From NCBI RefSeq assembly GCF_003999255.1, contig NZ_CP034791.1, positions 1,528,501 through 1,592,500 on the forward strand: DNA of 64,000 bases, written 5' to 3'. Below, in pieces: positions 1-64,000 of this stretch. Position numbers and translations under genes: made by a program. The stretch is from Caldicellulosiruptor changbaiensis. GTDB lineage: Bacteria > Bacillota > Thermoanaerobacteria > Caldicellulosiruptorales > Caldicellulosiruptoraceae. The notes under the pieces were generated by a model, which was not told the origin of the DNA, made no database searches, and saw nothing but the letters and a program-made list of their open reading frames with translations. How positions within the stretch are numbered: position 1 is the stretch's first letter; the number at the start of each line of letters is the position of its first letter.

Positions 1-293
1 TCAAGAGAAACCTCAGCAGCGTCTTTTATTGAAATATCACTCGGAAGGACTGAATTAAGAGCAAGTGGAAACTTTTCTGTTGGAATTTTGCTTTCTGTTT
101 TGAAATTTGCCTTTTGACCCAAAGCATGTACTCCTCTATCTGTACGACCTGATCCAACAAGATTTACATCTTCCCCTGTAATTTTCTTTATTGCATCTTC
201 AATAACACCCTGAATTGTTTTTTTATTTGGCTGCTTTTGCCAGCCAAAATAGTTTGTCCCGTCATACTCAATTGTTAGAAGAATGTTTCTCAA
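1..293 (-). CDS. truA: tRNA pseudouridine synthase A, partial (3' end outside window)
   Basis: The reverse strand encodes an N-terminus reading [19 protein letters not shown], followed by [11 protein letters not shown], which holds the catalytic Asp of the TruA family. The enzyme makes pseudouridine at positions 38-40 of the tRNA anticodon arm. I place the start at TTG 293 because a GAGGTGAG ribosome-binding site lies just upstream, inside the end of ecfT. About 97 codons are visible and the rest lies beyond position 1. The ecfT-truA order is common in Clostridia, and the 7-base spacing suggests one operon. Confidence 0.93.
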
Positions 294-300
294 AGAAATC

Positions 301-1089
301 TCACCTCACCATTATAGCTAAAACCATTAAAATTGCTGCTATTAAAAAGGAAATATAGTCGTTTTTTGAGTATTGAAGCTTTTTTAGCTTGGTTCTTCCT
401 TCTGACCCTCTATAACAACGGGCTTCCATGGCAATTGCAAGCTCATCTGCTCTTTTAAATGCTGATATAAAAAGTGGAATCAAAAGCGGCAAAAGTGACC
501 TTGCCTTCTTCACAAGTCCTCCACTTTCGAAATCAGCACCTCTTGACATTTGAGCCTTCATAATCTTGTCTGTCTCTTCATAGATTGTAGGGATAAATCT
601 CAGTGCAATTGACATCATCATCGAAATCTCATGTACAGGAAATTTGAGTTTTTTCAAAGGCCTTAATAGCTCTTCTAAAGCATCTGTTATTTCAATTGGA
701 GAGGTTGAAAGTGTGAGCAAGCTGGTAGAAAATACAAGCAGTAAAAGTCTTATCACTAAAAACAATGAAAGAATTATCCCTTTGTCTGTAATTGTCAAAC
801 CTAAAAACCTTACCACTGGCCTTCCTTGAGTCAAAAAAAGGTTAAAAATTACAGTTATCAAAATCAGGATAAATACCGGTTTTGTACCGCGCAGAAGTAA
901 CACTGGACTTGTCTTTGAAAAGACGGTCCATAAAAGTATTAAAGCAAATAAAAATATATATCCATAAAAATTATTCACTACAAATATAGAGATACAGAAA
1001 AATACCAAAATTATTATCTTTGTCCGTGGGTCAAGCTTGTGTACAAATGAATCTCTTTTGACATACTGACCAATTACAAAGTCAACCAT
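301..1089 (-). CDS. ecfT: ECF transporter transmembrane subunit EcfT
   Basis: This is the scaffold membrane subunit of an energy-coupling-factor vitamin/metal importer. It links the two ATPases to interchangeable substrate-binding S components. The 262-residue protein is strongly hydrophobic in its first half and at the C-terminus. It contains the two short Arg motifs that couple EcfT to the ATPases (SRG in QMSRGADFE and ARC in AMEARCYRG). The start touches the ecfA2 stop (1089), so translation is probably coupled. No S component lies nearby, which fits the group II arrangement in which S proteins are encoded elsewhere. Confidence 0.95.
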
Positions 1090-1961
1090 TATTCTTTGCC
1101 ACCTTCTTTTGTAATATTTCCTGCTATATTTTGCACAATCATGTCAGCAACATTTTCTATTCTGTACTCAAACCTTTCAATTTTAAATCCTCTCATTTTA
1201 AGCCTGTGCTGAAGATACAATATATCTGGCGCAATCAAACCGCTTTTTTCTAAAAGGTGAATATTTTCAAATATTTCTTGTTTTGGTCCATCAAAATAGA
1301 TTTCTCCTTTGTTCAGAACAATTACTCTTTCACACATTGATGCAACATCTTCTAAATTGTGTGAAATAAGAATTATAGTCTTTTTCACTTCACGATGAAG
1401 TCTTTCTATGATATTGAATATTCTTTTTCTTCCCCTCATATCAAGCCCAGCAGTAGGTTCATCTAAAATCAAACACTCAGGGTCCATTGCCAAAATTCCG
1501 GCAATTGCAACCCTTCGCTTTTGTCCGCCCGATAGCTCAAACGGTGATTTTTCCAAGATAGCCCTCGGTATTTCTAAAAGTTCACATACCTCTTTTACTC
1601 TCTTTTCAATCTCCTCATCAGAAAACCCTAAATTCTTTGGTCCAAATGCAATGTCTCTATATACCGTCTCTTCAAAAAGCTGATATTCAGGGTATTGGAA
1701 AACAAGTCCGACTCTTTTTCGAATCTCTTTTACCTTCTTTTTTTCCTTGGTATTTATTCCATCAACAATGACATCACCGCGTTGAGGAATAAGAAGTCCA
1801 TTCATAAGCTGAACAAGAGTTGATTTCCCCGAACCTGTTTTTCCTATTATTCCAATAAACTCACCTTTTGAGATTGTGAGGTTCATATTAGATAGTACCT
1901 TTTTTTCAAATGGTGTTTTGTAGCCGTATACAAACTCAACATCCCTCATCTCAATGAACAT
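1089..1961 (-). CDS. ecfA2: ECF transporter ATPase EcfA2
   Basis: One of the two ABC ATPases of the ECF importer. Walker A (GKTGSGKST) is at about residues 40-48, the Q-loop Gln at 89, the LSGGQ signature at about 143-147, and Walker B LILDEP at about 164-169. The Q-loop reads FQYPEYQLFEETV, which in my experience marks the EcfA2/CbiO2 partner rather than EcfA1. Its N-terminus overlaps the end of ecfA1 by 16 bases. The order ecfA1-ecfA2-ecfT-truA suggests one transcript. Confidence 0.95.
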   Translation of the reverse strand: MFIEMRDVEFVYGYKTPFEKKVLSNMNLTISKGEFIGIIGKTGSGKSTLVQLMNGLLIPQRGDVIVDGINTKEKKKVKEIRKRVGLVFQYPEYQLFEETVYRDIAFGPKNLGFSDEEIEKRVKEVCELLEIPRAILEKSPFELSGGQKRRVAIAGILAMDPECLILDEPTAGLDMRGRKRIFNIIERLHREVKKTIILISHNLEDVASMCERVIVLNKGEIYFDGPKQEIFENIHLLEKSGLIAPDILYLQHRLKMRGFKIERFEYRIENVADMIVQNIAGNITKEGGKE

Positions 1962-2782
1962 AAAAATCTCTCCATTTCATCAACTGTCCAGATTTCACCA
2001 TCGATATCAATACCTCTTTTTTTAAGCTCATAAGAAAGCTTTAAAATCTGAGGCATGTCAAATCCCATCTCATAAAACCAATCAAGCTTTAAAAGCTCTT
2101 TCGGAGTCCCTACATATTTTACCTTTCCATTTTCTAAAACCACCACCTTGTTACTATATATCATCTCGTCAATGTTGTGAGTAACCAAAACTATTGTCTT
2201 TTTTTCTTCCCTGTTGAGTCTTAAGATGGTCGATATGACCTCTTTTCTCCCTTTTGGATCAAGCATAGAAGTTGGCTCATCTAAAATGATACATTCTGGC
2301 CTCATTGCTAAAATTCCGGCAATCGCAACCCTCTGTTTTTGCCCACCAGAAAGCTTGTATGTTGCGTGATTTCTATATTCAATCATCTCAACAGTTTCAA
2401 GTGCCTCATTTACAGCTCTTATTATCTCCTCACGTTCAAACCCTAAATTCTCTGGCCCAAAAGCAACATCTTCTTCAACTATCGAGGCAACCAATTGATT
2501 ATCAGGATTTTGAAATATATATCCACACTTTCTTCTTATCTCCCAAATTTGACTTACATCCTTTGTGTTCATACCGTCAACCAGTACATCACCTTTTTCG
2601 GGTATTAAAAGCCCATTTATTAGCTTTGCCAAAGTGGATTTCCCTGAACCATTGAGCCCTAAAATTGAAACAAATTCTCCTTTCTCTATCTTTAAATTTA
2701 TATCAACTAACGCAGGATTTTTGCTTCCATCCGAACTTGTATATGAAAAGCTGACATTTATAAATTCTATGAAAGCACTCAT
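1946..2782 (-). CDS. ecfA1: ECF transporter ATPase EcfA1
   Basis: First gene of the ecf operon and partner ATPase of EcfA2. Walker A (GLNGSGKST) spans about residues 42-50, the Q-loop is FQNPDNQ (89-95), the signature LSGGQ is at about 144-148, and Walker B IILDEP at about 165-170. The FQNPDNQ loop is typical of EcfA1/CbiO1. A TATAAT-like -10 on the minus strand (2859-2864) lies upstream, but I see no convincing -35. Confidence 0.95.
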   Translation of the reverse strand: MSAFIEFINVSFSYTSSDGSKNPALVDINLKIEKGEFVSILGLNGSGKSTLAKLINGLLIPEKGDVLVDGMNTKDVSQIWEIRRKCGYIFQNPDNQLVASIVEEDVAFGPENLGFEREEIIRAVNEALETVEMIEYRNHATYKLSGGQKQRVAIAGILAMRPECIILDEPTSMLDPKGRKEVISTILRLNREEKKTIVLVTHNIDEMIYSNKVVVLENGKVKYVGTPKELLKLDWFYEMGFDMPQILKLSYELKKRGIDIDGEIWTVDEMERFLCSLR

Positions 2783-2918
2783 CTCTCTTTTTTCCCCTTA
2801 TAAAAATGTTTTTCTATTCTTTAATAGGCACAGCTTTTCTTGCGATAAACTACCTTTTATTATAGCAAAGATTTTAAAGTTTAAATATACGTGTATTTTT
2901 GAAGTATTCGTGGATACA

Positions 2919-2949
2919 TTGAACATATTTATAATACACCGGGTATAAT
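2919..2949 (+). promoter_or_regulatory. Probable sigma-A promoter for the 62-residue protein
   Basis: TTGAAC (2919-2924) and TATAAT (2944-2949) are separated by 19 bases, slightly longer than ideal. The -10 sits only 24 bases before the ATG at 2974. A second TATAAT lies at 2930-2935 without a good -35. Confidence 0.5.
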
Positions 2950-2973
2950 ATATATTAGAAGGGGGGATTTAAC

Positions 2974-3162
2974 ATGTTTACTCCCAAGTGTGACATATAC
3001 TTTGACACAAACTTAGTTAACTTAAAGGAGTTCAACATTCCAATTGAAACAAAAAACATGCTGTTAGAAGAGTTTTCGAAGATTGAAGAGATTTCAAAAC
3101 TAAAAAGCCATCTCACAGATGAACTAAAAGAACTTGATGAAAAGATAAAGGAAATTCAATGA
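2974..3162 (+). CDS. Small coiled-coil protein of unknown function
   Basis: A 62-residue protein that I do not recognise. It is preceded by a strong ribosome-binding site (AGGGGGG, ending about 7 bases before the ATG) and by promoter-like sequence, which supports expression. The second half is a run of charged heptads rich in Glu, Lys and Leu (from about residue 28 to the end), consistent with a helix or coiled coil. There is no signal peptide or membrane segment. It stands alone between the divergent ecf operon and a convergent small membrane-protein gene. Confidence 0.65.
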   Translation: MFTPKCDIYFDTNLVNLKEFNIPIETKNMLLEEFSKIEEISKLKSHLTDELKELDEKIKEIQ

Positions 3163-3190
3163 AGTAGGATGGTAGGAAGGGGATATAAAA

Positions 3191-3220
3191 AGGGGGATGC
3201 CAAAAATCATCCCCCTAAAA
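3191..3220. terminator. Intrinsic terminator, 9-bp GC-rich stem
   Basis: AGGGGGATG (3191-3199) pairs with CATCCCCCT (3208-3216) around an 8-base loop. On the minus strand the stem is followed by five T residues, so it mainly terminates the 3225-3527 gene. On the plus strand the following bases are A-rich rather than T-rich. Confidence 0.75.
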
Positions 3221-3224
3221 TAAT

Positions 3225-3527
3225 TTAGGTGTGTTTTTCATCTGTAGACTTTTTTCTATATGTGTCCTTTATCATTTCATAATTCCCAAATGATGCCATG
3301 CAGATTAGTATAGAATTTATCATCAGTAGCGTAATGTCTTTTAACGTGTTTTGGTGTGGAATAAAAACAAAGGATAGAACAAATGCTACAAAAAAGGTAT
3401 AGATTCTAATTACATAATCTTTGCACCGTTTTTTGAATATACCTTTTGTAAACTGAACAATAACATTTGTAGCAACTGTAATTCCTGCAAATGTACCAAG
3501 CTCCTGAGCTGAAAAATAGCTGTCCAA
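3225..3527 (-). CDS. Small membrane protein, possibly holin-like
   Basis: A 100-residue protein starting at TTG 3527 behind a GGGTGAG ribosome-binding site. Hydrophobic stretches lie at about residues 12-28, 42-58 and 65-82, with a charged C-terminal tail (YRKKSTDEKHT). Size, topology and tail resemble small phage-type holins, but no other phage gene is near, so the function stays open. It ends directly at an intrinsic terminator and appears monocistronic. Confidence 0.7.
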   Translation of the reverse strand: MDSYFSAQELGTFAGITVATNVIVQFTKGIFKKRCKDYVIRIYTFFVAFVLSFVFIPHQNTLKDITLLMINSILICMASFGNYEMIKDTYRKKSTDEKHT

Positions 3528-3598
3528 AGTATTCTCACCCTACAAAATTTTATGTCTACTTCTATGTTATTCATGAAAACTTTAGTTTGTGAAAAAAA

Positions 3599-4714
3599 TT
3601 ATTTAAGATTTTCTGGATTTAAATCTTCAAGCTCAGGTATGACAAACCTTCCATCTTTTCTAATAAGTTTTCCATCAAAGTAAATTTCTCCACCGCCATA
3701 CTCAGGGGTCTGAATCAACACTATATCCCAGTGCACAGCTGATCTGTTGCCATTGTCAGCATCCTCATAAGCACTGCCCGGTGTAAAGTGTATGCTTCCG
3801 GCTATCTTCTCATCAAATAGGGTGTCTTCCATAGGCTTTGTAATGTATGGATTTAGTCCAATTGAAAATTCACCTATATACCTTGCACCCTCGTCTGTGT
3901 CCAAAATCTTATTTAGCTTTTCTGTGTTGTTTGCAGTAGCTTTTACAATTTTTCCATCTTTAAATTCAAACCTAATATTTTCAAACTTAAAACCTGCATA
4001 GTTTGAAGGGGTGTTATAGGTTATATACCCATTGACAGAGTCTTTAACAGGTGCAGTGTACACTTCACCATCAGGTATATTCATATGTCCATCACATTTT
4101 ACAGCCTTCATACCTTTTATTGAAAATGTGAGGTCTGTGCCCTCACCTACTATTCTCACTTCATCTGTTTTTTCCATAAGTTCAACCAGCTTGTCCATTG
4201 CCCTTGACATCTTTCTGTAGTCAAGGTTGCAAACATTGAAATAAAAATCTTCAAATGCCTCTTTGCTCATCCTTGCCTGCTGAGCCATTGAGTAATTGGG
4301 GTATCTTAAAATACACCATTTTGTCTTTGGTACTCTTACCTCGCCGTGCACTTTGTGAAACCAGATTTTCTGATACAGCGCCATCTTATCATCTGGCACA
4401 TCACTCAGTTCAAATGGATTTTGGCTTGATCTGATACCAATATATGCATCCATCTTTTCCATAAGTTGCCTTTCGTTTTTAGCAATTATTTTTATTTGAT
4501 CTTCAGTGGCATTTAAAAGAAGATCTCTCAATAGACTTTGATTCTTAATCCACAAAAACGGCATTGCACCTTTTTGATATGAAAGCTTTATAAGCTCCTT
4601 TGCCAAATCAATTTCTTCACCAATCAGTTCTATCAAAATCTTTTCACCACTTTTTAGATCAACAGAGTATTCTATAAGATTTTTTGCAAGTACTTTTACT
4701 CTTTCATCTACCAA
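3599..4714 (-). CDS. M29-family aminopeptidase (aminopeptidase T/II)
   Basis: A cytoplasmic metallo-aminopeptidase that removes N-terminal residues from peptides. Family hallmarks are visible in order: GEGTDLTF, DGHMNIPDGEVYTAP, GEFSIGLNP, HFTPGSAYEDADNGN and the late HWD, which together supply the Glu, His and Asp metal ligands of M29 enzymes. The frame opens at TTG 4750, inside the rluB end. I prefer TTG 4714, because an AAAGGAG site lies 8 bases upstream and the resulting N-terminus (VDERVKVLAKNLIEYSV) matches how family members begin. It is the last gene of the thiI-rluB stretch. Confidence 0.9.
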   Translation of the reverse strand: MVDERVKVLAKNLIEYSVDLKSGEKILIELIGEEIDLAKELIKLSYQKGAMPFLWIKNQSLLRDLLLNATEDQIKIIAKNERQLMEKMDAYIGIRSSQNPFELSDVPDDKMALYQKIWFHKVHGEVRVPKTKWCILRYPNYSMAQQARMSKEAFEDFYFNVCNLDYRKMSRAMDKLVELMEKTDEVRIVGEGTDLTFSIKGMKAVKCDGHMNIPDGEVYTAPVKDSVNGYITYNTPSNYAGFKFENIRFEFKDGKIVKATANNTEKLNKILDTDEGARYIGEFSIGLNPYITKPMEDTLFDEKIAGSIHFTPGSAYEDADNGNRSAVHWDIVLIQTPEYGGGEIYFDGKLIRKDGRFVIPELEDLNPENLK

Positions 4715-4739
4715 TTTAACCGTCTCCTTTCTAAAATTC

Positions 4740-5447
4740 TTATTTTTCAAACACCTTGTTTACCATATTCTCATCTAAAAAAACAAACTCTCCTTCTTTT
4801 AGCTTGCCAAGTTTTAGCTTGCCTATTGCAACTCTTTTAAGTTTTAATACCCTGTGTCCAATTGCATCGCACATTTTTCTTACTTGTCTGTTCCTTCCTT
4901 CGTGTATTTTTATCTCAACAAGAGATCTTCCTTTCAAAACCTTTAAAACCTTAAACTTTGCAGGTGAGGTTACTTTTCCATCAATCAAAAGGCCTTTTTC
5001 AAACTGCTCAATTTCTTCTTTTGTTGGTACACCTTCAATGAGTGCAATATACGTCTTTTCAATATCATGCTTGGGGTGTGTAACTTTATATGCAAACTCT
5101 CCATCATTTGTTAGAAGTATAAGCCCTGTTGTGTCAAAATCAAGTCTTCCCACTGGAAAAACTCTAACATTCACTTTGTCTTTTACAAGATCTACAACTG
5201 TTTTTCTGCCTTTTTCATCCTTTGCAGAAGATATTACACCAAATGGTTTGTTGAGCATTATATAGACCTTCTTTTGTACTGGTACAAGTTTTTTACCATC
5301 AACCAAGACCTCATCCTTTTGAGGGTCAACTTTAAAGCCAAGCTCTGTAATGGTTCTGCCATTTACTTTTACTCTTCCTTGAAGAATAATCTCTTCGCAC
5401 TTTCGGCGTGACGCAACCCCACAGTCAGCCATAAACTTTTGAAGGCG
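4740..5447 (-). CDS. rluB: 23S rRNA pseudouridine synthase, RsuA/RluB family
   Basis: An S4 RNA-binding domain (about residues 1-60) is followed by the synthase domain with catalytic Asp in GRLDFDTTGLILL and the KTYIALIEG and EGRNRQVRKMCDAIGH blocks. It modifies rRNA uridines in the large- or small-subunit helices recognised by this family. The first ATG is at 5432, but the in-frame codons just upstream read V-R-L-Q-K-F, the usual start of this family. AGGTGA lies four bases before that GTT codon (5447-5445). No ATG, GTG or TTG exists upstream in frame before a stop, so the true start may be non-canonical. The gene begins eight bases after the thiI stop. Confidence 0.9.
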   Translation of the reverse strand, partial: RLQKFMADCGVASRRKCEEIILQGRVKVNGRTITELGFKVDPQKDEVLVDGKKLVPVQKKVYIMLNKPFGVISSAKDEKGRKTVVDLVKDKVNVRVFPVGRLDFDTTGLILLTNDGEFAYKVTHPKHDIEKTYIALIEGVPTKEEIEQFEKGLLIDGKVTSPAKFKVLKVLKGRSLVEIKIHEGRNRQVRKMCDAIGHRVLKLKRVAIGKLKLGKLKEGEFVFLDENMVNKVFEK

Positions 5448-5454
5448 AACTAAA

Positions 5455-6642
5455 TCACCTATCTTCTATCACCATCCACTCAGTATTTGAAATGGCACTC
5501 TCTATCAATGATGATACATCCAATTTTTCCTCTTCTTTAATAACTTCTTCAAGTTTTGGTTTGGTCTTTGGATGTTTTGGAACAAATACTGTACAGCAAT
5601 CTTCATATGGTAAGATTGAGATGTCATACGTGCCAATATTTTTTGCAATTCTTATTATCTCTTCTTTGTCCATGCCAATAAGAGGTCTTAGGACTGGCAT
5701 TGATACAGCAGCGTTTGTACAAATGATACTTTCCATTGTTTGACTTGCAACCTGTCCAATACTCTCACCAGTCACAAGAGCTAAACCGCCGTTTTCTTTA
5801 GCAATCCTTTCTGCAATCTTCATCATAAATCTTCTCATAATAATTGTAAGATACCTCTCATTACATTTTTCGTAGATAGTAGTTTGAATCTCAGTAAAAG
5901 GTACAATGTAAAGCTTTAGTCTATCTGTGTACTGGGCTAAAACCCTGCAAAGGTCAATGACCTTCTCTTTTGCCTTCTCACCTGTATATGGAAAGCTGTA
6001 AAAATGGACCGCTTCTATTTCAACACCTCTTTTTGCTATCATGAACCCTGCAACGGGGCTGTCTATCCCGCCAGAGAGCAAAAGGTGTGCCTTGCCCCCT
6101 GTGCCAAGTGGCATACCACCAATACCTTTCTCTTCTGACGAATACACATATGCTTTGTCCCTTATCTCAATATTTACCTCAAAGTCTGGATTGTGCACAT
6201 CAACCTTAAGACCATATTTGTCAGCAAGATTTTTAAGAATATGTGCGCCAATAAGTCTTGAAAGCTCTGGCGACCTTAATTCAAATGTCTTATCAGCCCT
6301 CTTTGTCTCAACTTTGAAGGTTTTCTTGCCTTTTTGAATCTCATTAAGAGCAACGTTTAAAGCTGCAGATTTGATAGCCTCTACTTGTTTTTCTGCAACT
6401 TCGCAGATAGTAAAACCAACAAGACCATAGACCTTCCTTAGCCTTTCAATTGCAAAATAAAAATCATTTTCAGAGAGGTTTTCAATAAATATTCTACCTT
6501 GTTCTTTCGTAATTGAGATATTCTCAAGATTCTTGAGTTTTCTTTTTATGTTCCTCACAAGCCTGTCTTCAAACAAAGGACGATTTAATCCTTTTAAGGC
6601 AAGTTCACCATACCTTATTAAAATAGCCTTCATTCCATTCAT
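5455..6642 (-). CDS. thiI: tRNA 4-thiouridine synthase ThiI (no rhodanese domain)
   Basis: ThiI uses ATP and persulfide sulfur to make s4U8 in tRNA, and in many bacteria also feeds thiazole synthesis. An N-terminal ferredoxin-like/THUMP region (about 1-165) leads into the adenylation domain with the PP-loop LLSGGIDSP. ATGESIGQVASQT and PYEDCCTVFVPKHP follow. At 395 residues it lacks the C-terminal rhodanese domain of the E. coli enzyme, so sulfur must come directly from a desulfurase. The cysteine desulfurase gene directly upstream (stop at 6646) is the obvious donor, a common pairing in Firmicutes. Confidence 0.95.
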   Translation of the reverse strand: MNGMKAILIRYGELALKGLNRPLFEDRLVRNIKRKLKNLENISITKEQGRIFIENLSENDFYFAIERLRKVYGLVGFTICEVAEKQVEAIKSAALNVALNEIQKGKKTFKVETKRADKTFELRSPELSRLIGAHILKNLADKYGLKVDVHNPDFEVNIEIRDKAYVYSSEEKGIGGMPLGTGGKAHLLLSGGIDSPVAGFMIAKRGVEIEAVHFYSFPYTGEKAKEKVIDLCRVLAQYTDRLKLYIVPFTEIQTTIYEKCNERYLTIIMRRFMMKIAERIAKENGGLALVTGESIGQVASQTMESIICTNAAVSMPVLRPLIGMDKEEIIRIAKNIGTYDISILPYEDCCTVFVPKHPKTKPKLEEVIKEEEKLDVSSLIESAISNTEWMVIEDR

Positions 6643-6645
6643 CCT

Positions 6646-7794
6646 TTACCTTTTTATTTTCTGCAAAAACTTGAGCGATTTTTCCAATACTTCAAGTGTG
6701 TAATCAACTTCTTCAAGGTTATTCAAATAAGAAAAACTAAAACGTATATTACTTTGTGCAATTTCCATTGATTTTCCCATGCTATAAAGAACCTTGTTAT
6801 ATGTTCTGCCCCTTGATGAACAAGCAGAACCAGACGATGCGAATACATTATAGCTTTCAAGAGTATGGAGCAGAACCTCGGATTTAATCCCTAAAAATGA
6901 CACATTTAAAATTGCGTCAGATGTATTGTCAAGTGGTGAATTTATCACAACATCATCAAAACTTCTTAGCCCCTCAATAAATCTTTGTTTTATCATTCTT
7001 AGCTTATTTGGCTGCTCATTTTGCAGCCTTTCATACACCTCAATTGCCTTATAAATCGAAAAAATACCTGGCATATTCTCTGTCCCAGGTCTTACTTCAT
7101 TTTGCTGCTCCCCACCAAAAATTATTGGTTGAATGTTGATCCCCTTTTTGATATACAAGGCTCCAATCCCTTTTAATGCGTGAATCTTATGCCCACTTAT
7201 TGACATCAAATCAACGTTTAGTTCTTTGGCATTGGTCTTTTCCTTCATAAACGCCTGAACCGCATCTGTGTGAACAATCACATTTGGATTTTTCCTCTTT
7301 GCCACTTCAGCTATCTTTTTTACATCAAAAATATGCCCTGTTTCGTTGTTTACAAGCATGACGCTTACTAAAATTGTCTCATCGTCCACTTCATTTTCGA
7401 GCTCTTCAAAGTCAATATTTCCGTTTTGATCAACCTTTAAAAAGCGCACTTCAAATCCACATCTTTTCAGGTGCTCAAGTGTATTTAATACTGATGGGTG
7501 CTCAACAGGGCTTGAGATTATTTTATTTCCTCTTTTCTGATTAGCAAAGGCAATGCCAATCAATGCCAAGTTGTTTGCCTCTGTACCCCCAGATGTAAAG
7601 TATATTTCTTCAGGATTTACATTTATCTTTTGAGCTATTTTCCATCTTACCTCTTTTAATACCTTTTCGGCGCTGACCCCAAGCCTATGCAAGGACGAGG
7701 GGTTACCATAATTTTGGGCCAAAAAATCTTTCAAACCTTCTATAACCTCATCGAATGGACGTGTTGTTGCTGCATTGTCAAAATATACAACCAT
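6646..7794 (-). CDS. Cysteine desulfurase (NifS/IscS family)
   Basis: A PLP enzyme that converts cysteine to alanine and a protein persulfide. The PLP lysine lies in SISGHKIHALKG, cofactor residues in GGTEANNLAL and HTDAVQA, and the catalytic Cys in SSGSACSSRGR. The extended loop around that Cys is typical of class I (NifS/IscS) enzymes. It is 382 residues long. Three bases separate its stop from the thiI start, so it probably supplies sulfur for tRNA thiolation; a role in Fe-S assembly is also possible. Confidence 0.93.
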   Translation of the reverse strand: MVVYFDNAATTRPFDEVIEGLKDFLAQNYGNPSSLHRLGVSAEKVLKEVRWKIAQKINVNPEEIYFTSGGTEANNLALIGIAFANQKRGNKIISSPVEHPSVLNTLEHLKRCGFEVRFLKVDQNGNIDFEELENEVDDETILVSVMLVNNETGHIFDVKKIAEVAKRKNPNVIVHTDAVQAFMKEKTNAKELNVDLMSISGHKIHALKGIGALYIKKGINIQPIIFGGEQQNEVRPGTENMPGIFSIYKAIEVYERLQNEQPNKLRMIKQRFIEGLRSFDDVVINSPLDNTSDAILNVSFLGIKSEVLLHTLESYNVFASSGSACSSRGRTYNKVLYSMGKSMEIAQSNIRFSFSYLNNLEEVDYTLEVLEKSLKFLQKIKR

Positions 7795-7809
7795 CTTCTA
7801 CCCTTCCTT

Positions 7810-8538
7810 TCACATCTCACCAAGAAGGTGCATGACAATAGAAATTACCGAAATAGCTGCAGTTTCACTCCTTAGAATGCGCTTTCCAAGTGAGACTATT
7901 CTGACTTTTTGCAAGTCTTTAAAAATCTCTATTTCCTCTTCTTCAAAACCACCCTCCGGTCCAATTAATATACCTACTCTATTTATGTTGGAATGAATAT
8001 CCAAATAGGTTTTTTTATTTTCCTTTTCGTATGGAATTATAAGAAGATCAAGTTCATCTAAAAAGTCTTTGACTCTACCTATTTCAATAGGTCTTTGGAT
8101 CTGTGGCGAATATGGTCTTAGGCATTGCTTTTGGGACTCTTTAGCAATTTTCTGCCAACGCTGTATCTTTTTTTCTTCCTTTTCGCTGATATCAATAACA
8201 ACTCTTTTTGAAATAACAGGAACTAAGGTTTTTACCCCAAGCTCTGTTGCCTTTTGAATTATGATATCCATCTTCTGATTTTTTATAATACACTGAAATA
8301 AAAAAACATCTTTTTGTGGCTCCCGCTGGTTGAGAACCTTTTCTTCTATTACTGCTTTTATTCTATCTTTTGAAACTTCTAAAATCTTAGCTTTGTAATC
8401 AAATACACCATCACAAAGATTTAAAGCTTCACCTTCTCTCTTGCGCAAAACCTTTACTATGTGGTTTATATCATCTTTGTCAGTTATATATGCGGTGTCA
8501 TTAATAATATTCTTACTCTCAATAAAAAAAATAGGCAA
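7810..8538 (-). CDS. rsmE: 16S rRNA (uracil1498-N3)-methyltransferase
   Basis: A SPOUT-class methyltransferase that methylates U1498 of 16S rRNA with S-adenosylmethionine. The knot motifs are visible near the C-terminus as LIGPEGGFEEEEIE and SLGKRILRSETAA. The start is TTG 8538, preceded by GGGTGA at a suitable distance. It follows prmA by 22 bases, the order seen behind the dnaK cluster in many Clostridia. Confidence 0.94.
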   Translation of the reverse strand: MPIFFIESKNIINDTAYITDKDDINHIVKVLRKREGEALNLCDGVFDYKAKILEVSKDRIKAVIEEKVLNQREPQKDVFLFQCIIKNQKMDIIIQKATELGVKTLVPVISKRVVIDISEKEEKKIQRWQKIAKESQKQCLRPYSPQIQRPIEIGRVKDFLDELDLLIIPYEKENKKTYLDIHSNINRVGILIGPEGGFEEEEIEIFKDLQKVRIVSLGKRILRSETAAISVISIVMHLLGEM

Positions 8539-8560
8539 TGTTTATCACCCTATACTCCTT

Positions 8561-9469
8561 TTACTTTCTTGCTACCACTAAGCACCAGTTGTTAAGTTTT
8601 TTGACCTCAACCACTTCCAACAAATTTTCCTTGAAACTTTTTATTACATCATCAAGTCTATCCTCAATAATTCCAGATGAGATAAAAAGTCCATATTCTT
8701 TTAGAACGTTCTTAATATCCTTTGCTAATTTTATTATTATATCAGCTATGATATTTGCAATTGCTATGTCAAACTTTTCTTCAATTCCAAAAACCAAGTC
8801 ATTTTGCTTAATTTCAATTTCAACATTGTTCAAAGCAGCATTTTCTCTTGCAACCTTTACAGCAACATCATCTATATCAACTGCTAAAACCCTATTTGCC
8901 CCAAGTTTTTTAGCTGCAATTGCTAAAATCCCTGAACCTGTACCAATATCAATTACATCAAACCCTGGTTTTATATACTTTTGAACTGCTTCTAAACAAA
9001 GCATTGTTGACTCATGCGTACCCGTACCAAATGCCATGCCAGGGTCAAGTTTTATAACTGTCTTGTCCTTTGTATTTGGGTAGCTCTCCCACGATGGTAC
9101 AATGACAATATTCCCTATCTCAACAGGCTTGTAATACTTTTTCCACTCTTCTGCCCAGTCTTTCTCATCAACTTCAGAGATGTCAATCTTGCCCTCGCCA
9201 ATATTGAGGTACTGTGAAGCATCTTTTAACCTCTCTTCAATGTTGAAAATAAGTTCTGAGATATTCACACTTTCAGGAAAATACGCACGAACAACTGCGA
9301 AATTTCGTTTAGGAAATTGATTTTCATCTATATAGTCCCATGAATTTGGATATTTTAAGATTTCATCGTCCTCTATTACAACACCGTTTGCTCCAAGATC
9401 ATACAAGATATTCGAAATAGCATCTTCTGCCTCTTCCACAGTCTTAATTGCAACTTCAAACCATTTCAT
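8561..9469 (-). CDS. prmA: Ribosomal protein L11 methyltransferase
   Basis: A class I SAM-dependent enzyme that trimethylates ribosomal protein L11. An N-terminal substrate-recognition domain (about 1-95) precedes the catalytic domain. The catalytic domain holds DPGMAFGTGTHESTMLCLE, the SAM-binding DIGTGSGILAIAA, and ANIIADII, which replaces the usual NPP-type motif IV. The length of 302 residues is normal. It sits directly behind dnaJ, as in other Firmicutes. Confidence 0.95.
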   Translation of the reverse strand: MKWFEVAIKTVEEAEDAISNILYDLGANGVVIEDDEILKYPNSWDYIDENQFPKRNFAVVRAYFPESVNISELIFNIEERLKDASQYLNIGEGKIDISEVDEKDWAEEWKKYYKPVEIGNIVIVPSWESYPNTKDKTVIKLDPGMAFGTGTHESTMLCLEAVQKYIKPGFDVIDIGTGSGILAIAAKKLGANRVLAVDIDDVAVKVARENAALNNVEIEIKQNDLVFGIEEKFDIAIANIIADIIIKLAKDIKNVLKEYGLFISSGIIEDRLDDVIKSFKENLLEVVEVKKLNNWCLVVARK

Positions 9470-9501
9470 ACTATTTCATTTCTCCTTTTTTCTTTATAGG
9501 T

Positions 9502-10665
9502 TTATGAAAAAGCTTCTCTTATCCTATCCCAAAAATGTTTTCTCTTTTCATACCCTTCTTCAGACGAAAGCTCTTCAAACTTTCTCAAAAGCTCTTTTTG
9601 CTTCTCAGAAAGTTTCTTTGGCACCTCAACAATAAATTTTACAACCAAATCACCTCTGCCCCTACCTCTCAAATAAGGCACACCTTTGCCTTTAATCCTC
9701 ACCTCATCACCACTTTGTGTACCCGGTTCAATTTTTACCTTTGTTCTGCCATCTAAGGTAGGTATTTCTATCTCACCACCAAGTGCTGCATTGACAAATG
9801 TGATTGGTACCTCAACATAAAGGTCTTGGCCAACTCGTTTAAAAACAGGATGTGGCGCTATTTTGATTCTAATGTGCAAATCACCATTTGGTCCACCTTT
9901 TATACCACTCTCACCCTCGCCTCTTAAAGTTATCACCTGTCCATCGTCAATTCCAGCCGGGATGTTTATCTTTACTCTTCTCTGGCGTCTAACAGTTCCA
10001 GTACCACCACATTCTCTGCAAGGGTCCGTGATGATAGTTCCAACTCCACCACAAGCATCACATGTTTTTATTGTAGTAAACTCGCCAAAGAATGTTGCCT
10101 GTCTTGACCTAATTTGTCCTGTACCACCACATTTTTGACATCTGACAGGTGTTGCACCCGGTCTTACACCACTTCCGCCACAGACAGAACACTTCTCTGT
10201 CCTGTAAATAGGGATCTCTTTTTCACAGCCAAATACTGACTCTTTTAAGGTCAGTTCTAAATCAACATGTATATCAGCACCTTTTCTTGGTGCTTCTTTT
10301 CTTCTTCTTGATGAGCCAAAGATATCAAACCCTTCAAACAGGTCTTCAAATATGTCCCCAAAACTTCCAAAGTCAAAGTCTGTAAAACCGCCTGTAAAGC
10401 CACCAGAAAATCCTCCGCCCTGAGCACCATATGTCGGGTCGAATGCTGCATGGCCAAACTGGTCGTACTTCCTTCTCTTTTCAGGGTCACTCAACACTTC
10501 ATATGCTTCATTTATCTCTTTAAATTTTTCTTCTGCTTCTTTGTTGCCTGGATTTGCATCAGGGTGGTACTGCTTTGCAAGTCTTCTATATGCTCTTTTT
10601 ATCTCTTCTTGTGTTGCGTTTCGTGGAACACCCAAAATTTCATAGTAATCTTTTTTTTGTGCCAT
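9502..10665 (-). CDS. dnaJ: Chaperone DnaJ
   Basis: Hsp40 co-chaperone that stimulates DnaK ATPase and delivers unfolded substrates. Domains in order are the J domain with YHPD, a Gly/Phe-rich linker (about 75-110), a zinc domain with four CxxCxGxG repeats ([32 protein letters not shown]), and the C-terminal substrate domains. I place the start at ATG 10665 ([12 protein letters not shown]), because GGGTGA lies just before it. The frame is open to a GTG three codons earlier. It has its own promoter and follows a hairpin terminator after dnaK. Confidence 0.97.
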
Positions 10666-10695
10666 TTTTATCACCCACTTAGCTTACTGAATATT

Positions 10696-10724
10696 ATTAT
10701 ATACCAACGCAAAACTTTTAACAA
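10696..10724 (-). promoter_or_regulatory. Promoter for dnaJ
   Basis: On the minus strand TTGTTA (10724-10719) and a perfect TATAAT (10701-10696) are separated by 17 bases. The -10 lies about 31 bases before the dnaJ ATG. This would allow dnaJ transcription independent of the CIRCE-controlled hrcA promoter. Confidence 0.7.
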
Positions 10725-10730
10725 ATCATT

Positions 10731-10778
10731 AAAAAGGACCAAAGCCATTTTTAAAGTGTTATGACTTTGGTCCCTTTT
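10731..10778. terminator. Hairpin between dnaK and dnaJ
   Basis: GGACCAAAG (10736-10744) pairs with CTTTGGTCC (10765-10773) around a 20-base loop, with T-runs on both strands. It lies downstream of dnaK and upstream of the dnaJ promoter. It probably ends or attenuates the hrcA-grpE-dnaK transcript. Confidence 0.75.
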
Positions 10779-10797
10779 TCTAAAGAATCTAAATTTG

Positions 10798-12636
<1,839 letters not shown>

Positions 12637-12658
12637 TTATTTTCGATTTGATTATTAA

Positions 12659-13309
12659 TTAATTTGCATTAGCAACCTTAACAAGGCTGTATCTTATAAC
12701 TCTGTCTTTTATCTTATAACCTTTTTGGAATTCTTCAATCACAATGTTCTTACCATACCTTTCATCCTCCACATGCATAATAGCATTGTGGAGGTATGGG
12801 TCAAACTCTTTATTTAAAGCTTCAATAGGCTCAACACCAAGTTTTGAGAAGATATCATCAATTTGCTTTTTTATCATCTCAAGTCCTTTTAAAAACTCTT
12901 CATTTGTATTTTCCGACTCTTTAGCAGAGCTGATTGCTCTTTCAAAATTATCAACAATAGGAAGAAGCTTTCCTATAACATCTGCAACAACTTCATAGTA
13001 CATATTTTCCTTGTCCTTTGCGATTCGCTTTTTGTAGTTGTCAAAGTCAGCGGCAATTTGCTGACACAAGCTTTTGTACTCCTCAACTTCCCTTTCTTTC
13101 TCTTCAAGCTGTTTTTTTAACGCCTCAATTGGGTCTTCTTGTTCTTGAGGATGAGCCTCTTCTTGGCATACTTCAGTTTCATTTGCTACCTTTTGAATCT
13201 CATTTTTTTGCTCCTGAGTATCATCTTTTTCTGTAGCCTCTGTAGCTGGAGGACTTTCAGAAATGTTTGTCTCTTCACTCTTTAACTCTTTGTTTTCCAT
13301 CTCGCACAT
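12659..13309 (-). CDS. grpE: Nucleotide exchange factor GrpE
   Basis: Releases ADP from DnaK. The first third is a low-complexity acidic, Glu/Gln-rich tail, followed by a long coiled coil and the C-terminal beta domain (NKEFDPYLHNAIMHVEDE, QKGYKIKDRVIRYSLVKVAN), which is the GrpE signature. The start is either TTG 13315 or ATG 13309; both follow a GAGGTGA site and I prefer the ATG. It lies between hrcA and dnaK as in the standard Firmicutes cluster. Confidence 0.95.
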   Translation of the reverse strand: MCEMENKELKSEETNISESPPATEATEKDDTQEQKNEIQKVANETEVCQEEAHPQEQEDPIEALKKQLEEKEREVEEYKSLCQQIAADFDNYKKRIAKDKENMYYEVVADVIGKLLPIVDNFERAISSAKESENTNEEFLKGLEMIKKQIDDIFSKLGVEPIEALNKEFDPYLHNAIMHVEDERYGKNIVIEEFQKGYKIKDRVIRYSLVKVANAN

Positions 13310-13330
13310 CTTCAAAAATCACCTCTTTAT

Positions 13331-14362
13331 TTATTCTGTGAAAAGTCTTGTCAAAATATCAGACAACGTATCGCAAATATAATCGATCAAAGAAACTGTC
13401 TGTGAATACTTGAGCCTCTTTGGGCCGATTATACCAATTGAACCGGCAATACTGTCGCCTATTCGGTAAGTGGAAAGAATAATGCTACATTCCTTTAAAT
13501 CTTCAATTGGGTTTTCTGTACCTATGCGTATGGTTATATGGTCGTGCATTGAAGAGTTTATAATCTTTCGTAGCATGTCTTTTTGCTCAAATATATGCAA
13601 GAATATCTTTGCTTTTAGAACATCATTGAATTCCGGAAAGTCAAACATGTTTTTGATACCACTTAGGACCACTTCTGTACTGTCCGCTGCACTGATTGTT
13701 CTTAACACATTGTCAATGATTGGTGAAAGGATTGTCCTGTTCTTGCCCAAGCTATTTTCAATGTCCAAAACTGTATTTTCATCAATGTCTTCTAATTTAA
13801 GTCCACTTAGCTTTTGGTTAAGTACGTTAGTGATATATATAAAATCTTTGCTATCAATATTTTCCGGCTTATCTAAAAGAATATCTTTTACAAGCCCTGT
13901 ATTTGTAACTAAAATTAATATATACTTTTTGCTGTCAACTGGCAAAAGCTGTAGATGCTTGATATAGCTTTTCTTTACATTTGGAGTTGAGAGCACAGCA
14001 GTATAGTTTGTAAGATTCGAGATAATCTTTGCTATGTTCTCCATGTACTCATTTATTTCGCTGAACTTCACATCAAGCTGTGACCTTATAAACTCAACCT
14101 CTTGCGGTGAAAGCCTTGTAACCTTCATTAATTCATCAACATAGTATCTGTACCCTTTATCAGACGGAACTCTTCCTGCTGAAGTATGTGGCTGTTCTAA
14201 ATACCCCATCTCTTCTAAATCAGACATCTCATTACGAATAGTTGCAGAAGAAATACCAAAGATGTACTTTTTTGCAATAGTGCGTGAACCAACTGGCTCC
14301 CCTGTATTTATATAATCGTCTATGACTGCTTGAAGTATCCTTTTTTTTCTTTCATCCAGCAT
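13331..14362 (-). CDS. hrcA: Heat-inducible transcription repressor HrcA
   Basis: Represses the heat-shock operon by binding the CIRCE element. The N-terminal winged helix (YINTGEPVGSRTIAKK through ISSATIRNEMSDLEEMGYLEQPHTSAGRVPSDKGYRYYVDELM) is unmistakable, and a GAF-like dimerisation region follows. The frame opens at GTG 14371, but that codon lies inside the ribosome-binding site AAGGTGAGG. ATG 14362 (MLDERKKRIL) is the likely start. As first gene behind CIRCE it is autoregulated. Confidence 0.96.
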   Translation of the reverse strand: MLDERKKRILQAVIDDYINTGEPVGSRTIAKKYIFGISSATIRNEMSDLEEMGYLEQPHTSAGRVPSDKGYRYYVDELMKVTRLSPQEVEFIRSQLDVKFSEINEYMENIAKIISNLTNYTAVLSTPNVKKSYIKHLQLLPVDSKKYILILVTNTGLVKDILLDKPENIDSKDFIYITNVLNQKLSGLKLEDIDENTVLDIENSLGKNRTILSPIIDNVLRTISAADSTEVVLSGIKNMFDFPEFNDVLKAKIFLHIFEQKDMLRKIINSSMHDHITIRIGTENPIEDLKECSIILSTYRIGDSIAGSIGIIGPKRLKYSQTVSLIDYICDTLSDILTRLFTE

Positions 14363-14378
14363 TTTCCTCACCTTACTG

Positions 14379-14405
14379 TTAGCACTCTCATTTGATGAGT
14401 GCTAA
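14379..14405. promoter_or_regulatory. CIRCE operator
   Basis: A perfect TTAGCACTC (14379-14387), nine-base spacer and GAGTGCTAA (14397-14405): the consensus CIRCE inverted repeat bound by HrcA. It lies between the promoter and the hrcA ribosome-binding site, so it controls hrcA-grpE-dnaK. Confidence 0.97.
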
Positions 14406-14416
14406 TTCTAAGATAT

Positions 14417-14445
14417 AAGATATCACTTTAGTAGATAATTGTCAA
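14417..14445 (-). promoter_or_regulatory. Heat-shock operon promoter
   Basis: TTGACA (14445-14440) and TATCTT (14422-14417) are 17 bases apart on the minus strand, directly upstream of CIRCE. The start of transcription would fall at the edge of the operator, as expected for HrcA repression of a sigma-A promoter. Confidence 0.85.
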
Positions 14446-14473
14446 GTAGATTTTTTGACTTTCTTTGACCTTT

Positions 14474-15604
14474 TTAAATAAACTCTTGCCACACTATATT
14501 TGCAAGGTCCATTCCTTTTTTTGTAAGTCTAAAATGCGAATTTATCTCTACAAGTCCATACTTTTTTAGTTTTTCTATCTGGGTTTTGTACTTCTTCATA
14601 AAGTCTATATTAAATCTTCTCTCAAGCTTCAAAAGATCAATGCCCTCAATTTTTCTAAGTCCTAAGATAATGTACTCTTTTTCCATTTCTTCATCATCTA
14701 TATACTCCTTTGTATCAACTGCAAGATACCCATTCTTTATACTATTGATATATTCCTTAATGTCACTTACATTAGAATATCTATATCCTTCAAAAAAAGA
14801 ATGGCTACTTGAGCCAATTCCAATATATGATTCACAGTCCCAGTATTTAAGATTGTGCTTACATTCAGAATTCTTTTTTGCAAAGTTTGATATCTCATAT
14901 TGATATATACCAAAATCATAAAGTCTTTCTACTGCAAGCCAGTACATACTTCTCTCTTCTTCCTCAGAAGGCAAATAGTTTTTCAATGAGTCATATTCAT
15001 AATAAAAATATGTGCCCTCTTCAATCTTCAAAGAATATACAGAGACATGAGGAGGTCCGAAACTAATTACTGTTTCCAAAGTCTTTGAAAAGCTCTCTAT
15101 ATTTTGGTATGGAAGTCCAATCATTAAATCAACATTGAAGTTTTCGAAGTATCTTGCTGCAAGCTCTAATATTTCCAGAGCTCTTTTCGATGTATGAATC
15201 CTTCCAAGTACTTTTAATTCAATGTCATTTAAAGATTGAATGCCAATGCTCAGCCTATTTATATTTAAGAGCTTATAAATCTTTAGCTTCTCTTCATTTA
15301 AACTCTCTGGATTTGCTTCAATTGTTGTCTCACAGTTCTCTTTTACTTTGAAATTTGAATATATAAATTCAATCAATCTTTCTATGTGCTTAGGATCTAC
15401 TGCCGACGGTGTACCTCCCCCAATATAAATTGTTTCTATCTCAATGTCATAGTTTTCTTTATAAAAAATAAGTTCTCTCTGAAGAGAATTAAAATATTCA
15501 GATACAAGATTATTTTCAACATTCTCATACGATACAAAATCACAGTAAAGACACTTTTTCTTACAAAATGGAATGTGGATATAAAGCCCAATCTTCTTTC
15601 CCAA
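14474..15604 (-). CDS. hemW: Radical SAM heme chaperone HemW
   Basis: A HemN-like radical SAM protein. The cluster motif FCKKKCLYCDF (Cx3Cx2C) lies at about residue 14. TIYIGGGTPSAV and RLSIGIQSLND follow, and the C-terminus is a HemN_C-type winged domain. The missing N-terminal extension of true coproporphyrinogen dehydrogenase and the additional Cys in CxxxCxxCDF favour HemW. It starts at TTG 15604, between lepA and the heat-shock operon, which is the usual Firmicutes order. Confidence 0.9.
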   Translation of the reverse strand: MGKKIGLYIHIPFCKKKCLYCDFVSYENVENNLVSEYFNSLQRELIFYKENYDIEIETIYIGGGTPSAVDPKHIERLIEFIYSNFKVKENCETTIEANPESLNEEKLKIYKLLNINRLSIGIQSLNDIELKVLGRIHTSKRALEILELAARYFENFNVDLMIGLPYQNIESFSKTLETVISFGPPHVSVYSLKIEEGTYFYYEYDSLKNYLPSEEEERSMYWLAVERLYDFGIYQYEISNFAKKNSECKHNLKYWDCESYIGIGSSSHSFFEGYRYSNVSDIKEYINSIKNGYLAVDTKEYIDDEEMEKEYIILGLRKIEGIDLLKLERRFNIDFMKKYKTQIEKLKKYGLVEINSHFRLTKKGMDLANIVWQEFI

Positions 15605-15621
15605 CCTTTTTGCACTTCCTT

Positions 15622-17430
15622 TTACTCTTCTAACTTCAAAACAGCCATAAAAGCCTCTTGTGGTATTTCAACCTCTCCTATCTGTTTCATTCTCTTCTTA
15701 CCCTCTTTTTGTTTTTCCAAAAGTTTCTTCTTTCTTGTCACATCCCCGCCATAACACTTAGCAAGCACATCTTTTCTCAATGCCTTTACAGTTTCTCTTG
15801 CAATTACCTTGCTGCCAATACATGCCTGAATAGGTATCTCAAATAAATGTCTTGGAATCTCCTCTTTCAATTTCTCTACAATTTTTCTTGCTCTCTGATA
15901 AGCCTTGTCCCTGTGCACAATGAACGAAAGTGCATCAACCACCTCGCCTTTTATCATTATGTCAAGCTTTACAAGGTTAGACTCTGCATATCCTATGAAC
16001 TCATAGTCAAATGATGCATAACCTTTTGAGCGTGATTTTAGCGCATCAAAAAAGTCATAGACAATCTCCATCAGCGGCATTTCGTAGGTGAGTATGACAC
16101 GGGTTGTCTCTATATAGGACATATCTTTAAATATTCCTCTTCTCTCCTGGCATAGCTCCATTACCGCTCCAACATATTCGTTTGGTACCATGATGGTGGC
16201 CTTTACCATTGGCTCTTCCATCCTGCTTATTTCATTTGGTGGCGGAAGTTTTGTAGGATTGTCTATATACAGAACCTCTCCATTTGTCTTTGTAACTCTG
16301 TAAACAACAGAGGGTGCTGTTGTAATAATGTTCAAATCATACTCCCTCTCCAGCCTTTCCTGAACAATTTCCATGTGCAAAAGACCTAAAAAACCACACC
16401 TAAAACCAAAACCAAGTGCAGCAGAGCTCTCTGGCTCAAAAAACAGTGCTGCGTCATTGAGTTGCAACTTTTCAAGTGCTTCCTTGAGCTCTTCATATTT
16501 TGTATCACCAGTTGGGTAGATTCCACAGAACACCATCGGGTTTAACTTTCTAAAACCAGGCAGAGGCTCATCAGCAGGATTGTTTGCATCAGTGATAGTA
16601 TCACCAACTCTTGTGTCTCTCACTGTTTTGATTGACGCAGCAATGTATCCAACATCACCTGCCCTTAGCTCTTCACAAGGAATTAACATGCCAGGTTTGA
16701 AGTAGCCAACCTCCGTGACTGTAAACTGTGCACCAGTTGACATCATCTTTATTGTCATATTGGGTTTTACTACTCCATCAAATACCCTAACATATGCCAA
16801 AACACCTTTGTAGTTGTCATAAAGAGAGTCAAATATTAAAGCCTTCAAAGGCTTTGTATCATCACCTTTGGGGGGTGGAATATCTCTTACAATCCTTTCC
16901 AAAACCTCTTCAATGTTAATTCCCTGTTTTGCTGAAATAAGAGGGGCATCTGATGCGTCAAGTCCAATAACATCCTCTATCTCTTTTTTAACCTCATCTG
17001 GTCTTGCACTTGGAAGGTCGATTTTGTTTATAACTGGTATTATTTCTAAGTTATGTTCAAGCGCAAGATAAACATTCGCAAGAGTTTGAGCTTCAATACC
17101 TTGAGTTGCATCCACAACCAAGATTGCGCCTTCACAAGCAGCAAGGCTTCTTGAAACTTCATAGGTAAAGTCTACATGTCCTGGTGTATCAATGAGGTGA
17201 AATATATACTCTTTACCGTCTTTTGCTTTATAATTTAGCCTCACTGCCTGCGCTTTTATAGTAATACCCCTTTCTCTCTCTATCTCCATTGTGTCAAGAA
17301 CCTGGTCTTGCATCTCCCGTTCGCTCAAAGCACCTGTCAGCTCAATTATTCTATCAGCAAGAGTTGATTTTCCATGGTCAATATGAGCAATTATGCAAAA
17401 GTTTCTAATTCTGTCCTGTCTTCTCTCCAC
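15622..17430 (-). CDS. lepA: Elongation factor 4 (LepA)
   Basis: A translational GTPase that acts on stalled or misassembling ribosomes. G-motifs are [26 protein letters not shown] and NKIDLP. EF-G-like domains II, III and V and the LepA-specific C-terminus (from [30 protein letters not shown]) follow. The 602-residue length is standard. The start is GTG 17430, with a GGGGGA site upstream. It precedes hemW in one orientation, with 17 bases between them. Confidence 0.97.
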
Positions 17431-17457
17431 CTCAAGTAATCCCCCTACAAAATCAAA

Positions 17458-18705
17458 TTATTGTAGATTTTGAAGTTGACTTTGCACCTCATTCAAAAGT
17501 TTTTTTGCATACCGAATGTAAGATTGTCTTACATCACTCCTGTTTAGAATATCCTTTGCCTTCAGGAGCATAAAATCATAGTAACTGCCATTTATTCTTG
17601 TCTTTCTGAAAATATATATAGGCTCTACTAAAATCTTTTTTGTAAGTTTATTATCCTTTTTGGTAAGCTCAATTCTTACAGTCAAGCCAAACCTATTGTA
17701 TGGGAAAATAACTGTCTGGTCACAAAGGAAATTTCCCAGGGAATAAAATACTATACCCTCTCTTTTGCCAGAAGTTCCATCTTCAACCTGTATCTTTTCA
17801 AATGGCTGAATGGTATGCGTATGTGTTCCAATTACCACATCAACCCCGTATTTTATGAGCTCTTTTGCAAACTCCTTTTGCTCTGAAGTTGGGTTTATTG
17901 AATTTTCATATCCCCAGTTTGCATATGCTATTATAATGTCACAATTGAGTCCTTTCAAGTACTCAAGCTGGTTTTGAATTGTATCTTTGTCCAAAATATC
18001 AACATAATCTTTATATGAAGAGTTGCTTCCAAGATACACATTTGAAAGTTCCTTTGTAAATGCAGCAACCCCCACTCTAATATTGTTTATGTCAAACACC
18101 TTTGAGGTATGTTCATCTGGAGAGAGCCTTACCCCAACAGAGCTAATTCCTGCCTCTTTTAGATTTTTGATTGTATCTTCTAAGCCTTGCTTTTTGCCAT
18201 CAAAAATATGTGAAGAAGATAGTACTGCAACATTAAAGCCAGCAGACTTTAGCAAACCTAAACTTTCTTTTGGAGCATTGTATTTGCCATATGTTGAAAC
18301 TGGCAAATTAGACGTTAAACTGCTATCAAACTTGAAAATACTTAAGTCTGCGTAGGTTATGTCTTTAACATTTTCCATTATATTTCCAAATGAATATGAT
18401 TGAGTTTGTCTGTTATAATACGATTTTAAAAGATACCCATTGAAGAACACATCGCCAACAAGCGAGATTGTTGCTTTGTATTCTTTTGGCTGGTTTTTTA
18501 GCTGAACAGAAGAAGATTTAGTAGTATCTGCCGCAGTTTTTTCCCTTGCAGGTGTGGATGTATTTTGTTTCTTTGTAGTATCATAAACCTCCTGGGAAAC
18601 CGGGATATAATTTTTTACATACATGTTCTCATAATAAAATATTGCATTTATTCCAATAAGAAGGACTATAATAAATGAACCCAGAACATACAAAATCTTT
18701 TTCAT
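17458..18705 (-). CDS. CapA/PgsA-family metallophosphatase-like protein
   Basis: A single N-terminal membrane anchor (about residues 4-25) is followed by a Ser/Thr/Lys-rich linker. A PGA_cap domain comes next, with LVGDVFFNG, the long central region, then IIAYANWGYENSINPT and VDVVIGTHTHTIQPFE carrying the His metal ligands. Relatives are called poly-gamma-glutamate synthesis CapA proteins, but no capB/capC is near. I therefore only call it an extracytoplasmic, membrane-anchored metallophosphoesterase-like protein. It overlaps the upstream pseudouridine synthase by 4 bases. Confidence 0.85.
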   Translation of the reverse strand: MKKILYVLGSFIIVLLIGINAIFYYENMYVKNYIPVSQEVYDTTKKQNTSTPAREKTAADTTKSSSVQLKNQPKEYKATISLVGDVFFNGYLLKSYYNRQTQSYSFGNIMENVKDITYADLSIFKFDSSLTSNLPVSTYGKYNAPKESLGLLKSAGFNVAVLSSSHIFDGKKQGLEDTIKNLKEAGISSVGVRLSPDEHTSKVFDINNIRVGVAAFTKELSNVYLGSNSSYKDYVDILDKDTIQNQLEYLKGLNCDIIIAYANWGYENSINPTSEQKEFAKELIKYGVDVVIGTHTHTIQPFEKIQVEDGTSGKREGIVFYSLGNFLCDQTVIFPYNRFGLTVRIELTKKDNKLTKKILVEPIYIFRKTRINGSYYDFMLLKAKDILNRSDVRQSYIRYAKKLLNEVQSQLQNLQ

Positions 18706-19637
18706 AACTCAAGCCCTCTTTCTTTATAAACATTTATTTTACTTAAGTTTTCAATCTGAATAGGAAACTCAACAACATCCTTGACAATTTTCTTCCCATC
18801 TAAGTATCTTAAAATCCCTTTTTTACCTATGTCAAATTTAAGGTAATAAGCACAAAGACACTGAATACTTGCATTATACTTCTTATTTAGCGCCCAGTCA
18901 CCATATTTACTATCGCCCAAGATGCAAAGCCCAACATGCGCAAACTGGGCCCTAATTTGATGGGTTTTTCCTGTTTCTATCTCAACATCAACAAGCAGCA
19001 AGTCGTCTTTGCCTCGTATTATTTTGTATCTGGTTACAATCTCCGAATAACCTTCAGACGGTAAATCTGAAATGTAAACTTTGCTTTTTTTAGAGTCCTT
19101 TTTTAGATAGTGCACGAGTACTCCACTTTTTGGCAAATCCACCCTTTTTGTTATGCATAAATACTTCTTTTTAATAGCCCTTCTACTCATATATTTTAAC
19201 ATCTCGTTTAAAACTTGTCTATTTTTTGCAATAATCATAAGACCTGAAGTGTTCCTGTCAAGCCTGTGACAAAGTGCAGGCAACTGATTGCCAGAATAAT
19301 TATCTTCAATCCAATTTACAACAGAATACTCGTTATTTGTATCGGGGTGCGAAGGAATACCATATGGTTTGTCAATGACAATTATATTGTCATCTTCATA
19401 TACTTTTGAAATTTCAACTTTTTTCTGATCTAAGTACTTCTCTTCTATGTCAAAGCTAATTAAATCTCCAAATTGTAATACCTGACCTTTTTGAGCAACC
19501 TCAAAGTTAACCTTTATTCTACCCTTTCTCAGAAGTTTAAATATTACACTCATTGGAATTGTCGGATATTTCTTTTTTATAGCCTTTTCAAGTTTCATAC
19601 CTGCAAAATCTTTCTCAATCAACATTTCTATTGTCAT
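18702..19637 (-). CDS. RluA/RluD-family pseudouridine synthase
   Basis: An S4-like N-terminal domain (KLLRKGRIKVN) and an RluA catalytic domain with Asp in CHRLDRNTSGLMIIAKN. The motifs VDVEIETGKTHQIRAQFAHVG and GDSKYG confirm the family, which isomerises uridines in 23S rRNA or tRNA. The exact target cannot be read from sequence. The start is ATG 19637 and the end overlaps capA-like by the ATGA-type junction, so the two are probably co-translated. Confidence 0.9.
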   Translation of the reverse strand: MTIEMLIEKDFAGMKLEKAIKKKYPTIPMSVIFKLLRKGRIKVNFEVAQKGQVLQFGDLISFDIEEKYLDQKKVEISKVYEDDNIIVIDKPYGIPSHPDTNNEYSVVNWIEDNYSGNQLPALCHRLDRNTSGLMIIAKNRQVLNEMLKYMSRRAIKKKYLCITKRVDLPKSGVLVHYLKKDSKKSKVYISDLPSEGYSEIVTRYKIIRGKDDLLLVDVEIETGKTHQIRAQFAHVGLCILGDSKYGDWALNKKYNASIQCLCAYYLKFDIGKKGILRYLDGKKIVKDVVEFPIQIENLSKINVYKERGLEL

Positions 19638-19714
19638 TTACACATACCTCGCTTTTAACACGTTGAATAATATTATCATATAATAAAATTGACCAAATTG
19701 AAAATGAAAAAAAC

Positions 19715-20839
19715 ATGAAAATTGGCATTGATGGTAGAGCAGCTAAATGGTATAGAGGTTCTGGTATTGGAACTTACACCTATCAACTTTTAAATTATAT
19801 CAAAAAACTTGACAAACAAAACGAATACCTTATCATATGGCCCGACAAATCTGAAATAGAGTTTGTTTCAGCAGAAAATATTAACATAAATCTTTTGCCT
19901 CAACAACTAGACAAATTCTGGGAAGAGATAATGATAAAGGAGATAATAATCCAAAATGATATTGAGATTTACCACGTTCCTCAAAACGGAATAGGCATTC
20001 CTTTTTCTAAAAAGTGTAGTTATATTATAACCCTTCACGATATAATCCCATTTAGGTTGCCTGAGACAGTGGGACCGGGCTATTTAAAAATCTTTAGAGA
20101 AAATGTTCCGAAGATTTTGAAGATTGTAGATAGCGTGATAACTGTTTCTGAATTCTCTAAAAAAGATATATGTGAGTACTTTGACTATGATCCATCAAAG
20201 GTGTTTGTAACACACTTAGCACCAGAAGATATCTACAAGCCCCTTTCAAAACAAGAGGTTGAAAACATGCTTAAGCAAAGATTCAATATAGACTTTCCGT
20301 ATATCCTGTATGTAGGTGGTTTTTCACCTCGGAAAAATCTCATAAGGTTGATTAAAGCTTACAATATGATAAGAGATCAAATTGATGGTATTCATCTTGT
20401 AATTCCTGGAAAATTTAGTAGGAGTTTTGAAGAGGTGAAAGGTCTTGTTGCAGAACTTGGGCTTTGTGAGCGTGTACATTTTGTTTCATACGTTGAGGTA
20501 GAACTAATGCCTTATTTATATAATGGTGCCATTTTATTTGTCTATCCATCCTTATATGAAGGATTTGGCCTTCCGCCACTTGAAGCAATGGCTTGTAAAA
20601 TTCCTACAATTGCCAGCAACACGACTTCTCTGCCAGAAGTGTTAAAAGACGCAGCTATCTTTGTCAATCCTTATTTTGAGGAAGACATCGCAGAAAAGAT
20701 TTTGCTTGTACTCGAAAGTGAAAAGCTTCGAAAAGAGCTTTCTGAAAAAGGTTATAGCTTAGCTAAGAAGTATAGCTGGGAGAAAACTATAAGCTCTACT
20801 ATAGCTATCTATCAACAAATTTTTGCCTTGAAATCTTAG
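19715..20839 (+). CDS. Glycosyltransferase family 4 protein
   Basis: A retaining GT-B glycosyltransferase. The N-terminal half has the Gly-rich acceptor loop [14 protein letters not shown]. The donor half carries [18 protein letters not shown] and the EX7E-type motif [25 protein letters not shown]. Substrates are unknown; it could build cell-surface glycans or glycolipids. The ATG at 19715 lacks a clear ribosome-binding site and lies about 31 bases after a TATAAT at 19679-19684. It is a single gene and diverges from the pseudouridine synthase. Confidence 0.9.
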
Positions 20840-20856
20840 AGAAGTTAGAATATAAT
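20828..20856 (+). promoter_or_regulatory. tRNA-Pro promoter
   Basis: TTGAAA (20828-20833) and TATAAT (20851-20856) with exactly 17 bases between them. The -35 lies inside the last codons of the glycosyltransferase, and the tRNA starts 29 bases after the -10. Confidence 0.75.
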
Positions 20857-20884
20857 GTATTTGTAGAACAAAAATAATAAAGGT

Positions 20885-20963
20885 CGGGGCGTAGCTCAGT
20901 TTGGTTAGAGCGCTAGCTTGGGGTGCTAGAGGTTCGCTGGTTCAAGTCCAGTCGCCCCGACCA
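20885..20963 (+). tRNA. tRNA-Pro (anticodon GGG)
   Basis: A complete cloverleaf. Acceptor CGGGGCG pairs with CGCCCCG, the D-arm is GCTC/GAGC, and the anticodon stem CTAGC/GCTAG encloses the loop TTGGGGT (GGG at positions 34-36). The T-arm GCTGG/CCAGT has TTCAAGT, discriminator A, and an encoded CCA at 20961-20963. Confidence 0.95.
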
Positions 20964-20979
20964 TTTATTTTTGGGCTCT

Positions 20980-22134
20980 TTACATCTCTAATCTTAAAAG
21001 CATCTTAAAGATGTCAAATATATTCCTCTTTTCAACATCTTCACTTGCAACAAGGTTATAAATTGCAAGAGTCTTACCGTCCTTTATAAGTTCTATTCTA
21101 CCCACTACTTGACCAAGCTTCACAGGTGCTGGTATTTCTTTTGGTAAGATAGTTTTGGTTTCAATAGAGTTTTCATCTCCTTTTTTAACAAGGAGTTTTA
21201 CATCCCTTTCTAAAACTGCACTTACCTCTTTTTTTAGCCCATTTCTAACCCTAACCTTGCCAAAACTAAAATCTTTTGCATATGGGGCATACATCGCAAA
21301 GTTTGCAAATCCCCAGTCAAGAAGTCGTACAGCCTCGTTAAATCTTGTTTTACTATCTGGTGCAGCCATTATAACTGCAATAAGATGAAGAGCATTTCTC
21401 TGGGCTGATGCTGAGATACAAAACTTTGCTTTGTCAGTTGAACCTGTCTTTACACCTGTACAACCTCTATAAAATCTCACAAGTTTGTTTGTGTTTGTAA
21501 GCCCAAACTTACCGTCTCTTACAGTGTCAACCCATGTTGTAAGATAGTTTCTTACGAGTTTGTGTTTTAATAGTTCTCTTGACATAACAGCAACATCATA
21601 TGCAGAGGTATAATGTCCTTCTGCATCAAGTCCATATGGATTTACAAAGTTTGTATCGAGCATACCAAGCTCTTTTGCCTTTTGGTTCATCATATAAACA
21701 AACCCTTGAACACTTCCAGCCAAATGCTCGGCCAAGGCAACACAGGCATCATTTGCAGATGCAATTGCAATGGATTTTAAAAGTTCTTCTACTGTCATCT
21801 CTTCATTTTCTTTTAGGTATACCTGGGAGCCACCAAGACTTGCAGCGTTCTGACTTGCAATTACCTTGTCAGAGAGCTTAAGTTTACCTTTTTCAATTGC
21901 CTCACATATCAAAATCATTGTCATTATCTTTGTAATTGAAGCTGGGGGAAGTTTTTCATGAGAGTTTTTCTCAAAAAGTACTCTGCCTGTGTCAAAGTCA
22001 ACAAGTATTGCAGACATTGCAGAAAGTTCAGGACTATTTGTGAGTTCATTATTTTGCGTTTGACAAAAAGCTCTTATAAAATTTAAACTCGAAAGAAAGA
22101 AAGATAAAATTAAAAGTGTTAAAATTCTTTTCAC
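20980..22134 (-). CDS. D-alanyl-D-alanine carboxypeptidase (DacF-like, S11)
   Basis: A penicillin-binding protein that trims the terminal D-Ala of peptidoglycan stem peptides. A signal peptide (KRILTLLILSFFLSSLNFIRAFC) precedes the serine peptidase. All three active-site motifs are present: SITK after PPA (SxxK), SAN in SIASANDACV (SxN), and KTGS (KTG). A C-terminal PBP5-like beta domain follows. The start is GTG 22134 with GGGGTGAAAGG upstream. In sporulating Firmicutes DacF acts on the forespore; no sporulation operon is adjacent here. Confidence 0.92.
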   Translation of the reverse strand: MKRILTLLILSFFLSSLNFIRAFCQTQNNELTNSPELSAMSAILVDFDTGRVLFEKNSHEKLPPASITKIMTMILICEAIEKGKLKLSDKVIASQNAASLGGSQVYLKENEEMTVEELLKSIAIASANDACVALAEHLAGSVQGFVYMMNQKAKELGMLDTNFVNPYGLDAEGHYTSAYDVAVMSRELLKHKLVRNYLTTWVDTVRDGKFGLTNTNKLVRFYRGCTGVKTGSTDKAKFCISASAQRNALHLIAVIMAAPDSKTRFNEAVRLLDWGFANFAMYAPYAKDFSFGKVRVRNGLKKEVSAVLERDVKLLVKKGDENSIETKTILPKEIPAPVKLGQVVGRIELIKDGKTLAIYNLVASEDVEKRNIFDIFKMLLRLEM

Positions 22135-22284
22135 AACCTTTCACCCCAATTCCTTTTATTTTCCTATAATTAAATTATCTACACAACCTCGGCTTGTTAT
22201 TCACAATACATATTCTCAAAAATCAAGAGACATACTATTTTTAAAAAGCTATTTAAATTTTTGAAGTTACATGAGGTGAAAGGA

Positions 22285-22965
22285 ATGAGGTATATAAAGG
22301 TCTTATTGGCATGTGCTCTTTTGATTGCTACTCTTTATACACTTTCTCATTATGAACAGATAAAATTCAGATATGTAGTGAACCCCATTGTTTTATCTTA
22401 CTATGGTTCAACTGGAAGTGAGGTTATAGAAATTCAAAGAAGACTTAAACAATGGGGATATTATGATGGACCAATCGATGGAATATACGGGTACAAAACA
22501 TATATGGCTGTGAGATATTTTCAAGCCAAAAACGGTCTAAAAGTTGATGGAATTGCGGGAAGTGAGACCTTAAGAGCACTTGGAATTGTAACCACAACTT
22601 CACGCTCATCTTACAATTCTAATCTGAACCTTCTTGCCCACTTAATCAGTGCAGAGGCACGGGGTGAGCCCTATGTTGGACAGGTTGCAGTTGGAGCTGT
22701 TGTGCTAAATAGAGTAAGGCATCCAAGCTTTCCAAACTCCATTGCAGGTGTCATATACCAACCCGGGGCATTTGAGTCTGTTTCAAACGGGCAGATTAAT
22801 CTACCGCCAACAGCCTCTGCGATAAATGCAGCACGAGATGCTCTAAACGGCTGGGACCCAACAGGGGGAGCTCTCTACTTTTTCAACCCGGCAAAGACAA
22901 CAAATAAATGGATTTGGAGCAGGCCAATTGTTGCTGTTATAGGCAATCATGTGTTTGCAAAGTGA
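22285..22965 (+). CDS. SleB-like cell wall hydrolase with peptidoglycan-binding domain
   Basis: A membrane-anchored or secreted protein with an N-terminal hydrophobic segment (VLLACALLIATLYTL). A PG_binding_1 repeat follows (GSEVIEIQRRLKQWGYYDGPIDG through FQAKNGLKVDGIAG), then the Hydrolase_2/SleB catalytic domain starting LLAHLISAEARGEPYVGQVAVGAVVLNRV, whose first Glu is the conserved acid. SleB enzymes are lytic transglycosylases of spore cortex, but vegetative relatives exist. I use ATG 22285, preceded by GAGGTGAAAGG; the frame extends to TTG 22261. Confidence 0.9.
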   Translation: MRYIKVLLACALLIATLYTLSHYEQIKFRYVVNPIVLSYYGSTGSEVIEIQRRLKQWGYYDGPIDGIYGYKTYMAVRYFQAKNGLKVDGIAGSETLRALGIVTTTSRSSYNSNLNLLAHLISAEARGEPYVGQVAVGAVVLNRVRHPSFPNSIAGVIYQPGAFESVSNGQINLPPTASAINAARDALNGWDPTGGALYFFNPAKTTNKWIWSRPIVAVIGNHVFAK

Positions 22966-22982
22966 GGTGAAAAAATTTTAAA

Positions 22983-23288
22983 ATGGACCTGCCATTTAAG
23001 CTATACCCTCAAGAACCTATCTCTGGTGATAAGCTGATGATAATTTATAACAGAGGCATCTTACTTGATGGACTAAAGAAGGATATTTACCTTCAATTTG
23101 GGTTTGGAAGAGATGATTTGATAGAAAAAATTTATGAGTGCAAAATGATCAGAAAAAACTCAGAATATCTAATGGTAATCCCAACTTTGATAAATGGATT
23201 TTTATACTTAGCATTTAAAGATAGCTTTGGAAACAAAGATGACAACAACGGCAGTTTCTATAAGGTTCTTATAAAATCAAAGGAATGA
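22983..23288 (+). CDS. Stand-alone CBM25/CBM53-like carbohydrate-binding protein
   Basis: A 101-residue cytoplasmic protein made of one beta-rich domain. The sequence runs IIYNRGIL...IYLQFGFGRDDL...YLMVIPTLINGFLYLAFKDSFGNKDDNNGSFYKVLI. This follows the layout of starch-binding modules CBM25/53: a Yn..L opening, a hydrophobic strand ending in G.g, a late F.D..G and a DNNG.xY ending. No catalytic domain or signal peptide is attached. It lies 17 bases after the SleB-like gene. The family assignment is from motif pattern only. Confidence 0.6.
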   Translation: MDLPFKLYPQEPISGDKLMIIYNRGILLDGLKKDIYLQFGFGRDDLIEKIYECKMIRKNSEYLMVIPTLINGFLYLAFKDSFGNKDDNNGSFYKVLIKSKE

Positions 23289-23310
23289 GAGGCTTTTCTC
23301 TCATTCCTTT
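23279..23310. terminator. Convergent terminator overlapping both stop codons
   Basis: A 13-bp perfect stem, AAAGGAATGAGAG (23279-23291) with its complement at 23298-23310, around a 6-base loop and followed by T-runs. It contains the stop codons of the CBM-like gene (23286-23288) and of the Fur-family gene (23301-23303). Confidence 0.9.
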
Positions 23311-23744
23311 TTACACTCTTTGCAGATGCCATAGAATTTTACCATATGATTTATCACCTTAAATCCCTTTTTCTTTTCAATCTGCTCTTCTAAAGCCTCT
23401 AAAAGGTCGTCTTCTGCTTCTTCTACCCTACCACATTTGATACAAATCAAATGGTGATGGTTATGCGAATCTTCACTATTTGAAAGTTCAAACCGTGAAC
23501 ATCCATCGTCAAGGTCAATTTTATTGAGCACTTTTAAATCACTTAAAAGCATTATTGTTCTATACACTGTTGCCAGTCCTATTTCTGGCATCTTTTCTTT
23601 AACTATCCTATAAATTTCTTCTATACTCAGATGCTTATCTTGATTGTCCAAGATAGAATCAAGAATTATCCTCCTCTGTGTTGTTAGCTTATATCCCTTT
23701 TGTTTAAGTTGTTCTTTTATCTCCTCTAATTGATTTTTGCTCAT
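23301..23744 (-). CDS. Fur-family metal-responsive repressor
   Basis: A winged-helix N-terminal domain (TTQRRIILDSIL...GLATVYRTIMLLSDL) and a dimerisation domain with a His-rich metal site (DSHNHHH, about 92-98). Two CxxC pairs (Cys101/104 and Cys141/144) bind structural zinc. Its place downstream of feoAB and the Fur-type palindrome before feoA argue for Fur; PerR or Zur cannot be excluded by sequence alone. Upstream (23804-23813) lies a TTGAGAATAA half-site identical to half of the feo box, so autoregulation is plausible. Confidence 0.9.
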   Translation of the reverse strand: MSKNQLEEIKEQLKQKGYKLTTQRRIILDSILDNQDKHLSIEEIYRIVKEKMPEIGLATVYRTIMLLSDLKVLNKIDLDDGCSRFELSNSEDSHNHHHLICIKCGRVEEAEDDLLEALEEQIEKKKGFKVINHMVKFYGICKECKKE

Positions 23745-23826
23745 TGATTTTCTCCAACTCCATTTAGTTAAAATTATAACTTCTCTATTTTATGATATAC
23801 ATTTTATTCTCAACCAAACTGACATG

Positions 23827-23970
23827 TCAATATCTTATAGAGCACTTTTGCTTACAACCTTTACAATTACCTCTGCATTTTAAAGAATCCAAAAGCGAAG
23901 AGTTGCATCTTGGACATTTTTTGTTTGTAATGTCAGCTTCATAACCACATACAGGACACTTTGTCTTCAT
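23827..23970 (-). CDS. 47-residue Cys-rich zinc-ribbon peptide downstream of feoB
   Basis: A short open frame with GAGGTG about 13 bases upstream of ATG 23970. Eight Cys are arranged as CPVCG, CPRC and C-x3-C-x2-C-x3-C (KCRGNCKGCKQKC). The first two pairs look like a rubredoxin-type zinc ribbon and the last four like an additional metal or redox knuckle. It lies 30 bases after feoB in the same direction, before fur. Small Cys-rich proteins often accompany FeoB, so an accessory role in iron uptake is my inference; I do not know a named family for it. Confidence 0.7.
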   Translation of the reverse strand: MKTKCPVCGYEADITNKKCPRCNSSLLDSLKCRGNCKGCKQKCSIRY

Positions 23971-24000
23971 TTTGAAGTTGCACCTCTTTTTCGAGAATTT

Positions 24001-25830
24001 TTAAACAATCATAATATGTGCTAAAAGTCCTCCCACCAAAATGGCTATTACAGCCGAAGAAACCCAAATAAAAAGTGAATACTTTAGCCCGTTTTCTTTT
24101 GTCATCATGGCAAAGGATGTTATACAAGGAACAAACAGAGTAGTTGTTACAAGTGCCACAAACATCTGTCTTTTTGTGGTAGGAATTGTGACAAGCCCTG
24201 CTGCACCATAGTCTCGTCTTATAATGCTCAGAATAAACACCTCTGTCATTCTCTTTGGAAGTTTCAAAAAACCTGTAACAATGGGCTGTGCTATATTTTC
24301 AATAATTTTAAGAAAACCTGTTGCGTCCAAAAATCCAAGTATAAGTGTTGCCAAAACAAATATAGGCAGTGCTTCAATCAGGAAGTTTTTAGACTTGTAA
24401 TATGTCTTTTTAATAACGTTTAATATAAGCGGAATTCTTAAAGTAGGAAGGTCTATAAATAGCGATGTTGAGCTGCCTTGTATAACCTTGTTCAATATCC
24501 TTCCTACAATCCCAAATATTAATCCAATAATGAGTATATATACAACAAGATACCAAAAACCAAGTCTTGCTATAAGTCCACTTATAATTCCAAGCTGAGC
24601 AGAACACGGAATTGCAAGTCCAAGTAAAAACATAGTGATAATCCTCTCTCTTTTTGAGCCCAAAATCCTTGTTGTCATTGTAGCCATTGTGACACATCCA
24701 AAACCCAATATAATCGGGATTATAGCTCTGCCATTAAGACCAATTTTGTTAAATACTTTGTCAACAAGTGCTGCAATTCTTGGAAGATACCCACTGTCTT
24801 CTAATATACTCATAAAAAGGTGAAAGGCAACCACAAGAGGAAATAGAAGACCTAAAAAAACTACTGGAAACATAGAAAGCAGGCCGTAGTTACCAATTAA
24901 AATTTTTTGTATATAGATATTTTTTACAAATGGAGTGAGTAAGCCTTTCACAAATCCAAGATAATACTCACCCATTACCTTATTCATTGTAAAATCAACA
25001 ACTCTCTGAGCAACAAGCACACCCATAAAGTAGTACATTATATAAAGAGTTGCTGCTAAAACGGGAATACCAGTTATAGGATTTACAAGTATTTCACTTA
25101 TTCTATTTTTAATTTCAAGCTTTTTTGTGTCAAATCTTACTGCTTTTTCAAATATCTTATCAACATGAGATCTTCTTAAACTGTAAATCTTCTCTTGCAA
25201 CTCTGAAATCGAAGAGTTAAAGACATTTTCAGCTGTAGTAAGGCCATCTTTAGAAAATTCTATACCTGCCTCCTGTAAAAGTTTTTGAAGCTGTGGTGTA
25301 GGATTGCCTTTTCTAAAAAGGTTTTTATCAATCGCCTCTTGGAGCTTTTCTATGCCTTCTGCTTTGGTTGCTGAAGTGACAATTACCTCAACACCTAAGG
25401 TCTTTTTTAAGGCATCTATGTCAATCTTCATGTCATTTTTTTTAACCTCATCAAACATGTTTAAAACAACAATTATGTCCTTTTGATAGTCTATGAGCTG
25501 TTGGGTTAAAAATAAATCTCTGTCAAGGTGAAGAGCATCAACAACGTTTATCACTTTGTCAACGCTCAGAACAATATCTCTTGTAACTATCTCCTCGTCA
25601 TTAAAAGAAGAGATGCCATAAACACCGGGGGTGTCAATTACTACATAGTTTTTGTAAAATCCATAGTTTATATCAACTGTTGTTCCAGGAAAATTTGAAA
25701 CTTCAACATATTTACCAGTGAGTTTGCTAAAAACTACTGACTTTCCAACATTAGGATTACCGACAAGAGCTATGACTTCTTTGTCTTGAGGAAGTTTGAG
25801 TAGTTCAAATGACTGGCAGTGACAATGCAT
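24001..25830 (-). CDS. feoB: Ferrous iron transporter FeoB
   Basis: A GTP-gated Fe2+ permease. The cytosolic G domain shows G1 GNPNVGKS, G2/G3 NFPGTTVD and DTPGVYG, and G4 NMFDE, followed by a helical GDI region (about 165-235). The membrane part carries Gate motifs with conserved Cys (GFGCVTMATMTTRIL and LFVPCITSFAMM) and GLAIPCSAQL. At 609 residues it is slightly shorter than typical, mainly in the C-terminal region. It follows feoA by 23 bases. An unusual MHCHCQ start could bind metal, although this is speculative. Confidence 0.96.
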   Translation of the reverse strand: MHCHCQSFELLKLPQDKEVIALVGNPNVGKSVVFSKLTGKYVEVSNFPGTTVDINYGFYKNYVVIDTPGVYGISSFNDEEIVTRDIVLSVDKVINVVDALHLDRDLFLTQQLIDYQKDIIVVLNMFDEVKKNDMKIDIDALKKTLGVEVIVTSATKAEGIEKLQEAIDKNLFRKGNPTPQLQKLLQEAGIEFSKDGLTTAENVFNSSISELQEKIYSLRRSHVDKIFEKAVRFDTKKLEIKNRISEILVNPITGIPVLAATLYIMYYFMGVLVAQRVVDFTMNKVMGEYYLGFVKGLLTPFVKNIYIQKILIGNYGLLSMFPVVFLGLLFPLVVAFHLFMSILEDSGYLPRIAALVDKVFNKIGLNGRAIIPIILGFGCVTMATMTTRILGSKRERIITMFLLGLAIPCSAQLGIISGLIARLGFWYLVVYILIIGLIFGIVGRILNKVIQGSSTSLFIDLPTLRIPLILNVIKKTYYKSKNFLIEALPIFVLATLILGFLDATGFLKIIENIAQPIVTGFLKLPKRMTEVFILSIIRRDYGAAGLVTIPTTKRQMFVALVTTTLFVPCITSFAMMTKENGLKYSLFIWVSSAVIAILVGGLLAHIMIV

Positions 25831-25853
25831 TTTCTTTTCAAACCCCTTTCATA

Positions 25854-26069
25854 TCATTGTTCAATCTCTATCTGTTTTGCAAGTTCTCTCCCTATCGCAA
25901 CCTCTTGATGGTTTTTGCGTAAAATAACAGGCCCATTGTTTATTTTAGCAATGCACTTGACTCTACTTCCTTCATTTATCCCAAATCTCAGTGCATATAT
26001 CCTTGCATTTTTGCTCTTTATACTCTTTATCACAACTTCCTGCCCTTTTGATACCATGTCCAATGTCAT
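25854..26069 (-). CDS. feoA: Ferrous iron transport protein FeoA
   Basis: A 71-residue SH3-like protein with the FeoA pattern (YALRFGINEGSRVKCIAKINNGPVILRKNHQEVAIGRELAKQIEI). It assists FeoB at the membrane. It is the first gene of the operon, with a Fur-type palindrome about 75 bases upstream. Confidence 0.93.
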   Translation of the reverse strand: MTLDMVSKGQEVVIKSIKSKNARIYALRFGINEGSRVKCIAKINNGPVILRKNHQEVAIGRELAKQIEIEQ

Positions 26070-26145
26070 AAATCCTCACCTCTTTTTTTACAATCTTCAA
26101 TGCTCAAGTTTGTCTTTGAAAACGTGTTGTAATTGATAGTTTATT

Positions 26146-26170
26146 TTAATTGAGAATTATTCTCAATTAA
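26146..26170. promoter_or_regulatory. Fur-type operator before feoA
   Basis: A perfect 12-base inverted repeat (TTAATTGAGAAT and its complement) around one central base. The core TGAGAAT-n-ATTCTCA matches the 7-1-7 design of Fur/PerR boxes. It lies in the 337-base gap between feoA and the KaiC-like gene and probably controls feoA-feoB, and perhaps the divergent promoter as well. Confidence 0.88.
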
Positions 26171-26406
26171 ATGATATCAAATTTTTTCTAACAAGTCAAG
26201 CAAAATCTCAGAAGGTTTTCAGAATAAAGCTAAAAATCAAAGCTGTGAAAGAAAAGAGTAATTTTTCTCAATTTTTTAGCCATTTGACGCAAAATTTCGC
26301 AAATTTTGACCTTTTTTGACCTTGACAAAGTCTATATTTGTAATTATTTTTATAATTGGAAGAGTATATAATCCTCCTTTAATCAAAAAAAGGGGGGTGA
26401 AAAAAA
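26171..26406. promoter_or_regulatory. Upstream region of the KaiC-like operon with 19-bp palindrome
   Basis: A gene-free AT-rich stretch. It contains the palindrome CAAAATTT-CGC-AAATTTTG (26290-26308), four TTGAC motifs (26284, 26306, 26316, 26322), and TATAAT at 26351 and 26367. No -35/-10 pair has standard spacing. A very strong ribosome-binding site (AGGGGGGTG, 26391-26399) precedes the GTG start at 26407. Confidence 0.5.
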
Positions 26407-27303
26407 GTGAACAAAACAAGCAGTGAAGTACAAGCCACAGTAGATGCTGTAAAGCTCAAAGACCTGTCAAAGTCTGCACCAGAGCTGTTTGGAGTAAAAA
26501 CTGGAGTGGATGGCATAGATAAGCTTTTTTACAAGGCTGAATTTTCAAAAGAAACTGGCAAGCCTATGGTAAAACCACTTGGTGGAATTCCCGCGTATTC
26601 TGTTATAAACCTAAGTGGTGTTGCTGACACTGGGAAAAGTCTATTTGCTGAGCAGTTTGCTGTTACTCAAGCAAATGAAGGAAATAGCGTTCTTTATATC
26701 ACAGTCGAAACACCTGCGGAGTTTCTGTACTCTTCACTTCTTTCACGTGCTGCTGCCATGAACATTGACAAGTCAAAAGTTGAAGAAAATGTGTACATGC
26801 TTGACATTACCAAAGACTTTAATATCCGCGGTAACATAAATAACTTCATTAAGACAATAGAAAATGCAGCCACAAGATTTAATATAAAAAACGTGGTAAT
26901 TGACTCTGTTACAGGATTATTTGAATCAAAAGAGATTTACGCAAGAGAAATTGTGAGAACTATCTATAATTTTCTAAAATCAAAGAGACTCACAACCTTG
27001 ATGATTTCACAAAAGCGAAGCGGACAGGAACATCTCTCTGCTGAGGCTGCAGGCGGATATGCAGTAAGTCATATTGTTGATGGCACAATTGTATTTTCAA
27101 AACAAGTTATTATGAACAGGTTTGACAGCAGTACATTCAAAAGACCAATTGGTGATGTTATTCGTCTTTTGAGAGTTGATGGATGTAGAATGTGTGGCCA
27201 TGATTCAAAAACATATGTATTTGAGATTGAGCAAAACGGACTCATAAAGGTTCTGTACCCGCTCGGATATATAGCAGGCCAGCAAAAAGAAGACAAAGAA
27301 TAA
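26407..27303 (+). CDS. Single-domain KaiC-like RecA-superfamily ATPase
   Basis: A 298-residue protein with one KaiC domain. GVKTGVDGIDKLF starts the fold, Walker A is GVADTGKS (71-78), YITVETPAEF supplies the catalytic Glu region (about 97-106), and Walker B is NVVIDS (162-167). A late CRMC pair lies at 260-263. The circadian KaiC has two such domains and an EE pair, while here only one domain is present and the pair is ET. It resembles the archaeal single-KaiC families that occur beside a small 'near-KaiC' regulatory protein. The start is GTG 26407. It is followed 38 bases later by exactly such a small gene. No kaiA or kaiB is present, so I infer ATP-dependent signalling, not a clock. Confidence 0.88.
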   Translation: MNKTSSEVQATVDAVKLKDLSKSAPELFGVKTGVDGIDKLFYKAEFSKETGKPMVKPLGGIPAYSVINLSGVADTGKSLFAEQFAVTQANEGNSVLYITVETPAEFLYSSLLSRAAAMNIDKSKVEENVYMLDITKDFNIRGNINNFIKTIENAATRFNIKNVVIDSVTGLFESKEIYAREIVRTIYNFLKSKRLTTLMISQKRSGQEHLSAEAAGGYAVSHIVDGTIVFSKQVIMNRFDSSTFKRPIGDVIRLLRVDGCRMCGHDSKTYVFEIEQNGLIKVLYPLGYIAGQQKEDKE

Positions 27304-27341
27304 ATAAAGTAAATAAAATATACAAAAAAGGGGTGCAGGCC

Positions 27342-27704
27342 ATGAAAAGGATTGATTTGGTGCAGCAAAATATCGATGAGGTTATAAAACAAATTTTCTC
27401 AATTGCTATTGACATCTTGGGTGGACCAAGAAAGCTTGTTGAGTACAAAAGACTTACATGGCTTGCATCACTGATGGAAGCTATTTTTGTCATTTACCTT
27501 CACAGTGAAGAAAACCAATCAGCAGACGAGATTGCTGAATTTTTGGGAATTAGCACTCAAACAACAAAAGCAATTTTGCAGAGCAAGCCTGAATATGCAA
27601 AGAGCAAGCTTAAAAGTGGTGACAGCGCTGAAAAAACTCATATTGCAGGTGGTATTGCAAAACTTGCATACAAGACATGGAAGGAAAGCCAAAGTGGAAA
27701 ATAA
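27342..27704 (+). CDS. Small HTH protein partnered with the KaiC-like ATPase
   Basis: A 120-residue protein, starting at ATG 27342 with GGGGTG six bases upstream (an in-frame GTG lies within that site). The block LTWLASLMEAIFVIYLHSEENQSADEIAEFLGISTQTTKAILQS reads as a helix-turn-helix. It resembles the KaiC-associated regulatory domain that I recall being described mainly from archaea. The C-terminus (AEKTHIAGGIAKLAYKTW) is helical. It probably binds DNA or transmits the ATPase state to another partner. The two genes end at a strong terminator, so they form a complete bicistronic unit. Confidence 0.75.
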   Translation: MKRIDLVQQNIDEVIKQIFSIAIDILGGPRKLVEYKRLTWLASLMEAIFVIYLHSEENQSADEIAEFLGISTQTTKAILQSKPEYAKSKLKSGDSAEKTHIAGGIAKLAYKTWKESQSGK

Positions 27705-27748
27705 AAAACGGCTCTATGCAGAGACTGCGTAGAGCCGGAATTTTTTTA
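27704..27748. terminator. Bidirectional terminator after the KaiC-like operon
   Basis: A 13-bp stem with one G-T pair: CGGCTCTATGCAG (27709-27721) with CTGCGTAGAGCCG (27725-27737) and a 3-base loop. T-runs follow on both strands, so it serves cysK as well. Confidence 0.92.
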
Positions 27749-28672
27749 CACATTCACATTGAACAAATCTGTTGATAAATATCTCTCACCTGTGTCAGGA
27801 AGAAGAACAACAATCATCTTCTTCTTATTCTCACTCTTTTTTGCAACCTCAACGGCGCCATAAAGTGCTGCACCTGATGAGATTCCAACCAAAATCCCTT
27901 CTTCTCTTGCTAAGTACCTTGACATCTCAAACGCATCATCAGATTTTACTTTTATTATCTGGTCATAAATCTTTGTGTTCAAAACCTTTGGTACAAACCC
28001 AGCACCGATTCCTTGTATCTTGTGAGGCCGTGGCATCTCACCTGACAACACTGCAGACTCAAAAGGTTCAACCGCAACAATTTTCACACTTGGTTTTTTC
28101 TCTTTTAACACTTCTCCAACACCTGTAATTGTACCACCTGTGCCAACACCTGCAACAAATATGTCAACCTGACCGTTTGTATCATTCCAAATCTCAAGCG
28201 CAGTTGTTCTTCTGTGAATTTCTGGGTTTGCTAAATTTTCAAACTGCTGAGGCATAAAAGCGTTAGGAGTTGAGTTGTAAATCTCAAAAGCTTTTTCAAT
28301 TGCACCTTTCATTCCCTTCTCACCAGGTGTCAAAACAATCTCTGCACCATATGCCCGAAGCAGCTTTCTTCTTTCAATGCTCATTGTCTCTGGCATGGTC
28401 AAAATGAGCTTGTAGCCTTTTACAGCGCATACCATTGCAAGAGCAATACCTGTATTGCCACTTGTTGGCTCAATGATCACTGTGTCTTTGTTAATTAGTC
28501 CCCTTTTCTCAGCATCCTCAATCATTGCAAGACCTATCCTGTCTTTAACACTTCCGCCAGGATTGAAATACTCTATCTTTGCAATGATTTCTGCATCAAG
28601 TTCTTTTGAAAGCTTATTTAGCCTCACAAGCGGTGTCTTTCCAATTAACTCAGTTATATTGTTGTAAATCAT
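27746..28672 (-). CDS. cysK: Cysteine synthase A (O-acetylserine sulfhydrylase)
   Basis: A fold-II PLP enzyme that makes cysteine from O-acetylserine and sulfide. The PLP Lys lies in NPGGSVKDR, the substrate loop is [11 protein letters not shown], and the phosphate-binding loop is [19 protein letters not shown], containing the PLP-pyridine Ser, follows. At 308 residues it is typical of CysK. It is monocistronic with a consensus promoter and a short leader. No T-box or S-box structure is visible in that leader. Confidence 0.95.
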
Positions 28673-28715
28673 TTATATACCCCCAAATCCAATCGAAATA
28701 GTCGGTTTTTATTTT

Positions 28716-28744
28716 ATTATATAACTTTCTCATCAATATGTCAA
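28716..28744 (-). promoter_or_regulatory. cysK promoter
   Basis: A perfect consensus sigma-A promoter on the minus strand: TTGACA (28744-28739), 17 bases, TATAAT (28721-28716). It lies 44 bases before the cysK ATG. Confidence 0.9.
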
Positions 28745-28769
28745 AAAAAATTAAAAAAAGTAGTTTTAT

Positions 28770-29078
28770 TTATTGATTTTGAGACTTTGAAATTTCCTCT
28801 CTTACAATCTCTCTTATTCTTTCTTCTGTCAAAACCTCAGACTTTGTTGCAAGATTCATCTTCTTCAATATACTTTCAACCTGTTTTGATATATACTCGT
28901 TTAGCTCTTTTTTCTGTTCTTCACCTTTTTCCATTATCTTTTGAATTACCTCTTGTACTTCATTCTTGCTAATCTCACCTTTCTCAGCAAGTTCGTTCAC
29001 AACCCTTTCTACCTTTTCTTTAGATAGCGCAAATACACCAAGCCCAATGTTGATAACCTTTTCTAAAAGGTCTTTCAT
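28770..29078 (-). CDS. Phasin-like coiled-coil protein
   Basis: A 102-residue, all-helical charged protein. LLEKVINIGLGVFALSKEKVERVVNELAEKGEISKNEVQEVIQKIMEKG matches the PHA-regulator/phasin-like family that commonly precedes or follows UbiB kinases in Firmicutes. GGAGGTG lies before ATG 29078. It follows the UbiB gene by 20 bases. No polyhydroxyalkanoate synthase is in the window, so the phasin label describes the fold rather than a proven role. Confidence 0.75.
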   Translation of the reverse strand: MKDLLEKVINIGLGVFALSKEKVERVVNELAEKGEISKNEVQEVIQKIMEKGEEQKKELNEYISKQVESILKKMNLATKSEVLTEERIREIVREEISKSQNQ

Positions 29079-29098
29079 TTTTTTACACCTCCATAATT

Positions 29099-32793
<3,695 letters not shown>

Positions 32794-32804
32794 TTAATTC
32801 TACT

Positions 32805-33905
32805 TCAGTAAATCTTAGCATAACTTGTATTTACTTGTGATTTGTATATTTTTAATTTATCCTTTTTATCAAATTTGTCAAAGAGCTCAAAAACTATGTC
32901 AATAAAAACCTTTTCACTCTCATAATGACCAATCTCAATTGTACTAAGTCCAAGCGACCTTGCTAAAAGTATCCCATGATGCCCTATCTCACCAGAAATG
33001 AAACAGTCAGCACCTTTAAAATAAACATCCTTTATAAAATCCTTTCCAGAGCCACTAACAATTGCAATCTTCTTAAACTGATTTTTTATAAGACTCGCTT
33101 TTACAAATGAGAGATTAAGTTTTTCTTTCAATTCCTTTATAAGATTTTCAGCTTCAATACTCCTTTGTCCAATAACACCTATACACTCATACGAAATCTC
33201 ATTTTCAAGCCTGTATATATCATACGCAACCTCCTCATACGGATGGGCTTTTAGCATGGCTTTTATCACATTTTTTAGCTTATCCTCTGGAACAATGCTC
33301 TCAAGCCTTACCTCGTCCACCCTCTCAAGCTCACCAATCTTTCCTACAAAAGGATTTGCACCTTCCTGCGGCTTAAAACAACCTTGCCCTTCAACTCCAA
33401 AAAAGCAGTGACTATACTTTCCAATAAACCCGGCACCTTCTTGCGCCATGGCTTCTAACACTTTTTCTTTGTATTCTGATGGTACATATACAACAATCTT
33501 AAAATACTCTTTTTTTTGTTTTACACTCAAGCCTTCTATATTCTCAAGGTTTAATAGCTTTGCAAGATAAAAATTTATACCATGCTTTGAAACATCTGCA
33601 TTTGTATGAAAAGATAAAATAGCTATATCACTTTTTATAGCATCTATTATTAATCTTCCCTCAGGTGTGTCATCTTTGATTGATTTTAACCCCTGAAAGA
33701 TTAAAGGATGATGTGAGATAATGAGTCTCACCCCAAGGTCTTTTGCCTCATTTAAAACATCCTCTGTGACATCAACACAAATCAATATTGAGTCTACCTT
33801 TGCTGAAAAACTACCTACCTGAAGCCCTACATTGTCCCAATCATATGAGAGTTTCTTAGGAAAGTAGTTTTCCAAAAACGTTGCAATTTCTTGGATGCTT
33901 ACCAT
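32805..33905 (-). CDS. Nif3-like dinuclear metal-centre protein
   Basis: A Nif3/NGG1p-interacting-factor family protein, 366 residues. The metal site is built by LIISHHPLIFQG, ILSFHTNADVSKHGIN and, near the end, ISGEIGHHGILLA with HYESE. An inserted PII/CutA-like domain (about 130-235) is visible, as in the longer Firmicutes form. Biochemical function is not settled for the family. The start (ATG 33905) overlaps the trmK end by 7 bases, a pair conserved across Firmicutes. Confidence 0.9.
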   Translation of the reverse strand: MVSIQEIATFLENYFPKKLSYDWDNVGLQVGSFSAKVDSILICVDVTEDVLNEAKDLGVRLIISHHPLIFQGLKSIKDDTPEGRLIIDAIKSDIAILSFHTNADVSKHGINFYLAKLLNLENIEGLSVKQKKEYFKIVVYVPSEYKEKVLEAMAQEGAGFIGKYSHCFFGVEGQGCFKPQEGANPFVGKIGELERVDEVRLESIVPEDKLKNVIKAMLKAHPYEEVAYDIYRLENEISYECIGVIGQRSIEAENLIKELKEKLNLSFVKASLIKNQFKKIAIVSGSGKDFIKDVYFKGADCFISGEIGHHGILLARSLGLSTIEIGHYESEKVFIDIVFELFDKFDKKDKLKIYKSQVNTSYAKIY

Positions 33906-34561
33906 TCATTTAAAACCTCCTCAATCATCTCTAAGACCTTTTTTTCTTCCGAAAAATCTTTTTTATTTTCTTTCTTCATCTCTGCTATTTTTTTCAGTTT
34001 CTCCTTTTTTCTCAAAAGGTATTCTAATGATTCCTTGCTCTTATTGCGAACGTGTCTTCCTACATATACGTCAATCTCCGAATATTCAATATTAAATGAC
34101 TTTTCTGTTTTCATTATTACGTAGAATCTTTCTTTATCATTTACAACAAATTCCTCTTTTATATCAAATCCATTTTCAAAAAGCCATCTTCTTAAAAGTT
34201 CTATATCCTTCATGGGCTGCAAAATGAGCTTTGTGTTTTTAACCTTGTCTTTAGCAGAAGACAAAATATTTGAGATTGTCTCTCCACCCATTCCAGCAAT
34301 AACAGCTTGGTCAACTGGCTCTCTAATCGGTTCAAATCCGTTTCCCACAAAAAACTCTATTTTATTAAAAACTCCTTCTTTTTTTGAAAGTTCTATTGCT
34401 TTTTGAAGAGGTTTTTGATTTATATCAACTGCAAATACCCTCAATGCAAGCCCTCTTTTTATTGCCTCAACAGCAACATAGCCATGGTCACAGCCAATGT
34501 CAGCAAGCGTGGTGCACTTTTCTAAAATTTTCAAAATTGCTTCTATTCGCTTTGAGTACAC
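33899..34561 (-). CDS. trmK: tRNA (adenine22-N1)-methyltransferase TrmK
   Basis: A SAM-dependent methyltransferase for A22 of tRNA. LADIGCDHGYVAVEAIKRG is the SAM loop, FAVDINQKPLQKA follows, and GMGGETI is the family-specific block. The C-terminus is a coiled coil rich in Lys and Glu. The frame reaches TTG 34609, but GTG 34561 (YSKRIEAIL) has AAGGAAAG upstream and fits the family start. I prefer 34561, though the longer form adds 16 residues and cannot be excluded. Confidence 0.88.
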   Translation of the reverse strand: MYSKRIEAILKILEKCTTLADIGCDHGYVAVEAIKRGLALRVFAVDINQKPLQKAIELSKKEGVFNKIEFFVGNGFEPIREPVDQAVIAGMGGETISNILSSAKDKVKNTKLILQPMKDIELLRRWLFENGFDIKEEFVVNDKERFYVIMKTEKSFNIEYSEIDVYVGRHVRNKSKESLEYLLRKKEKLKKIAEMKKENKKDFSEEKKVLEMIEEVLNEW

Positions 34562-34667
34562 CTGTGCTCTTTCCTTCTTTTCATGTTTTAAAAATTTTTC
34601 TAATAACAATTATAGTTTTTGTAAATAATAATATCAAACTTTTGTTAAAAAAGAAGATGACTAAAAA

Positions 34668-34820
34668 ATGAAAAAACTTAAGGATTTTGAAAGCGAAAGA
34701 GAAACATTCCAGAATTTTCTTCATGTAAACAAAGGAAGTTTGCAAGATGAACTTACAACCACCATCGAAAAACAAAACCAGTCAATTTTTAAAAAATTAG
34801 AAGAAAAAAAGAGGTTGTGA
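34668..34820 (+). CDS. Possible 50-residue charged peptide
   Basis: An open frame ATG-AAA-AAA... that ends in the terminator stem. The product (KKLKDFESERETFQNFLHVNKGSLQ, then ELTTTIEKQNQSIFKKLEEKK) is helical and charged. It has only a weak AGAAG site upstream and no clear promoter. It fills the whole space between trmK and the toroid gene, and the terminator at its end is T-rich on the plus strand, which slightly favours a real transcript. I do not recognise it. Confidence 0.35.
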   Translation: MKKLKDFESERETFQNFLHVNKGSLQDELTTTIEKQNQSIFKKLEEKKRL

Positions 34821-34839
34821 TATTTTACACAACCTCTTT
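34808..34839. terminator. Bidirectional terminator
   Basis: AAAGAGGTTGTG (34808-34819) pairs with CACAACCTCTTT (34828-34839) around an 8-base loop, with A/T-rich flanks on both sides. It serves the toroid gene on the minus strand, whose stop lies inside the loop, and the small plus-strand frame. Confidence 0.75.
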
Positions 34840-35907
34840 GCTCTTCTCTTCACTTTTTATCAAATCTTCAATGTAAAGTCTTGCTAAAAGGTAGCAAATT
34901 GTAGACTCTGCACCTTGGTTTTGATTTATTCCATCTTCTTCAATTCCATCTCTACACCCGCCAGTTTTTTCATCGTACAAAGGCTGTTTGTGGACATTTT
35001 CGCCCAAAAACCATCTAAACGCTTTTAGTGCTTTTTCTTTGTACTCTTTATCTTCAGTAATCTTATACGCCTCTGTATACGCAAGTACACAGTCACATGC
35101 ATCTATTGGCTGCTCATCAAAGTATGAACGCTCTTTCCCCTTTTCATACCAGCCTCTGTTACCAATCACACGCAAAATTCCATTTTCAAATAAAATGGTT
35201 GTAAGAAAATCAAGTGACTCTTTTGCAACCTTCAAATACCTTTCTTTTTCGGTTACTGCAAATGCTCTAAAAAGTGCATATGGAAGTATGGCATTTGCAT
35301 ATGTGAGCTTGTTAGAAAACCATTTCCAATTTTCATCAGAATGCTTTTTGTAAAGGTTGAGCAGTTTTTCTGAAAGGGCTTCTAAATACATCTTTGCCTC
35401 ATTTGAAAATTCTTTAATGTCATGCAGCATAGACAGAGCTATGATCGCGTATGCCATACTGATAGGATATTTTAGTTCAAGGACGTTTCTGAGTGATCGC
35501 TTTAACATTACATATGAGAGCTCTTTTATGCTGCTGTCAAGCACATCAGAAGAATAGACATAAGAGAGGGCTATCAGTGACCTTGCAAAACAGTCCTCTG
35601 TTCCCTTTTCGTCAATAAACACCCTTGAGTAGTTCATAAAGTTTCTGAAATATCCATCGTCGGTATAGCTATTATACAAAAATGCCATGTATCTGTAAAC
35701 CAAATCTAAATATGCCTTGTCACCTGTCTTTTCAAAAAGCCTGAGTGCAACAATTAAAGCTCGTGCGTTGTCATCTGTTGTATATCCTTCTTTGTAGTTT
35801 GGCACAGAGAATTTTGCATGCTGCAAAATACCAGTTGAATCTGTCATTCTAAACAGGTGCTTTGTGTTTAACGAAGGTAGGACAAGGCGTTTCATACCTT
35901 TCTTCAT
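34825..35907 (-). CDS. Alpha/alpha-toroid glycosidase-like protein
   Basis: A 360-residue helical protein without signal peptide. It opens with LPSLNTKHLFRMTDSTGILQHAKFSVPNYKEGYTTDDNARALIVALRL. Later blocks (NRGWYEKG, DEQPIDACDCVLAYTEAY, NQNQGAESTICYLLARL) repeat the helix-pair pattern of six-hairpin glycosidases. The catalytic residues are not obvious to me, so hydrolase activity is unproven. It overlaps the upstream glycosyltransferase by ATGA and is surely co-translated with it, which suggests a shared glycan substrate. Confidence 0.75.
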   Translation of the reverse strand: MKKGMKRLVLPSLNTKHLFRMTDSTGILQHAKFSVPNYKEGYTTDDNARALIVALRLFEKTGDKAYLDLVYRYMAFLYNSYTDDGYFRNFMNYSRVFIDEKGTEDCFARSLIALSYVYSSDVLDSSIKELSYVMLKRSLRNVLELKYPISMAYAIIALSMLHDIKEFSNEAKMYLEALSEKLLNLYKKHSDENWKWFSNKLTYANAILPYALFRAFAVTEKERYLKVAKESLDFLTTILFENGILRVIGNRGWYEKGKERSYFDEQPIDACDCVLAYTEAYKITEDKEYKEKALKAFRWFLGENVHKQPLYDEKTGGCRDGIEEDGINQNQGAESTICYLLARLYIEDLIKSEEKSKEVV

Positions 35908-37064
35908 GCTATCACCCCAACCTTCTTATTAAGCTGTACTACATCGTAGAATATATCAATCATCCTTTTTGCAACATTGTGCCAGTACATCTCTTTTCCA
36001 ATCTCCAACGTCTTTTTCTCAATCTCTTTCCTGAGGTTTTCATCCCTCAAGAGGGTTATGATAGCATCTGCAATAGAGTGAGCATCTTCAAATTCAACCA
36101 GCATTCCTCTTCCGTCAGAGAGCATCTCTTGTGCGTAAGTGTATGGTGTTGATACTATTGCCTTGCCGCTGCCAATTGCATATGCCAGTGTCCCTGATAC
36201 CGCCTGCTCCCTCCCTATGTAAGGAGTGAGGTAGATATCGGATAGGCGCAGGTATTCCATTATCTCTCTTTTTGTAAGATACTTGTCAACAAATATCACA
36301 TTGTTTTCTAATTTTAATTCTCTTACCAAATTTACAAGCTTGTCTCTGTACTCTTCACCTTTGAGCCTCTTTATATTTGGATGTGTCTGACCCAAAATCA
36401 AATACACTGTATCCGGAAATTCCCTTCTTACTTTGTCCATAGCTTGTATAGCATACTCCAAACCCTTGCCGGGACTAATTAGTCCAAATGTGCTTATAAC
36501 CCTTTTCCCACCAAGATTGTATTTTCTTTTTAAGGTTTCTTTATCTTCTAAGTCCATATATGGTACTCCATGGTGAACTATCTCTATCTTCTCCTCTTCA
36601 ATGTCGTATACATCCGTCAATATCTCTTTTGTTGTCTTTGCCATAGTTATTACCTTGTAGCTTGCATCAGCAAGTTTTTTGAGTATCTCAAATTGTTTTG
36701 CTGTTGGATTTTTCAAAACTGTGTGGAATGTTGTAATGATTGGCTTTTTGATAAGCTTTACAAATGGAACTATATAGTCCCCATCCTCCCCACCAAATAT
36801 ACCATACTCATGCTCAATTATAACAACATCAATATCTGACACATTAATTAAATTAGCAGCTTTTACATAATTAGAAAATTTATCTTGATTTATATCATAC
36901 AAAACTCTATTGTCATAAAGATGTTTGTCCTTGCTAAGTGCAATTACATAACAATGTCTTACATCATTATATTTTTCAATTGCATTTACCAAATCTTGTG
37001 TAAATGTGGCAATACCACATTCTCTTGGGGGATAAGTGCTTACAAAAACTGGTTTGATAGACAC
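35904..37064 (-). CDS. Glycosyltransferase family 4 protein
   Basis: A 386-residue GT-B enzyme. STYPPRECGIATFTQDL is the N-terminal Gly loop and VVIIEHEYGIFGGEDG follows. The C-terminal half has GLISPGKGLEYAIQAMDKV and the donor motif LTPYIGREQAVSGTLAYAIGSGKAIVSTPY. Relatives act on mannose- or glucose-containing glycans; the specific sugar cannot be read here. The start is GTG 37064 behind GGGAGGG. It is first in a two-gene operon with the toroid protein, with a consensus promoter about 170 bases upstream. Confidence 0.88.
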   Translation of the reverse strand: MSIKPVFVSTYPPRECGIATFTQDLVNAIEKYNDVRHCYVIALSKDKHLYDNRVLYDINQDKFSNYVKAANLINVSDIDVVIIEHEYGIFGGEDGDYIVPFVKLIKKPIITTFHTVLKNPTAKQFEILKKLADASYKVITMAKTTKEILTDVYDIEEEKIEIVHHGVPYMDLEDKETLKRKYNLGGKRVISTFGLISPGKGLEYAIQAMDKVRREFPDTVYLILGQTHPNIKRLKGEEYRDKLVNLVRELKLENNVIFVDKYLTKREIMEYLRLSDIYLTPYIGREQAVSGTLAYAIGSGKAIVSTPYTYAQEMLSDGRGMLVEFEDAHSIADAIITLLRDENLRKEIEKKTLEIGKEMYWHNVAKRMIDIFYDVVQLNKKVGVIA

Positions 37065-37482
37065 TTTAATCCCTCCCTTTTCAATAATTTTAATTACTAA
37101 AAGGACATAATTATTTTTCCCTATTTATCTTGCACTATACCTTTTTATTCTGCCTTCTGGAAAACCGCGAACGACATGGAGTTTAGACTTTATACCCTGA
37201 CTTGTTTTACTTTGACCTTCCTTGATTTTCATTATAAATATCTGCGAATTTTTGTCAAATTAATATTAACCTGATTTTTTGTAATTTTTGACCTTTATCA
37301 ATTATTTAATAAGATTTTTAAGCGTAATTTTAATTATAGCTTTAATTTTCTTCAAAATTCTTATACATGTATATTTGTCTCAATATTACCATTTATTTTT
37401 TTATAAATTTCTGTTGACAAAATAATGAAAGTGGGTATAATAAATAAGTGATAGGGGTATATGGTATATGGGGGGTTGAAAA
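37065..37482. promoter_or_regulatory. Divergent promoter region, glycosyltransferase operon and CsoR-trxA
   Basis: A 418-base gap with two divergent promoters and no gene. The minus-strand promoter is TTGACA (37258-37253), 16 bases, TATAAT (37236-37231). It leaves a leader of about 160 bases that holds a 10-codon frame (ATG near 37180) without a ribosome-binding site. The middle (37270-37400) is very AT-rich and I see no structure in it. Confidence 0.65.
37414..37460 (+). promoter_or_regulatory. Promoter and candidate operator of the CsoR-trxA unit
   Basis: TTGACA (37414-37419), 16 bases, TATAAT (37436-37441). GGGTAT overlaps the -10 (37433-37438) and GGGGTAT recurs at 37454-37460, with a third GGGTAT before trxA (37761-37766). 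CsoR-family operators are G-tract/TAT elements (GGGGTAT-like halves), so these may be binding sites. The inverted partner half is imperfect. Confidence 0.65.
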
Positions 37483-37752
37483 ATGGATGAGCTCTATAAA
37501 GAAAAAGAAAATCTGCTTTTGAGACTTCGCAAAATTGAAGGACAAATAAAGGGTATTCAGAAGATGATTGAAAATGACAAGTCGTGTAATGAGGTTTTAA
37601 CTCAAATAGCAGCTGTCAAGGCTGCGCTCAACAAGGTAGGTGCAATTATTCTTGAAAAGTATTCAAAGTCATGTATTGCTGAGTACAAAAACACCGAAAA
37701 TGAAAAAAGCATTGATGAGCTGATAGAAACCTTACTAAGGTTTATCAAATAA
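37483..37752 (+). CDS. CsoR/FrmR-family repressor with C-Y-C site
   Basis: An 89-residue four-helix repressor (DUF156). RLRKIEGQIKGIQKMIENDKSCNEVLTQIAAVKAALNKVG is the family core. Copper-sensing CsoR uses Cys-His-Cys. Here the equivalent positions are Cys35, Tyr60 and Cys64, so the His ligand is missing while both thiols remain. This is the pattern expected for persulfide-sensing CstR-like proteins. The next gene, 23 bases on, is thioredoxin and not a copper ATPase, which supports thiol or persulfide sensing. The start is ATG 37483 with a strong GGGGGG site. Confidence 0.88.
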   Translation: MDELYKEKENLLLRLRKIEGQIKGIQKMIENDKSCNEVLTQIAAVKAALNKVGAIILEKYSKSCIAEYKNTENEKSIDELIETLLRFIK

Positions 37753-37796
37753 ATAAAAATGGGTATATATAAAAATTGAAAGGAGCTGTGATAAAG

Positions 37797-38123
37797 ATGG
37801 CAAACAACATTGTAACTTTAACAAGCGAAAACTTTGAAAGGGAAGTATTACAATCGGATATCCCTGTAGTTGTTGATTTTTGGGCTGCATGGTGTGGACC
37901 ATGCAGAATGGTTGCGCCTGTTATTGAAGAGCTCGCTCAAGAGTATGCTGGCAAAGTCAAGTTCGCAAAATTAAATGTTGATGACTATGGCGATATTGCA
38001 TATGCATTTAGAATTATGAGTATACCAACTATCATGCTCTTTAAAAATGGTCAAGCTGTTGACAAGATAATTGGTGCAAGACCAAAGAGTGATTTTGTAA
38101 ACTTCATAAACAGAAACTTATAA
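37797..38123 (+). CDS. trxA: Thioredoxin
   Basis: A 108-residue thioredoxin with the classical active site WCGPC in [19 protein letters not shown], the cis-Pro loop [11 protein letters not shown] and conserved Asp. It reduces protein disulfides in the cytoplasm. The frame opens at TTG 37776, but ATG 37797 with AAAGGAG upstream is the usual start. It is co-transcribed with the CsoR-family regulator and followed by a terminator. Confidence 0.95.
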
Positions 38124-38132
38124 AGACCTCAA

Positions 38133-38170
38133 AAATGGCAGCACTATTAAAGTGCTGCCATTTGTTTTTT
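38133..38170 (+). terminator. trxA terminator
   Basis: A perfect 13-bp stem, AAATGGCAGCACT (38133-38145) with its complement (38151-38163), a 5-base loop, then G and six T residues. Confidence 0.95.
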
Positions 38171-38190
38171 GCTTTTGTTTTGAAAAAATT

Positions 38191-38919
38191 TTAGTAAGTA
38201 AGCGTAACCTCTGCTTTTATTTCTATTGTCCCTGCTTGTACTTGTGAAGATGACGCTGAAAGTGCCATCTCCTGAGTCTTGTATACAATTGGTGGTGCGT
38301 TTACATAGGTATTTTCGTTCACAATTCTTGGTTTTCCTAAACTAACCCCAAGCCCTTTTGCCAGAACATTTGCTTTTTCTTTTGCATTTTCAAGTGCCTT
38401 TGCAAGGGCTTGATTATAGTATGGTGCTACGTTTGAAATATCAAATCGCAGATCAGAAAATGTATTTGCGCCGTTTTTAAATGCACTGTCAATAACTTTC
38501 CCTACTTGGAATATATTTCTTATTGTGATTCTCAGGTCTGTTGATGCATAAAACCCAACTATCTTTGATGTATTGTTGTCTTTGTTATACGAGTATTTTG
38601 GGTAAACGCTAATTCTAAGTGTCTTTATATCCTTTGAATCAATGCCAAGTTTTTTTATTGCATCTATTATTTTGTTTATCTTTGAAGATGTTTTGGAATA
38701 AGCAGCATCTGCACTAATATCTTCACTCAAAACACCAAACGTCACAACTGCAATGTCAGGCTCTGCAAAAACTGAAGCTACTCCTTTAACATTTATCTCT
38801 GTCTTTGCCTGAGATGCTGGAGCTGACGAGGCTTCTGCTCTCCATAGAGAAAATATAAAAACGCTTACAAACAACAGCACAATTACCATTAGGATTGCTT
38901 TTAATTTTTTTGTTTTCAC
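38191..38919 (-). CDS. SIMPL-domain (DUF541) secreted protein
   Basis: A signal peptide (LKAILMVIVLLFVSVFIFSLWRA) precedes a SIMPL domain. EINVKGVASVFAEPDIAVVTFGV is its typical opening, and the ALENAKEKANVLAKGLGVSLGKPRIV helix and the final beta-strand (TIEIKAEVTLTY) follow. Family members form cage-like oligomers in the envelope and their role is poorly known. The start is GTG 38919. It is monocistronic. Confidence 0.88.
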   Translation of the reverse strand: MKTKKLKAILMVIVLLFVSVFIFSLWRAEASSAPASQAKTEINVKGVASVFAEPDIAVVTFGVLSEDISADAAYSKTSSKINKIIDAIKKLGIDSKDIKTLRISVYPKYSYNKDNNTSKIVGFYASTDLRITIRNIFQVGKVIDSAFKNGANTFSDLRFDISNVAPYYNQALAKALENAKEKANVLAKGLGVSLGKPRIVNENTYVNAPPIVYKTQEMALSASSSQVQAGTIEIKAEVTLTY

Positions 38920-39162
38920 AAAAAATCCCTCCTAAAAAATAATTAAAATTCTTTTGCACGTTCTTTTCTAAACATTATAACGCCTCCACTCGTATAATAT
39001 GATTATCAAATCACTTAAAACTTCATATCTCAATTGGTACATTTAATTATCAGTACCAATTGATTACTGGAAATTCATTTTGATAATGCACCTTTCTTAA
39101 AACACTCATTTCTCAAAAATTGAATATTAAAATTGACTGCTACAGTTTAAATTTGCCCTTTA
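38920..39162. other. AT-rich gap left of the IS element, with a 10-bp inverted repeat
   Basis: No gene is visible. CAATTGGTAC (39031-39040) and GTACCAATTG (39053-39062) form a perfect inverted repeat with a 12-base loop. The neighbouring segments CACTTAAAACTTCATATCTCAA and TCTTAAAACACTCATTTCTCAA (each given here only in outline) look like diverged copies. The repeat lacks a T-run, so it is not a standard terminator. Confidence 0.5.
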
Positions 39163-39239
39163 TCTTTGGTAAACTAAAATCAGAAAAAGTTTAAGCCTGA
39201 TTTAGTTTATTTGGATATATTTTGAACACCTCCTGCTGG

Positions 39240-39440
39240 ACGTGCTTTGACATCTGCACGCCACAGCTTGCGAAAGACTGAACCCCAAAGGATTACATGA
39301 GTAATGTTTACTCGTTTGCTGTGCACGGTCAGGTTACCACATCTGATTTGAGCATATCAGATGTGTGCACCCTGTAAACTGCTCCGTAGCTCTAATATCG
39401 GCGAGGCTGCATTACATGTAATCCCCAAGGATAAAGGGCT
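39240..39440 (+). ncRNA. Candidate IS110 bridge RNA
   Basis: The leader before the transposase is structured and GC-rich compared with its surroundings. A perfect 10-bp hairpin (CACATCTGAT 39338-39347 with ATCAGATGTG 39356-39365) lies inside. An outer pair GGATTACAT (39290-39298) with ATGTAATCC (39416-39424) could close a multi-loop. IS110 recombinases are known to use a bridge RNA made from a noncoding end of the element; the position fits, but the loops that would bind target and donor have not been matched. Confidence 0.5.
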
Positions 39441-39484
39441 TAACACTTTTTCTTACCACTACTTGCAAAAAGGAGGTCTTCAAA

Positions 39485-40730
39485 TTGCCAAATACTTTAA
39501 TCGTGGGCATTGATATCAGTAGTCAGTCAAATTCTATCTTCTTCATCGATGATGCCGGTAATCACTTGATTAAAAAACCTTTTTCCTTGCCTAATGATCA
39601 AGAAGGCGCTAACGAATTAATCAAAAGAGTTATTGACTGCCTCAGCCAGTATAATCTATCCTGTATTAAGTTTGGCATGGAAGCAACTTCACATTACGCT
39701 TGGCATCTGCACTTGTATCTTGCTTCTTCATCTGAACTGCTGCCATATAAACCAACTTTTTATGTTCTCAACCCAAGCATAGTCAAAGGCTTCAAAAAAA
39801 TCTACACTTTCTTGCCTAAAACAGATAGCATCGATGCAATTATCATCGCTGAATGTGTCAGGTTCAGCAAACTCAACCCAACACCTTTGCCTGATTTTAA
39901 ATATGCTGCACTACAACGCCTTACCAGAATGCGCTATCATCTTGTTCACAATCTAACTCGCGAAAAAAACAGAGCTCTCAATCTCATATACCTTAAATTC
40001 TCTACTTATTCTCAAGACTGTCCATTTTCAGATATCTTCGGTAAAGCTTCTTGTGCTATCATCGAAAACTTTACACCTGATGATATCGCTTCTATGCCTT
40101 TAGAAGACTTAATTAAATTCGTATCCGATAACGGCAACAATAGACTCTCAGATGTCAATAAAATCGCTGAAATACTTAAAACCGAGGCTCAAGCGTTCAT
40201 ACAGATTACATCCTCTGTTGGCTGAGGCAAATGACTTAGCTTTGTCTATGACCCTTGAAAACATTAGATTTATGCAAGAACAACTTAAAAAACTCGACAA
40301 AGAAATCTCAAAACTTCTTAAAGCTTTCTCTCAAACATTAACAACCGTCCCTGGCATAGGAGATGTTCTTGCAGCCGGCATCATCGCTGAAATCGGTGAT
40401 ATCAAGCGCTTCAAAAATGAAGCTGCTTTGGCAAAGTATTCTGGCCTTGTTTGGACTCAGTACCAATCAGGCAACTTCAATGCCCAAGATGTCTCATTAG
40501 CTAAGTGTGGTAACCAATACCTGAGATACTATCTTGTTGAAGCTGCTAACTGTGTAAGGGTGCACACAGTACGCTACAAAGCCTTCTACAACAAGAAGTT
40601 CTCAGAGGTTACCAAGCATCAGCATAAACGTGCCCTCGTCCTAACCGCAAGACGCTTAATTCCTTTGATCTTTGCCATGCTCAGCAAAGGTCAAATATAT
40701 CAAGAAAGAGGTGATGTTTACAATACTTAG
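39485..40730 (+). pseudogene. IS110 transposase, interrupted by a +1 frameshift
   Basis: The N-terminal DEDD domain (LIVGIDISSQSNSIFF, FGMEATSHYAWHL, PKTDSIDAIIIAECVRF) runs from TTG 39485, behind AGGAGG, to a stop at 40225. The C-terminal Tnp_20 part (LTTVPGIGDVLAAGIIAEIGDI, DVSLAKCGNQYLRYYLVEAANCV) lies in the next frame and ends at 40730. The two frames join near 40190: EAQ is followed by RSYRLHPLLAEAND if one base is removed. IS110 transposases are normally a single frame, so this copy is probably inactive, unless the shift is a sequencing error. Confidence 0.85.
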
Positions 40731-40912
40731 TTAGTCCCAATTTTTTAATTTAATAATCTTTCCCAAACAAGCTGCCAGTTAAATTTTTCCATGCTGAGCG
40801 GCTCGGTATTTTATTGTCTTTTTTGCCCTAATTATCTAAAAAAATTTTTTAAAAAACCCCCTTGACATTATACCGTTTGTCTTTGGTAAATGTTGCGTTT
40901 ACTTTTTAAAAT

Positions 40913-41734
40913 CTATCCAAAAAGCCTTTTAAACTGCAAAGGGGTAATGCCCTCTAATTTTTTGAACATGTAGCAAAAATAGCTTGGATTTTTAAAACCA
41001 ACTTCATAGCAAACCTCTTTTATTTGAATTGAGCTTTGCCTCATCAAAAGTTCTTTTGCCTTTTGAATTCTAACCCTTATTAAGTACTCATAAGGAGTTG
41101 TTTGAAACGTCCTTTTAAACACTGTACACAAATGTTGTGGCGAAAGATTTACTATGCTTGATATCTCATCAAGGGAAATAGTTTTTTTATAGTTTTCTTC
41201 AATGTACTGAAGTACTGGTAAAAGCTTTAAATAATTATTTTCAAAGTTTTTTTCAATCTTATTTTGAAGGTTTAAAAACATATGAAGAATAAAGCTGTAG
41301 ATAAGCTGAGAGCATTCAATTGACACAATGTAATTATAGACACTTGCTTTGTTCGATATTGCTTCTAACATTCCTTCCAAGTACTTTTTGTTTGTGAGCT
41401 TGAATATTTCAAAAGGTCTTATTCCCATTGTTTTGAGAATTGTTTCTGATGCAGGTCCATTAAAAGTAAGCCAAATGGTCGACCACTTAGATGTTGCTGC
41501 AAAATACTCATGGGCAATGCCTGGATACAAGAAAAAGGCTGTATTCTCATCAACTAAGTACTTTTGCCCATCAACAATCAAATATCCATTTCCTTCTAAT
41601 GTATGCAAATAATGATAATCAGGATGCCCATTTTTTCTTATAACATGTTCTTGGTATTCATTAGAACCAACGCTTTTGAGATAGATTGGAAGCCCTTTTT
41701 CAAGTGATGTATTGACAATAAAACAGGTTTTCAT
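40913..41734 (-). CDS. AraC-family transcriptional regulator
   Basis: A 273-residue protein with an N-terminal cupin sensor domain (HYLHTLEGNGYLIVDGQKYLVDENTAFFLYPGIAHEY) and two C-terminal HTH motifs (ISLDEISSIVNLSPQHLCTVFKRTFQTTP and IKEVCYEVGFKNPSYFCYMFKKLEGITPLQF). Relatives control sugar-utilisation genes, but no sugar operon is adjacent. It stands alone beside the IS element. Confidence 0.9.
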   Translation of the reverse strand: MKTCFIVNTSLEKGLPIYLKSVGSNEYQEHVIRKNGHPDYHYLHTLEGNGYLIVDGQKYLVDENTAFFLYPGIAHEYFAATSKWSTIWLTFNGPASETILKTMGIRPFEIFKLTNKKYLEGMLEAISNKASVYNYIVSIECSQLIYSFILHMFLNLQNKIEKNFENNYLKLLPVLQYIEENYKKTISLDEISSIVNLSPQHLCTVFKRTFQTTPYEYLIRVRIQKAKELLMRQSSIQIKEVCYEVGFKNPSYFCYMFKKLEGITPLQFKRLFG

Positions 41735-41786
41735 AGCAAAAGTCTATCACCTTTCTTGTCAAATAAAATCTCTATATCATATTATA

Positions 41787-42218
41787 TCAGCCAAGAGCAA
41801 CAAAAATAGACCCGATAGCGATAAGCAAAACTCCTAAGCCTGTATAAAACGAAATCTTCTCACCAAGAAAAATTGCAGCAAGCACTATTGCAAACACAAC
41901 AGAAAGCCTGTCAATTGGTGCAACCTGCTGAACCTTTCCATTCTTGAGAGCCAAAAAGTAAAATAGCCATGACAGTGCCCCCGCAACACCACTTAAAACG
42001 ATAAACAAAATAGCCTTTTTGCTCGCCAATATTTCTCCTATTTTGTTTAGCCTACCTTGAAATATGATTACTAAAACCAGAAATAAGGCCATAATGACCG
42101 CTCTTATTGCTGTTGCCACGTTTGTGTCAAGATTTTTAAGACCAATCTTGCCAAAGATTGCAACAAGAGAGGCAAACAGAGCTGATAAAAGTCCAAATAT
42201 GAGCCACAAATAGTTCAT
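41787..42218 (-). CDS. Single-domain EamA-family membrane protein
   Basis: A 143-residue protein with about five transmembrane helices and the EamA signature (PIDRLSVVFAIVLAAIFLGEKISFYTGLGVLLIAIGSIFVALG). Full drug/metabolite transporters have two such domains. Single-domain members that dimerise are common, so I do not call it truncated. The substrate is unknown. Confidence 0.85.
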   Translation of the reverse strand: MNYLWLIFGLLSALFASLVAIFGKIGLKNLDTNVATAIRAVIMALFLVLVIIFQGRLNKIGEILASKKAILFIVLSGVAGALSWLFYFLALKNGKVQQVAPIDRLSVVFAIVLAAIFLGEKISFYTGLGVLLIAIGSIFVALG

Positions 42219-42316
42219 AATCTTTTCCCTCCAATATCAAAGATGTATAACTAATTACATTTTAGACAATAATCAAAATGATATCAATTACAACTTAAAG
42301 AAAGGGTTGATAAAAA

Positions 42317-42517
42317 TTGAAACAGACAGTTGATGTTTTATCTCAAATAGCTCAACTGAAAGAGGTTGATTACAAAAATACCTTGATGATAACATCATTG
42401 ATAGAGGTTCTTGTCGACAAGGGTATTATCGTCAGGAAAGAGGTGTTTGAAAAGTCAATATTCTTAGATAGGCTTGTTGAAAGTGAAGCCAAGAGAAGAA
42501 ATGAAAAGGGCACTTAA
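42317..42517 (+). CDS. Small conserved-looking protein of unknown function
   Basis: A 66-residue helical protein starting at TTG 42317, with AAAGAAAGGG upstream and a terminator overlapping its stop. MTITSLIEVLVDKGIIVRKEVFEKS-like sequence in the middle resembles the short HTH-free helical proteins often found as orphans in Firmicutes. I do not recognise it. Confidence 0.6.
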   Translation: MKQTVDVLSQIAQLKEVDYKNTLMITSLIEVLVDKGIIVRKEVFEKSIFLDRLVESEAKRRNEKGT

Positions 42518-42537
42518 AAATGTGCTCTTTTTTTATT
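42505..42537 (+). terminator. Terminator
   Basis: AAAGGGCAC (42505-42513) pairs with GTGCTCTTT (42522-42530), with one G-T pair, followed by T-rich sequence. Confidence 0.85.
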
Positions 42538-42635
42538 TCAAGTTTTAATTTTTTATTATACATTGATGACAAAACACAATATTTTTGTGGTATTATTAAA
42601 ATATATCGCACACTTTAGAAAGGGGAAATGGAGCA

Positions 42636-44453
42636 TTGAAAGGTACAGTAGTTCTAACATGGCTTGAAACAATTGGAAATATATGGGGAGACGATGTAAA
42701 AAGATATGCTGAGAAGGGAATAGGTTTAGATGATTCAACCATAATTTCTCCGACAGATGACATTGATGATAGTTTAGTTCACAAGATGATCGAAAATGCA
42801 TGTGAAAAGGCAAACATTTTGCCTCAGCAGATGTGGAGAGAGATTGGAAAAAACAATATAAAAACGTTTAGCAAATGGTTCCCGTCATATTTCCAGAGGC
42901 TCTCTTTAAAAGGCTTTTTAGAGTATATGGACGATGTACACTCTCAGCTCACTCGCATGATAAAAGGAGCAAATCCCCCACGCATTTTGTTTGAAGAAAT
43001 CTCACCAAATGAAGCATACATAACATATGTCTCAAAGCGTGGTTTTTATGACTACTTTTTGGGACTTTTAGAAGGAAGTGCTGAGTTTTTTAATGAAAAA
43101 TTGGATTTTGAAGAAATTGATCGTTTTAAGGACGAAGAAGGTTTTTATCATTTAAAAATAAGAATCAGATTTGAAAAGACAAACCGAAAGGTTAAAAAAG
43201 CACTATTTAATATAATTGCAGGGTTAGGATTTATAAGGTCATTAGAGTTTAAGATTTCCATCTTTTCTACAATAGCTGTAATTATCTTAAGTTTTCTCCT
43301 TGATCCCAACAAAGAAGAATACGCAAATCATCTTCTTATGGCTGGACTTACCTTCATTACAACATTCATTGCCGCATTCTTCATCCTACGACCTCTAAAG
43401 CCTATAAAAGATGAGCTCAACTCTCTTAAAAACCTTGATTTTAGTGGCTCACTTTTCATAAAGACAAATGACAAGCTTGAAGACTTTTCAAAGATTGTCG
43501 CAATAACAAAGTCTTCTATCAAAAAGGATTTGCTTTTGCTAAAAGGTGGAAGTGATGAGATTTATAACTTTTCAAAAAACATCAAAGAGATTGCTGATAA
43601 GATGAAAAATCTTTCAGACTCTGTTTCTGGAATTGTAAATGACGTGGCCCAAGGTGCTGTTCATCAGGCAGAGGAAATTGAAAAGGCTGTTACCATTTTA
43701 AATGAAAATATAGAAAATTTAAAGTCAATTGTATCTCAACAAACTCAAACAAAAGATGTCCTTGCTGATGTAAACCAGACGCTTAACAACTCAGGCAAAG
43801 ATATTTTAAGTGCTGCAAAAGATATCAATCTTCTTTCTACAGAGTTTTCTGAGATAGTTCAAAAAGGTTCAAAGCTATCTGAAGAAGCTAATGAGGTTAT
43901 GAAGATTACATCAACTGTTGCTGAGATTTCAAATCAGATAAATATGCTTGCGCTAAATGCATCAATTGAGGCAGCAAGGGCAGGAAATGTTGGTGTTGGG
44001 TTTGCGGTTGTGGCAGACGAAATCAGAAAACTTGCAGACAGTACAATGTCTTTTGCTAAGACAATCAATAAGAGTTTAAAGACATTTGTAGAAGAGGTTG
44101 AAACGCTTTCTACTACTTTAACACAGCAGTTTGAAAAGCTTGTTAAAAGCGAATCCACTTTGAATGAGGTTGTGAATAAGAACAGCCAAAATATCGAAAG
44201 AATATCTAACGTGGTTGAGACTTTAATTTCTCAGATAGAAACCTTGTCTTCTGAGGCAGAAAGGATTTCTTCTGTCTTTGAAACAATTACCTCACTTTCT
44301 GCAATCTCACAAGAAAACTCGGCATCAGCTCAGGAGATGGCAGCTTCAATCTCTATGTACGCAGAGAGCATCAAAGACCTTTTGACAAAAGTAGCCGACC
44401 TTGAGAATCTTTCAAATGTATTTAAAGAAGAGCTTTCAAAATACCGATTATAA
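42636..44453 (+). CDS. H-NOX methyl-accepting chemotaxis protein (O2/NO sensor)
   Basis: An N-terminal heme domain (1-185) is fused to a chemoreceptor. The proximal heme His is His102 ([10 protein letters not shown]), and the porphyrin-binding YxSxR motif is YVSKR (131-135). Trp9, Asn74 and Tyr140, the distal-pocket residues that in the Thermoanaerobacter H-NOX make it bind O2, are all present. Two transmembrane helices (about 205-250) follow, then a weak HAMP-like region and an MCP signalling domain with [41 protein letters not shown]. The start is TTG 42636 with AAAGGGG upstream. It probably directs movement away from oxygen. No other chemotaxis gene is adjacent. Confidence 0.95.
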
Positions 44454-44476
44454 ATTTAAAGGGAGGGATTTTAAAA

Positions 44477-44734
44477 ATGTGCCAAACTTACATTGTCGCA
44501 ATTTTGGTTGACAACAGACTTCATGATGCTCCAAAACTGCAAGAAATTTTGACAAAACATGGGTGTTTAATAAAAACAAGACTTGGTATACATGAAGCTG
44601 GCAGCGACAGCTGTTCAAATCAAGGACTTATCATCCTTCACATGCAGGCAAAAGAAGAGGAGATAAAAGCTTTTGAAAGTGACATTAAAACTTTAGAACA
44701 TGTAAAACTTCAGATGATGAAATTAGAATGTTAA
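44477..44734 (+). CDS. TM1266-type hydrogenase-system regulator-like protein
   Basis: An 85-residue ACT/ferredoxin-like fold. VAILVDNRLHDAPKLQEILTKHGCLIKTRLGIH...GLIILHMQAKEEEIKAFESDIKTLEHVKLQMMKL follows the layout of the TM1266 'iron-only hydrogenase system regulator' family: V.R..v..iL..yg..I..R.G and a closing strand after a helix. The function of that family is itself inferred from context. It follows the H-NOX receptor by 23 bases in the same direction, so both may be one transcript. Confidence 0.65.
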   Translation: MCQTYIVAILVDNRLHDAPKLQEILTKHGCLIKTRLGIHEAGSDSCSNQGLIILHMQAKEEEIKAFESDIKTLEHVKLQMMKLEC

Positions 44735-44765
44735 AAGAAATTTTGGATATAGGTGAAAGAGAAAG

Positions 44766-45431
44766 ATGAATATTCCAAACGTAAATGAGATAATAACCCA
44801 AAAGTTTGAAGAGATTGCTGCGAGGATTGCAAACAATAATAATCTTCCACAAAGTTTTAAAACCATTTTCCAAAATAGTTTTACAGCTTCTATAAATAAA
44901 GATGTAGCAATTACCACCTACCAGCAGCTATCAAACGTTGAAAGTACAAAGGCCTTGCAAAACCAAAGCTTTGCAAATAAAATCTATGAACTTGAAAAGT
45001 CAAGTTATACACCTTATAATCTATCTACAAATCTTAGCAAAAGTGAAATCATAAACATTGCAACAAAAAAGGCAAAAGAGTATGGACTTCCGCCGAGCTT
45101 GGTTTTGAGCGTAATTGAAGCAGAGTCTGGTTTTAGACAAGATGCAATATCAAAAGCTGGGGCAATTGGACTTATGCAGCTCATGCCAGAAACTGCAAAA
45201 GCGCTTGGTGTCAACCCCTATGACCCAATTGAAAATTTAGATGGTGGAATAAGATATCTAAAAGAAAAGCTTGAGCAGTTTGGAGGCAATATTGAGCTTG
45301 CACTTGCAGCATATAATGCAGGACCTGCAAATGTCATAAAGTACGGCGGCATCCCACCTTTTGATGAAACAGTAGAGTATGTTCAAAAAGTGCTTTTGCT
45401 ATCCCAAAAATACAGAAGCTTCGATGTATAA
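44766..45431 (+). CDS. Lytic transglycosylase (SLT domain)
   Basis: The C-terminal SLT domain (about 95-215) has the catalytic Glu in VIEAESGFRQDAIS, GAIGLMQLMPETAKALG and the ALAAYNAGPANV block. It cleaves peptidoglycan glycan strands. The N-terminal 95 residues are a polar helical region. I see no classical signal peptide, so export may use a different route. It lies 31 bases after the hydrogenase-regulator-like gene and is followed by a hairpin and a small membrane peptide. Confidence 0.9.
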   Translation: MNIPNVNEIITQKFEEIAARIANNNNLPQSFKTIFQNSFTASINKDVAITTYQQLSNVESTKALQNQSFANKIYELEKSSYTPYNLSTNLSKSEIINIATKKAKEYGLPPSLVLSVIEAESGFRQDAISKAGAIGLMQLMPETAKALGVNPYDPIENLDGGIRYLKEKLEQFGGNIELALAAYNAGPANVIKYGGIPPFDETVEYVQKVLLLSQKYRSFDV

Positions 45432-45432
45432 A

Positions 45433-45471
45433 ACCCCTCTTGTTTTGAGCATATTAAATTGTAAGAGGGGT
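45433..45471 (+). promoter_or_regulatory. Hairpin that covers a ribosome-binding site
   Basis: ACCCCTCTT (45433-45441) pairs with AAGAGGGGT (45463-45471). The right arm is the ribosome-binding site of the next small gene (ATG 45475). No T-run follows, so it is not an intrinsic terminator; it could hide the ribosome-binding site at low temperature. Confidence 0.5.
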
Positions 45472-45474
45472 GTG

Positions 45475-45639
45475 ATGAGTAATATGAGAACAAGAAAGCT
45501 TTATAATAGGCATAAAGAAATGTATAACATGCTAAAGCGCAAGAAAAATATGCTAAAAATACTTGGAATGTATCTAACTGGACTTTGTAAAGGCATGATG
45601 TTAGGAATACTCATTGGAAAGAAGTTAAAAAGGGACTGA
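45475..45639 (+). CDS. 54-residue basic membrane peptide
   Basis: Starts at ATG 45475 behind AAGAGGGG. The product is strongly basic (RTRKLYNRHKEMYNMLKRKKN), followed by one hydrophobic segment (MLKILGMYLTGLCKGMMLGILIG) and KKLKRD. The open frame extends upstream into the transglycosylase, but the ATG is the only start with a ribosome-binding site. I do not recognise the family. A terminator follows at 45659. Confidence 0.6.
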   Translation: MSNMRTRKLYNRHKEMYNMLKRKKNMLKILGMYLTGLCKGMMLGILIGKKLKRD

Positions 45640-45658
45640 AAAAAGTGGGAAATTAGGT

Positions 45659-45702
45659 AGGCTGTTTTGCTTTGGTTGTTTGAGCAAAGCAGCCTTTTTA
45701 TT
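45659..45702 (+). terminator. Terminator
   Basis: AGGCTG (45659-45664) pairs with CAGCCT, extended by TTTGCT/AGCAAA, and is followed by five T residues. Confidence 0.85.
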
Positions 45703-45815
45703 TTAGCAAGAATTTATTTTTACATAGATTGATTTTCCTTTTGATTTGTTCTATACTCTTTACTTGTAAATAAATTCTTCTACACAAAAGTTTTTATAGG
45801 AGGCAAAAAACTAAG

Positions 45816-46904
45816 ATGCGACTTGGAATTGTTGGACTTCCGAATGTGGGCAAAAGCACCCTTTTTAATGCAATTACAAAAGCTGGTGCAGAGGCGGCAA
45901 ACTATCCATTCTGTACAATTGAGCCAAATGTTGGAGTTGTGGCTGTACCTGATGAGAGACTTGAAGTTTTGGCAAAGATATATAATCCTGAAAAGGTAAC
46001 ACCTGCATTTATTGAGTTTGTTGACATTGCAGGGCTTGTAAAAGGCGCAAGCAAGGGCGAAGGTCTTGGCAACAAGTTTTTGTCTCATATAAGAGAGGTT
46101 GATGCAATAGTCCATGTGGTAAGATGTTTTGATGACTCTGAGATAGTACATGTTGAAGGAAGTGTTGATCCAAAAAGAGATATCGAGACAATTAATTTAG
46201 AGCTAATCTTTGCCGACTTGGAGGTCTTAGAAAGACGCCTTGAAAAAACTCGGAAACTTGCAAAAAACAGCAAAGAAGCAGCCCATGAGCTTGAAATCTT
46301 AGAGAAGATATATTCTACTTTGGAAAGCGGCAAAATGGCACGTACTTTGAAGTTCGATGATGAGGAAGATTTAAAGTTTGTAAACTCTTTGAATCTCCTC
46401 ACATTTAAACCAACAATATATGCAGCAAATATATCTGAAAAAGACATTGGAAAAGAAAATGAATATGTAAAAGTTGTAAAAGAAATTGCCGCACAAGAAG
46501 GCTCAGAGGTAATTGTCATCTGTGCAAAGTTAGAAGAAGAGATTGCAGCTCTACCAGATGAAGAAAAGAAAGAATTCTTAAAAGAGCTGGGAATTGAAAA
46601 ATCAGGACTTGACAATTTAATCCAGGCAGGGTATAGACTTTTAGGGCTCATTTCTTTCCTAACAGCTGGTGAAAAGGAAGTAAGAGCTTGGACAATCAAA
46701 AAAGGCACAAAAGCACCACAGGCAGCAGGAAAGATTCATAGCGATTTTGAAAAAGGATTTATAAGAGCTGAGGTTGTTCCATTTGATGTCTTGGTTGAGT
46801 GCGGTGGATTTGCTCAGGCAAAGGAAAAAGGACTTGTGCGCTCAGAAGGCAAAGACTATGTTATGCAAGATGGTGATGTTGTAATCTTCAGATTCAATGT
46901 GTAA
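45816..46904 (+). CDS. ychF: Redox-regulated ATPase YchF (Obg family)
   Basis: An Obg-family P-loop protein that prefers ATP. G1 is GLPNVGKSTLFNAI, G3 is DIAGLVKGASKGEGLGNKFL, and the usual NKxD motif is replaced (YAANISEKD), the change that gives ATP preference. A helical domain (about 130-190) and a C-terminal TGS domain (KEVRAWTIKKGTKAPQAAGKIHSDFEKGFIRAEV) follow. AGGAGG lies 12 bases before ATG 45816. It is monocistronic. Confidence 0.95.
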   Translation: MRLGIVGLPNVGKSTLFNAITKAGAEAANYPFCTIEPNVGVVAVPDERLEVLAKIYNPEKVTPAFIEFVDIAGLVKGASKGEGLGNKFLSHIREVDAIVHVVRCFDDSEIVHVEGSVDPKRDIETINLELIFADLEVLERRLEKTRKLAKNSKEAAHELEILEKIYSTLESGKMARTLKFDDEEDLKFVNSLNLLTFKPTIYAANISEKDIGKENEYVKVVKEIAAQEGSEVIVICAKLEEEIAALPDEEKKEFLKELGIEKSGLDNLIQAGYRLLGLISFLTAGEKEVRAWTIKKGTKAPQAAGKIHSDFEKGFIRAEVVPFDVLVECGGFAQAKEKGLVRSEGKDYVMQDGDVVIFRFNV

Positions 46905-46922
46905 AAGAAAAAAGGCATACTT

Positions 46923-46972
46923 AAAGGGGCTGGTGATGTTTACCCAAGTTGTCGGCAAGCACCAGCCCCTTT
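46923..46972. terminator. Convergent hairpin between ychF and larC
   Basis: A perfect 13-bp stem, AAAGGGGCTGGTG (46923-46935) with its complement (46960-46972), and a 24-base loop. Flanks are only moderately T-rich. The GC-rich stem and its place between convergent genes suggest termination for both. Confidence 0.7.
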
Positions 46973-46979
46973 AGAAATT

Positions 46980-47356
46980 TTATTCTGTCAATTTCTTTAT
47001 GTCCTCAAACTCTAATTTTAGCCTTTTTATATCTTTATATGAGCTAATCTTTAGCCTAAGCGGCGTATCTTTTATATTTTCTTGTCTCCTTTCCATCTCG
47101 ATACGCCTAAGCTCAACATATCGAATGCCTATTGTAGATGTCCATCTGAATATTGCATCCACTACATCTTCAAGGCTTTCACCTTTCACAATCACACCAA
47201 GCTTATACGCAGGTCTTCCTTTTTTCATATAAATGGGAGTAAAATAGACATCTAATGCACCAGCTTGCATTATCTTATCAAGAGCAAGCGACAGCTCCTC
47301 ACCTGTCATGTCATCAATGTTAGCAAATATTTCAAAGTATTCGCTATCTAAGTTTA
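46980..47356 (-). CDS. larC2: LarC C-terminal part (LarC2), reached by -1 frameshift
   Basis: The C-terminal domain of the nickel-inserting LarC. The first ATG is at 47309, but the frame is open further upstream and joins larC1 at the A-run: LNLDSEYFEIFANIDDMTGEELSLALDKIMQAGALDVYFTPIYMKKGRPAY. The NIDDMTGE block belongs to the family and lies in part before the ATG. Independent initiation at 47309 would therefore lose conserved residues. No good ribosome-binding site precedes that ATG. Last gene of the larE-larB-larC operon. Confidence 0.88.
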
Positions 47357-48091
47357 GTTTTTTTTTCCTATGATTGCTCTTACTACATTAGGAATGGGAA
47401 GATCTTTTGTTCCACTGCCATACCCAATTTTCTCTATCTGCATTCTCGGCATGTTCACAAAACCGTTTGAAATTGTTGCTGCAATCCCTATACCAGTCGG
47501 AGTTATCAGCTCAGTATCAATATCTACAGTTGCAATTGGAATACCATTTTGTCTTGCTATTTCCAAAACGGCAGGTGCCGGCACAGGGATTATTCCATGC
47601 ATTGATTTTGTAAACCCTCTTCCATCAGATAGTGGTGAGAACAAAACCTCTTGAGGCTTTAAATACTCAATACAAAGTGAAAATGCAACAATATCCACAA
47701 TTGAATCGTCAGCGCCTACCTCATGAAATGCAATCTCTTCAATGTCCATACCGTGAACAGTTGCTTCGGCCTTTGCAATCTTTTCAAAAATTCTGATTGA
47801 CAAATCTTTTACAGCTTCTGGCAGCTTACTTTCTTGTAAAAGCTTTTTGATATCTTTAAAGGTTCTATGATGATGGTGAGCATAATCATCGTGATGATGC
47901 TGCAAAACATTTACAACAAAATTTTGGGCTTTAATACCGTTCACCATTTTTTCTTTAAGGTCTATTTCAACATCAAGCCCAAGCAAAGCTATATTTGACT
48001 TTATATACTCAAAATCAACTCCCGCATCAATCAAAGAGCTAACCAGCATATCACCCGCTATTCCAGCTGGTGCATCAAAATAGATAATCAT
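47354..48091 (-). CDS. larC1: LarC N-terminal part (LarC1), nickel-pincer cofactor synthesis
   Basis: LarC inserts nickel into the pyridinium-dithio cofactor, with CTP as co-substrate. FDAPAGIAGDMLVSSLIDAG opens the protein, a His-rich loop (HHHDDYAHHHH, about 65-75) could hold nickel, and FHEVGADDSIVDIVA, PVPAPAVLEIA and TELITPTGIG are family blocks. The frame ends at TAA 47354-47356 directly after AAA-AAC. In Lactobacillus plantarum larC1 and larC2 are joined by programmed frameshift, and the arrangement here looks the same. Confidence 0.92.
   Translation of the reverse strand: MIIYFDAPAGIAGDMLVSSLIDAGVDFEYIKSNIALLGLDVEIDLKEKMVNGIKAQNFVVNVLQHHHDDYAHHHHRTFKDIKKLLQESKLPEAVKDLSIRIFEKIAKAEATVHGMDIEEIAFHEVGADDSIVDIVAFSLCIEYLKPQEVLFSPLSDGRGFTKSMHGIIPVPAPAVLEIARQNGIPIATVDIDTELITPTGIGIAATISNGFVNMPRMQIEKIGYGSGTKDLPIPNVVRAIIGKKN
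47357..47366 (-). other. Slippery A9C run, candidate -1 ribosomal frameshift site
   Basis: On the minus strand nine A and one C directly precede the larC1 stop. This contains the canonical heptamer A-AAA-AAC in the correct zero frame, with TAA next. Slipping back one base leads straight into the larC2 frame. Confidence 0.8.
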
Positions 48092-48120
48092 AGTTTTCTC
48101 AAATCCCCTCTTTCAAAATT

Positions 48121-48882
48121 TTACAAATTTCCGTTTGCCAAAGAGTTTATCATATGTGCAACAACTGCCGCACCAAACCCGTTGTCAATGTTGACAACCG
48201 CAACACCATTCGCACACGAGTTTAGCATAGTAAGAAGTGCTGACAGTCCTTTAAAGTTAGCGCCATATCCAACAGATGTTGGCACAGCAATCACAGGTTT
48301 TGACACAAGCCCAGCAACAACAGATGCAAGCGCGCCTTCCATTCCAGCAACTGCTACTATAACATTCGCAGACTGAATCTCATCAAGATGAGAAAATAGC
48401 CTGTGAATTCCTGCAACACCAACATCATATACTCTTTTTACATTATTCCCCAAAATCTCTAAAATAATCGCCGCCTCTTCAGCCACTTTAAGGTCGGCAG
48501 TCCCAGCAGATACTACTGCTACATGGCCTTTGGGGTTCTTCTTTACCTCAACCCTTTTTGCACAGACAATCCTTGCAGCTTCATAATAGTCTATATCTCC
48601 TTTTAGGTTTTCTTTTAAATACTCATAAAGTTCTTTGCTTGCACGCGTACCAATGATATTTACCTCGCCTTTTTCAATCATCCTCTCAAAAATCTTCAAA
48701 ACTTGCTGCTCTGTTTTACCTTCACAAAAAACGACTTCAGACATCCCTTGGCGAATCTTTCTGTGATGGTCTATCTTTGCAAAGTCTATATCTTCAAATG
48801 GAAGTCTGGAAAGTATCTTGAGAGCTTCGTCAATAGATAGTTTATCTTCTTTTACATCTTCTAATATCTTTCTTATATCCAT
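48121..48882 (-). CDS. larB: Nickel-pincer cofactor synthesis protein LarB
   Basis: LarB carboxylates and hydrolyses nicotinic acid adenine dinucleotide, the first step of the pincer cofactor. The C-terminal half is the PurE-like domain (VAVVSAGTADLKVAEEAA, YDVGVAGIHRL, VAVAGMEGALASVVAGLVSKPVIAVPTSVGYGA), and the N-terminal half is LarB-specific. 253 residues. It lies between larE (25 bases) and larC (29 bases) in one operon. Confidence 0.95.
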   Translation of the reverse strand: MDIRKILEDVKEDKLSIDEALKILSRLPFEDIDFAKIDHHRKIRQGMSEVVFCEGKTEQQVLKIFERMIEKGEVNIIGTRASKELYEYLKENLKGDIDYYEAARIVCAKRVEVKKNPKGHVAVVSAGTADLKVAEEAAIILEILGNNVKRVYDVGVAGIHRLFSHLDEIQSANVIVAVAGMEGALASVVAGLVSKPVIAVPTSVGYGANFKGLSALLTMLNSCANGVAVVNIDNGFGAAVVAHMINSLANGNL

Positions 48883-48906
48883 AGCCTTCTCTCCATTTTA
48901 ATCTTT

Positions 48907-49719
48907 TTATTTCTGGTTCATACTTCCCATCCTATAACCAGACAGGTCAAGTGTGACAAACTTAAATCCAAGATCTTTGATTTTGTTTGAAATATCTTTT
49001 ATCAGCTCTAAATCAAAAAATCTTGGAAGCTCCTCAAAATCAACTTCAATTCTGGCAATATCGCCATGGTGCCTAACTCTTACTTGTTTGAAGCCTTTTT
49101 CAAGCAAAATCTCTTCTGCCTTTTCAATCATCTCAAGTTTTTGCAAGGTCACTTGGCTACCATAGGGTATGCGGGTAACTAAACATGCCATTGATGGCTT
49201 ATCAAAAGTAGGAAGACCAAATTCTTTTGACAAAAATCTTATCTCATCCTTGGTAAATCCAATCTCAAATAAAGGACTTTTTATGTTCTCTTCTTCTAAG
49301 GCTTTTCTTCCGGGTCGAAAATCTTTTAAGTCATCTATGTTTGAGCCTTCAACTATTTGGTTTATCTTCAGATCTTCTTTTAACTCTTTCAGTCTTTTTA
49401 TCAAGTCTTTTTTACAATAATAGCACCTGAACATGTCATTTTTTAAAAAATCCTCATTGGCAAATATATCCCTCTCAAGCACAATTAGTTTTGCTCCGAT
49501 AGAACCAGCAAGTTTTTCTGCTTCTTGTTTTTCTCTTTTGGGACTTAAGGCAGAGCTTGAAAAAACAGCAACGCAATTTTCACCCAAAACATCATGGCAT
49601 ACTTTTAATAAAAATGTAGAATCAACTCCCCCTGAAAACGCAACAAGTACGCTCTTGTATGACTGTAAAAGATCTTTTAATTTCTCAAGCTTCTCATAAG
49701 AAAGCTTTGGATCAACCAT
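48907..49719 (-). CDS. larE: Sulfur transferase LarE, three-Cys type
   Basis: An ATP pyrophosphatase that thiolates the cofactor precursor. The PP-loop SGGVDS is at 29-34 in VLVAFSGGVDSTFLL. The L. plantarum enzyme sacrifices a single Cys, here aligned with Cys179 in PSMACLVTRIPYG. This protein additionally has Cys99 and Cys102 (RCYYCK). Three-Cys LarE proteins are thought to carry a [4Fe-4S] cluster and to work catalytically; that reading is inferred from residues. First gene of the operon. No larA (lactate racemase) is in the window. Confidence 0.93.
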   Translation of the reverse strand: MVDPKLSYEKLEKLKDLLQSYKSVLVAFSGGVDSTFLLKVCHDVLGENCVAVFSSSALSPKREKQEAEKLAGSIGAKLIVLERDIFANEDFLKNDMFRCYYCKKDLIKRLKELKEDLKINQIVEGSNIDDLKDFRPGRKALEEENIKSPLFEIGFTKDEIRFLSKEFGLPTFDKPSMACLVTRIPYGSQVTLQKLEMIEKAEEILLEKGFKQVRVRHHGDIARIEVDFEELPRFFDLELIKDISNKIKDLGFKFVTLDLSGYRMGSMNQK

Positions 49720-49736
49720 TATTCAAACCTTCCTTT

Positions 49737-50609
49737 TTATTCTTTATTCAATACAATCGCAAATGTTGCTTTAAAAATATCATTTGGTTTTAAGTAATAG
49801 TACTTGTTTTGAAGATATCCTTCATGCTCTCCCATCCATGGTTCTATGCAAACAAAGTCGTAGTCTCTTAAAGACCACACTACAATGTTTTTAAAGCTTT
49901 TGTCTTTTACAAGCAAAAGCCTTTTGTCCTTGTCAAGAGTAAACTCAATACTATCGCTTCCAACATCAAAAAAATCAAGGTTGATCTCAGGTTTTGAAAA
50001 GTCAAGTTCTTTGAAATTTTCAAGATCGACAAATTTCTTCTCAACATCATCAAAACACTTCTCACAGTCAAGCTTCAATGTAAATTCATCCTTGTTACAC
50101 AGAAAATATGGATGAAACCCTGCATAAAATGGCAATTCTTCGCTGTCGTTGTTCTTTACAATCATCTCAACTCCAAAAATTTCATCGTTTATTGTGTACC
50201 TGATGAAAAGTTCAAAGTCATATGGATAAAATGTCTTTGTAAAGCTATTACTTGAAAGCTTTAATACTACCCCATTTTGAGAAAGTTCATCTATATAGCC
50301 CACAACTTCCCAAGCAGCATCCCGTGCAAATCCATGGTTCTTCATTGGATATTCTTGACCTTTGAATGTAATCTTGCCATCCACAACTCTTCCACATACA
50401 GGAAATAAAATAGGAATTCCGCCTCGGACATTCTTTGTCTTGTCAAACAGCGTCTCTTTGTTAAGATACAGTATGTCCTTGCCACTTAAATTTAGTAAAA
50501 CAACAATTGCACCCCGTTCGGGTGCAACTGTAAAATATGATTTTTTTGTCTTTGAGTATACCTTAATAAATTCCATACCGTTTTCTACATAGCTTTCTAC
50601 AAAATCCAA
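49737..50609 (-). CDS. Aldose 1-epimerase / hexose-6-phosphate epimerase-like protein
   Basis: A galactose-mutarotase-fold enzyme. APERGAIVVLLNLSGKDILYLN, the RGGIPILFPVCGRV block and NHGFARDAAWEVV are typical of the YeaD/Gal-mutarotase group, and FYAGFHPYFLC carries a conserved catalytic His. Its substrate is an aldose or sugar phosphate, not further determined. The frame opens at ATG 50639 inside guaB. TTG 50609 with GGGAGGAAG upstream is the better start. Confidence 0.85.
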   Translation of the reverse strand: MDFVESYVENGMEFIKVYSKTKKSYFTVAPERGAIVVLLNLSGKDILYLNKETLFDKTKNVRGGIPILFPVCGRVVDGKITFKGQEYPMKNHGFARDAAWEVVGYIDELSQNGVVLKLSSNSFTKTFYPYDFELFIRYTINDEIFGVEMIVKNNDSEELPFYAGFHPYFLCNKDEFTLKLDCEKCFDDVEKKFVDLENFKELDFSKPEINLDFFDVGSDSIEFTLDKDKRLLLVKDKSFKNIVVWSLRDYDFVCIEPWMGEHEGYLQNKYYYLKPNDIFKATFAIVLNKE

Positions 50610-50628
50610 GCTTTCTTCCTCCCTTTTT

Positions 50629-52101
<1,473 letters not shown>

Positions 52102-52125
52102 TCAGTCTCCTTTTAAAAAGTTTTG

Positions 52126-52650
52126 TTACCTGTAAATCTGGTAAGGCTTTTTCTGCAAAAATTTCTTAATCGCTTCGACAATCTCTTCATTTGGTTCAAA
52201 CAAAATGCGTGTCTTTTTGCCATCGACGTTTGTAATTATAGCATACACGTTTTCTTCGCCTTTGTTAGATGTGCAGTCAAACGACTGGACAATGCTTTTG
52301 TCATTTTTTTGAGCGTTGTACATACTGCTATCTTTTGAGGATATGAAATAGTCAATCTTTCGAATGTCTAAAGACACAACTCTGCTTCGTTTCCTCTGAG
52401 CAATAATCTTGTCTATGTCAAGATAGTAGTTTGTTACAGCATATTCAAACTCAATATTGTAGTTTCTTGAAAGATAGATTGCCCCCCAGATTGCCAAAAC
52501 TAAAAGAACTGGTCCTAATGTGTTTAGAATTGGAATGAAGAAGGTAGCAAGTCCTAAAAGTACCCCGCCTATGATAATTAAAGCCTGTTTTGCCTTTTCA
52601 CCTGAGGTTTTTCTTCTCACTATTAGCTGTTCATGAAACACATCATTCAT
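52126..52650 (-). CDS. Membrane protein resembling DUF6106
   Basis: A 174-residue protein with two adjacent transmembrane helices (about 22-60). A soluble beta-rich C-terminal part follows (FEYAVTNYYLDIDKIIAQRKRSRVVSLDIRKIDYF...YAIITNVDGKKTRILFEPNEEIVEAIKKFL), shaped like a bacterial PH domain. I believe it matches the DUF6106 group of Clostridia, whose function is unknown. It lies between lepB and guaB. Confidence 0.7.
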   Translation of the reverse strand: MNDVFHEQLIVRRKTSGEKAKQALIIIGGVLLGLATFFIPILNTLGPVLLVLAIWGAIYLSRNYNIEFEYAVTNYYLDIDKIIAQRKRSRVVSLDIRKIDYFISSKDSSMYNAQKNDKSIVQSFDCTSNKGEENVYAIITNVDGKKTRILFEPNEEIVEAIKKFLQKKPYQIYR

Positions 52651-52690
52651 ACTTAAAAATCAACCCTCCACTTAAAATTCTATGTTAATC

Positions 52691-53248
52691 CTATTTTACA
52701 ATCCCTATTCTGGAAAGAGGCCATATTCTAAATTCAACCTTGCCAATAATATCATCACGCGGAACATATTTGTGTTCCCAGAATCGGCTGTCGTGTGAGT
52801 CGTTCCTGTTATCACCCATCATGAAATAATGCCCAGGTGGCACTTTATACGGTCCAAAGCTCCCTACCATTGGCTCTTTTAGATAGTTTTCCTTGTACAC
52901 TTTTCCGTTGATGTACAAAACACCATCTTTTATCTCAATTGTATCGCCCGGAAGTCCAATTACCCTTTTGACATACAGTGTTTTTCTGTCGTCAGGGTAC
53001 TTGAACACAACAATATCGCCTCGTTTCACATCTTGGATATGCAGAGCGTATCCAAGCTTGTACACAAACAACCTGTCATTGAGTTGAATTGTGTTTAGCA
53101 TCGACCCTGTGGGAACAATTACAAGCGAAAAGACATATGTTCTTAAAATAAGGGCAACTAAAACTGCTCCGCCTATCCACAAAATCCATTCAATAGCTTC
53201 TTTGAGTACCTTGTTTTGTAGTTTTAATGTTTGCTCTTCCATTTTCAT
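52691..53248 (-). CDS. lepB: Signal peptidase I
   Basis: A type I signal peptidase of the Gram-positive, single-membrane-anchor kind. The transmembrane helix is about 20-45. The catalytic Ser49 lies in VPTGSMLNTI and Lys94 in YVKRVIGLPGD, followed by GDNRNDSHDSRFWE. It removes signal peptides outside the membrane. 185 residues. Confidence 0.95.
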   Translation of the reverse strand: MKMEEQTLKLQNKVLKEAIEWILWIGGAVLVALILRTYVFSLVIVPTGSMLNTIQLNDRLFVYKLGYALHIQDVKRGDIVVFKYPDDRKTLYVKRVIGLPGDTIEIKDGVLYINGKVYKENYLKEPMVGSFGPYKVPPGHYFMMGDNRNDSHDSRFWEHKYVPRDDIIGKVEFRIWPLSRIGIVK

Positions 53249-53333
53249 GACCGTCTCCTTCTTTGCAAAAAATAGAATTAAAGGCTTAAATATAAGTTTA
53301 AATGAATTTATTTATCAAGTCAATAATTAGAAG

Positions 53334-55697
53334 TTAGTCTCTCAGCTCAACAATGGTAACCCCTTGCTCACCCTCACCGTATGTTCCGTCTCTGAAAGAC
53401 TTTACAAGCGGATGGCGTTTTAAAAAGTTTCTGATTGCCTGGCGCAAAACCCCTGTCCCTTTTCCATGAATTATTGTCACCTGTCTCAGGCCGCTTGTAT
53501 ATGCATCATCTAAATACTTATCTACATCCAAAATTGCATCGTCACTGGTCTTTCCCCTGACATCAATAGATAAATCAACGCTTTTTTCTTTGAGCTTGAC
53601 ATTTTTTGAGGTCGTTTGATAAACTTTGTTTTCTCCCTCTTCCACTTCTTCAATCTCAGAAATATTGACATTTAGCTTCATAATTCCTATCTGAACAGTC
53701 AAATTTCCTTTTGAGTCGGGCAGGCTTTCGACAAACCCCTCAGCATCAAAGCTTCTGACATACACCTTTTGACCTAAGCGAATATTCTGTGGTGTTTTTT
53801 TGGTTTTGGAGTCAGCTTCTTGTTTTTCCTGCTGCGATATGCTTTGAATCAACCTTTCATATTCTCTCTTTTTCTCTTCTAACTTCTTTAAAACTTCTTT
53901 TTCTTTTAAGTTTTCAGCAAGTTTTCGAAGGTCTTTAAAAAGATTTTCTATTTCATACTGTGCTCTTTCTACAATCTCTTTTGCCTCATTTATGGCCTTT
54001 TTGCGAATTCTCTCCTTCTCTTGATCAAACCTTTTTTTCTCCTCTTCATACGCTGCCTTTAAAGCTTGTGCTTCAAGCTTCAATTTCTGAGCAAGTTCAA
54101 GGTTTTCCTCAGCTTCTTTTCTCTTTTGTTCCATTTCGTTTATTATTCTGTCAAGATCAATTGTCTTTTGAGACAAATACCCTCTTGCCATCTCAACAAT
54201 ACCATTGTCAAGCCCAAGATTGGATGAAATTACAAGTGCGTTGCTCCTTCCTGGAATTCCTATCAAAAGCCTGTATGTGGGCTTTAAGGTTTTTACATCA
54301 AACTCGCAAGAAGCGTTTTCAAACCGATCTTCTTGCTGAGCAAATATTTTTAGCTCACCATAGTGTGTTGTAGCTATCACCTTGCTGCCCTTCTCAGAAA
54401 GATATTTCAAGATTGCCTTTGCCAAAGCTGCACCTTCTTCAGGGTCTGTACCTGCTCCAATCTCATCTAATAGCACAAGAGTTTTATCATCTGCATTTTT
54501 TGTTATTTCAATGATGTTTTTCATATGTGCTGAAAATGTGGAAAGACTCTGGACTATATTTTGATCATCTCCAATATCAGCAAAAATCTTTTGAAATATG
54601 CAAAGCTGGGAGCCTTCATCTGCTGGGATGAATATTCCACTTTGGCAAAGAAGACAAAAAAGCCCAACCGTCTTTAGTGTTACAGTCTTTCCACCCGTGT
54701 TTGGACCTGTTATTATAAGAACGTCGAAGTCTTTGCCTAAATGAATATCAATAGGAACAACCTTGTCTTTTTGTATTAATGGATGCCGAGCTTTTTTGAG
54801 ATTTATAATGCCACTTGTGTTAATAACTGGTTTGCTTGCGTTCATTTCCTTTGCCCAAATAGCTTTCGTAAATACTATGTCAAGCTCAACAAGCGCATAA
54901 AAAGATGTTTCAATTTCATCACAATAGCTTGCTATCAAAGAGGATATCTCTTGCAAAATTCTCTCTATTTCCTCTTTTTCTTGGCTTTTCAAGATTCTGA
55001 TTTGATTTGATATCTCAACACAAACAAAAGGCTCAACAAATAAAGTTGCACCTGTTGCTGATTGGTCATGGACAATTCCTTTTACTTCATTTCTAAACTC
55101 TGCCTTAACAGGAAGTAAAAGTTTTTCGCCTCTGATTGTTATAATTGGCTCTTGTAAAAACCTTTGGATTTTTGGGTCGCGAATCATGCTATTTAGCTCA
55201 TCTCTTATTCTACTCTCAAGTTTTCTAATCCTATCTCTTATTTCCTTTAACCTTGGTGATGCAGTATCTAAGATTTCATCTGCTGTTAAAAATGTCTGGT
55301 CAATTCTTGAGATTACTTCTTTTAAATTTACAAGTCTTTTTTCCATACTTTCAAGAAAACTAAAGTCTTGTGTGTAAGAAAGATAAGTTCGCATCTCATA
55401 AGAAAGTTTCAACACTTTTCCAATTTGCAAAATCTCTTGTGGATTTAAAGTTGCCCCAAGCTTTGATTTCTTAAGGCTTGGCAGTATATTTTCAAACTCC
55501 AAAGTTGGTGGATTTCCATACTTTAGAACGTACCTGTAGCCTTCATCAACCTTATTAAGTTCATTTTCTATATCTGCAACATTGGTTGATGGAATAAGGT
55601 TTTCAAAATATTCCTTTGCTGGAGTTGACTTTGCCATGTTTTTTAAAATCTCAACTATCTTGTCATACTCCAAAGCTTTGAGTGTCTTTTGGTTCAA
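53334..55697 (-). CDS. mutS2: MutS2 family endonuclease/ATPase
   Basis: A 787-residue MutS2. The MutS core has Walker A TGPNTGGKTVTLKTVGL, Walker B LVLLDEIGAGTDPEEGAALA and THYGELK, followed by a coiled coil (about 520-640). A KOW-like segment (IRLGQKVYVRSFDAEGFVESL) and a C-terminal Smr nuclease domain (SIDVRGKTSDDAILDVDKYLDDA, VTIIHGKGTGVLR) follow. It suppresses recombination and rescues collided ribosomes in B. subtilis. The start is TTG 55697. Confidence 0.95.
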   Translation of the reverse strand: MNQKTLKALEYDKIVEILKNMAKSTPAKEYFENLIPSTNVADIENELNKVDEGYRYVLKYGNPPTLEFENILPSLKKSKLGATLNPQEILQIGKVLKLSYEMRTYLSYTQDFSFLESMEKRLVNLKEVISRIDQTFLTADEILDTASPRLKEIRDRIRKLESRIRDELNSMIRDPKIQRFLQEPIITIRGEKLLLPVKAEFRNEVKGIVHDQSATGATLFVEPFVCVEISNQIRILKSQEKEEIERILQEISSLIASYCDEIETSFYALVELDIVFTKAIWAKEMNASKPVINTSGIINLKKARHPLIQKDKVVPIDIHLGKDFDVLIITGPNTGGKTVTLKTVGLFCLLCQSGIFIPADEGSQLCIFQKIFADIGDDQNIVQSLSTFSAHMKNIIEITKNADDKTLVLLDEIGAGTDPEEGAALAKAILKYLSEKGSKVIATTHYGELKIFAQQEDRFENASCEFDVKTLKPTYRLLIGIPGRSNALVISSNLGLDNGIVEMARGYLSQKTIDLDRIINEMEQKRKEAEENLELAQKLKLEAQALKAAYEEEKKRFDQEKERIRKKAINEAKEIVERAQYEIENLFKDLRKLAENLKEKEVLKKLEEKKREYERLIQSISQQEKQEADSKTKKTPQNIRLGQKVYVRSFDAEGFVESLPDSKGNLTVQIGIMKLNVNISEIEEVEEGENKVYQTTSKNVKLKEKSVDLSIDVRGKTSDDAILDVDKYLDDAYTSGLRQVTIIHGKGTGVLRQAIRNFLKRHPLVKSFRDGTYGEGEQGVTIVELRD

Positions 55698-55747
55698 CTT
55701 TCAAAACCCCTTCTTTTATGAAATTTAAGTTCTCAAGTTTTAATTAT

Positions 55748-55793
55748 ACCACAAAACAAAAGCAGGCTGTCTTCATATTTCATGAAAACAGCC
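55748..55793 (-). terminator. Terminator after the HEPN gene
   Basis: A 12-bp stem, GGCTGTCTTCAT (55765-55776) with ATGAAAACAGCC (55782-55793) and one G-T pair. On the minus strand it is followed by a T-rich run. Confidence 0.8.
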
Positions 55794-55807
55794 CCTAATA
55801 TTTTCTT

Positions 55808-56212
55808 TTATTTTTCTTTAAGATGCTCGCAAATAAACCTTTCAACTTCTTTAATGAAAAACTCAGCATTTTTCAGTTGATTTTCTGCTTGGTCTCTTGA
55901 CACCATATAAAAATCATCATAGTCACATCTTTCTCTTAATTTAAATGCCGAAGCTACTATTTTATAGAGTTCTTTGCTAAATTTCTCAGTATGAATAAAA
56001 TGCTGATTAAAATATGCTATTACACCTGAATGTCTTTTCGAATCAAATTTGTTTATTGCATTAACGGCTCGAATCGCATGAAATATTGCATAATAAGACC
56101 TATTAATAGAAGCTTTGTAAAGTCCATTCTCATAATTTACTTTAGCAGCTTTTAAATCTTCTTTGGCTTTTTCCAGACGATAAAATGAAAGAGCTTTAAT
56201 ATACTCATCCAT
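55808..56212 (-). CDS. HEPN-domain protein (UPF0332 type)
   Basis: A helical 134-residue HEPN protein with ASINRSYYAIFHAIRAVN and ERCDYDDFYMVSRDQAENQLKNAEFFI. HEPN toxins of the HepT kind have an R-x4-6-H RNase motif. In this UPF0332 branch the segment reads RCDYDD, without the His. RNase activity is therefore doubtful. The frame opens at TTG 56221, but ATG 56212 is likelier. It overlaps the MNT gene and surely forms a pair with it. Confidence 0.85.
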   Translation of the reverse strand: MDEYIKALSFYRLEKAKEDLKAAKVNYENGLYKASINRSYYAIFHAIRAVNAINKFDSKRHSGVIAYFNQHFIHTEKFSKELYKIVASAFKLRERCDYDDFYMVSRDQAENQLKNAEFFIKEVERFICEHLKEK

Positions 56213-56552
56213 ACAATACAATCCCTTCGTTCTCTATATTTTTATAGTAAGGTAAGATTTCTTTATATTGCATATATCTCTGATAACTGATGTCTACTAT
56301 AGAAATTAATTTCAAGCTTCTATATCCAATTTCACTTATTATTTCATCCAACTTATTTTCATAGTCTTTTAACGCTTGCTCGTCCTCATCAACTAATACC
56401 GCTATATCAATATCAGATTCTTCATTTTGAGTTCCTTTAGCATATGAACCATAGAGGACTATTTTTTTTAGTTTATCACCATATAATTCTTTTAACTCTT
56501 CAACCACTTTATTAATAACATCTTGGTAATTTTCCAGTTTGATATCACTCAC
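56205..56552 (-). CDS. MNT-type nucleotidyltransferase
   Basis: A 115-residue minimal nucleotidyltransferase with the catalytic motif GSYAKGTQNEESDIDIAVLV (GSx..D.D). In type VII toxin-antitoxin pairs such proteins AMPylate and neutralise the HEPN toxin. Here the order MNT-HEPN is kept. The start is GTG 56552. It lies 22 bases after proA, so the pair may ride on the proBA transcript. Confidence 0.88.
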   Translation of the reverse strand: MSDIKLENYQDVINKVVEELKELYGDKLKKIVLYGSYAKGTQNEESDIDIAVLVDEDEQALKDYENKLDEIISEIGYRSLKLISIVDISYQRYMQYKEILPYYKNIENEGIVLYG

Positions 56553-56574
56553 AACAAATCAACTCCAATTTCTT

Positions 56575-57834
56575 CTATTCTCTTACCTGCCCGCTTCCAT
56601 AGATAATGTATTTTATAGTTGTGAGCTCTTTTAGTCCCATAGGACCTCTTGCGTGAAGCTTTTGAGTAGAGATTCCAATCTCTGCACCAAAGCCAAATTC
56701 AAATCCGTCTGTGAACCTTGTTGAGGCGTTTACATAACAAGCTGCCGCATCAACATAGTCCAAAAACTTTTGTGCATTGAAATAATCCCTTGTAACAATT
56801 GCCTCTGAGTGTTTCGAACCGTACTTATTTATGTGTTCTATTGCCGCATCAACACTATCAACAACCTTTACACCTATTATCAAATCCAAATACTCTGTGT
56901 ACCAGTCATCTTCAGTTGCCTCTTTTACCTCAATACCATTTTTCTTGCAGATTTCAACTGTCTTGCTACAACCTCTTATTTCAACACCCTTTGACATAAG
57001 TTCCCTTACAATCATTGGCAAAAAGCTCTCTGCTATATTTTTGTGGACAAGGAGCTTTTCAGCTGCATTGCAAACACCGGGCCGCTGTGTTTTTGCGTTA
57101 ACTACAATTCTTTTTGCCATCTCAAAATCAGCGCTCTCATCGACAAACACATGGCAGTTGCCAACACCTGTTTCAATTACAGGCACAGTTGCATTTTGAA
57201 CAACTGTCTTTATCAAATTTGCTCCCCCGCGCGGAATCAAAAGGTCTAAATACTCATTGAGTTTCATCATTGCAACTGCCGTCTCTCTTGATGTATCTTC
57301 TACAATCTCTATGCTACCTTCATCAATTCCTGCTTCAATCAATCCCTCTTTCATTGTCTTGACAAGTGCGATGTTAGAATTTATAGCTTCTGAGCCACCT
57401 CGCAAAAGAACACTATTTCCTGCTTTTAAACACAGCACAGCTGCGTCAACTGTCACATTTGGTCTTGCCTCATAAATTATACCAATTGCCCCAATTGGCA
57501 CTCTCTTTTGTCCAATAATAAGCCCATTTGGGCGCTTCCACATAGAAATAACCTCGCCAACTGGGTCTGGAAGCTTTATAACATCTTCTATTCCCTTGCA
57601 AATCTGTCTTATTCTATCTTCTGTAAGTTTTAGCCTGTCTAAAAGCGCACCCTTTATACCCTTGTTTTGTGCATTTTCCATATCTTTTTGGTTTTCAACA
57701 AGAATGTATTCCATGTTATCTAAAATCTTTTTGGATATGCAGCTCAAAGCAAGGTTTTTCTGGCTTTCAGAAAGATTCATAAGTTTTTTTGAAGCCTCTT
57801 TCACCTTTTGTGCCTTCTGAATTAAATCACTCAT
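56575..57834 (-). CDS. proA: Gamma-glutamyl phosphate reductase
   Basis: Second enzyme of proline synthesis: reduces gamma-glutamyl phosphate with NADPH to glutamate semialdehyde. An aldehyde dehydrogenase fold with NAD-binding GAIGIIYEARPNVTVDAA and SVLLRGGSEAINSN, the catalytic Cys in RPGVCNAAEKLLVH and FGFGAEIGISTQKLHARGPMGL near the end. I use ATG 57834 (MSDLIQKAQKVKEAS); the frame is open to 57873 within proB. It follows proB by eight bases. Confidence 0.96.
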   Translation of the reverse strand: MSDLIQKAQKVKEASKKLMNLSESQKNLALSCISKKILDNMEYILVENQKDMENAQNKGIKGALLDRLKLTEDRIRQICKGIEDVIKLPDPVGEVISMWKRPNGLIIGQKRVPIGAIGIIYEARPNVTVDAAVLCLKAGNSVLLRGGSEAINSNIALVKTMKEGLIEAGIDEGSIEIVEDTSRETAVAMMKLNEYLDLLIPRGGANLIKTVVQNATVPVIETGVGNCHVFVDESADFEMAKRIVVNAKTQRPGVCNAAEKLLVHKNIAESFLPMIVRELMSKGVEIRGCSKTVEICKKNGIEVKEATEDDWYTEYLDLIIGVKVVDSVDAAIEHINKYGSKHSEAIVTRDYFNAQKFLDYVDAAACYVNASTRFTDGFEFGFGAEIGISTQKLHARGPMGLKELTTIKYIIYGSGQVRE

Positions 57835-57842
57835 CCTCTTCT

Positions 57843-58649
57843 TCACTCCCTCTTTGATAATACTTCTTTGCAAATAAACAGTGTACCAACATCTTTCCCT
57901 GCTAAGATATCTCTCAAAACTGATGGATTTTCTCCATTTGCAATTACCATAGGAATTTTATTTTGCATTGCAATCTTTGCCGCCTCAATTTTGGTTTGCA
58001 TACCACCGGTTGAGTTCAAAGACCCAGCCCCTCCTGCAATGCTCTCTATGTATGAGTCAATCTCAAAAACCTCTTTTATAAGCTCTGCATCCTTGTTCAG
58101 TCTTGGGTCACATGAGTAAAGCCCGTCTATGTCAGAAAGAATTATCAAAAGGTCTGCGCCAATTATTGTTGCAACATAGGCAGAGAGCGTGTCATTGTCG
58201 CCAAATTCAAGCTCTTCAATGGCAACAACGTCATTTTCATTTACAATTGGAATTGCACCAAACTTGAAAAGCTGCTCAAAAGTGTTTTTAACATTCAGCA
58301 TCTTTTTTTCCTCATCAACAACATCTTTTGTCAAGAGCACCTGGGCAACAACAACTCCATACTCACCAAAAAGCTTTTCGTAAATCTGCATTAAAATTCC
58401 CTGGCCAATTGCCGCGAGCGCTTGTTTTTCTTGAGTTGTCTTGTGATTTTTAGTAAGCCCAAGCCTGCCCAAACCTGATGCAACAGCACCAGATGTGACA
58501 AGCACAACGTCTCTTCCCTCATTTTTTATGTCAGAAAGAACTCTTGCAAGTTTCTCCAGTCGCGAAAGATTTAGTTTGCCGGTTGGATATGTAACAGTGC
58601 TTGTTCCAACCTTAACTACAATCTTCTTGACATCAGCAAAATTCCTCAT
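57843..58649 (-). CDS. proB: Glutamate 5-kinase without PUA domain
   Basis: First enzyme of proline synthesis: phosphorylates glutamate. An amino-acid-kinase fold with VVKVGTSTVTYPTGKLN, VTSGAVASGLGRLGL, ENDVVAIEELEFGDNDTLSAYVA and GGMQTKIEAAKIAM. At 268 residues it lacks the C-terminal PUA domain of the E. coli enzyme, as in many Firmicutes; this can change proline feedback. Confidence 0.95.
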   Translation of the reverse strand: MRNFADVKKIVVKVGTSTVTYPTGKLNLSRLEKLARVLSDIKNEGRDVVLVTSGAVASGLGRLGLTKNHKTTQEKQALAAIGQGILMQIYEKLFGEYGVVVAQVLLTKDVVDEEKKMLNVKNTFEQLFKFGAIPIVNENDVVAIEELEFGDNDTLSAYVATIIGADLLIILSDIDGLYSCDPRLNKDAELIKEVFEIDSYIESIAGGAGSLNSTGGMQTKIEAAKIAMQNKIPMVIANGENPSVLRDILAGKDVGTLFICKEVLSKRE

Positions 58650-58666
58650 TAGCCTGCCCCCAGTAC

Positions 58667-59047
58667 CTATTCTTTTTCTATTTTAAAATCTTCAAGGGAT
58701 TTGTTAAAATATACATGATACTTATTATCTTCTTCGACGATGTAAAAATCTGTCTGTGTAACTAAATCGATATTGATTCTCCTTAGAAGTTCTTCTTGGA
58801 TAATTGTGGCAATGTTTGGTATATACTTTTTTATGTCATTTTCATCAAGGCTTTTTACATAGATTGGAAGCTTTCCTTTTTGCGGTTTGTATATCTCTAC
58901 ATTGATAATTCCTGGCGATACAGGTTTGTCTGTGGGATATAGAAGCTTTGTGTTATAAAGTGCTTCCATTGCCTCTTTCCCCCTGCTAAAATTTAAAAAT
59001 AGACCTTCCTCCTTTTTAATTCTACCAAATTGTATGCGCGCATTCAA
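58667..59047 (-). CDS. Unknown protein upstream of proB
   Basis: A 126-residue soluble alpha/beta protein that I do not recognise. NIATIIQEELLRRINIDLVTQTDFYIVEEDNKYHVYFNKS looks like a small helix-strand unit. The start is uncertain: TTG 59047 has no ribosome-binding site, while ATG 58969 has GGGGGAAAGAGG just upstream and would give a 100-residue product. It lies 18 bases before proB in the same direction. Confidence 0.6.
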   Translation of the reverse strand: MNARIQFGRIKKEEGLFLNFSRGKEAMEALYNTKLLYPTDKPVSPGIINVEIYKPQKGKLPIYVKSLDENDIKKYIPNIATIIQEELLRRINIDLVTQTDFYIVEEDNKYHVYFNKSLEDFKIEKE

Positions 59048-59089
59048 AGGTTTTTGAAAAAATGATGTAAAGAAAGGAGAAAAACCAAA

Positions 59090-59644
59090 ATGAGAACCTT
59101 CATTGGAATTGATTTCCCAAGAAAGCTAAAAGAGCAAATAGTCGAAGCACAGAGCTATTTAAAATCAATCAGCAAAAAGGGAAGGTGGAAGTACATCGAT
59201 AACTTTCATCTTACTTTAAAATTCTTAGGTGAGATAGAATATGACCATGTCGAGAAGATTAAAGAGGTGTTAACAAAGAATTTAGAAAGTTTTTCTTCTT
59301 TTTCACTTAAGATTTTCTCTTGTGGATATTTCAAAGGAAGCAAAAACGCTTTGCGTGTTGTATATTTAAAGCCGGACGGTGATTTAGATAAGTTAAATAA
59401 TCTTTATCAAATAGTGGAAGACTCTCTTTATTCAATCGGTTTTGAAAAAGAAAAAAGGGACTATACCCCTCATATAACAATTGCTCAGGATGTTATTTTG
59501 GATGAGCCTTTTGACAAGTTCAAGCAGTACGTTGAAAATTACAAATTTGACCTAATTCCTGTTGAGAGTGTTATTTTATTTTTAAGCGAAGAGATTGACA
59601 GAAAAAGAGTCTACACACCACTTTTTGAGATAAAGCTAAAGTAA
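59090..59644 (+). CDS. thpR: RNA 2',3'-cyclic phosphodiesterase
   Basis: A 2H phosphoesterase (LigT family). The two His motifs are FHLTLKFLGE and YTPHITIAQD, placed near residues 42 and 125 as expected. It opens 2',3'-cyclic RNA ends. AAAGGAG lies before ATG 59090. It diverges from the pro operon. 184 residues is typical. Confidence 0.93.
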   Translation: MRTFIGIDFPRKLKEQIVEAQSYLKSISKKGRWKYIDNFHLTLKFLGEIEYDHVEKIKEVLTKNLESFSSFSLKIFSCGYFKGSKNALRVVYLKPDGDLDKLNNLYQIVEDSLYSIGFEKEKRDYTPHITIAQDVILDEPFDKFKQYVENYKFDLIPVESVILFLSEEIDRKRVYTPLFEIKLK

Positions 59645-59686
59645 GTAAACTCACAAAAATTTTTAGAAAGGACTGAGGATTTTAAT

Positions 59687-60868
59687 ATGCAAAAGACACA
59701 GGGTAGCGTTAGATTTGCATTCTCAGCTATTTCACTTTTTATTTTGGCAAATGCATTTATGGGAATTGGTGGCGGGATTAATGACACCATATTCAATAAC
59801 TATATTGCAGCAAGCTTTAAAATCTCACCAGTGGCACGAGGTGTGCTTGAGTTTCCTCGCGAGACACCAGGGTTTTTGATAATCTTTTTAATAGGCTTTT
59901 TATACTTCCTTGGGGATTTGAGAGTAAGCATTATAGCGACATTTCTTTGCTCTGTATCTCTGGTTGGGCTTGGCTATTTTGCGCCAAGCTTTGCTCTTTT
60001 GATTTTATGGACAGCTTTTTACAACACAGGCACCCACCTTAACATGGTTTTGACATCAAGCATTGGAATGGAACTTTCAAAAGAAGACTCTTACGGCAAA
60101 ACCTTAGGGCTCATTGGCTCTGTTTCAACCGCCGCTGCAGTTATTGGTTATTTCATTGTCATGGTAGGGTTTAAATTCCTGAATTTTTCATTCAAAATAG
60201 CCTATCTTGTCGCTGCAATGATGTACGTTTTCGCTGCAATATTTTTGATGCCAATCAAAATGCCAAATGTAAGAAATCACAAAGGTCTAAAGTTTGTAAT
60301 CAAAAAAGATTACTGGCTCTACTATGTTCTTTCTATCTTCTTTGGTGCAAGAAAGCAGATTTTTATCACATTTGCTCCTTGGGTGTTGATTAAGATATTT
60401 AAACAGCCTGTTTCAAATTTTGCTCTGGTTGGAATAATCTGCTCCATTTTGGGAATTGGATTTAGAAACGTTATAGGCAGGCTTATTGACAAGCTTGGTG
60501 AAAAGAAGGTTTTGACATTTGATGCGATTGTTATTTTCTTAATCTGCATAGGATACGCTATGACTGAGAACATAAAGATAAAAACTTTGGCTTTGGGCTT
60601 GGCATATGCGTGTTATATAATTGATAATCTAATGTTTGCAACATCAATGGCAAGGTCAACGTACATAAAAAAGGTTATCAAACATCCTGATGATCTGACT
60701 CCAACTCTTTCAACAGGCACAAGCATGGACCATGCAGTTTCTATGAGCCTTCCTATGTTATCTGGCTTTTTGTGGAATAAGTTTGGGTATGAATATGTGT
60801 TCTTACTTGCAGCTCTCTTTGCGCTGGGGAATTTGTATTTTGTGAGGAAGATTGAAATTGAAAGTTAA
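59687..60868 (+). CDS. Major facilitator superfamily transporter
   Basis: A 393-residue protein with about twelve transmembrane helices. FGARKQIFITFAPWVLIKIF and FRNVIGRLIDKLGEKKVLTFDAIVIF contain the loop after helix 8 with the G..D..G-type motif of MFS proteins. The substrate cannot be predicted. It follows thpR by 42 bases with its own GAAAGGA site. Confidence 0.88.
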   Translation: MQKTQGSVRFAFSAISLFILANAFMGIGGGINDTIFNNYIAASFKISPVARGVLEFPRETPGFLIIFLIGFLYFLGDLRVSIIATFLCSVSLVGLGYFAPSFALLILWTAFYNTGTHLNMVLTSSIGMELSKEDSYGKTLGLIGSVSTAAAVIGYFIVMVGFKFLNFSFKIAYLVAAMMYVFAAIFLMPIKMPNVRNHKGLKFVIKKDYWLYYVLSIFFGARKQIFITFAPWVLIKIFKQPVSNFALVGIICSILGIGFRNVIGRLIDKLGEKKVLTFDAIVIFLICIGYAMTENIKIKTLALGLAYACYIIDNLMFATSMARSTYIKKVIKHPDDLTPTLSTGTSMDHAVSMSLPMLSGFLWNKFGYEYVFLLAALFALGNLYFVRKIEIES

Positions 60869-60961
60869 TTTCTGTCAAGATTTTTAAATGTGATTTTAAT
60901 GAAATTTAGAGTATAATTTTTAAGAAATAAACCTTCGTTTGCACTGAGGTGAAAGATAAAT

Positions 60962-61222
60962 ATGCTAGAAATTTGCATTTTCTACGGCATAAGGATTACA
61001 ATGTATTATGACGACCATAACCCTCCTCATTTTCATGCAACCTTCGCCGGATTTGAAGCAGAAATTGATATTTTAAACACAAGGGTTATAAAAGGATTCT
61101 TGCCTAAAAGACAACTAAAACTTGTGTTGGCTTGGGCAGAAATTCATAAAGATGAGCTTATGCAAAACTGGGAACTTGCAAAAGATCACAAGCCACTGAT
61201 GAGAATTAATCCTTTAGTGTAA
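60962..61222 (+). CDS. DUF4160 protein
   Basis: An 86-residue protein with the full DUF4160 pattern: FYGIRITMYYDDHNPPHFHATFAG, ILNTRVIKGFLPKRQLKLVLAWAEIHKDELMQNWELA and the end RINPLV. The DH.PPHFH motif could bind metal. The start is ATG 60962, GAGGTGA upstream, with a TATAAT at 60912-60917. DUF4160 and DUF2442 genes are frequent neighbours and are sometimes listed as toxin-antitoxin-like; this is not proven. Confidence 0.85.
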   Translation: MLEICIFYGIRITMYYDDHNPPHFHATFAGFEAEIDILNTRVIKGFLPKRQLKLVLAWAEIHKDELMQNWELAKDHKPLMRINPLV

Positions 61223-61248
61223 ATTATATTTTACGAGGTGATTGGCAC

Positions 61249-61569
61249 ATGATGGAATATTATCCTGAGGTTGTTCAGGTTATACCGACAGAAGAATATA
61301 AAGTTTATATTTACTTTGATGATGGCAGCATAAAACTCTTTGATGCTTCAAGTCTTCTTGAAAAGGGTGAATTTCAAAGACTTAAAGACAAAAAGTTTTT
61401 TATGGAAAGGTGCACAGTTTTAAATGGCACACTTGCATGGGATGTGAGCGGCAACTACGATGAAACAACCAGCCTTGATGTAGACCCACTTGTTCTGTAT
61501 CAGACTTGTCCTGATGTTGACGAACCAGAATGGTTGTTTAAACAAAGTGAGGACAAAAATACTAAATAG
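61249..61569 (+). CDS. DUF2442 protein
   Basis: A 106-residue protein: PEVVQVIPTEEYKVYIYFDDGSIKLFDASSLLEKGEFQRLKDKKFF, then the FMERCTVLNGTLAWDVSGNYDETTSLDVDPLVLY block with Leu-Asp-Pro, typical of DUF2442. It follows the DUF4160 gene by 26 bases with GAGGTGA before the ATG and ends at a terminator, so the two form a compact operon. Confidence 0.88.
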   Translation: MMEYYPEVVQVIPTEEYKVYIYFDDGSIKLFDASSLLEKGEFQRLKDKKFFMERCTVLNGTLAWDVSGNYDETTSLDVDPLVLYQTCPDVDEPEWLFKQSEDKNTK

Positions 61570-61575
61570 CAAAGA

Positions 61576-61630
61576 AAAAGGGTCCCTCTTCTTTGTTGGT
61601 TCTGATTTGTTAAAGTAAAGGGACCCTTTT
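61576..61630. terminator. Bidirectional terminator
   Basis: AAAAGGGTCCCT (61576-61587) pairs with AGGGACCCTTTT (61619-61630), leaving a 31-base loop. T-runs occur on both strands, so it ends the DUF4160-DUF2442 unit and the flagellar operon. Confidence 0.85.
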
Positions 61631-62093
61631 ATTCCTTTTTGTCAAATCCAGAATGATAGTCTATTTGTTTATAAGATGTATAATCTTTTATAGCCTCTTT
61701 TTTGTATCTAAGTGTTTTTATAGTCCTTTTTACCTCATCAAACTTTGCGCGAATAAGGATATTATTTTTTTCGTCAATGTCCTTTATTACTTTTAGCTTT
61801 TCCATAATTGATGAAGTCAAACTTTTGAGCAAAATCCCTGTCTCTTTGTCTATGTCAGTTATCTCATCAAAGCTTTTGATATTTTTTGCCTTTTTTATCC
61901 CCTCAAACTCCTTTATAAACTCATCGTCGAGGGTATTTATCCTTTCAATTAACTTCGCCTTCATATCAACAATTTTAGACAACTCATCAAAATTGTCATT
62001 TAAAATATAATCTTGTTGAAGATTTGTAAGCTCTAAAAACTTATCAACAAGCTTTTCCTTTTCTTCAAGAAGACTAATCAGTTTTTCATACAT
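61629..62093 (-). CDS. FlgN-like flagellar chaperone
   Basis: A 154-residue, all-helical protein (YEKLISLLEEKEKLVDKFLELTNLQQDYILNDNFDELSKIVDMKAKLIERINTLD). It resembles FlgN/FliT export chaperones that bind hook-associated proteins. Position directly after fliS supports this. I place the start at ATG 62093; TTG 62102 is also possible. Confidence 0.65.
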   Translation of the reverse strand: MYEKLISLLEEKEKLVDKFLELTNLQQDYILNDNFDELSKIVDMKAKLIERINTLDDEFIKEFEGIKKAKNIKSFDEITDIDKETGILLKSLTSSIMEKLKVIKDIDEKNNILIRAKFDEVKRTIKTLRYKKEAIKDYTSYKQIDYHSGFDKKE

Positions 62094-62107
62094 AAACCCC
62101 AACCCTT

Positions 62108-62488
62108 TTATTTATTTTTTTGCTGTCTTGCAATCTTAATTGCCTCTGCCCATGTAGCCCGCATCTCTTCAACAATTTCAAGAGCTTCCTTTAGATATTT
62201 TTTGTCCTTCTTTAAATTTGCCTGAATAAGCCATCTGTAAATAAAATCATATAAACTCATAAGATTTTTTGATATCTCATATTGCATATCAAGGGTTGAC
62301 ATAAGCTCTGTGATGATATTTTCGGCTTTTATAATGTTCTCATTTGCTTTGTCAAACTTTTTTTCATCAATTGCCTGCATTGCAAGTTTTATAAATCTTA
62401 TGCATCCATCATAAAGCATAAGAGTTAATTCTTCTGGTGGCTTTGTCATTATAACTTCTTCTTGATATCTTGCTGCTGCGTCCATCAT
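62108..62488 (-). CDS. fliS: Flagellar export chaperone FliS
   Basis: A 126-residue four-helix protein. AAARYQEEVIMTKPPEELTLMLYDGCIRFIKLAMQAI, the typical opening with Pro-Glu-Glu-Leu and LYDG, and YDFIYRWLIQANLKKD are FliS hallmarks. It holds flagellin before export. It lies after fliD and before the FlgN-like gene. Confidence 0.95.
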   Translation of the reverse strand: MMDAAARYQEEVIMTKPPEELTLMLYDGCIRFIKLAMQAIDEKKFDKANENIIKAENIITELMSTLDMQYEISKNLMSLYDFIYRWLIQANLKKDKKYLKEALEIVEEMRATWAEAIKIARQQKNK

Positions 62489-62577
62489 TTATTTCCTCCT
62501 ATAAATTATTTTTTCTTTTTGAGTCAAAGATGGTCATTCAGCTTTAGATTCACTTTTAACCCTATGATTCCTCTAAA

Positions 62578-64000
62578 TTATTTACTGCTAAATTGTTGGG
62601 AAAGCCAGGAACTCTGTGCATTCATTTGGGACATTAGCGATTCAAGTAGAGAAAACTGCTTATAATATCTTTCTTCAATTTTTTCTAATCTATCCAGCTC
62701 AGCATTCATTTGAGTTGCAATATATCTCAATTGTTTTCCAATGTAGCTGTTCGGATCATAACTGCTGGTAAAATAAGGCTTACCCGCCTTTTCATAAATT
62801 TTATTTATAACGTCTTTTGAAAAATAATATATTCTTTGTAACAAACCTTGTTTTAATAAGTAACCATTATAATCGTAATACGTTTTTCCCGTTTGTGGAT
62901 CTGTCTTTTTATAATCATCTAATGTTCCAACGGAAGCAGTAAACAATTTATATACACTATTCGGATCATTTTCTAATGCTTTTCTCAGTTTTTCTTCATC
63001 CTTTATATAGAGTTTCCCTGCTTTATTACCATCAAAATAACTATATGTTTCAATTCCTATATCAGTTAGTTGATTAATTTCTTCTGGTAATGAATCCACT
63101 TTTTCATAAACCCAATACCTCACATTATTCAAGAAGCTACCTAAAATCGAATCGTTGTAGAGCAAACCCTTTTTAGCTGCCTCTTCCCATTTTTTTATGT
63201 CATCATCTTTCATTTGGGATTTTTGCTCTTCCGTTAAAGGCTGAAACTCTCTATTTGGCCTTTCTGTTATTTTGCTATATATCTTATCAATAAGGTCATT
63301 GTATTTGCTGAGAAATTCTTTTATATTATTTATTGTAGAATCAACATCTTTTGAAATCGCAAATGACTGATACGTAAAAACTCCATTGACTAAAGTTTCT
63401 TTTTTAAGAGTAATAACTGTTCCCAAAAAAGTAAATGTATTTTGAGAAAATTCCTGGTCCTTCCAATAATCTACATTCCCAATTTTTATACTAACTTTTG
63501 CATTTTGTCCATTGGAATACATTGTAGAATCTTTTTGTATACTACTTATCTCACTATTTAAATTAAATGCTGTGAGAGCTCCTGTTTGTAATCTTTTTAT
63601 AAAAAGTTTCCCTTGGACATTATCATAATAAGCATCAACTTTTCCTGTTGATTTAAGAGCTGATGCTAAAGCTCTCTCAAAACCATCAACATCCAAATTT
63701 GATACATCAATCTTTATATACTTACTATCTTGTGGATTAGAAGTCTTTATATCTATTGAGACATTTCCAGCATTATCATCATTAACATAAACCCATATAG
63801 CTTTTTCAGGACTATTTTGTATGTTAGCCAAATCTGTACTACTAATTTTTGAAACAAACATAAAAGCAGGAGTTGCTATTTGGTCAACTTTTATTTGATA
63901 ATCTCCCACCAAACTGTTCGCAGTAGGTGCTGCATCAATATAACCACCGCTTATTGCATCACCCCAAGCTTTCATACTAATAAATTTAGAACTTGAAACT
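62578..64000 (-). CDS. fliD: Flagellar capping protein FliD, 5' end outside window
   Basis: The last 470 or so residues of FliD are visible. The D2/D3 region (ISSTDLANIQNS, ISSIQKDSTMYSNGQNAKVSIKIG) precedes the conserved C-terminal domain. LSKYNDLIDKIYSKIT, LNNVRYWVYE, LTDIGIETY and KLRKALENDPNSVYKLFTA are typical FliD_C blocks. A helical end (LRYIATQMNAELDRLEKIEERYYKQFSLLESLMSQMNAQSSWLSQQF) pairs subunits in the cap. The frame stays open to position 64000. Confidence 0.93.
   Translation of the reverse strand, partial: VSSSKFISMKAWGDAISGGYIDAAPTANSLVGDYQIKVDQIATPAFMFVSKISSTDLANIQNSPEKAIWVYVNDDNAGNVSIDIKTSNPQDSKYIKIDVSNLDVDGFERALASALKSTGKVDAYYDNVQGKLFIKRLQTGALTAFNLNSEISSIQKDSTMYSNGQNAKVSIKIGNVDYWKDQEFSQNTFTFLGTVITLKKETLVNGVFTYQSFAISKDVDSTINNIKEFLSKYNDLIDKIYSKITERPNREFQPLTEEQKSQMKDDDIKKWEEAAKKGLLYNDSILGSFLNNVRYWVYEKVDSLPEEINQLTDIGIETYSYFDGNKAGKLYIKDEEKLRKALENDPNSVYKLFTASVGTLDDYKKTDPQTGKTYYDYNGYLLKQGLLQRIYYFSKDVINKIYEKAGKPYFTSSYDPNSYIGKQLRYIATQMNAELDRLEKIEERYYKQFSLLESLMSQMNAQSSWLSQQFSSK

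Follow-up and report, generated by a model that had tools for sequence, protein, structure and literature searches.

A terminated two-gene unit

The window, that is, the whole stretch of DNA that was analysed (64,000 nucleotides), belongs to a complete bacterial genome of 2.9 Mb. On its plus strand, a gene for a single-domain KaiC-like ATPase of the RecA fold (26407 to 27303, 298 amino acids, GTG start) is followed 38 nucleotides downstream by the gene of a 120-amino-acid HTH protein (27342 to 27704). An intrinsic terminator at 27709 to 27737 on the same strand, with a 13-bp stem holding 8 G-C pairs and a T tail, ends the unit, in agreement with the strong terminator of the preliminary description. 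The pair is preceded by a sigma-A-type promoter (26322 to 26350, plus strand; -35 box TTGACA, 17-nucleotide spacer, -10 box TATTTT, 10 of 12 matches), the -35 box of which abuts a CtsR-type heat-shock operator on the minus strand (26305 to 26321).

The genes feoA and feoB lie upstream of the pair in divergent orientation, as had been described. As a meaningful context, however, iron uptake did not stand: of 11 sister genomes, three have feoB beside the ATPase gene, and we rejected the link because feoB is no conserved neighbour. Upstream of feoAB (26146 to 26170), a perfect palindrome of 25 bp, TTAATTGAGAATTATTCTCAATTAA, resembles a Fur box, and a fur-like gene is located at 23301 to 23744. 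Two other contexts were rejected: a phage origin of the locus, for which no match was found among phage records, and a role in anti-phage defence, for which PADLOC gave no match.

The ATPase, a single KaiC domain

In an NCBIfam profile search, the ATPase matched TIGR03878 (thermo_KaiC_2) with 422.7 bits for a cut-off of 232.2, over positions 1 to 258 of 259, and it is thus a member of a catalogued family that has no assigned function. The Pfam KaiC profile (PF06745) found one domain, with 172 bits. Scores against TIGR03877, TIGR03880 and TIGR03881 were all far under the cut-offs, and the protein belongs neither to the RadA and RadB models (17 to 27 bits, cut-offs 172 to 403) nor to the two-domain clock KaiC (circ_KaiC, 38 bits, cut-off 546).

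Both nucleotide-binding motifs can be read from the sequence: Walker A, GVADTGKS, at residues 71 to 78 (26617 to 26640, plus strand), and Walker B, with D166, at residues 162 to 167 (26890 to 26907, plus strand). Within an alignment of 98 relatives, G71, D74, G76 and K77 of Walker A are invariant or nearly so, and D166 and S167 of Walker B are each found in 98 of 98. The single KaiC domain with intact Walker motifs that had first been proposed is therefore borne out by PF06745, TIGR03878 and the alignment alike. The same alignment revealed a C-terminal signature, RxDGCRxCGHD (residues 256 to 266; 27172 to 27204, plus strand), which marks this KaiC subfamily: R256, G259, R261 and H265 are present in all 98 relatives, D258 in 97 and D266 in 95. 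The AlphaFold2 model of the protein has the RecA/KaiC fold (pLDDT 90.8), and the closest structures retrieved with Foldseek are PH0284, PH0186, KaiC and SSO2452.

Does the protein work as KaiC does? One scenario is a clock-like timer, or else a signalling hub of the archaeal type that was brought in as a whole, with autophosphorylation in the manner of KaiC. Membership of the KaiC domain family is in keeping with it, as is the hub role proposed for other archaeal KaiC-like proteins in work that PMC5847659 cites. Yet the protein has a single domain, neither kaiA nor kaiB was found among the ORFs and Pfam matches around the ATPase gene (the absence had been pointed out before), and a CtsR-type control would be a simpler input. 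Moreover, the KaiC phosphosites align to S221, which is variable, and to H222, which is a histidine in 98 of 98 relatives, rather than to a Ser/Thr pair; a KaiC-type phospho-clock is therefore unlikely, and we give this scenario very little credit.

The HTH partner and the conservation of the pair

The second protein is a full match to TIGR03879 (near_KaiC_dom; 124.6 bits, cut-off 65.1), a family whose members stand beside a KaiC-like gene, as here. TIGR03879, like TIGR03878, is catalogued with no function assigned, as had been said of the KaiC-like proteins of such pairs; the profile searches proposed at the outset thus placed both proteins above the family cut-offs. Our partner is a short form: in an alignment of 74 partners, most archaeal ones carry a C-terminal extension of about 80 amino acids that these 120 residues do not include. 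AlphaFold2 predicts for it an HTH made of helices alone (pLDDT 85.2), so that profile and model agree with the initial assignment of a 120-residue HTH protein downstream of the ATPase. The fold search gave weak generic HTH matches, none with E < 0.001, and no specific structural relative. The HTH segment of the partner (P0002, residues 56 to 80) matches 25 residues of the PDB 8vd6 chain 'CAP REPEAT' with an E of 6e-9, far better than all other PDB chains.

All 12 genomes of the genus carry the ATPase, each with the partner adjoining. When 84,980 species genomes were scanned, 80 loci of relatives were obtained. They belong to many archaeal and bacterial groups, mainly from hot habitats, and the view of the pair as mainly archaeal is too narrow, as many hot-habitat bacteria have it too. 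The partner is adjacent (within 100 nucleotides) in 63 of the 80 loci and lies within 1.3 kb in 5 more. The ATPase and the HTH partner are thus a co-conserved unit, a point on which the preliminary description would have fallen had the two genes drifted apart. Where the partner was missing at the locus, five genomes were checked: it was encoded elsewhere in G423, G425, G599 and G600, and G428 had none. The ATPase is also encoded in six other genomes of Bacillota, which contained, genome-wide, no partner above the TIGR03879 cut-off, and we conclude from them that the ATPase can occur alone.

Several loci depart from the common arrangement. An insertion of 1.1 to 1.3 kb separates the two genes at four loci from a single archaeal clade (L026, L028, L029 and L030, from Geothermarchaeota, Nitrososphaeria and Thermoprotei MAGs). 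In the six Bacillota (L011 and L021 to L025), the partnerless ATPase gene was seen by eye to adjoin unrelated genes, such as smpB, rnr, rpe and others. A second near_KaiC branch, represented by L165 and L166 (176 to 181 amino acids, with a coiled coil), is encoded directly downstream of a different KaiC-like ATPase of 240 amino acids, in archaeal genomes that bear the reverse gyrase gene, rgy, and have no TIGR03878 protein. Among plasmids of the collection searched, the pair is present only on the 918-kb plasmid of Thermomicrobium roseum (L184, NC_011961.1), where no rgy was found in the 16.8 kb that were inspected.

A heat-shock operator at the promoter

The box in front of the pair reads GGTCAAA-AAA-GGTCAAA on the minus strand and TTTGACC-TTT-TTTGACC on the plus strand. 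It matches exactly the CtsR operator consensus, which PMC12634643 gives as A/GGTCAAA-NAN-A/GGTCAAA, and its two heptanucleotides in tandem lie at the core promoter, as expected of an operator of the CtsR regulon. The -35 box is kept in 12 of 12 genomes of the genus, and so is the CtsR-type box, which is exact in 5 and has one change in 7.

The window contains two exact boxes of this kind, against 0.01 expected by chance, and a 392-kb sample of this genome contains none. The other exact copy in the window, at 14454 to 14470 on the minus strand, is located upstream of hrcA-grpE-dnaK-dnaJ, which indicates that the box is a heat-shock element in this genome. Across 20 kb in each of 11 sister genomes, all boxes with at most one mismatch were at the ATPase gene (11 of 11) or at hrcA (3 of 3 where that gene lay in the stretch). 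From these sequences, we infer that the pair is under CtsR-type heat-shock control. A perfect CIRCE (14379 to 14405) stands beside the CtsR-type box of hrcA-grpE-dnaK-dnaJ, and the combination of the two elements in that promoter (14379 to 14470) suggests dual heat-shock control of the chaperone operon.

A 19-bp palindrome upstream of the pair had been singled out earlier as a candidate binding site. It does exist (26290 to 26308, 8-nucleotide arms around a 3-nucleotide centre, A/T-rich) and partly overlaps the CtsR-type box, but an alignment of the 12 upstream regions led us to reject it as an operator: among the 11 sister genomes it is conserved only in the 99% identical G011. It is probably not functional.

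Origin of the pair

The closest relatives of the ATPase are archaeal, with 50 to 56% identity (56% for the top ones, from Geothermarchaeota and Nitrososphaeria), for 41 to 44% with the other Bacillota homologues. ATPase trees place the genus within an archaeal clade (SH-aLRT 98 in one, UFboot/SH-aLRT 100/97 in another), as does a tree with the partner concatenated (98/97). The AU test, however, rejected neither the union of the genus with other Bacillota (p = 0.24) nor its union with pair-bearing bacteria (p = 0.27), and an acquisition from archaea, as originally suggested, is for this reason likely rather than established. In the rgy tree, the genus is sister to G023 with a support of 100, and the ATPases of the two fall in different branches. 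Should the ATPase tree be correct, the ATPase would have been gained separately by two lineages whose rgy genes are sisters, a deduction that the AU result makes less certain.

Association with reverse gyrase

We clustered the neighbour families across the 80 ATPase loci. A single family recurs beyond one close lineage, and it is reverse gyrase (TIGR01054, 1156 bits). Reverse gyrase winds DNA and is the hallmark enzyme of hyperthermophiles; to our knowledge, how cells control it, and with which helper proteins, is largely open.

The two genes co-occur closely. Among the 37 genomes of our own class, 13 have both ATPase and rgy, 24 have neither and none is discordant; in one genus, with ten genomes, a single genome carries either gene, and it carries both. 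A Bacillota sample of 399 genomes gave 9 with both, 3 with the ATPase only and none with rgy only. The archaeal phylum of G426 (158 genomes) has 24 with both, 2 with the ATPase only, 4 with rgy only and 128 with neither; that of G597 (176 genomes) has both in the same 9 genomes, one of the nine ATPase genes being split over two contigs, and neither in 167. Fisher tests, which do not correct for kinship, gave p values of 1e-10 to 1e-22. Growth temperature confounds the co-occurrence of the two genes, but does so without accounting for operon structure.

Such structure is seen in many archaea, where rgy adjoins the pair with ORFs that overlap or nearly touch, and in more than one order of genes. 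In all 9 genomes of the phylum of G597, rgy comes immediately after the pair and on its strand; the same holds for ten loci on named contigs, at which partner and rgy are separated by -8 to +33 nucleotides. The order is kaiC-HTH-rgy with overlapping ORFs in G577, and rgy-kaiC-HTH in G581; in G472 and G558 the pair and rgy are convergent, about 2.6 kb apart. Within the phylum of G426, ATPase and rgy are at most 10 kb apart in 6 of 24 genomes, for 0.27 expected. The pair-linked rgy genes fall in several distinct branches of the rgy tree. Three of the reverse gyrase ORFs (L146, L147 and G443:C42:6286-10305) are 1566 to 1628 amino acids long, some 500 more than usual, and probably contain inteins.

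The association is not obligatory, since the pair exists without rgy in several bacteria and rgy without the ATPase in three controls. Among the named-contig genomes with the ATPase, rgy is present in 59 of 80 and none was seen in 21. Many of the latter are incomplete MAGs, but a complete genome of Bacteroidetes is among them, as are two bins of Rhodothermus; pair carriers devoid of rgy are chiefly bacteria. The controls Thermotoga maritima, Methanocaldococcus jannaschii and Sulfolobus acidocaldarius possess rgy and no TIGR03878 protein above the cut-off. In our genome, rgy is about 159 kb from the pair, so that the two are not physically linked, and no CtsR-type box was found at its locus. 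The operon had been called self-contained; it is a terminated two-gene unit indeed, but not one that stands alone functionally, for its operator is of the type found at the dnaK operon, and its distribution follows that of reverse gyrase.

What could such a pair do? A general thermal-stress transcription switch is one option: the HTH protein would be the regulator and the KaiC-like ATPase an ATP-dependent sensor, while the rgy link would reflect no more than shared hot habitats, or the control of a broader regulon to which rgy belongs in certain lineages. The designation of TIGR03879 as a 'probable regulatory domain', the likeness of the partner's HTH to those of regulators, sigma-70 region 4 included, the predicted CtsR-type control and the pair-bearing bacteria without rgy all fit this option. 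It does not readily explain the tight pair-rgy operons, which have overlapping ORFs and occur in two gene orders and in separate lineages of archaea, or the perfect match with rgy in a class where 24 genomes have neither, and we hold it to be rather unlikely.

Another option is that the ATPase, similar to a RadA/RecA paralogue such as SSO2452, assists recombination or repair when the cell is hot, the HTH protein serving as a DNA tether and reverse gyrase being linked through the repair of hot DNA. The KaiC-like proteins of RecA fold that Foldseek retrieved, SSO2452 among them, and the weak Rad51/RadA/RadB profile matches, agree with it. The best matches are nevertheless KaiC-like rather than RadA, the remaining frequent neighbour families comprise no recognisable repair genes, and the CtsR regulon is generally concerned with proteostasis and not with DNA damage. 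This option seems to us improbable.

A proposed heat-inducible module working with reverse gyrase

In the reading that we prefer, and hold to be somewhat more probable than its negation, the two genes form a thermophile module, induced by heat, whose ATPase and HTH protein work together with reverse gyrase, in other words on the topology or integrity of DNA at elevated temperature. The KaiC-like protein would be an ATP-driven switch of the RecA fold, which by its fold may assemble into a ring, and the co-conserved HTH protein its putative DNA-binding partner, possibly in a complex with it. The CtsR-type operator before the -35 box would keep the operon low until heat stress lifts the repression, as for the dnaK operon. 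Once induced, the pair would most likely bind DNA via the HTH protein, and its ATP turnover may adjust the action of reverse gyrase, perhaps by direct contact, or the expression of rgy, or the state of hot DNA.

Two published observations are of interest here. In Pyrococcus furiosus, PF1931, classed only as a KaiC-domain protein, and PF1932, a predicted regulator, are heat-shock-induced targets of Phr (PMC10746257), and we count this heat induction in favour of a heat-inducible module. For Dictyoglomus, PMC5167688 describes close linkage of the rgy cluster with dnaK/dnaJ. Several facts speak against a module tied to reverse gyrase: the 21 of 80 genomes without rgy, the three controls with rgy only, the distance of about 159 kb to a boxless rgy locus, the partnerless Bacillota and the confounding by temperature.

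A bolder version, possible but in our opinion doubtful, is that archaea and bacteria alike use the pair, driven by ATP, specifically to assist or regulate reverse gyrase, and that this genus put it under CtsR heat-shock control. If it were true, the capacity to overwind DNA would become part of the heat-shock response. More generally, the association with rgy gives a hitherto unexplained pair of thermophiles a first testable function: the rgy operons of several archaeal lineages, the class-wide match and the bacterial heat-shock operator turn the control of reverse gyrase and the function of KaiC-like proteins into experimental questions, and genetic tools exist for Caldicellulosiruptor.

Comparison with known systems

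The pair itself was already known, though uncharacterised; what is new here is the heat-shock operator and the association with reverse gyrase, the priority of the latter not being certain. In the literature that was covered, of which the principal overview of KaiC-like ATPases in archaea was not part, a single paper names both reverse gyrase and KaiC, and it leaves them unconnected. TIGR03878 is defined as a hypothetical equivalog without function, and its definition includes neither the CtsR operator nor the reverse gyrase link. The HTH protein differs from TIGR03879 as catalogued by its short form.

With cyanobacterial KaiC, the ATPase has in common the RecA-fold KaiC domain and its Walker A and B motifs. 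KaiC, in contrast, has two such domains, phosphosites and the partners KaiA and KaiB, against one domain, non-conserved phosphosites and no KaiA or KaiB for the ATPase. The archaeal single-domain KaiC-like proteins PH0284, PH0186 and SSO2452 (2dr3, 2zts and 2w0m) share its fold, with TM-scores of 0.78 to 0.86 on target length, but belong to other subfamilies, with 21 to 26% identity.

As to the CtsR regulon, the passages of PMC12634643 that were covered name no KaiC-like gene as a target; the operators of that regulon have the same consensus, and the same position adjoining the -35 box, as the operator predicted for the pair.

Follow-up and report, generated by a model that had tools for sequence, protein, structure and literature searches.

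LarC falls in PF01969, which we take to be the present name of the family formerly called DUF111, and frameshifting in larC of Lactobacillus plantarum is regarded as established, having reportedly been shown experimentally. The larC1-larC2 pair of Lactiplantibacillus plantarum resembles the one that we describe here from Caldicellulosiruptor changbaiensis in needing a -1 shift at the same protein position and in its AAA AAC TAA junction design, but it has A10 rather than A9 at the junction and is followed by larD or larE. A DUF111 cluster of programmed-frameshift genes is also on record, its cassettes showing as much as 39% recoding in E. coli (Antonov et al. 2013, PMC3711429). As in that cluster, the C. 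changbaiensis locus consists of two adjacent ORFs of this one family that meet at a poly-A heptamer, an arrangement kept in orthologues, and it has fused homologues. The main text of PMC3711429 does not mention Caldicellulosiruptor or the alternation, seen here, of shift direction and of fused and split forms, and its reporter recoding concerns other members of the cluster.

Slippage of RNA polymerase at nine A's has been described in two thermophiles. In Clostridium thermocellum, an A9 run gives +1 and -1 transcriptional slippage at about 16% each, and seven A's suffice (PMC6211511). The IS1447 transposase of this thermophilic Firmicute is like larC in that A9 joins two ORFs, but it is a transposase and its +1 nucleotide slippage was shown on cDNA (PMC6211511), while slippage at larC is predicted from DNA. 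The dnaX gene of Thermus thermophilus is closer in being a cellular gene of a thermophile with an A9 run, at which transcriptional slippage leads to a short and a long product (PMC1088944). In dnaX the genomic frame encodes the long product and slippage gives the short one, an arrangement that is reversed in C. changbaiensis larC and matched by those congeners that have A10. Our literature search found no work linking the nickel-pincer nucleotide or lactate racemase to slippage or ribosomal frameshifting. Recoding of larC in PF01969/DUF111 is already known, and C. changbaiensis is a further case; the frameshift idea of the first-pass annotation is not new, as DUF111 frameshifting was published in 2013 (PMC3711429). 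What is added here is a two-way, length-tolerant site, its repeated occurrence at a single boundary between domains, and a natural allelic series that toggles in run length.

The C. changbaiensis locus lies on the minus strand of the window, by which we mean the whole 64-kb stretch of DNA analysed, and its features are as follows, in window coordinates:

48907..49719, minus strand: larE, upstream of larB (NCBIfam TIGR00268 LarE, 317.8 bits)
48121..48882, minus strand: larB, upstream of larC in an operon-like array (NCBIfam NF033503 LarB, 302.7 bits)
47354..48091, minus strand: larC1, the ORF for the N-terminal part of LarC, 245 aa, with a His-rich HHHDDYAHHHH stretch and ending in GKKN-stop
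47358..47366, minus strand: A9 run, the proposed slippage site, 47366-47358 in reading direction and followed by C at 47357
47354..47356, minus strand: TAA stop of larC1, abutting the AAC codon
46980..47357, minus strand: larC2 frame, -1 relative to larC1, 125 codons and a stop, beginning LNLDSEYFEIFANIDDMTGE
47321..47346, minus strand: possible 9-bp hairpin downstream of the A9 run (fold z about -2)
46980..47309, minus strand: the sole ATG-started LarC2 ORF, whose start is inside the conserved NIDDM motif, with the invariant aspartates lost

The two frames correspond to complementary halves of PF01969, in order and on one strand. LarC1 matches PF01969 positions 1-235 and LarC2 positions 245-364, with scores of 278.5 and 125 bits against a curated cut-off of 22.1, and the NCBIfam models agree (TIGR00299 nickel_LarC1, 208 bits; NF052512 nickel_LarC2, 125.5 bits). 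LarC2 also matches the solved C-terminal domain of LarC (PDB 6bwo, E 3e-19). The predicted in-frame fusion has 370 aa and 41.5 kDa, and LarC1 alone 245 aa and 26.8 kDa. The pathway partners larB and larE adjoin larC on the same strand, and the minus-strand order in the 48121-52095 region of the window is an IMP dehydrogenase-like gene, an aldose-epimerase-like gene, larE, larB and larC. The larE-larB-larC array in the window has no larA, and a profile search for LarA (PF09861) gave no match in the C. changbaiensis genome or in 10 of the 11 other congeners; larB, larC and larE are present in the genus, which leaves 11 of the 12 species with a pathway for the nickel-pincer cofactor but no enzyme recognised as its client. 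LarA is the usual company of these genes and not a requirement, as about 15% of larBCE genomes are without larA (PMC11796402).

In the larC1 register, the 3' end of larC1 reads ATC ATA GGA AAA AAA AAC TAA. This confirms the first-pass annotation in its reading of nine A's and a C ahead of the larC1 stop, in register for -1 slippage. It was also right that the -1 frame leads to LarC2, the frame from 47357 (LNLDSEYFEIFANIDDMTGE...) being open until a stop at 46980, but "directly into NIDDMTGE" was loosely put, as 12 linker residues lie between. Two in-frame heptamers of the X_XXY_YYZ type associated with -1 ribosomal frameshifting precede the stop, A_AAA_AAA (47366-47360) and A_AAA_AAC (47363-47357, including the C), and the former is equally possible as a slip site. 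Upstream of NIDDM, the LarC2 frame in the C. changbaiensis genome contains no ATG, GTG or TTG, which rules out a start of LarC2's own there. A working LarC2 from independent initiation is unlikely, because the only ATG sits within NIDDM and the invariant aspartates would be lost.

The run persists across the genus while its length changes. Twelve species were compared, C. changbaiensis included, and each of the 12 orthologues has an unbroken run, while the bases on either side differ; elsewhere in the larC genes of the genus, 64% of Lys codons are AAA. Seven species (C. changbaiensis, G001, G003, G005, G007, G009 and G011) have A9 and a split larC, and three (G002, G004 and G008) have A10 and a continuous one. 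G010, also continuous, has an inserted base after its A9, and G006 has A8, from which the frame would be restored by +1 or -2. G008 carries a second larC copy, continuous and diverged, in which the A-run is interrupted (L014; G008:C1:300659-301768; GGGGAAAAGAAACTA). Among the split congeners, dN/dS of LarC2 is about 0.09, similar to that of LarC1. The first-pass annotation had held that relatives with a continuous larC and another number of A's would speak for an indel. Such relatives exist in the three A10 congeners, whose continuous larC shows, at the level of sequence, that the frame state is labile; decay is not implied, because LarC2 of the split species has a dN/dS of about 0.09 and that of C. 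changbaiensis has no usable start of its own.

In the class, 36 of 37 genomes have larC, and it is broken at the same linker in about 30 of the 36. The phylum sample of 398 genomes, which is part of the phylum and contains related genomes that are not independent samples, has larC in 227, mostly continuous. From class and phylum, 41 adjacent, shifted larC pairs were analysed, and in every one the two frames meet at an unbroken A8-A11 run (A9 in 32, A8 in four, A10 in three and A11 in two), followed by C in 25, G in 11 and T in five. The shift needed is -1 in 34 and +1 in seven, with the directions sometimes mixed within one genus. The A-run in related genomes, to which the first-pass annotation had pointed, is kept as such, while its length and the direction of the shift vary. 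Outside the class, a run of at least eight A's is found in 12 of 12 split against 2 of 62 fused larC genes (Fisher p 4e-12), and the best 80 matches listed, from named loci of many phyla, are all fused with a longest run of seven (0/80 with at least eight). Likewise, none of 22 LarC1 genes without an adjacent LarC2 has a run of at least eight.

Other arrangements occur as well. LarC1 and LarC2 are at separate loci or contigs in nine genomes (G171, G417, G257, G102, G297, G368, G399, G402 and G338), and only LarC1 was seen in four (G278, G173, G052 and G289). Paenibacillus and Niallia have larC1 and larC2 side by side without a run, and their larC2 starts at an ATG of its own, which in Paenibacillus is preceded by AAAGGAGT.

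The tree of LarC requires no fewer than 13 changes to account for the run and 16 to account for the split, so the slippage site, as reconstructed from these sequences, is one that has been gained or lost many times. The tree counts are 34 -1, seven +1 and seven fused with a run. The -1 state is mostly the deep and stable one, with the split persisting through whole genera. A number of the +1 and fused cases sit at the tips of the tree and might reflect errors in sequencing the homopolymer or mutations of very recent date, and some single-genome A8 or A10 cases may likewise be homopolymer sequencing errors. One +1 case is stable, with an A9 run in two species of one genus (G310, L056; G329, L057). 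In both of these species, a His-rich stretch follows the run in the LarC1 frame.

Toggling between split and fused forms is also seen in Lactobacillus larC, which we took from plasmid records of L. plantarum and L. paracasei. The split junction is GAA AAA AAA AAC TAA (A10) and the fused one GAA AAA AAA AAA CTA (A11). Unlike in C. changbaiensis, fused A11 alleles coexist with split ones in L. paracasei, and apart from the run itself the 1450 nt compared are the same in the A10 and A11 copies; megablast gives 99.9% over 1779 nt. Each form occurs in several records, and an effect of sequencing method on run length may contribute.

Apart from the larC run, neither strand of the window has any A9 run, whereas dinucleotide shuffles predict a total of 20.6 (sd 6.8). 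Because of this, and because LarC2 is under strong purifying selection, the run is not due to chance. The genome is a single 2.9-Mb contig and contains AAAAAAAAAC 19 times. Copies within long same-strand reading frames are those in larC, in an FtsK-like gene and near the end of a third frame, and most of the remaining copies look intergenic. The run in the FtsK/SpoIIIE-like gene is an in-frame A9C in a continuous frame (L250 around 701-709; G000:C1:1129558), between the membrane region and the motor domains, where slippage would truncate the protein. The motif CG(A/G)G(A/G/T)TTGACAG comes after several of the A9-A19 tracts in the genome (L244, L251, L254, L255, L257, L258, L259 and L261), and an A-tract just 5' of a TTGACA-like element is possibly a repeated promoter type.

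Recoding of one kind or the other at larC is highly probable. The split larC is, on comparative evidence, functional and not a decayed gene, because about 30 of 36 class genomes are broken at the same linker and the run is present at 41 of 41 split junctions and almost never in fused genes. The purifying selection on LarC2 and the Lactobacillus junction of the same design further bear out the first-pass annotation on this point. Homopolymer errors are common and close relatives have the fused A10 form, as would be expected of decay or sequencing error, but seven congeners share the A9 break, it recurs through most of the class, and LarC2 has a dN/dS of 0.09. We give decay or error practically no weight, and decay itself is ruled out by the conserved break together with the LarC2 dN/dS. 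It might instead be supposed that LarC1 and LarC2 are separate subunits for which fusion is unneeded, since true two-gene forms exist at separate loci in several genomes, and Paenibacillus and Niallia have a larC2 with its own ATG and no run, in Paenibacillus also with AAAGGAGT. This is very improbable for C. changbaiensis, where the LarC2 frame is without a start upstream of NIDDM and has its only ATG inside the motif, and it leaves the run in all 41 adjacent, shifted cases unexplained. A further alternative places the slippage in replication, with a hypermutable tract, a sequenced clone that happens to be out of frame, and populations in which split and fused alleles coexist through phase variation or a transient mutation. 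Run length does vary among the congeners (A8, A9 and A10), among Thermoanaerobacter-like species, and between the A10 and A11 plasmids of L. paracasei. Even so, the genomic state is far from random, the split persists through genera while LarC2 is under purifying selection, and phase variation leaves the stable -1 majority unexplained, which makes this alternative improbable, if less so than separate subunits.

We propose that larC is one gene, whose two domains would be joined by slippage at the poly(A) run. RNA polymerase would slip on A9 to give mRNAs with 8, 9, 10 or more A's, of which the A9 mRNA would encode LarC1 (26.8 kDa) and the A10 mRNA (or A7) would restore the frame for full-length LarC (41.5 kDa), the predicted enzyme for CTP-dependent nickel insertion in the synthesis of the nickel-pincer nucleotide. 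Ribosomes may contribute as well, by slipping -1 within this run at A_AAA_AAA or A_AAA_AAC. The predicted junction peptide is NLNLDSEYFEIFANIDDMTGEELSLALDK, with the Asn kept, for ribosomal slippage at A_AAA_AAC, and Lys followed by LNLDSEYF... for an A10 mRNA or slippage at A_AAA_AAA. Changes of run length in the DNA (A8, A9, A10) would be tolerated, because slippage makes all lengths, and fused and split forms could for that reason alternate among close relatives while LarC2 is kept.

That RNA polymerase is the main agent at the larC run seems to us probable. Run length, direction and next base all vary while the run itself stays; the runs are never shorter than eight, when a ribosomal heptamer needs six or seven A's; and the genus lacks a conserved stimulatory hairpin. 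The avoidance of A9 elsewhere in the window (1 vs 20.6) is as expected of slippery runs (PMC1088944), and there is an A9 precedent in thermophilic C. thermocellum (PMC6211511). By the criterion of Antonov et al., orthologues that use both shift directions point to transcriptional realignment (PMC3711429), and larC orthologues do use both (34 -1, 7 +1). The run of about nine or more A/T expected for such realignment is likewise seen, with A9 here, A9-A11 in 37 of the 41 and A8 in four, and the conserved direction expected for -1 ribosomal frameshifting is not (34 -1, 7 +1, 7 fused with a run). Several observations pull against polymerase slippage, however. Two-way slippage by polymerase alone does not predict the -1 bias (34/41), which -1 ribosomal slippage does, and the two-way evidence is weakened because several +1 and fused cases are tips, with one stable +1 case (G310, G329). 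Published accounts of the DUF111 reporter tests in E. coli speak of ribosomal frameshifting, although a protein reporter cannot separate polymerase from ribosomal slippage, and a hairpin with z of about -2 lies about 10 nt 3' of the run in the C. changbaiensis genome.

Some of these observations favour programmed -1 ribosomal frameshifting, in which two tRNAs would slip back at either heptamer, A_AAA_AAC or A_AAA_AAA, and part of the ribosomes would continue into LarC2 while the mRNA stays A9. The heptamer is valid and in frame, a stop follows immediately 3', most split larC genes need -1, and DUF111 cassettes reach 39% frameshifting in E. coli. Against it stand the orthologues that require +1, the lack of runs below eight, the lack of preference for AAG after the run, and a hairpin with 2 of 9 pairs broken in 8 of 12 species and no covariation, for which we dropped a conserved 3' hairpin or pseudoknot as a candidate. 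A_AAA_AAC is, moreover, canonical for eukaryotic retroviruses, and it is weak in E. coli compared with A_AAA_AAG. We thus consider -1 ribosomal frameshifting rather unlikely as the explanation, and the "canonical -1 slippery heptamer" of the first-pass annotation too specific for a site with runs of at least eight A's followed by C, G or T, with some orthologues that need +1 and with a hairpin that is not conserved.

A broader picture can also be drawn, which we offer tentatively and regard as possible but somewhat doubtful. The slippage site would have arisen repeatedly at one LarC domain boundary, in many Bacillota lineages, where polymerase slippage would supply LarC1 and full-length LarC and buffer run-length mutation. 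The DNA could then toggle between fused and split forms, even in near-identical plasmids, with little functional effect, and LarC1 alone may have its own role, for example in holding nickel or tuning cofactor output. The A8, A9, A10 and A11 alleles with near-identical flanks form a natural series for separating transcriptional from ribosomal slippage, a question that is general to many poly-A recoding genes. Across a whole class of thermophilic anaerobes, the two annotated fragments of larC very probably make up a single working gene, and the nickel-pincer pathway of the class is, judging by these sequences, very probably intact. Differences in run length between strains at such sites need not signal pseudogenes.
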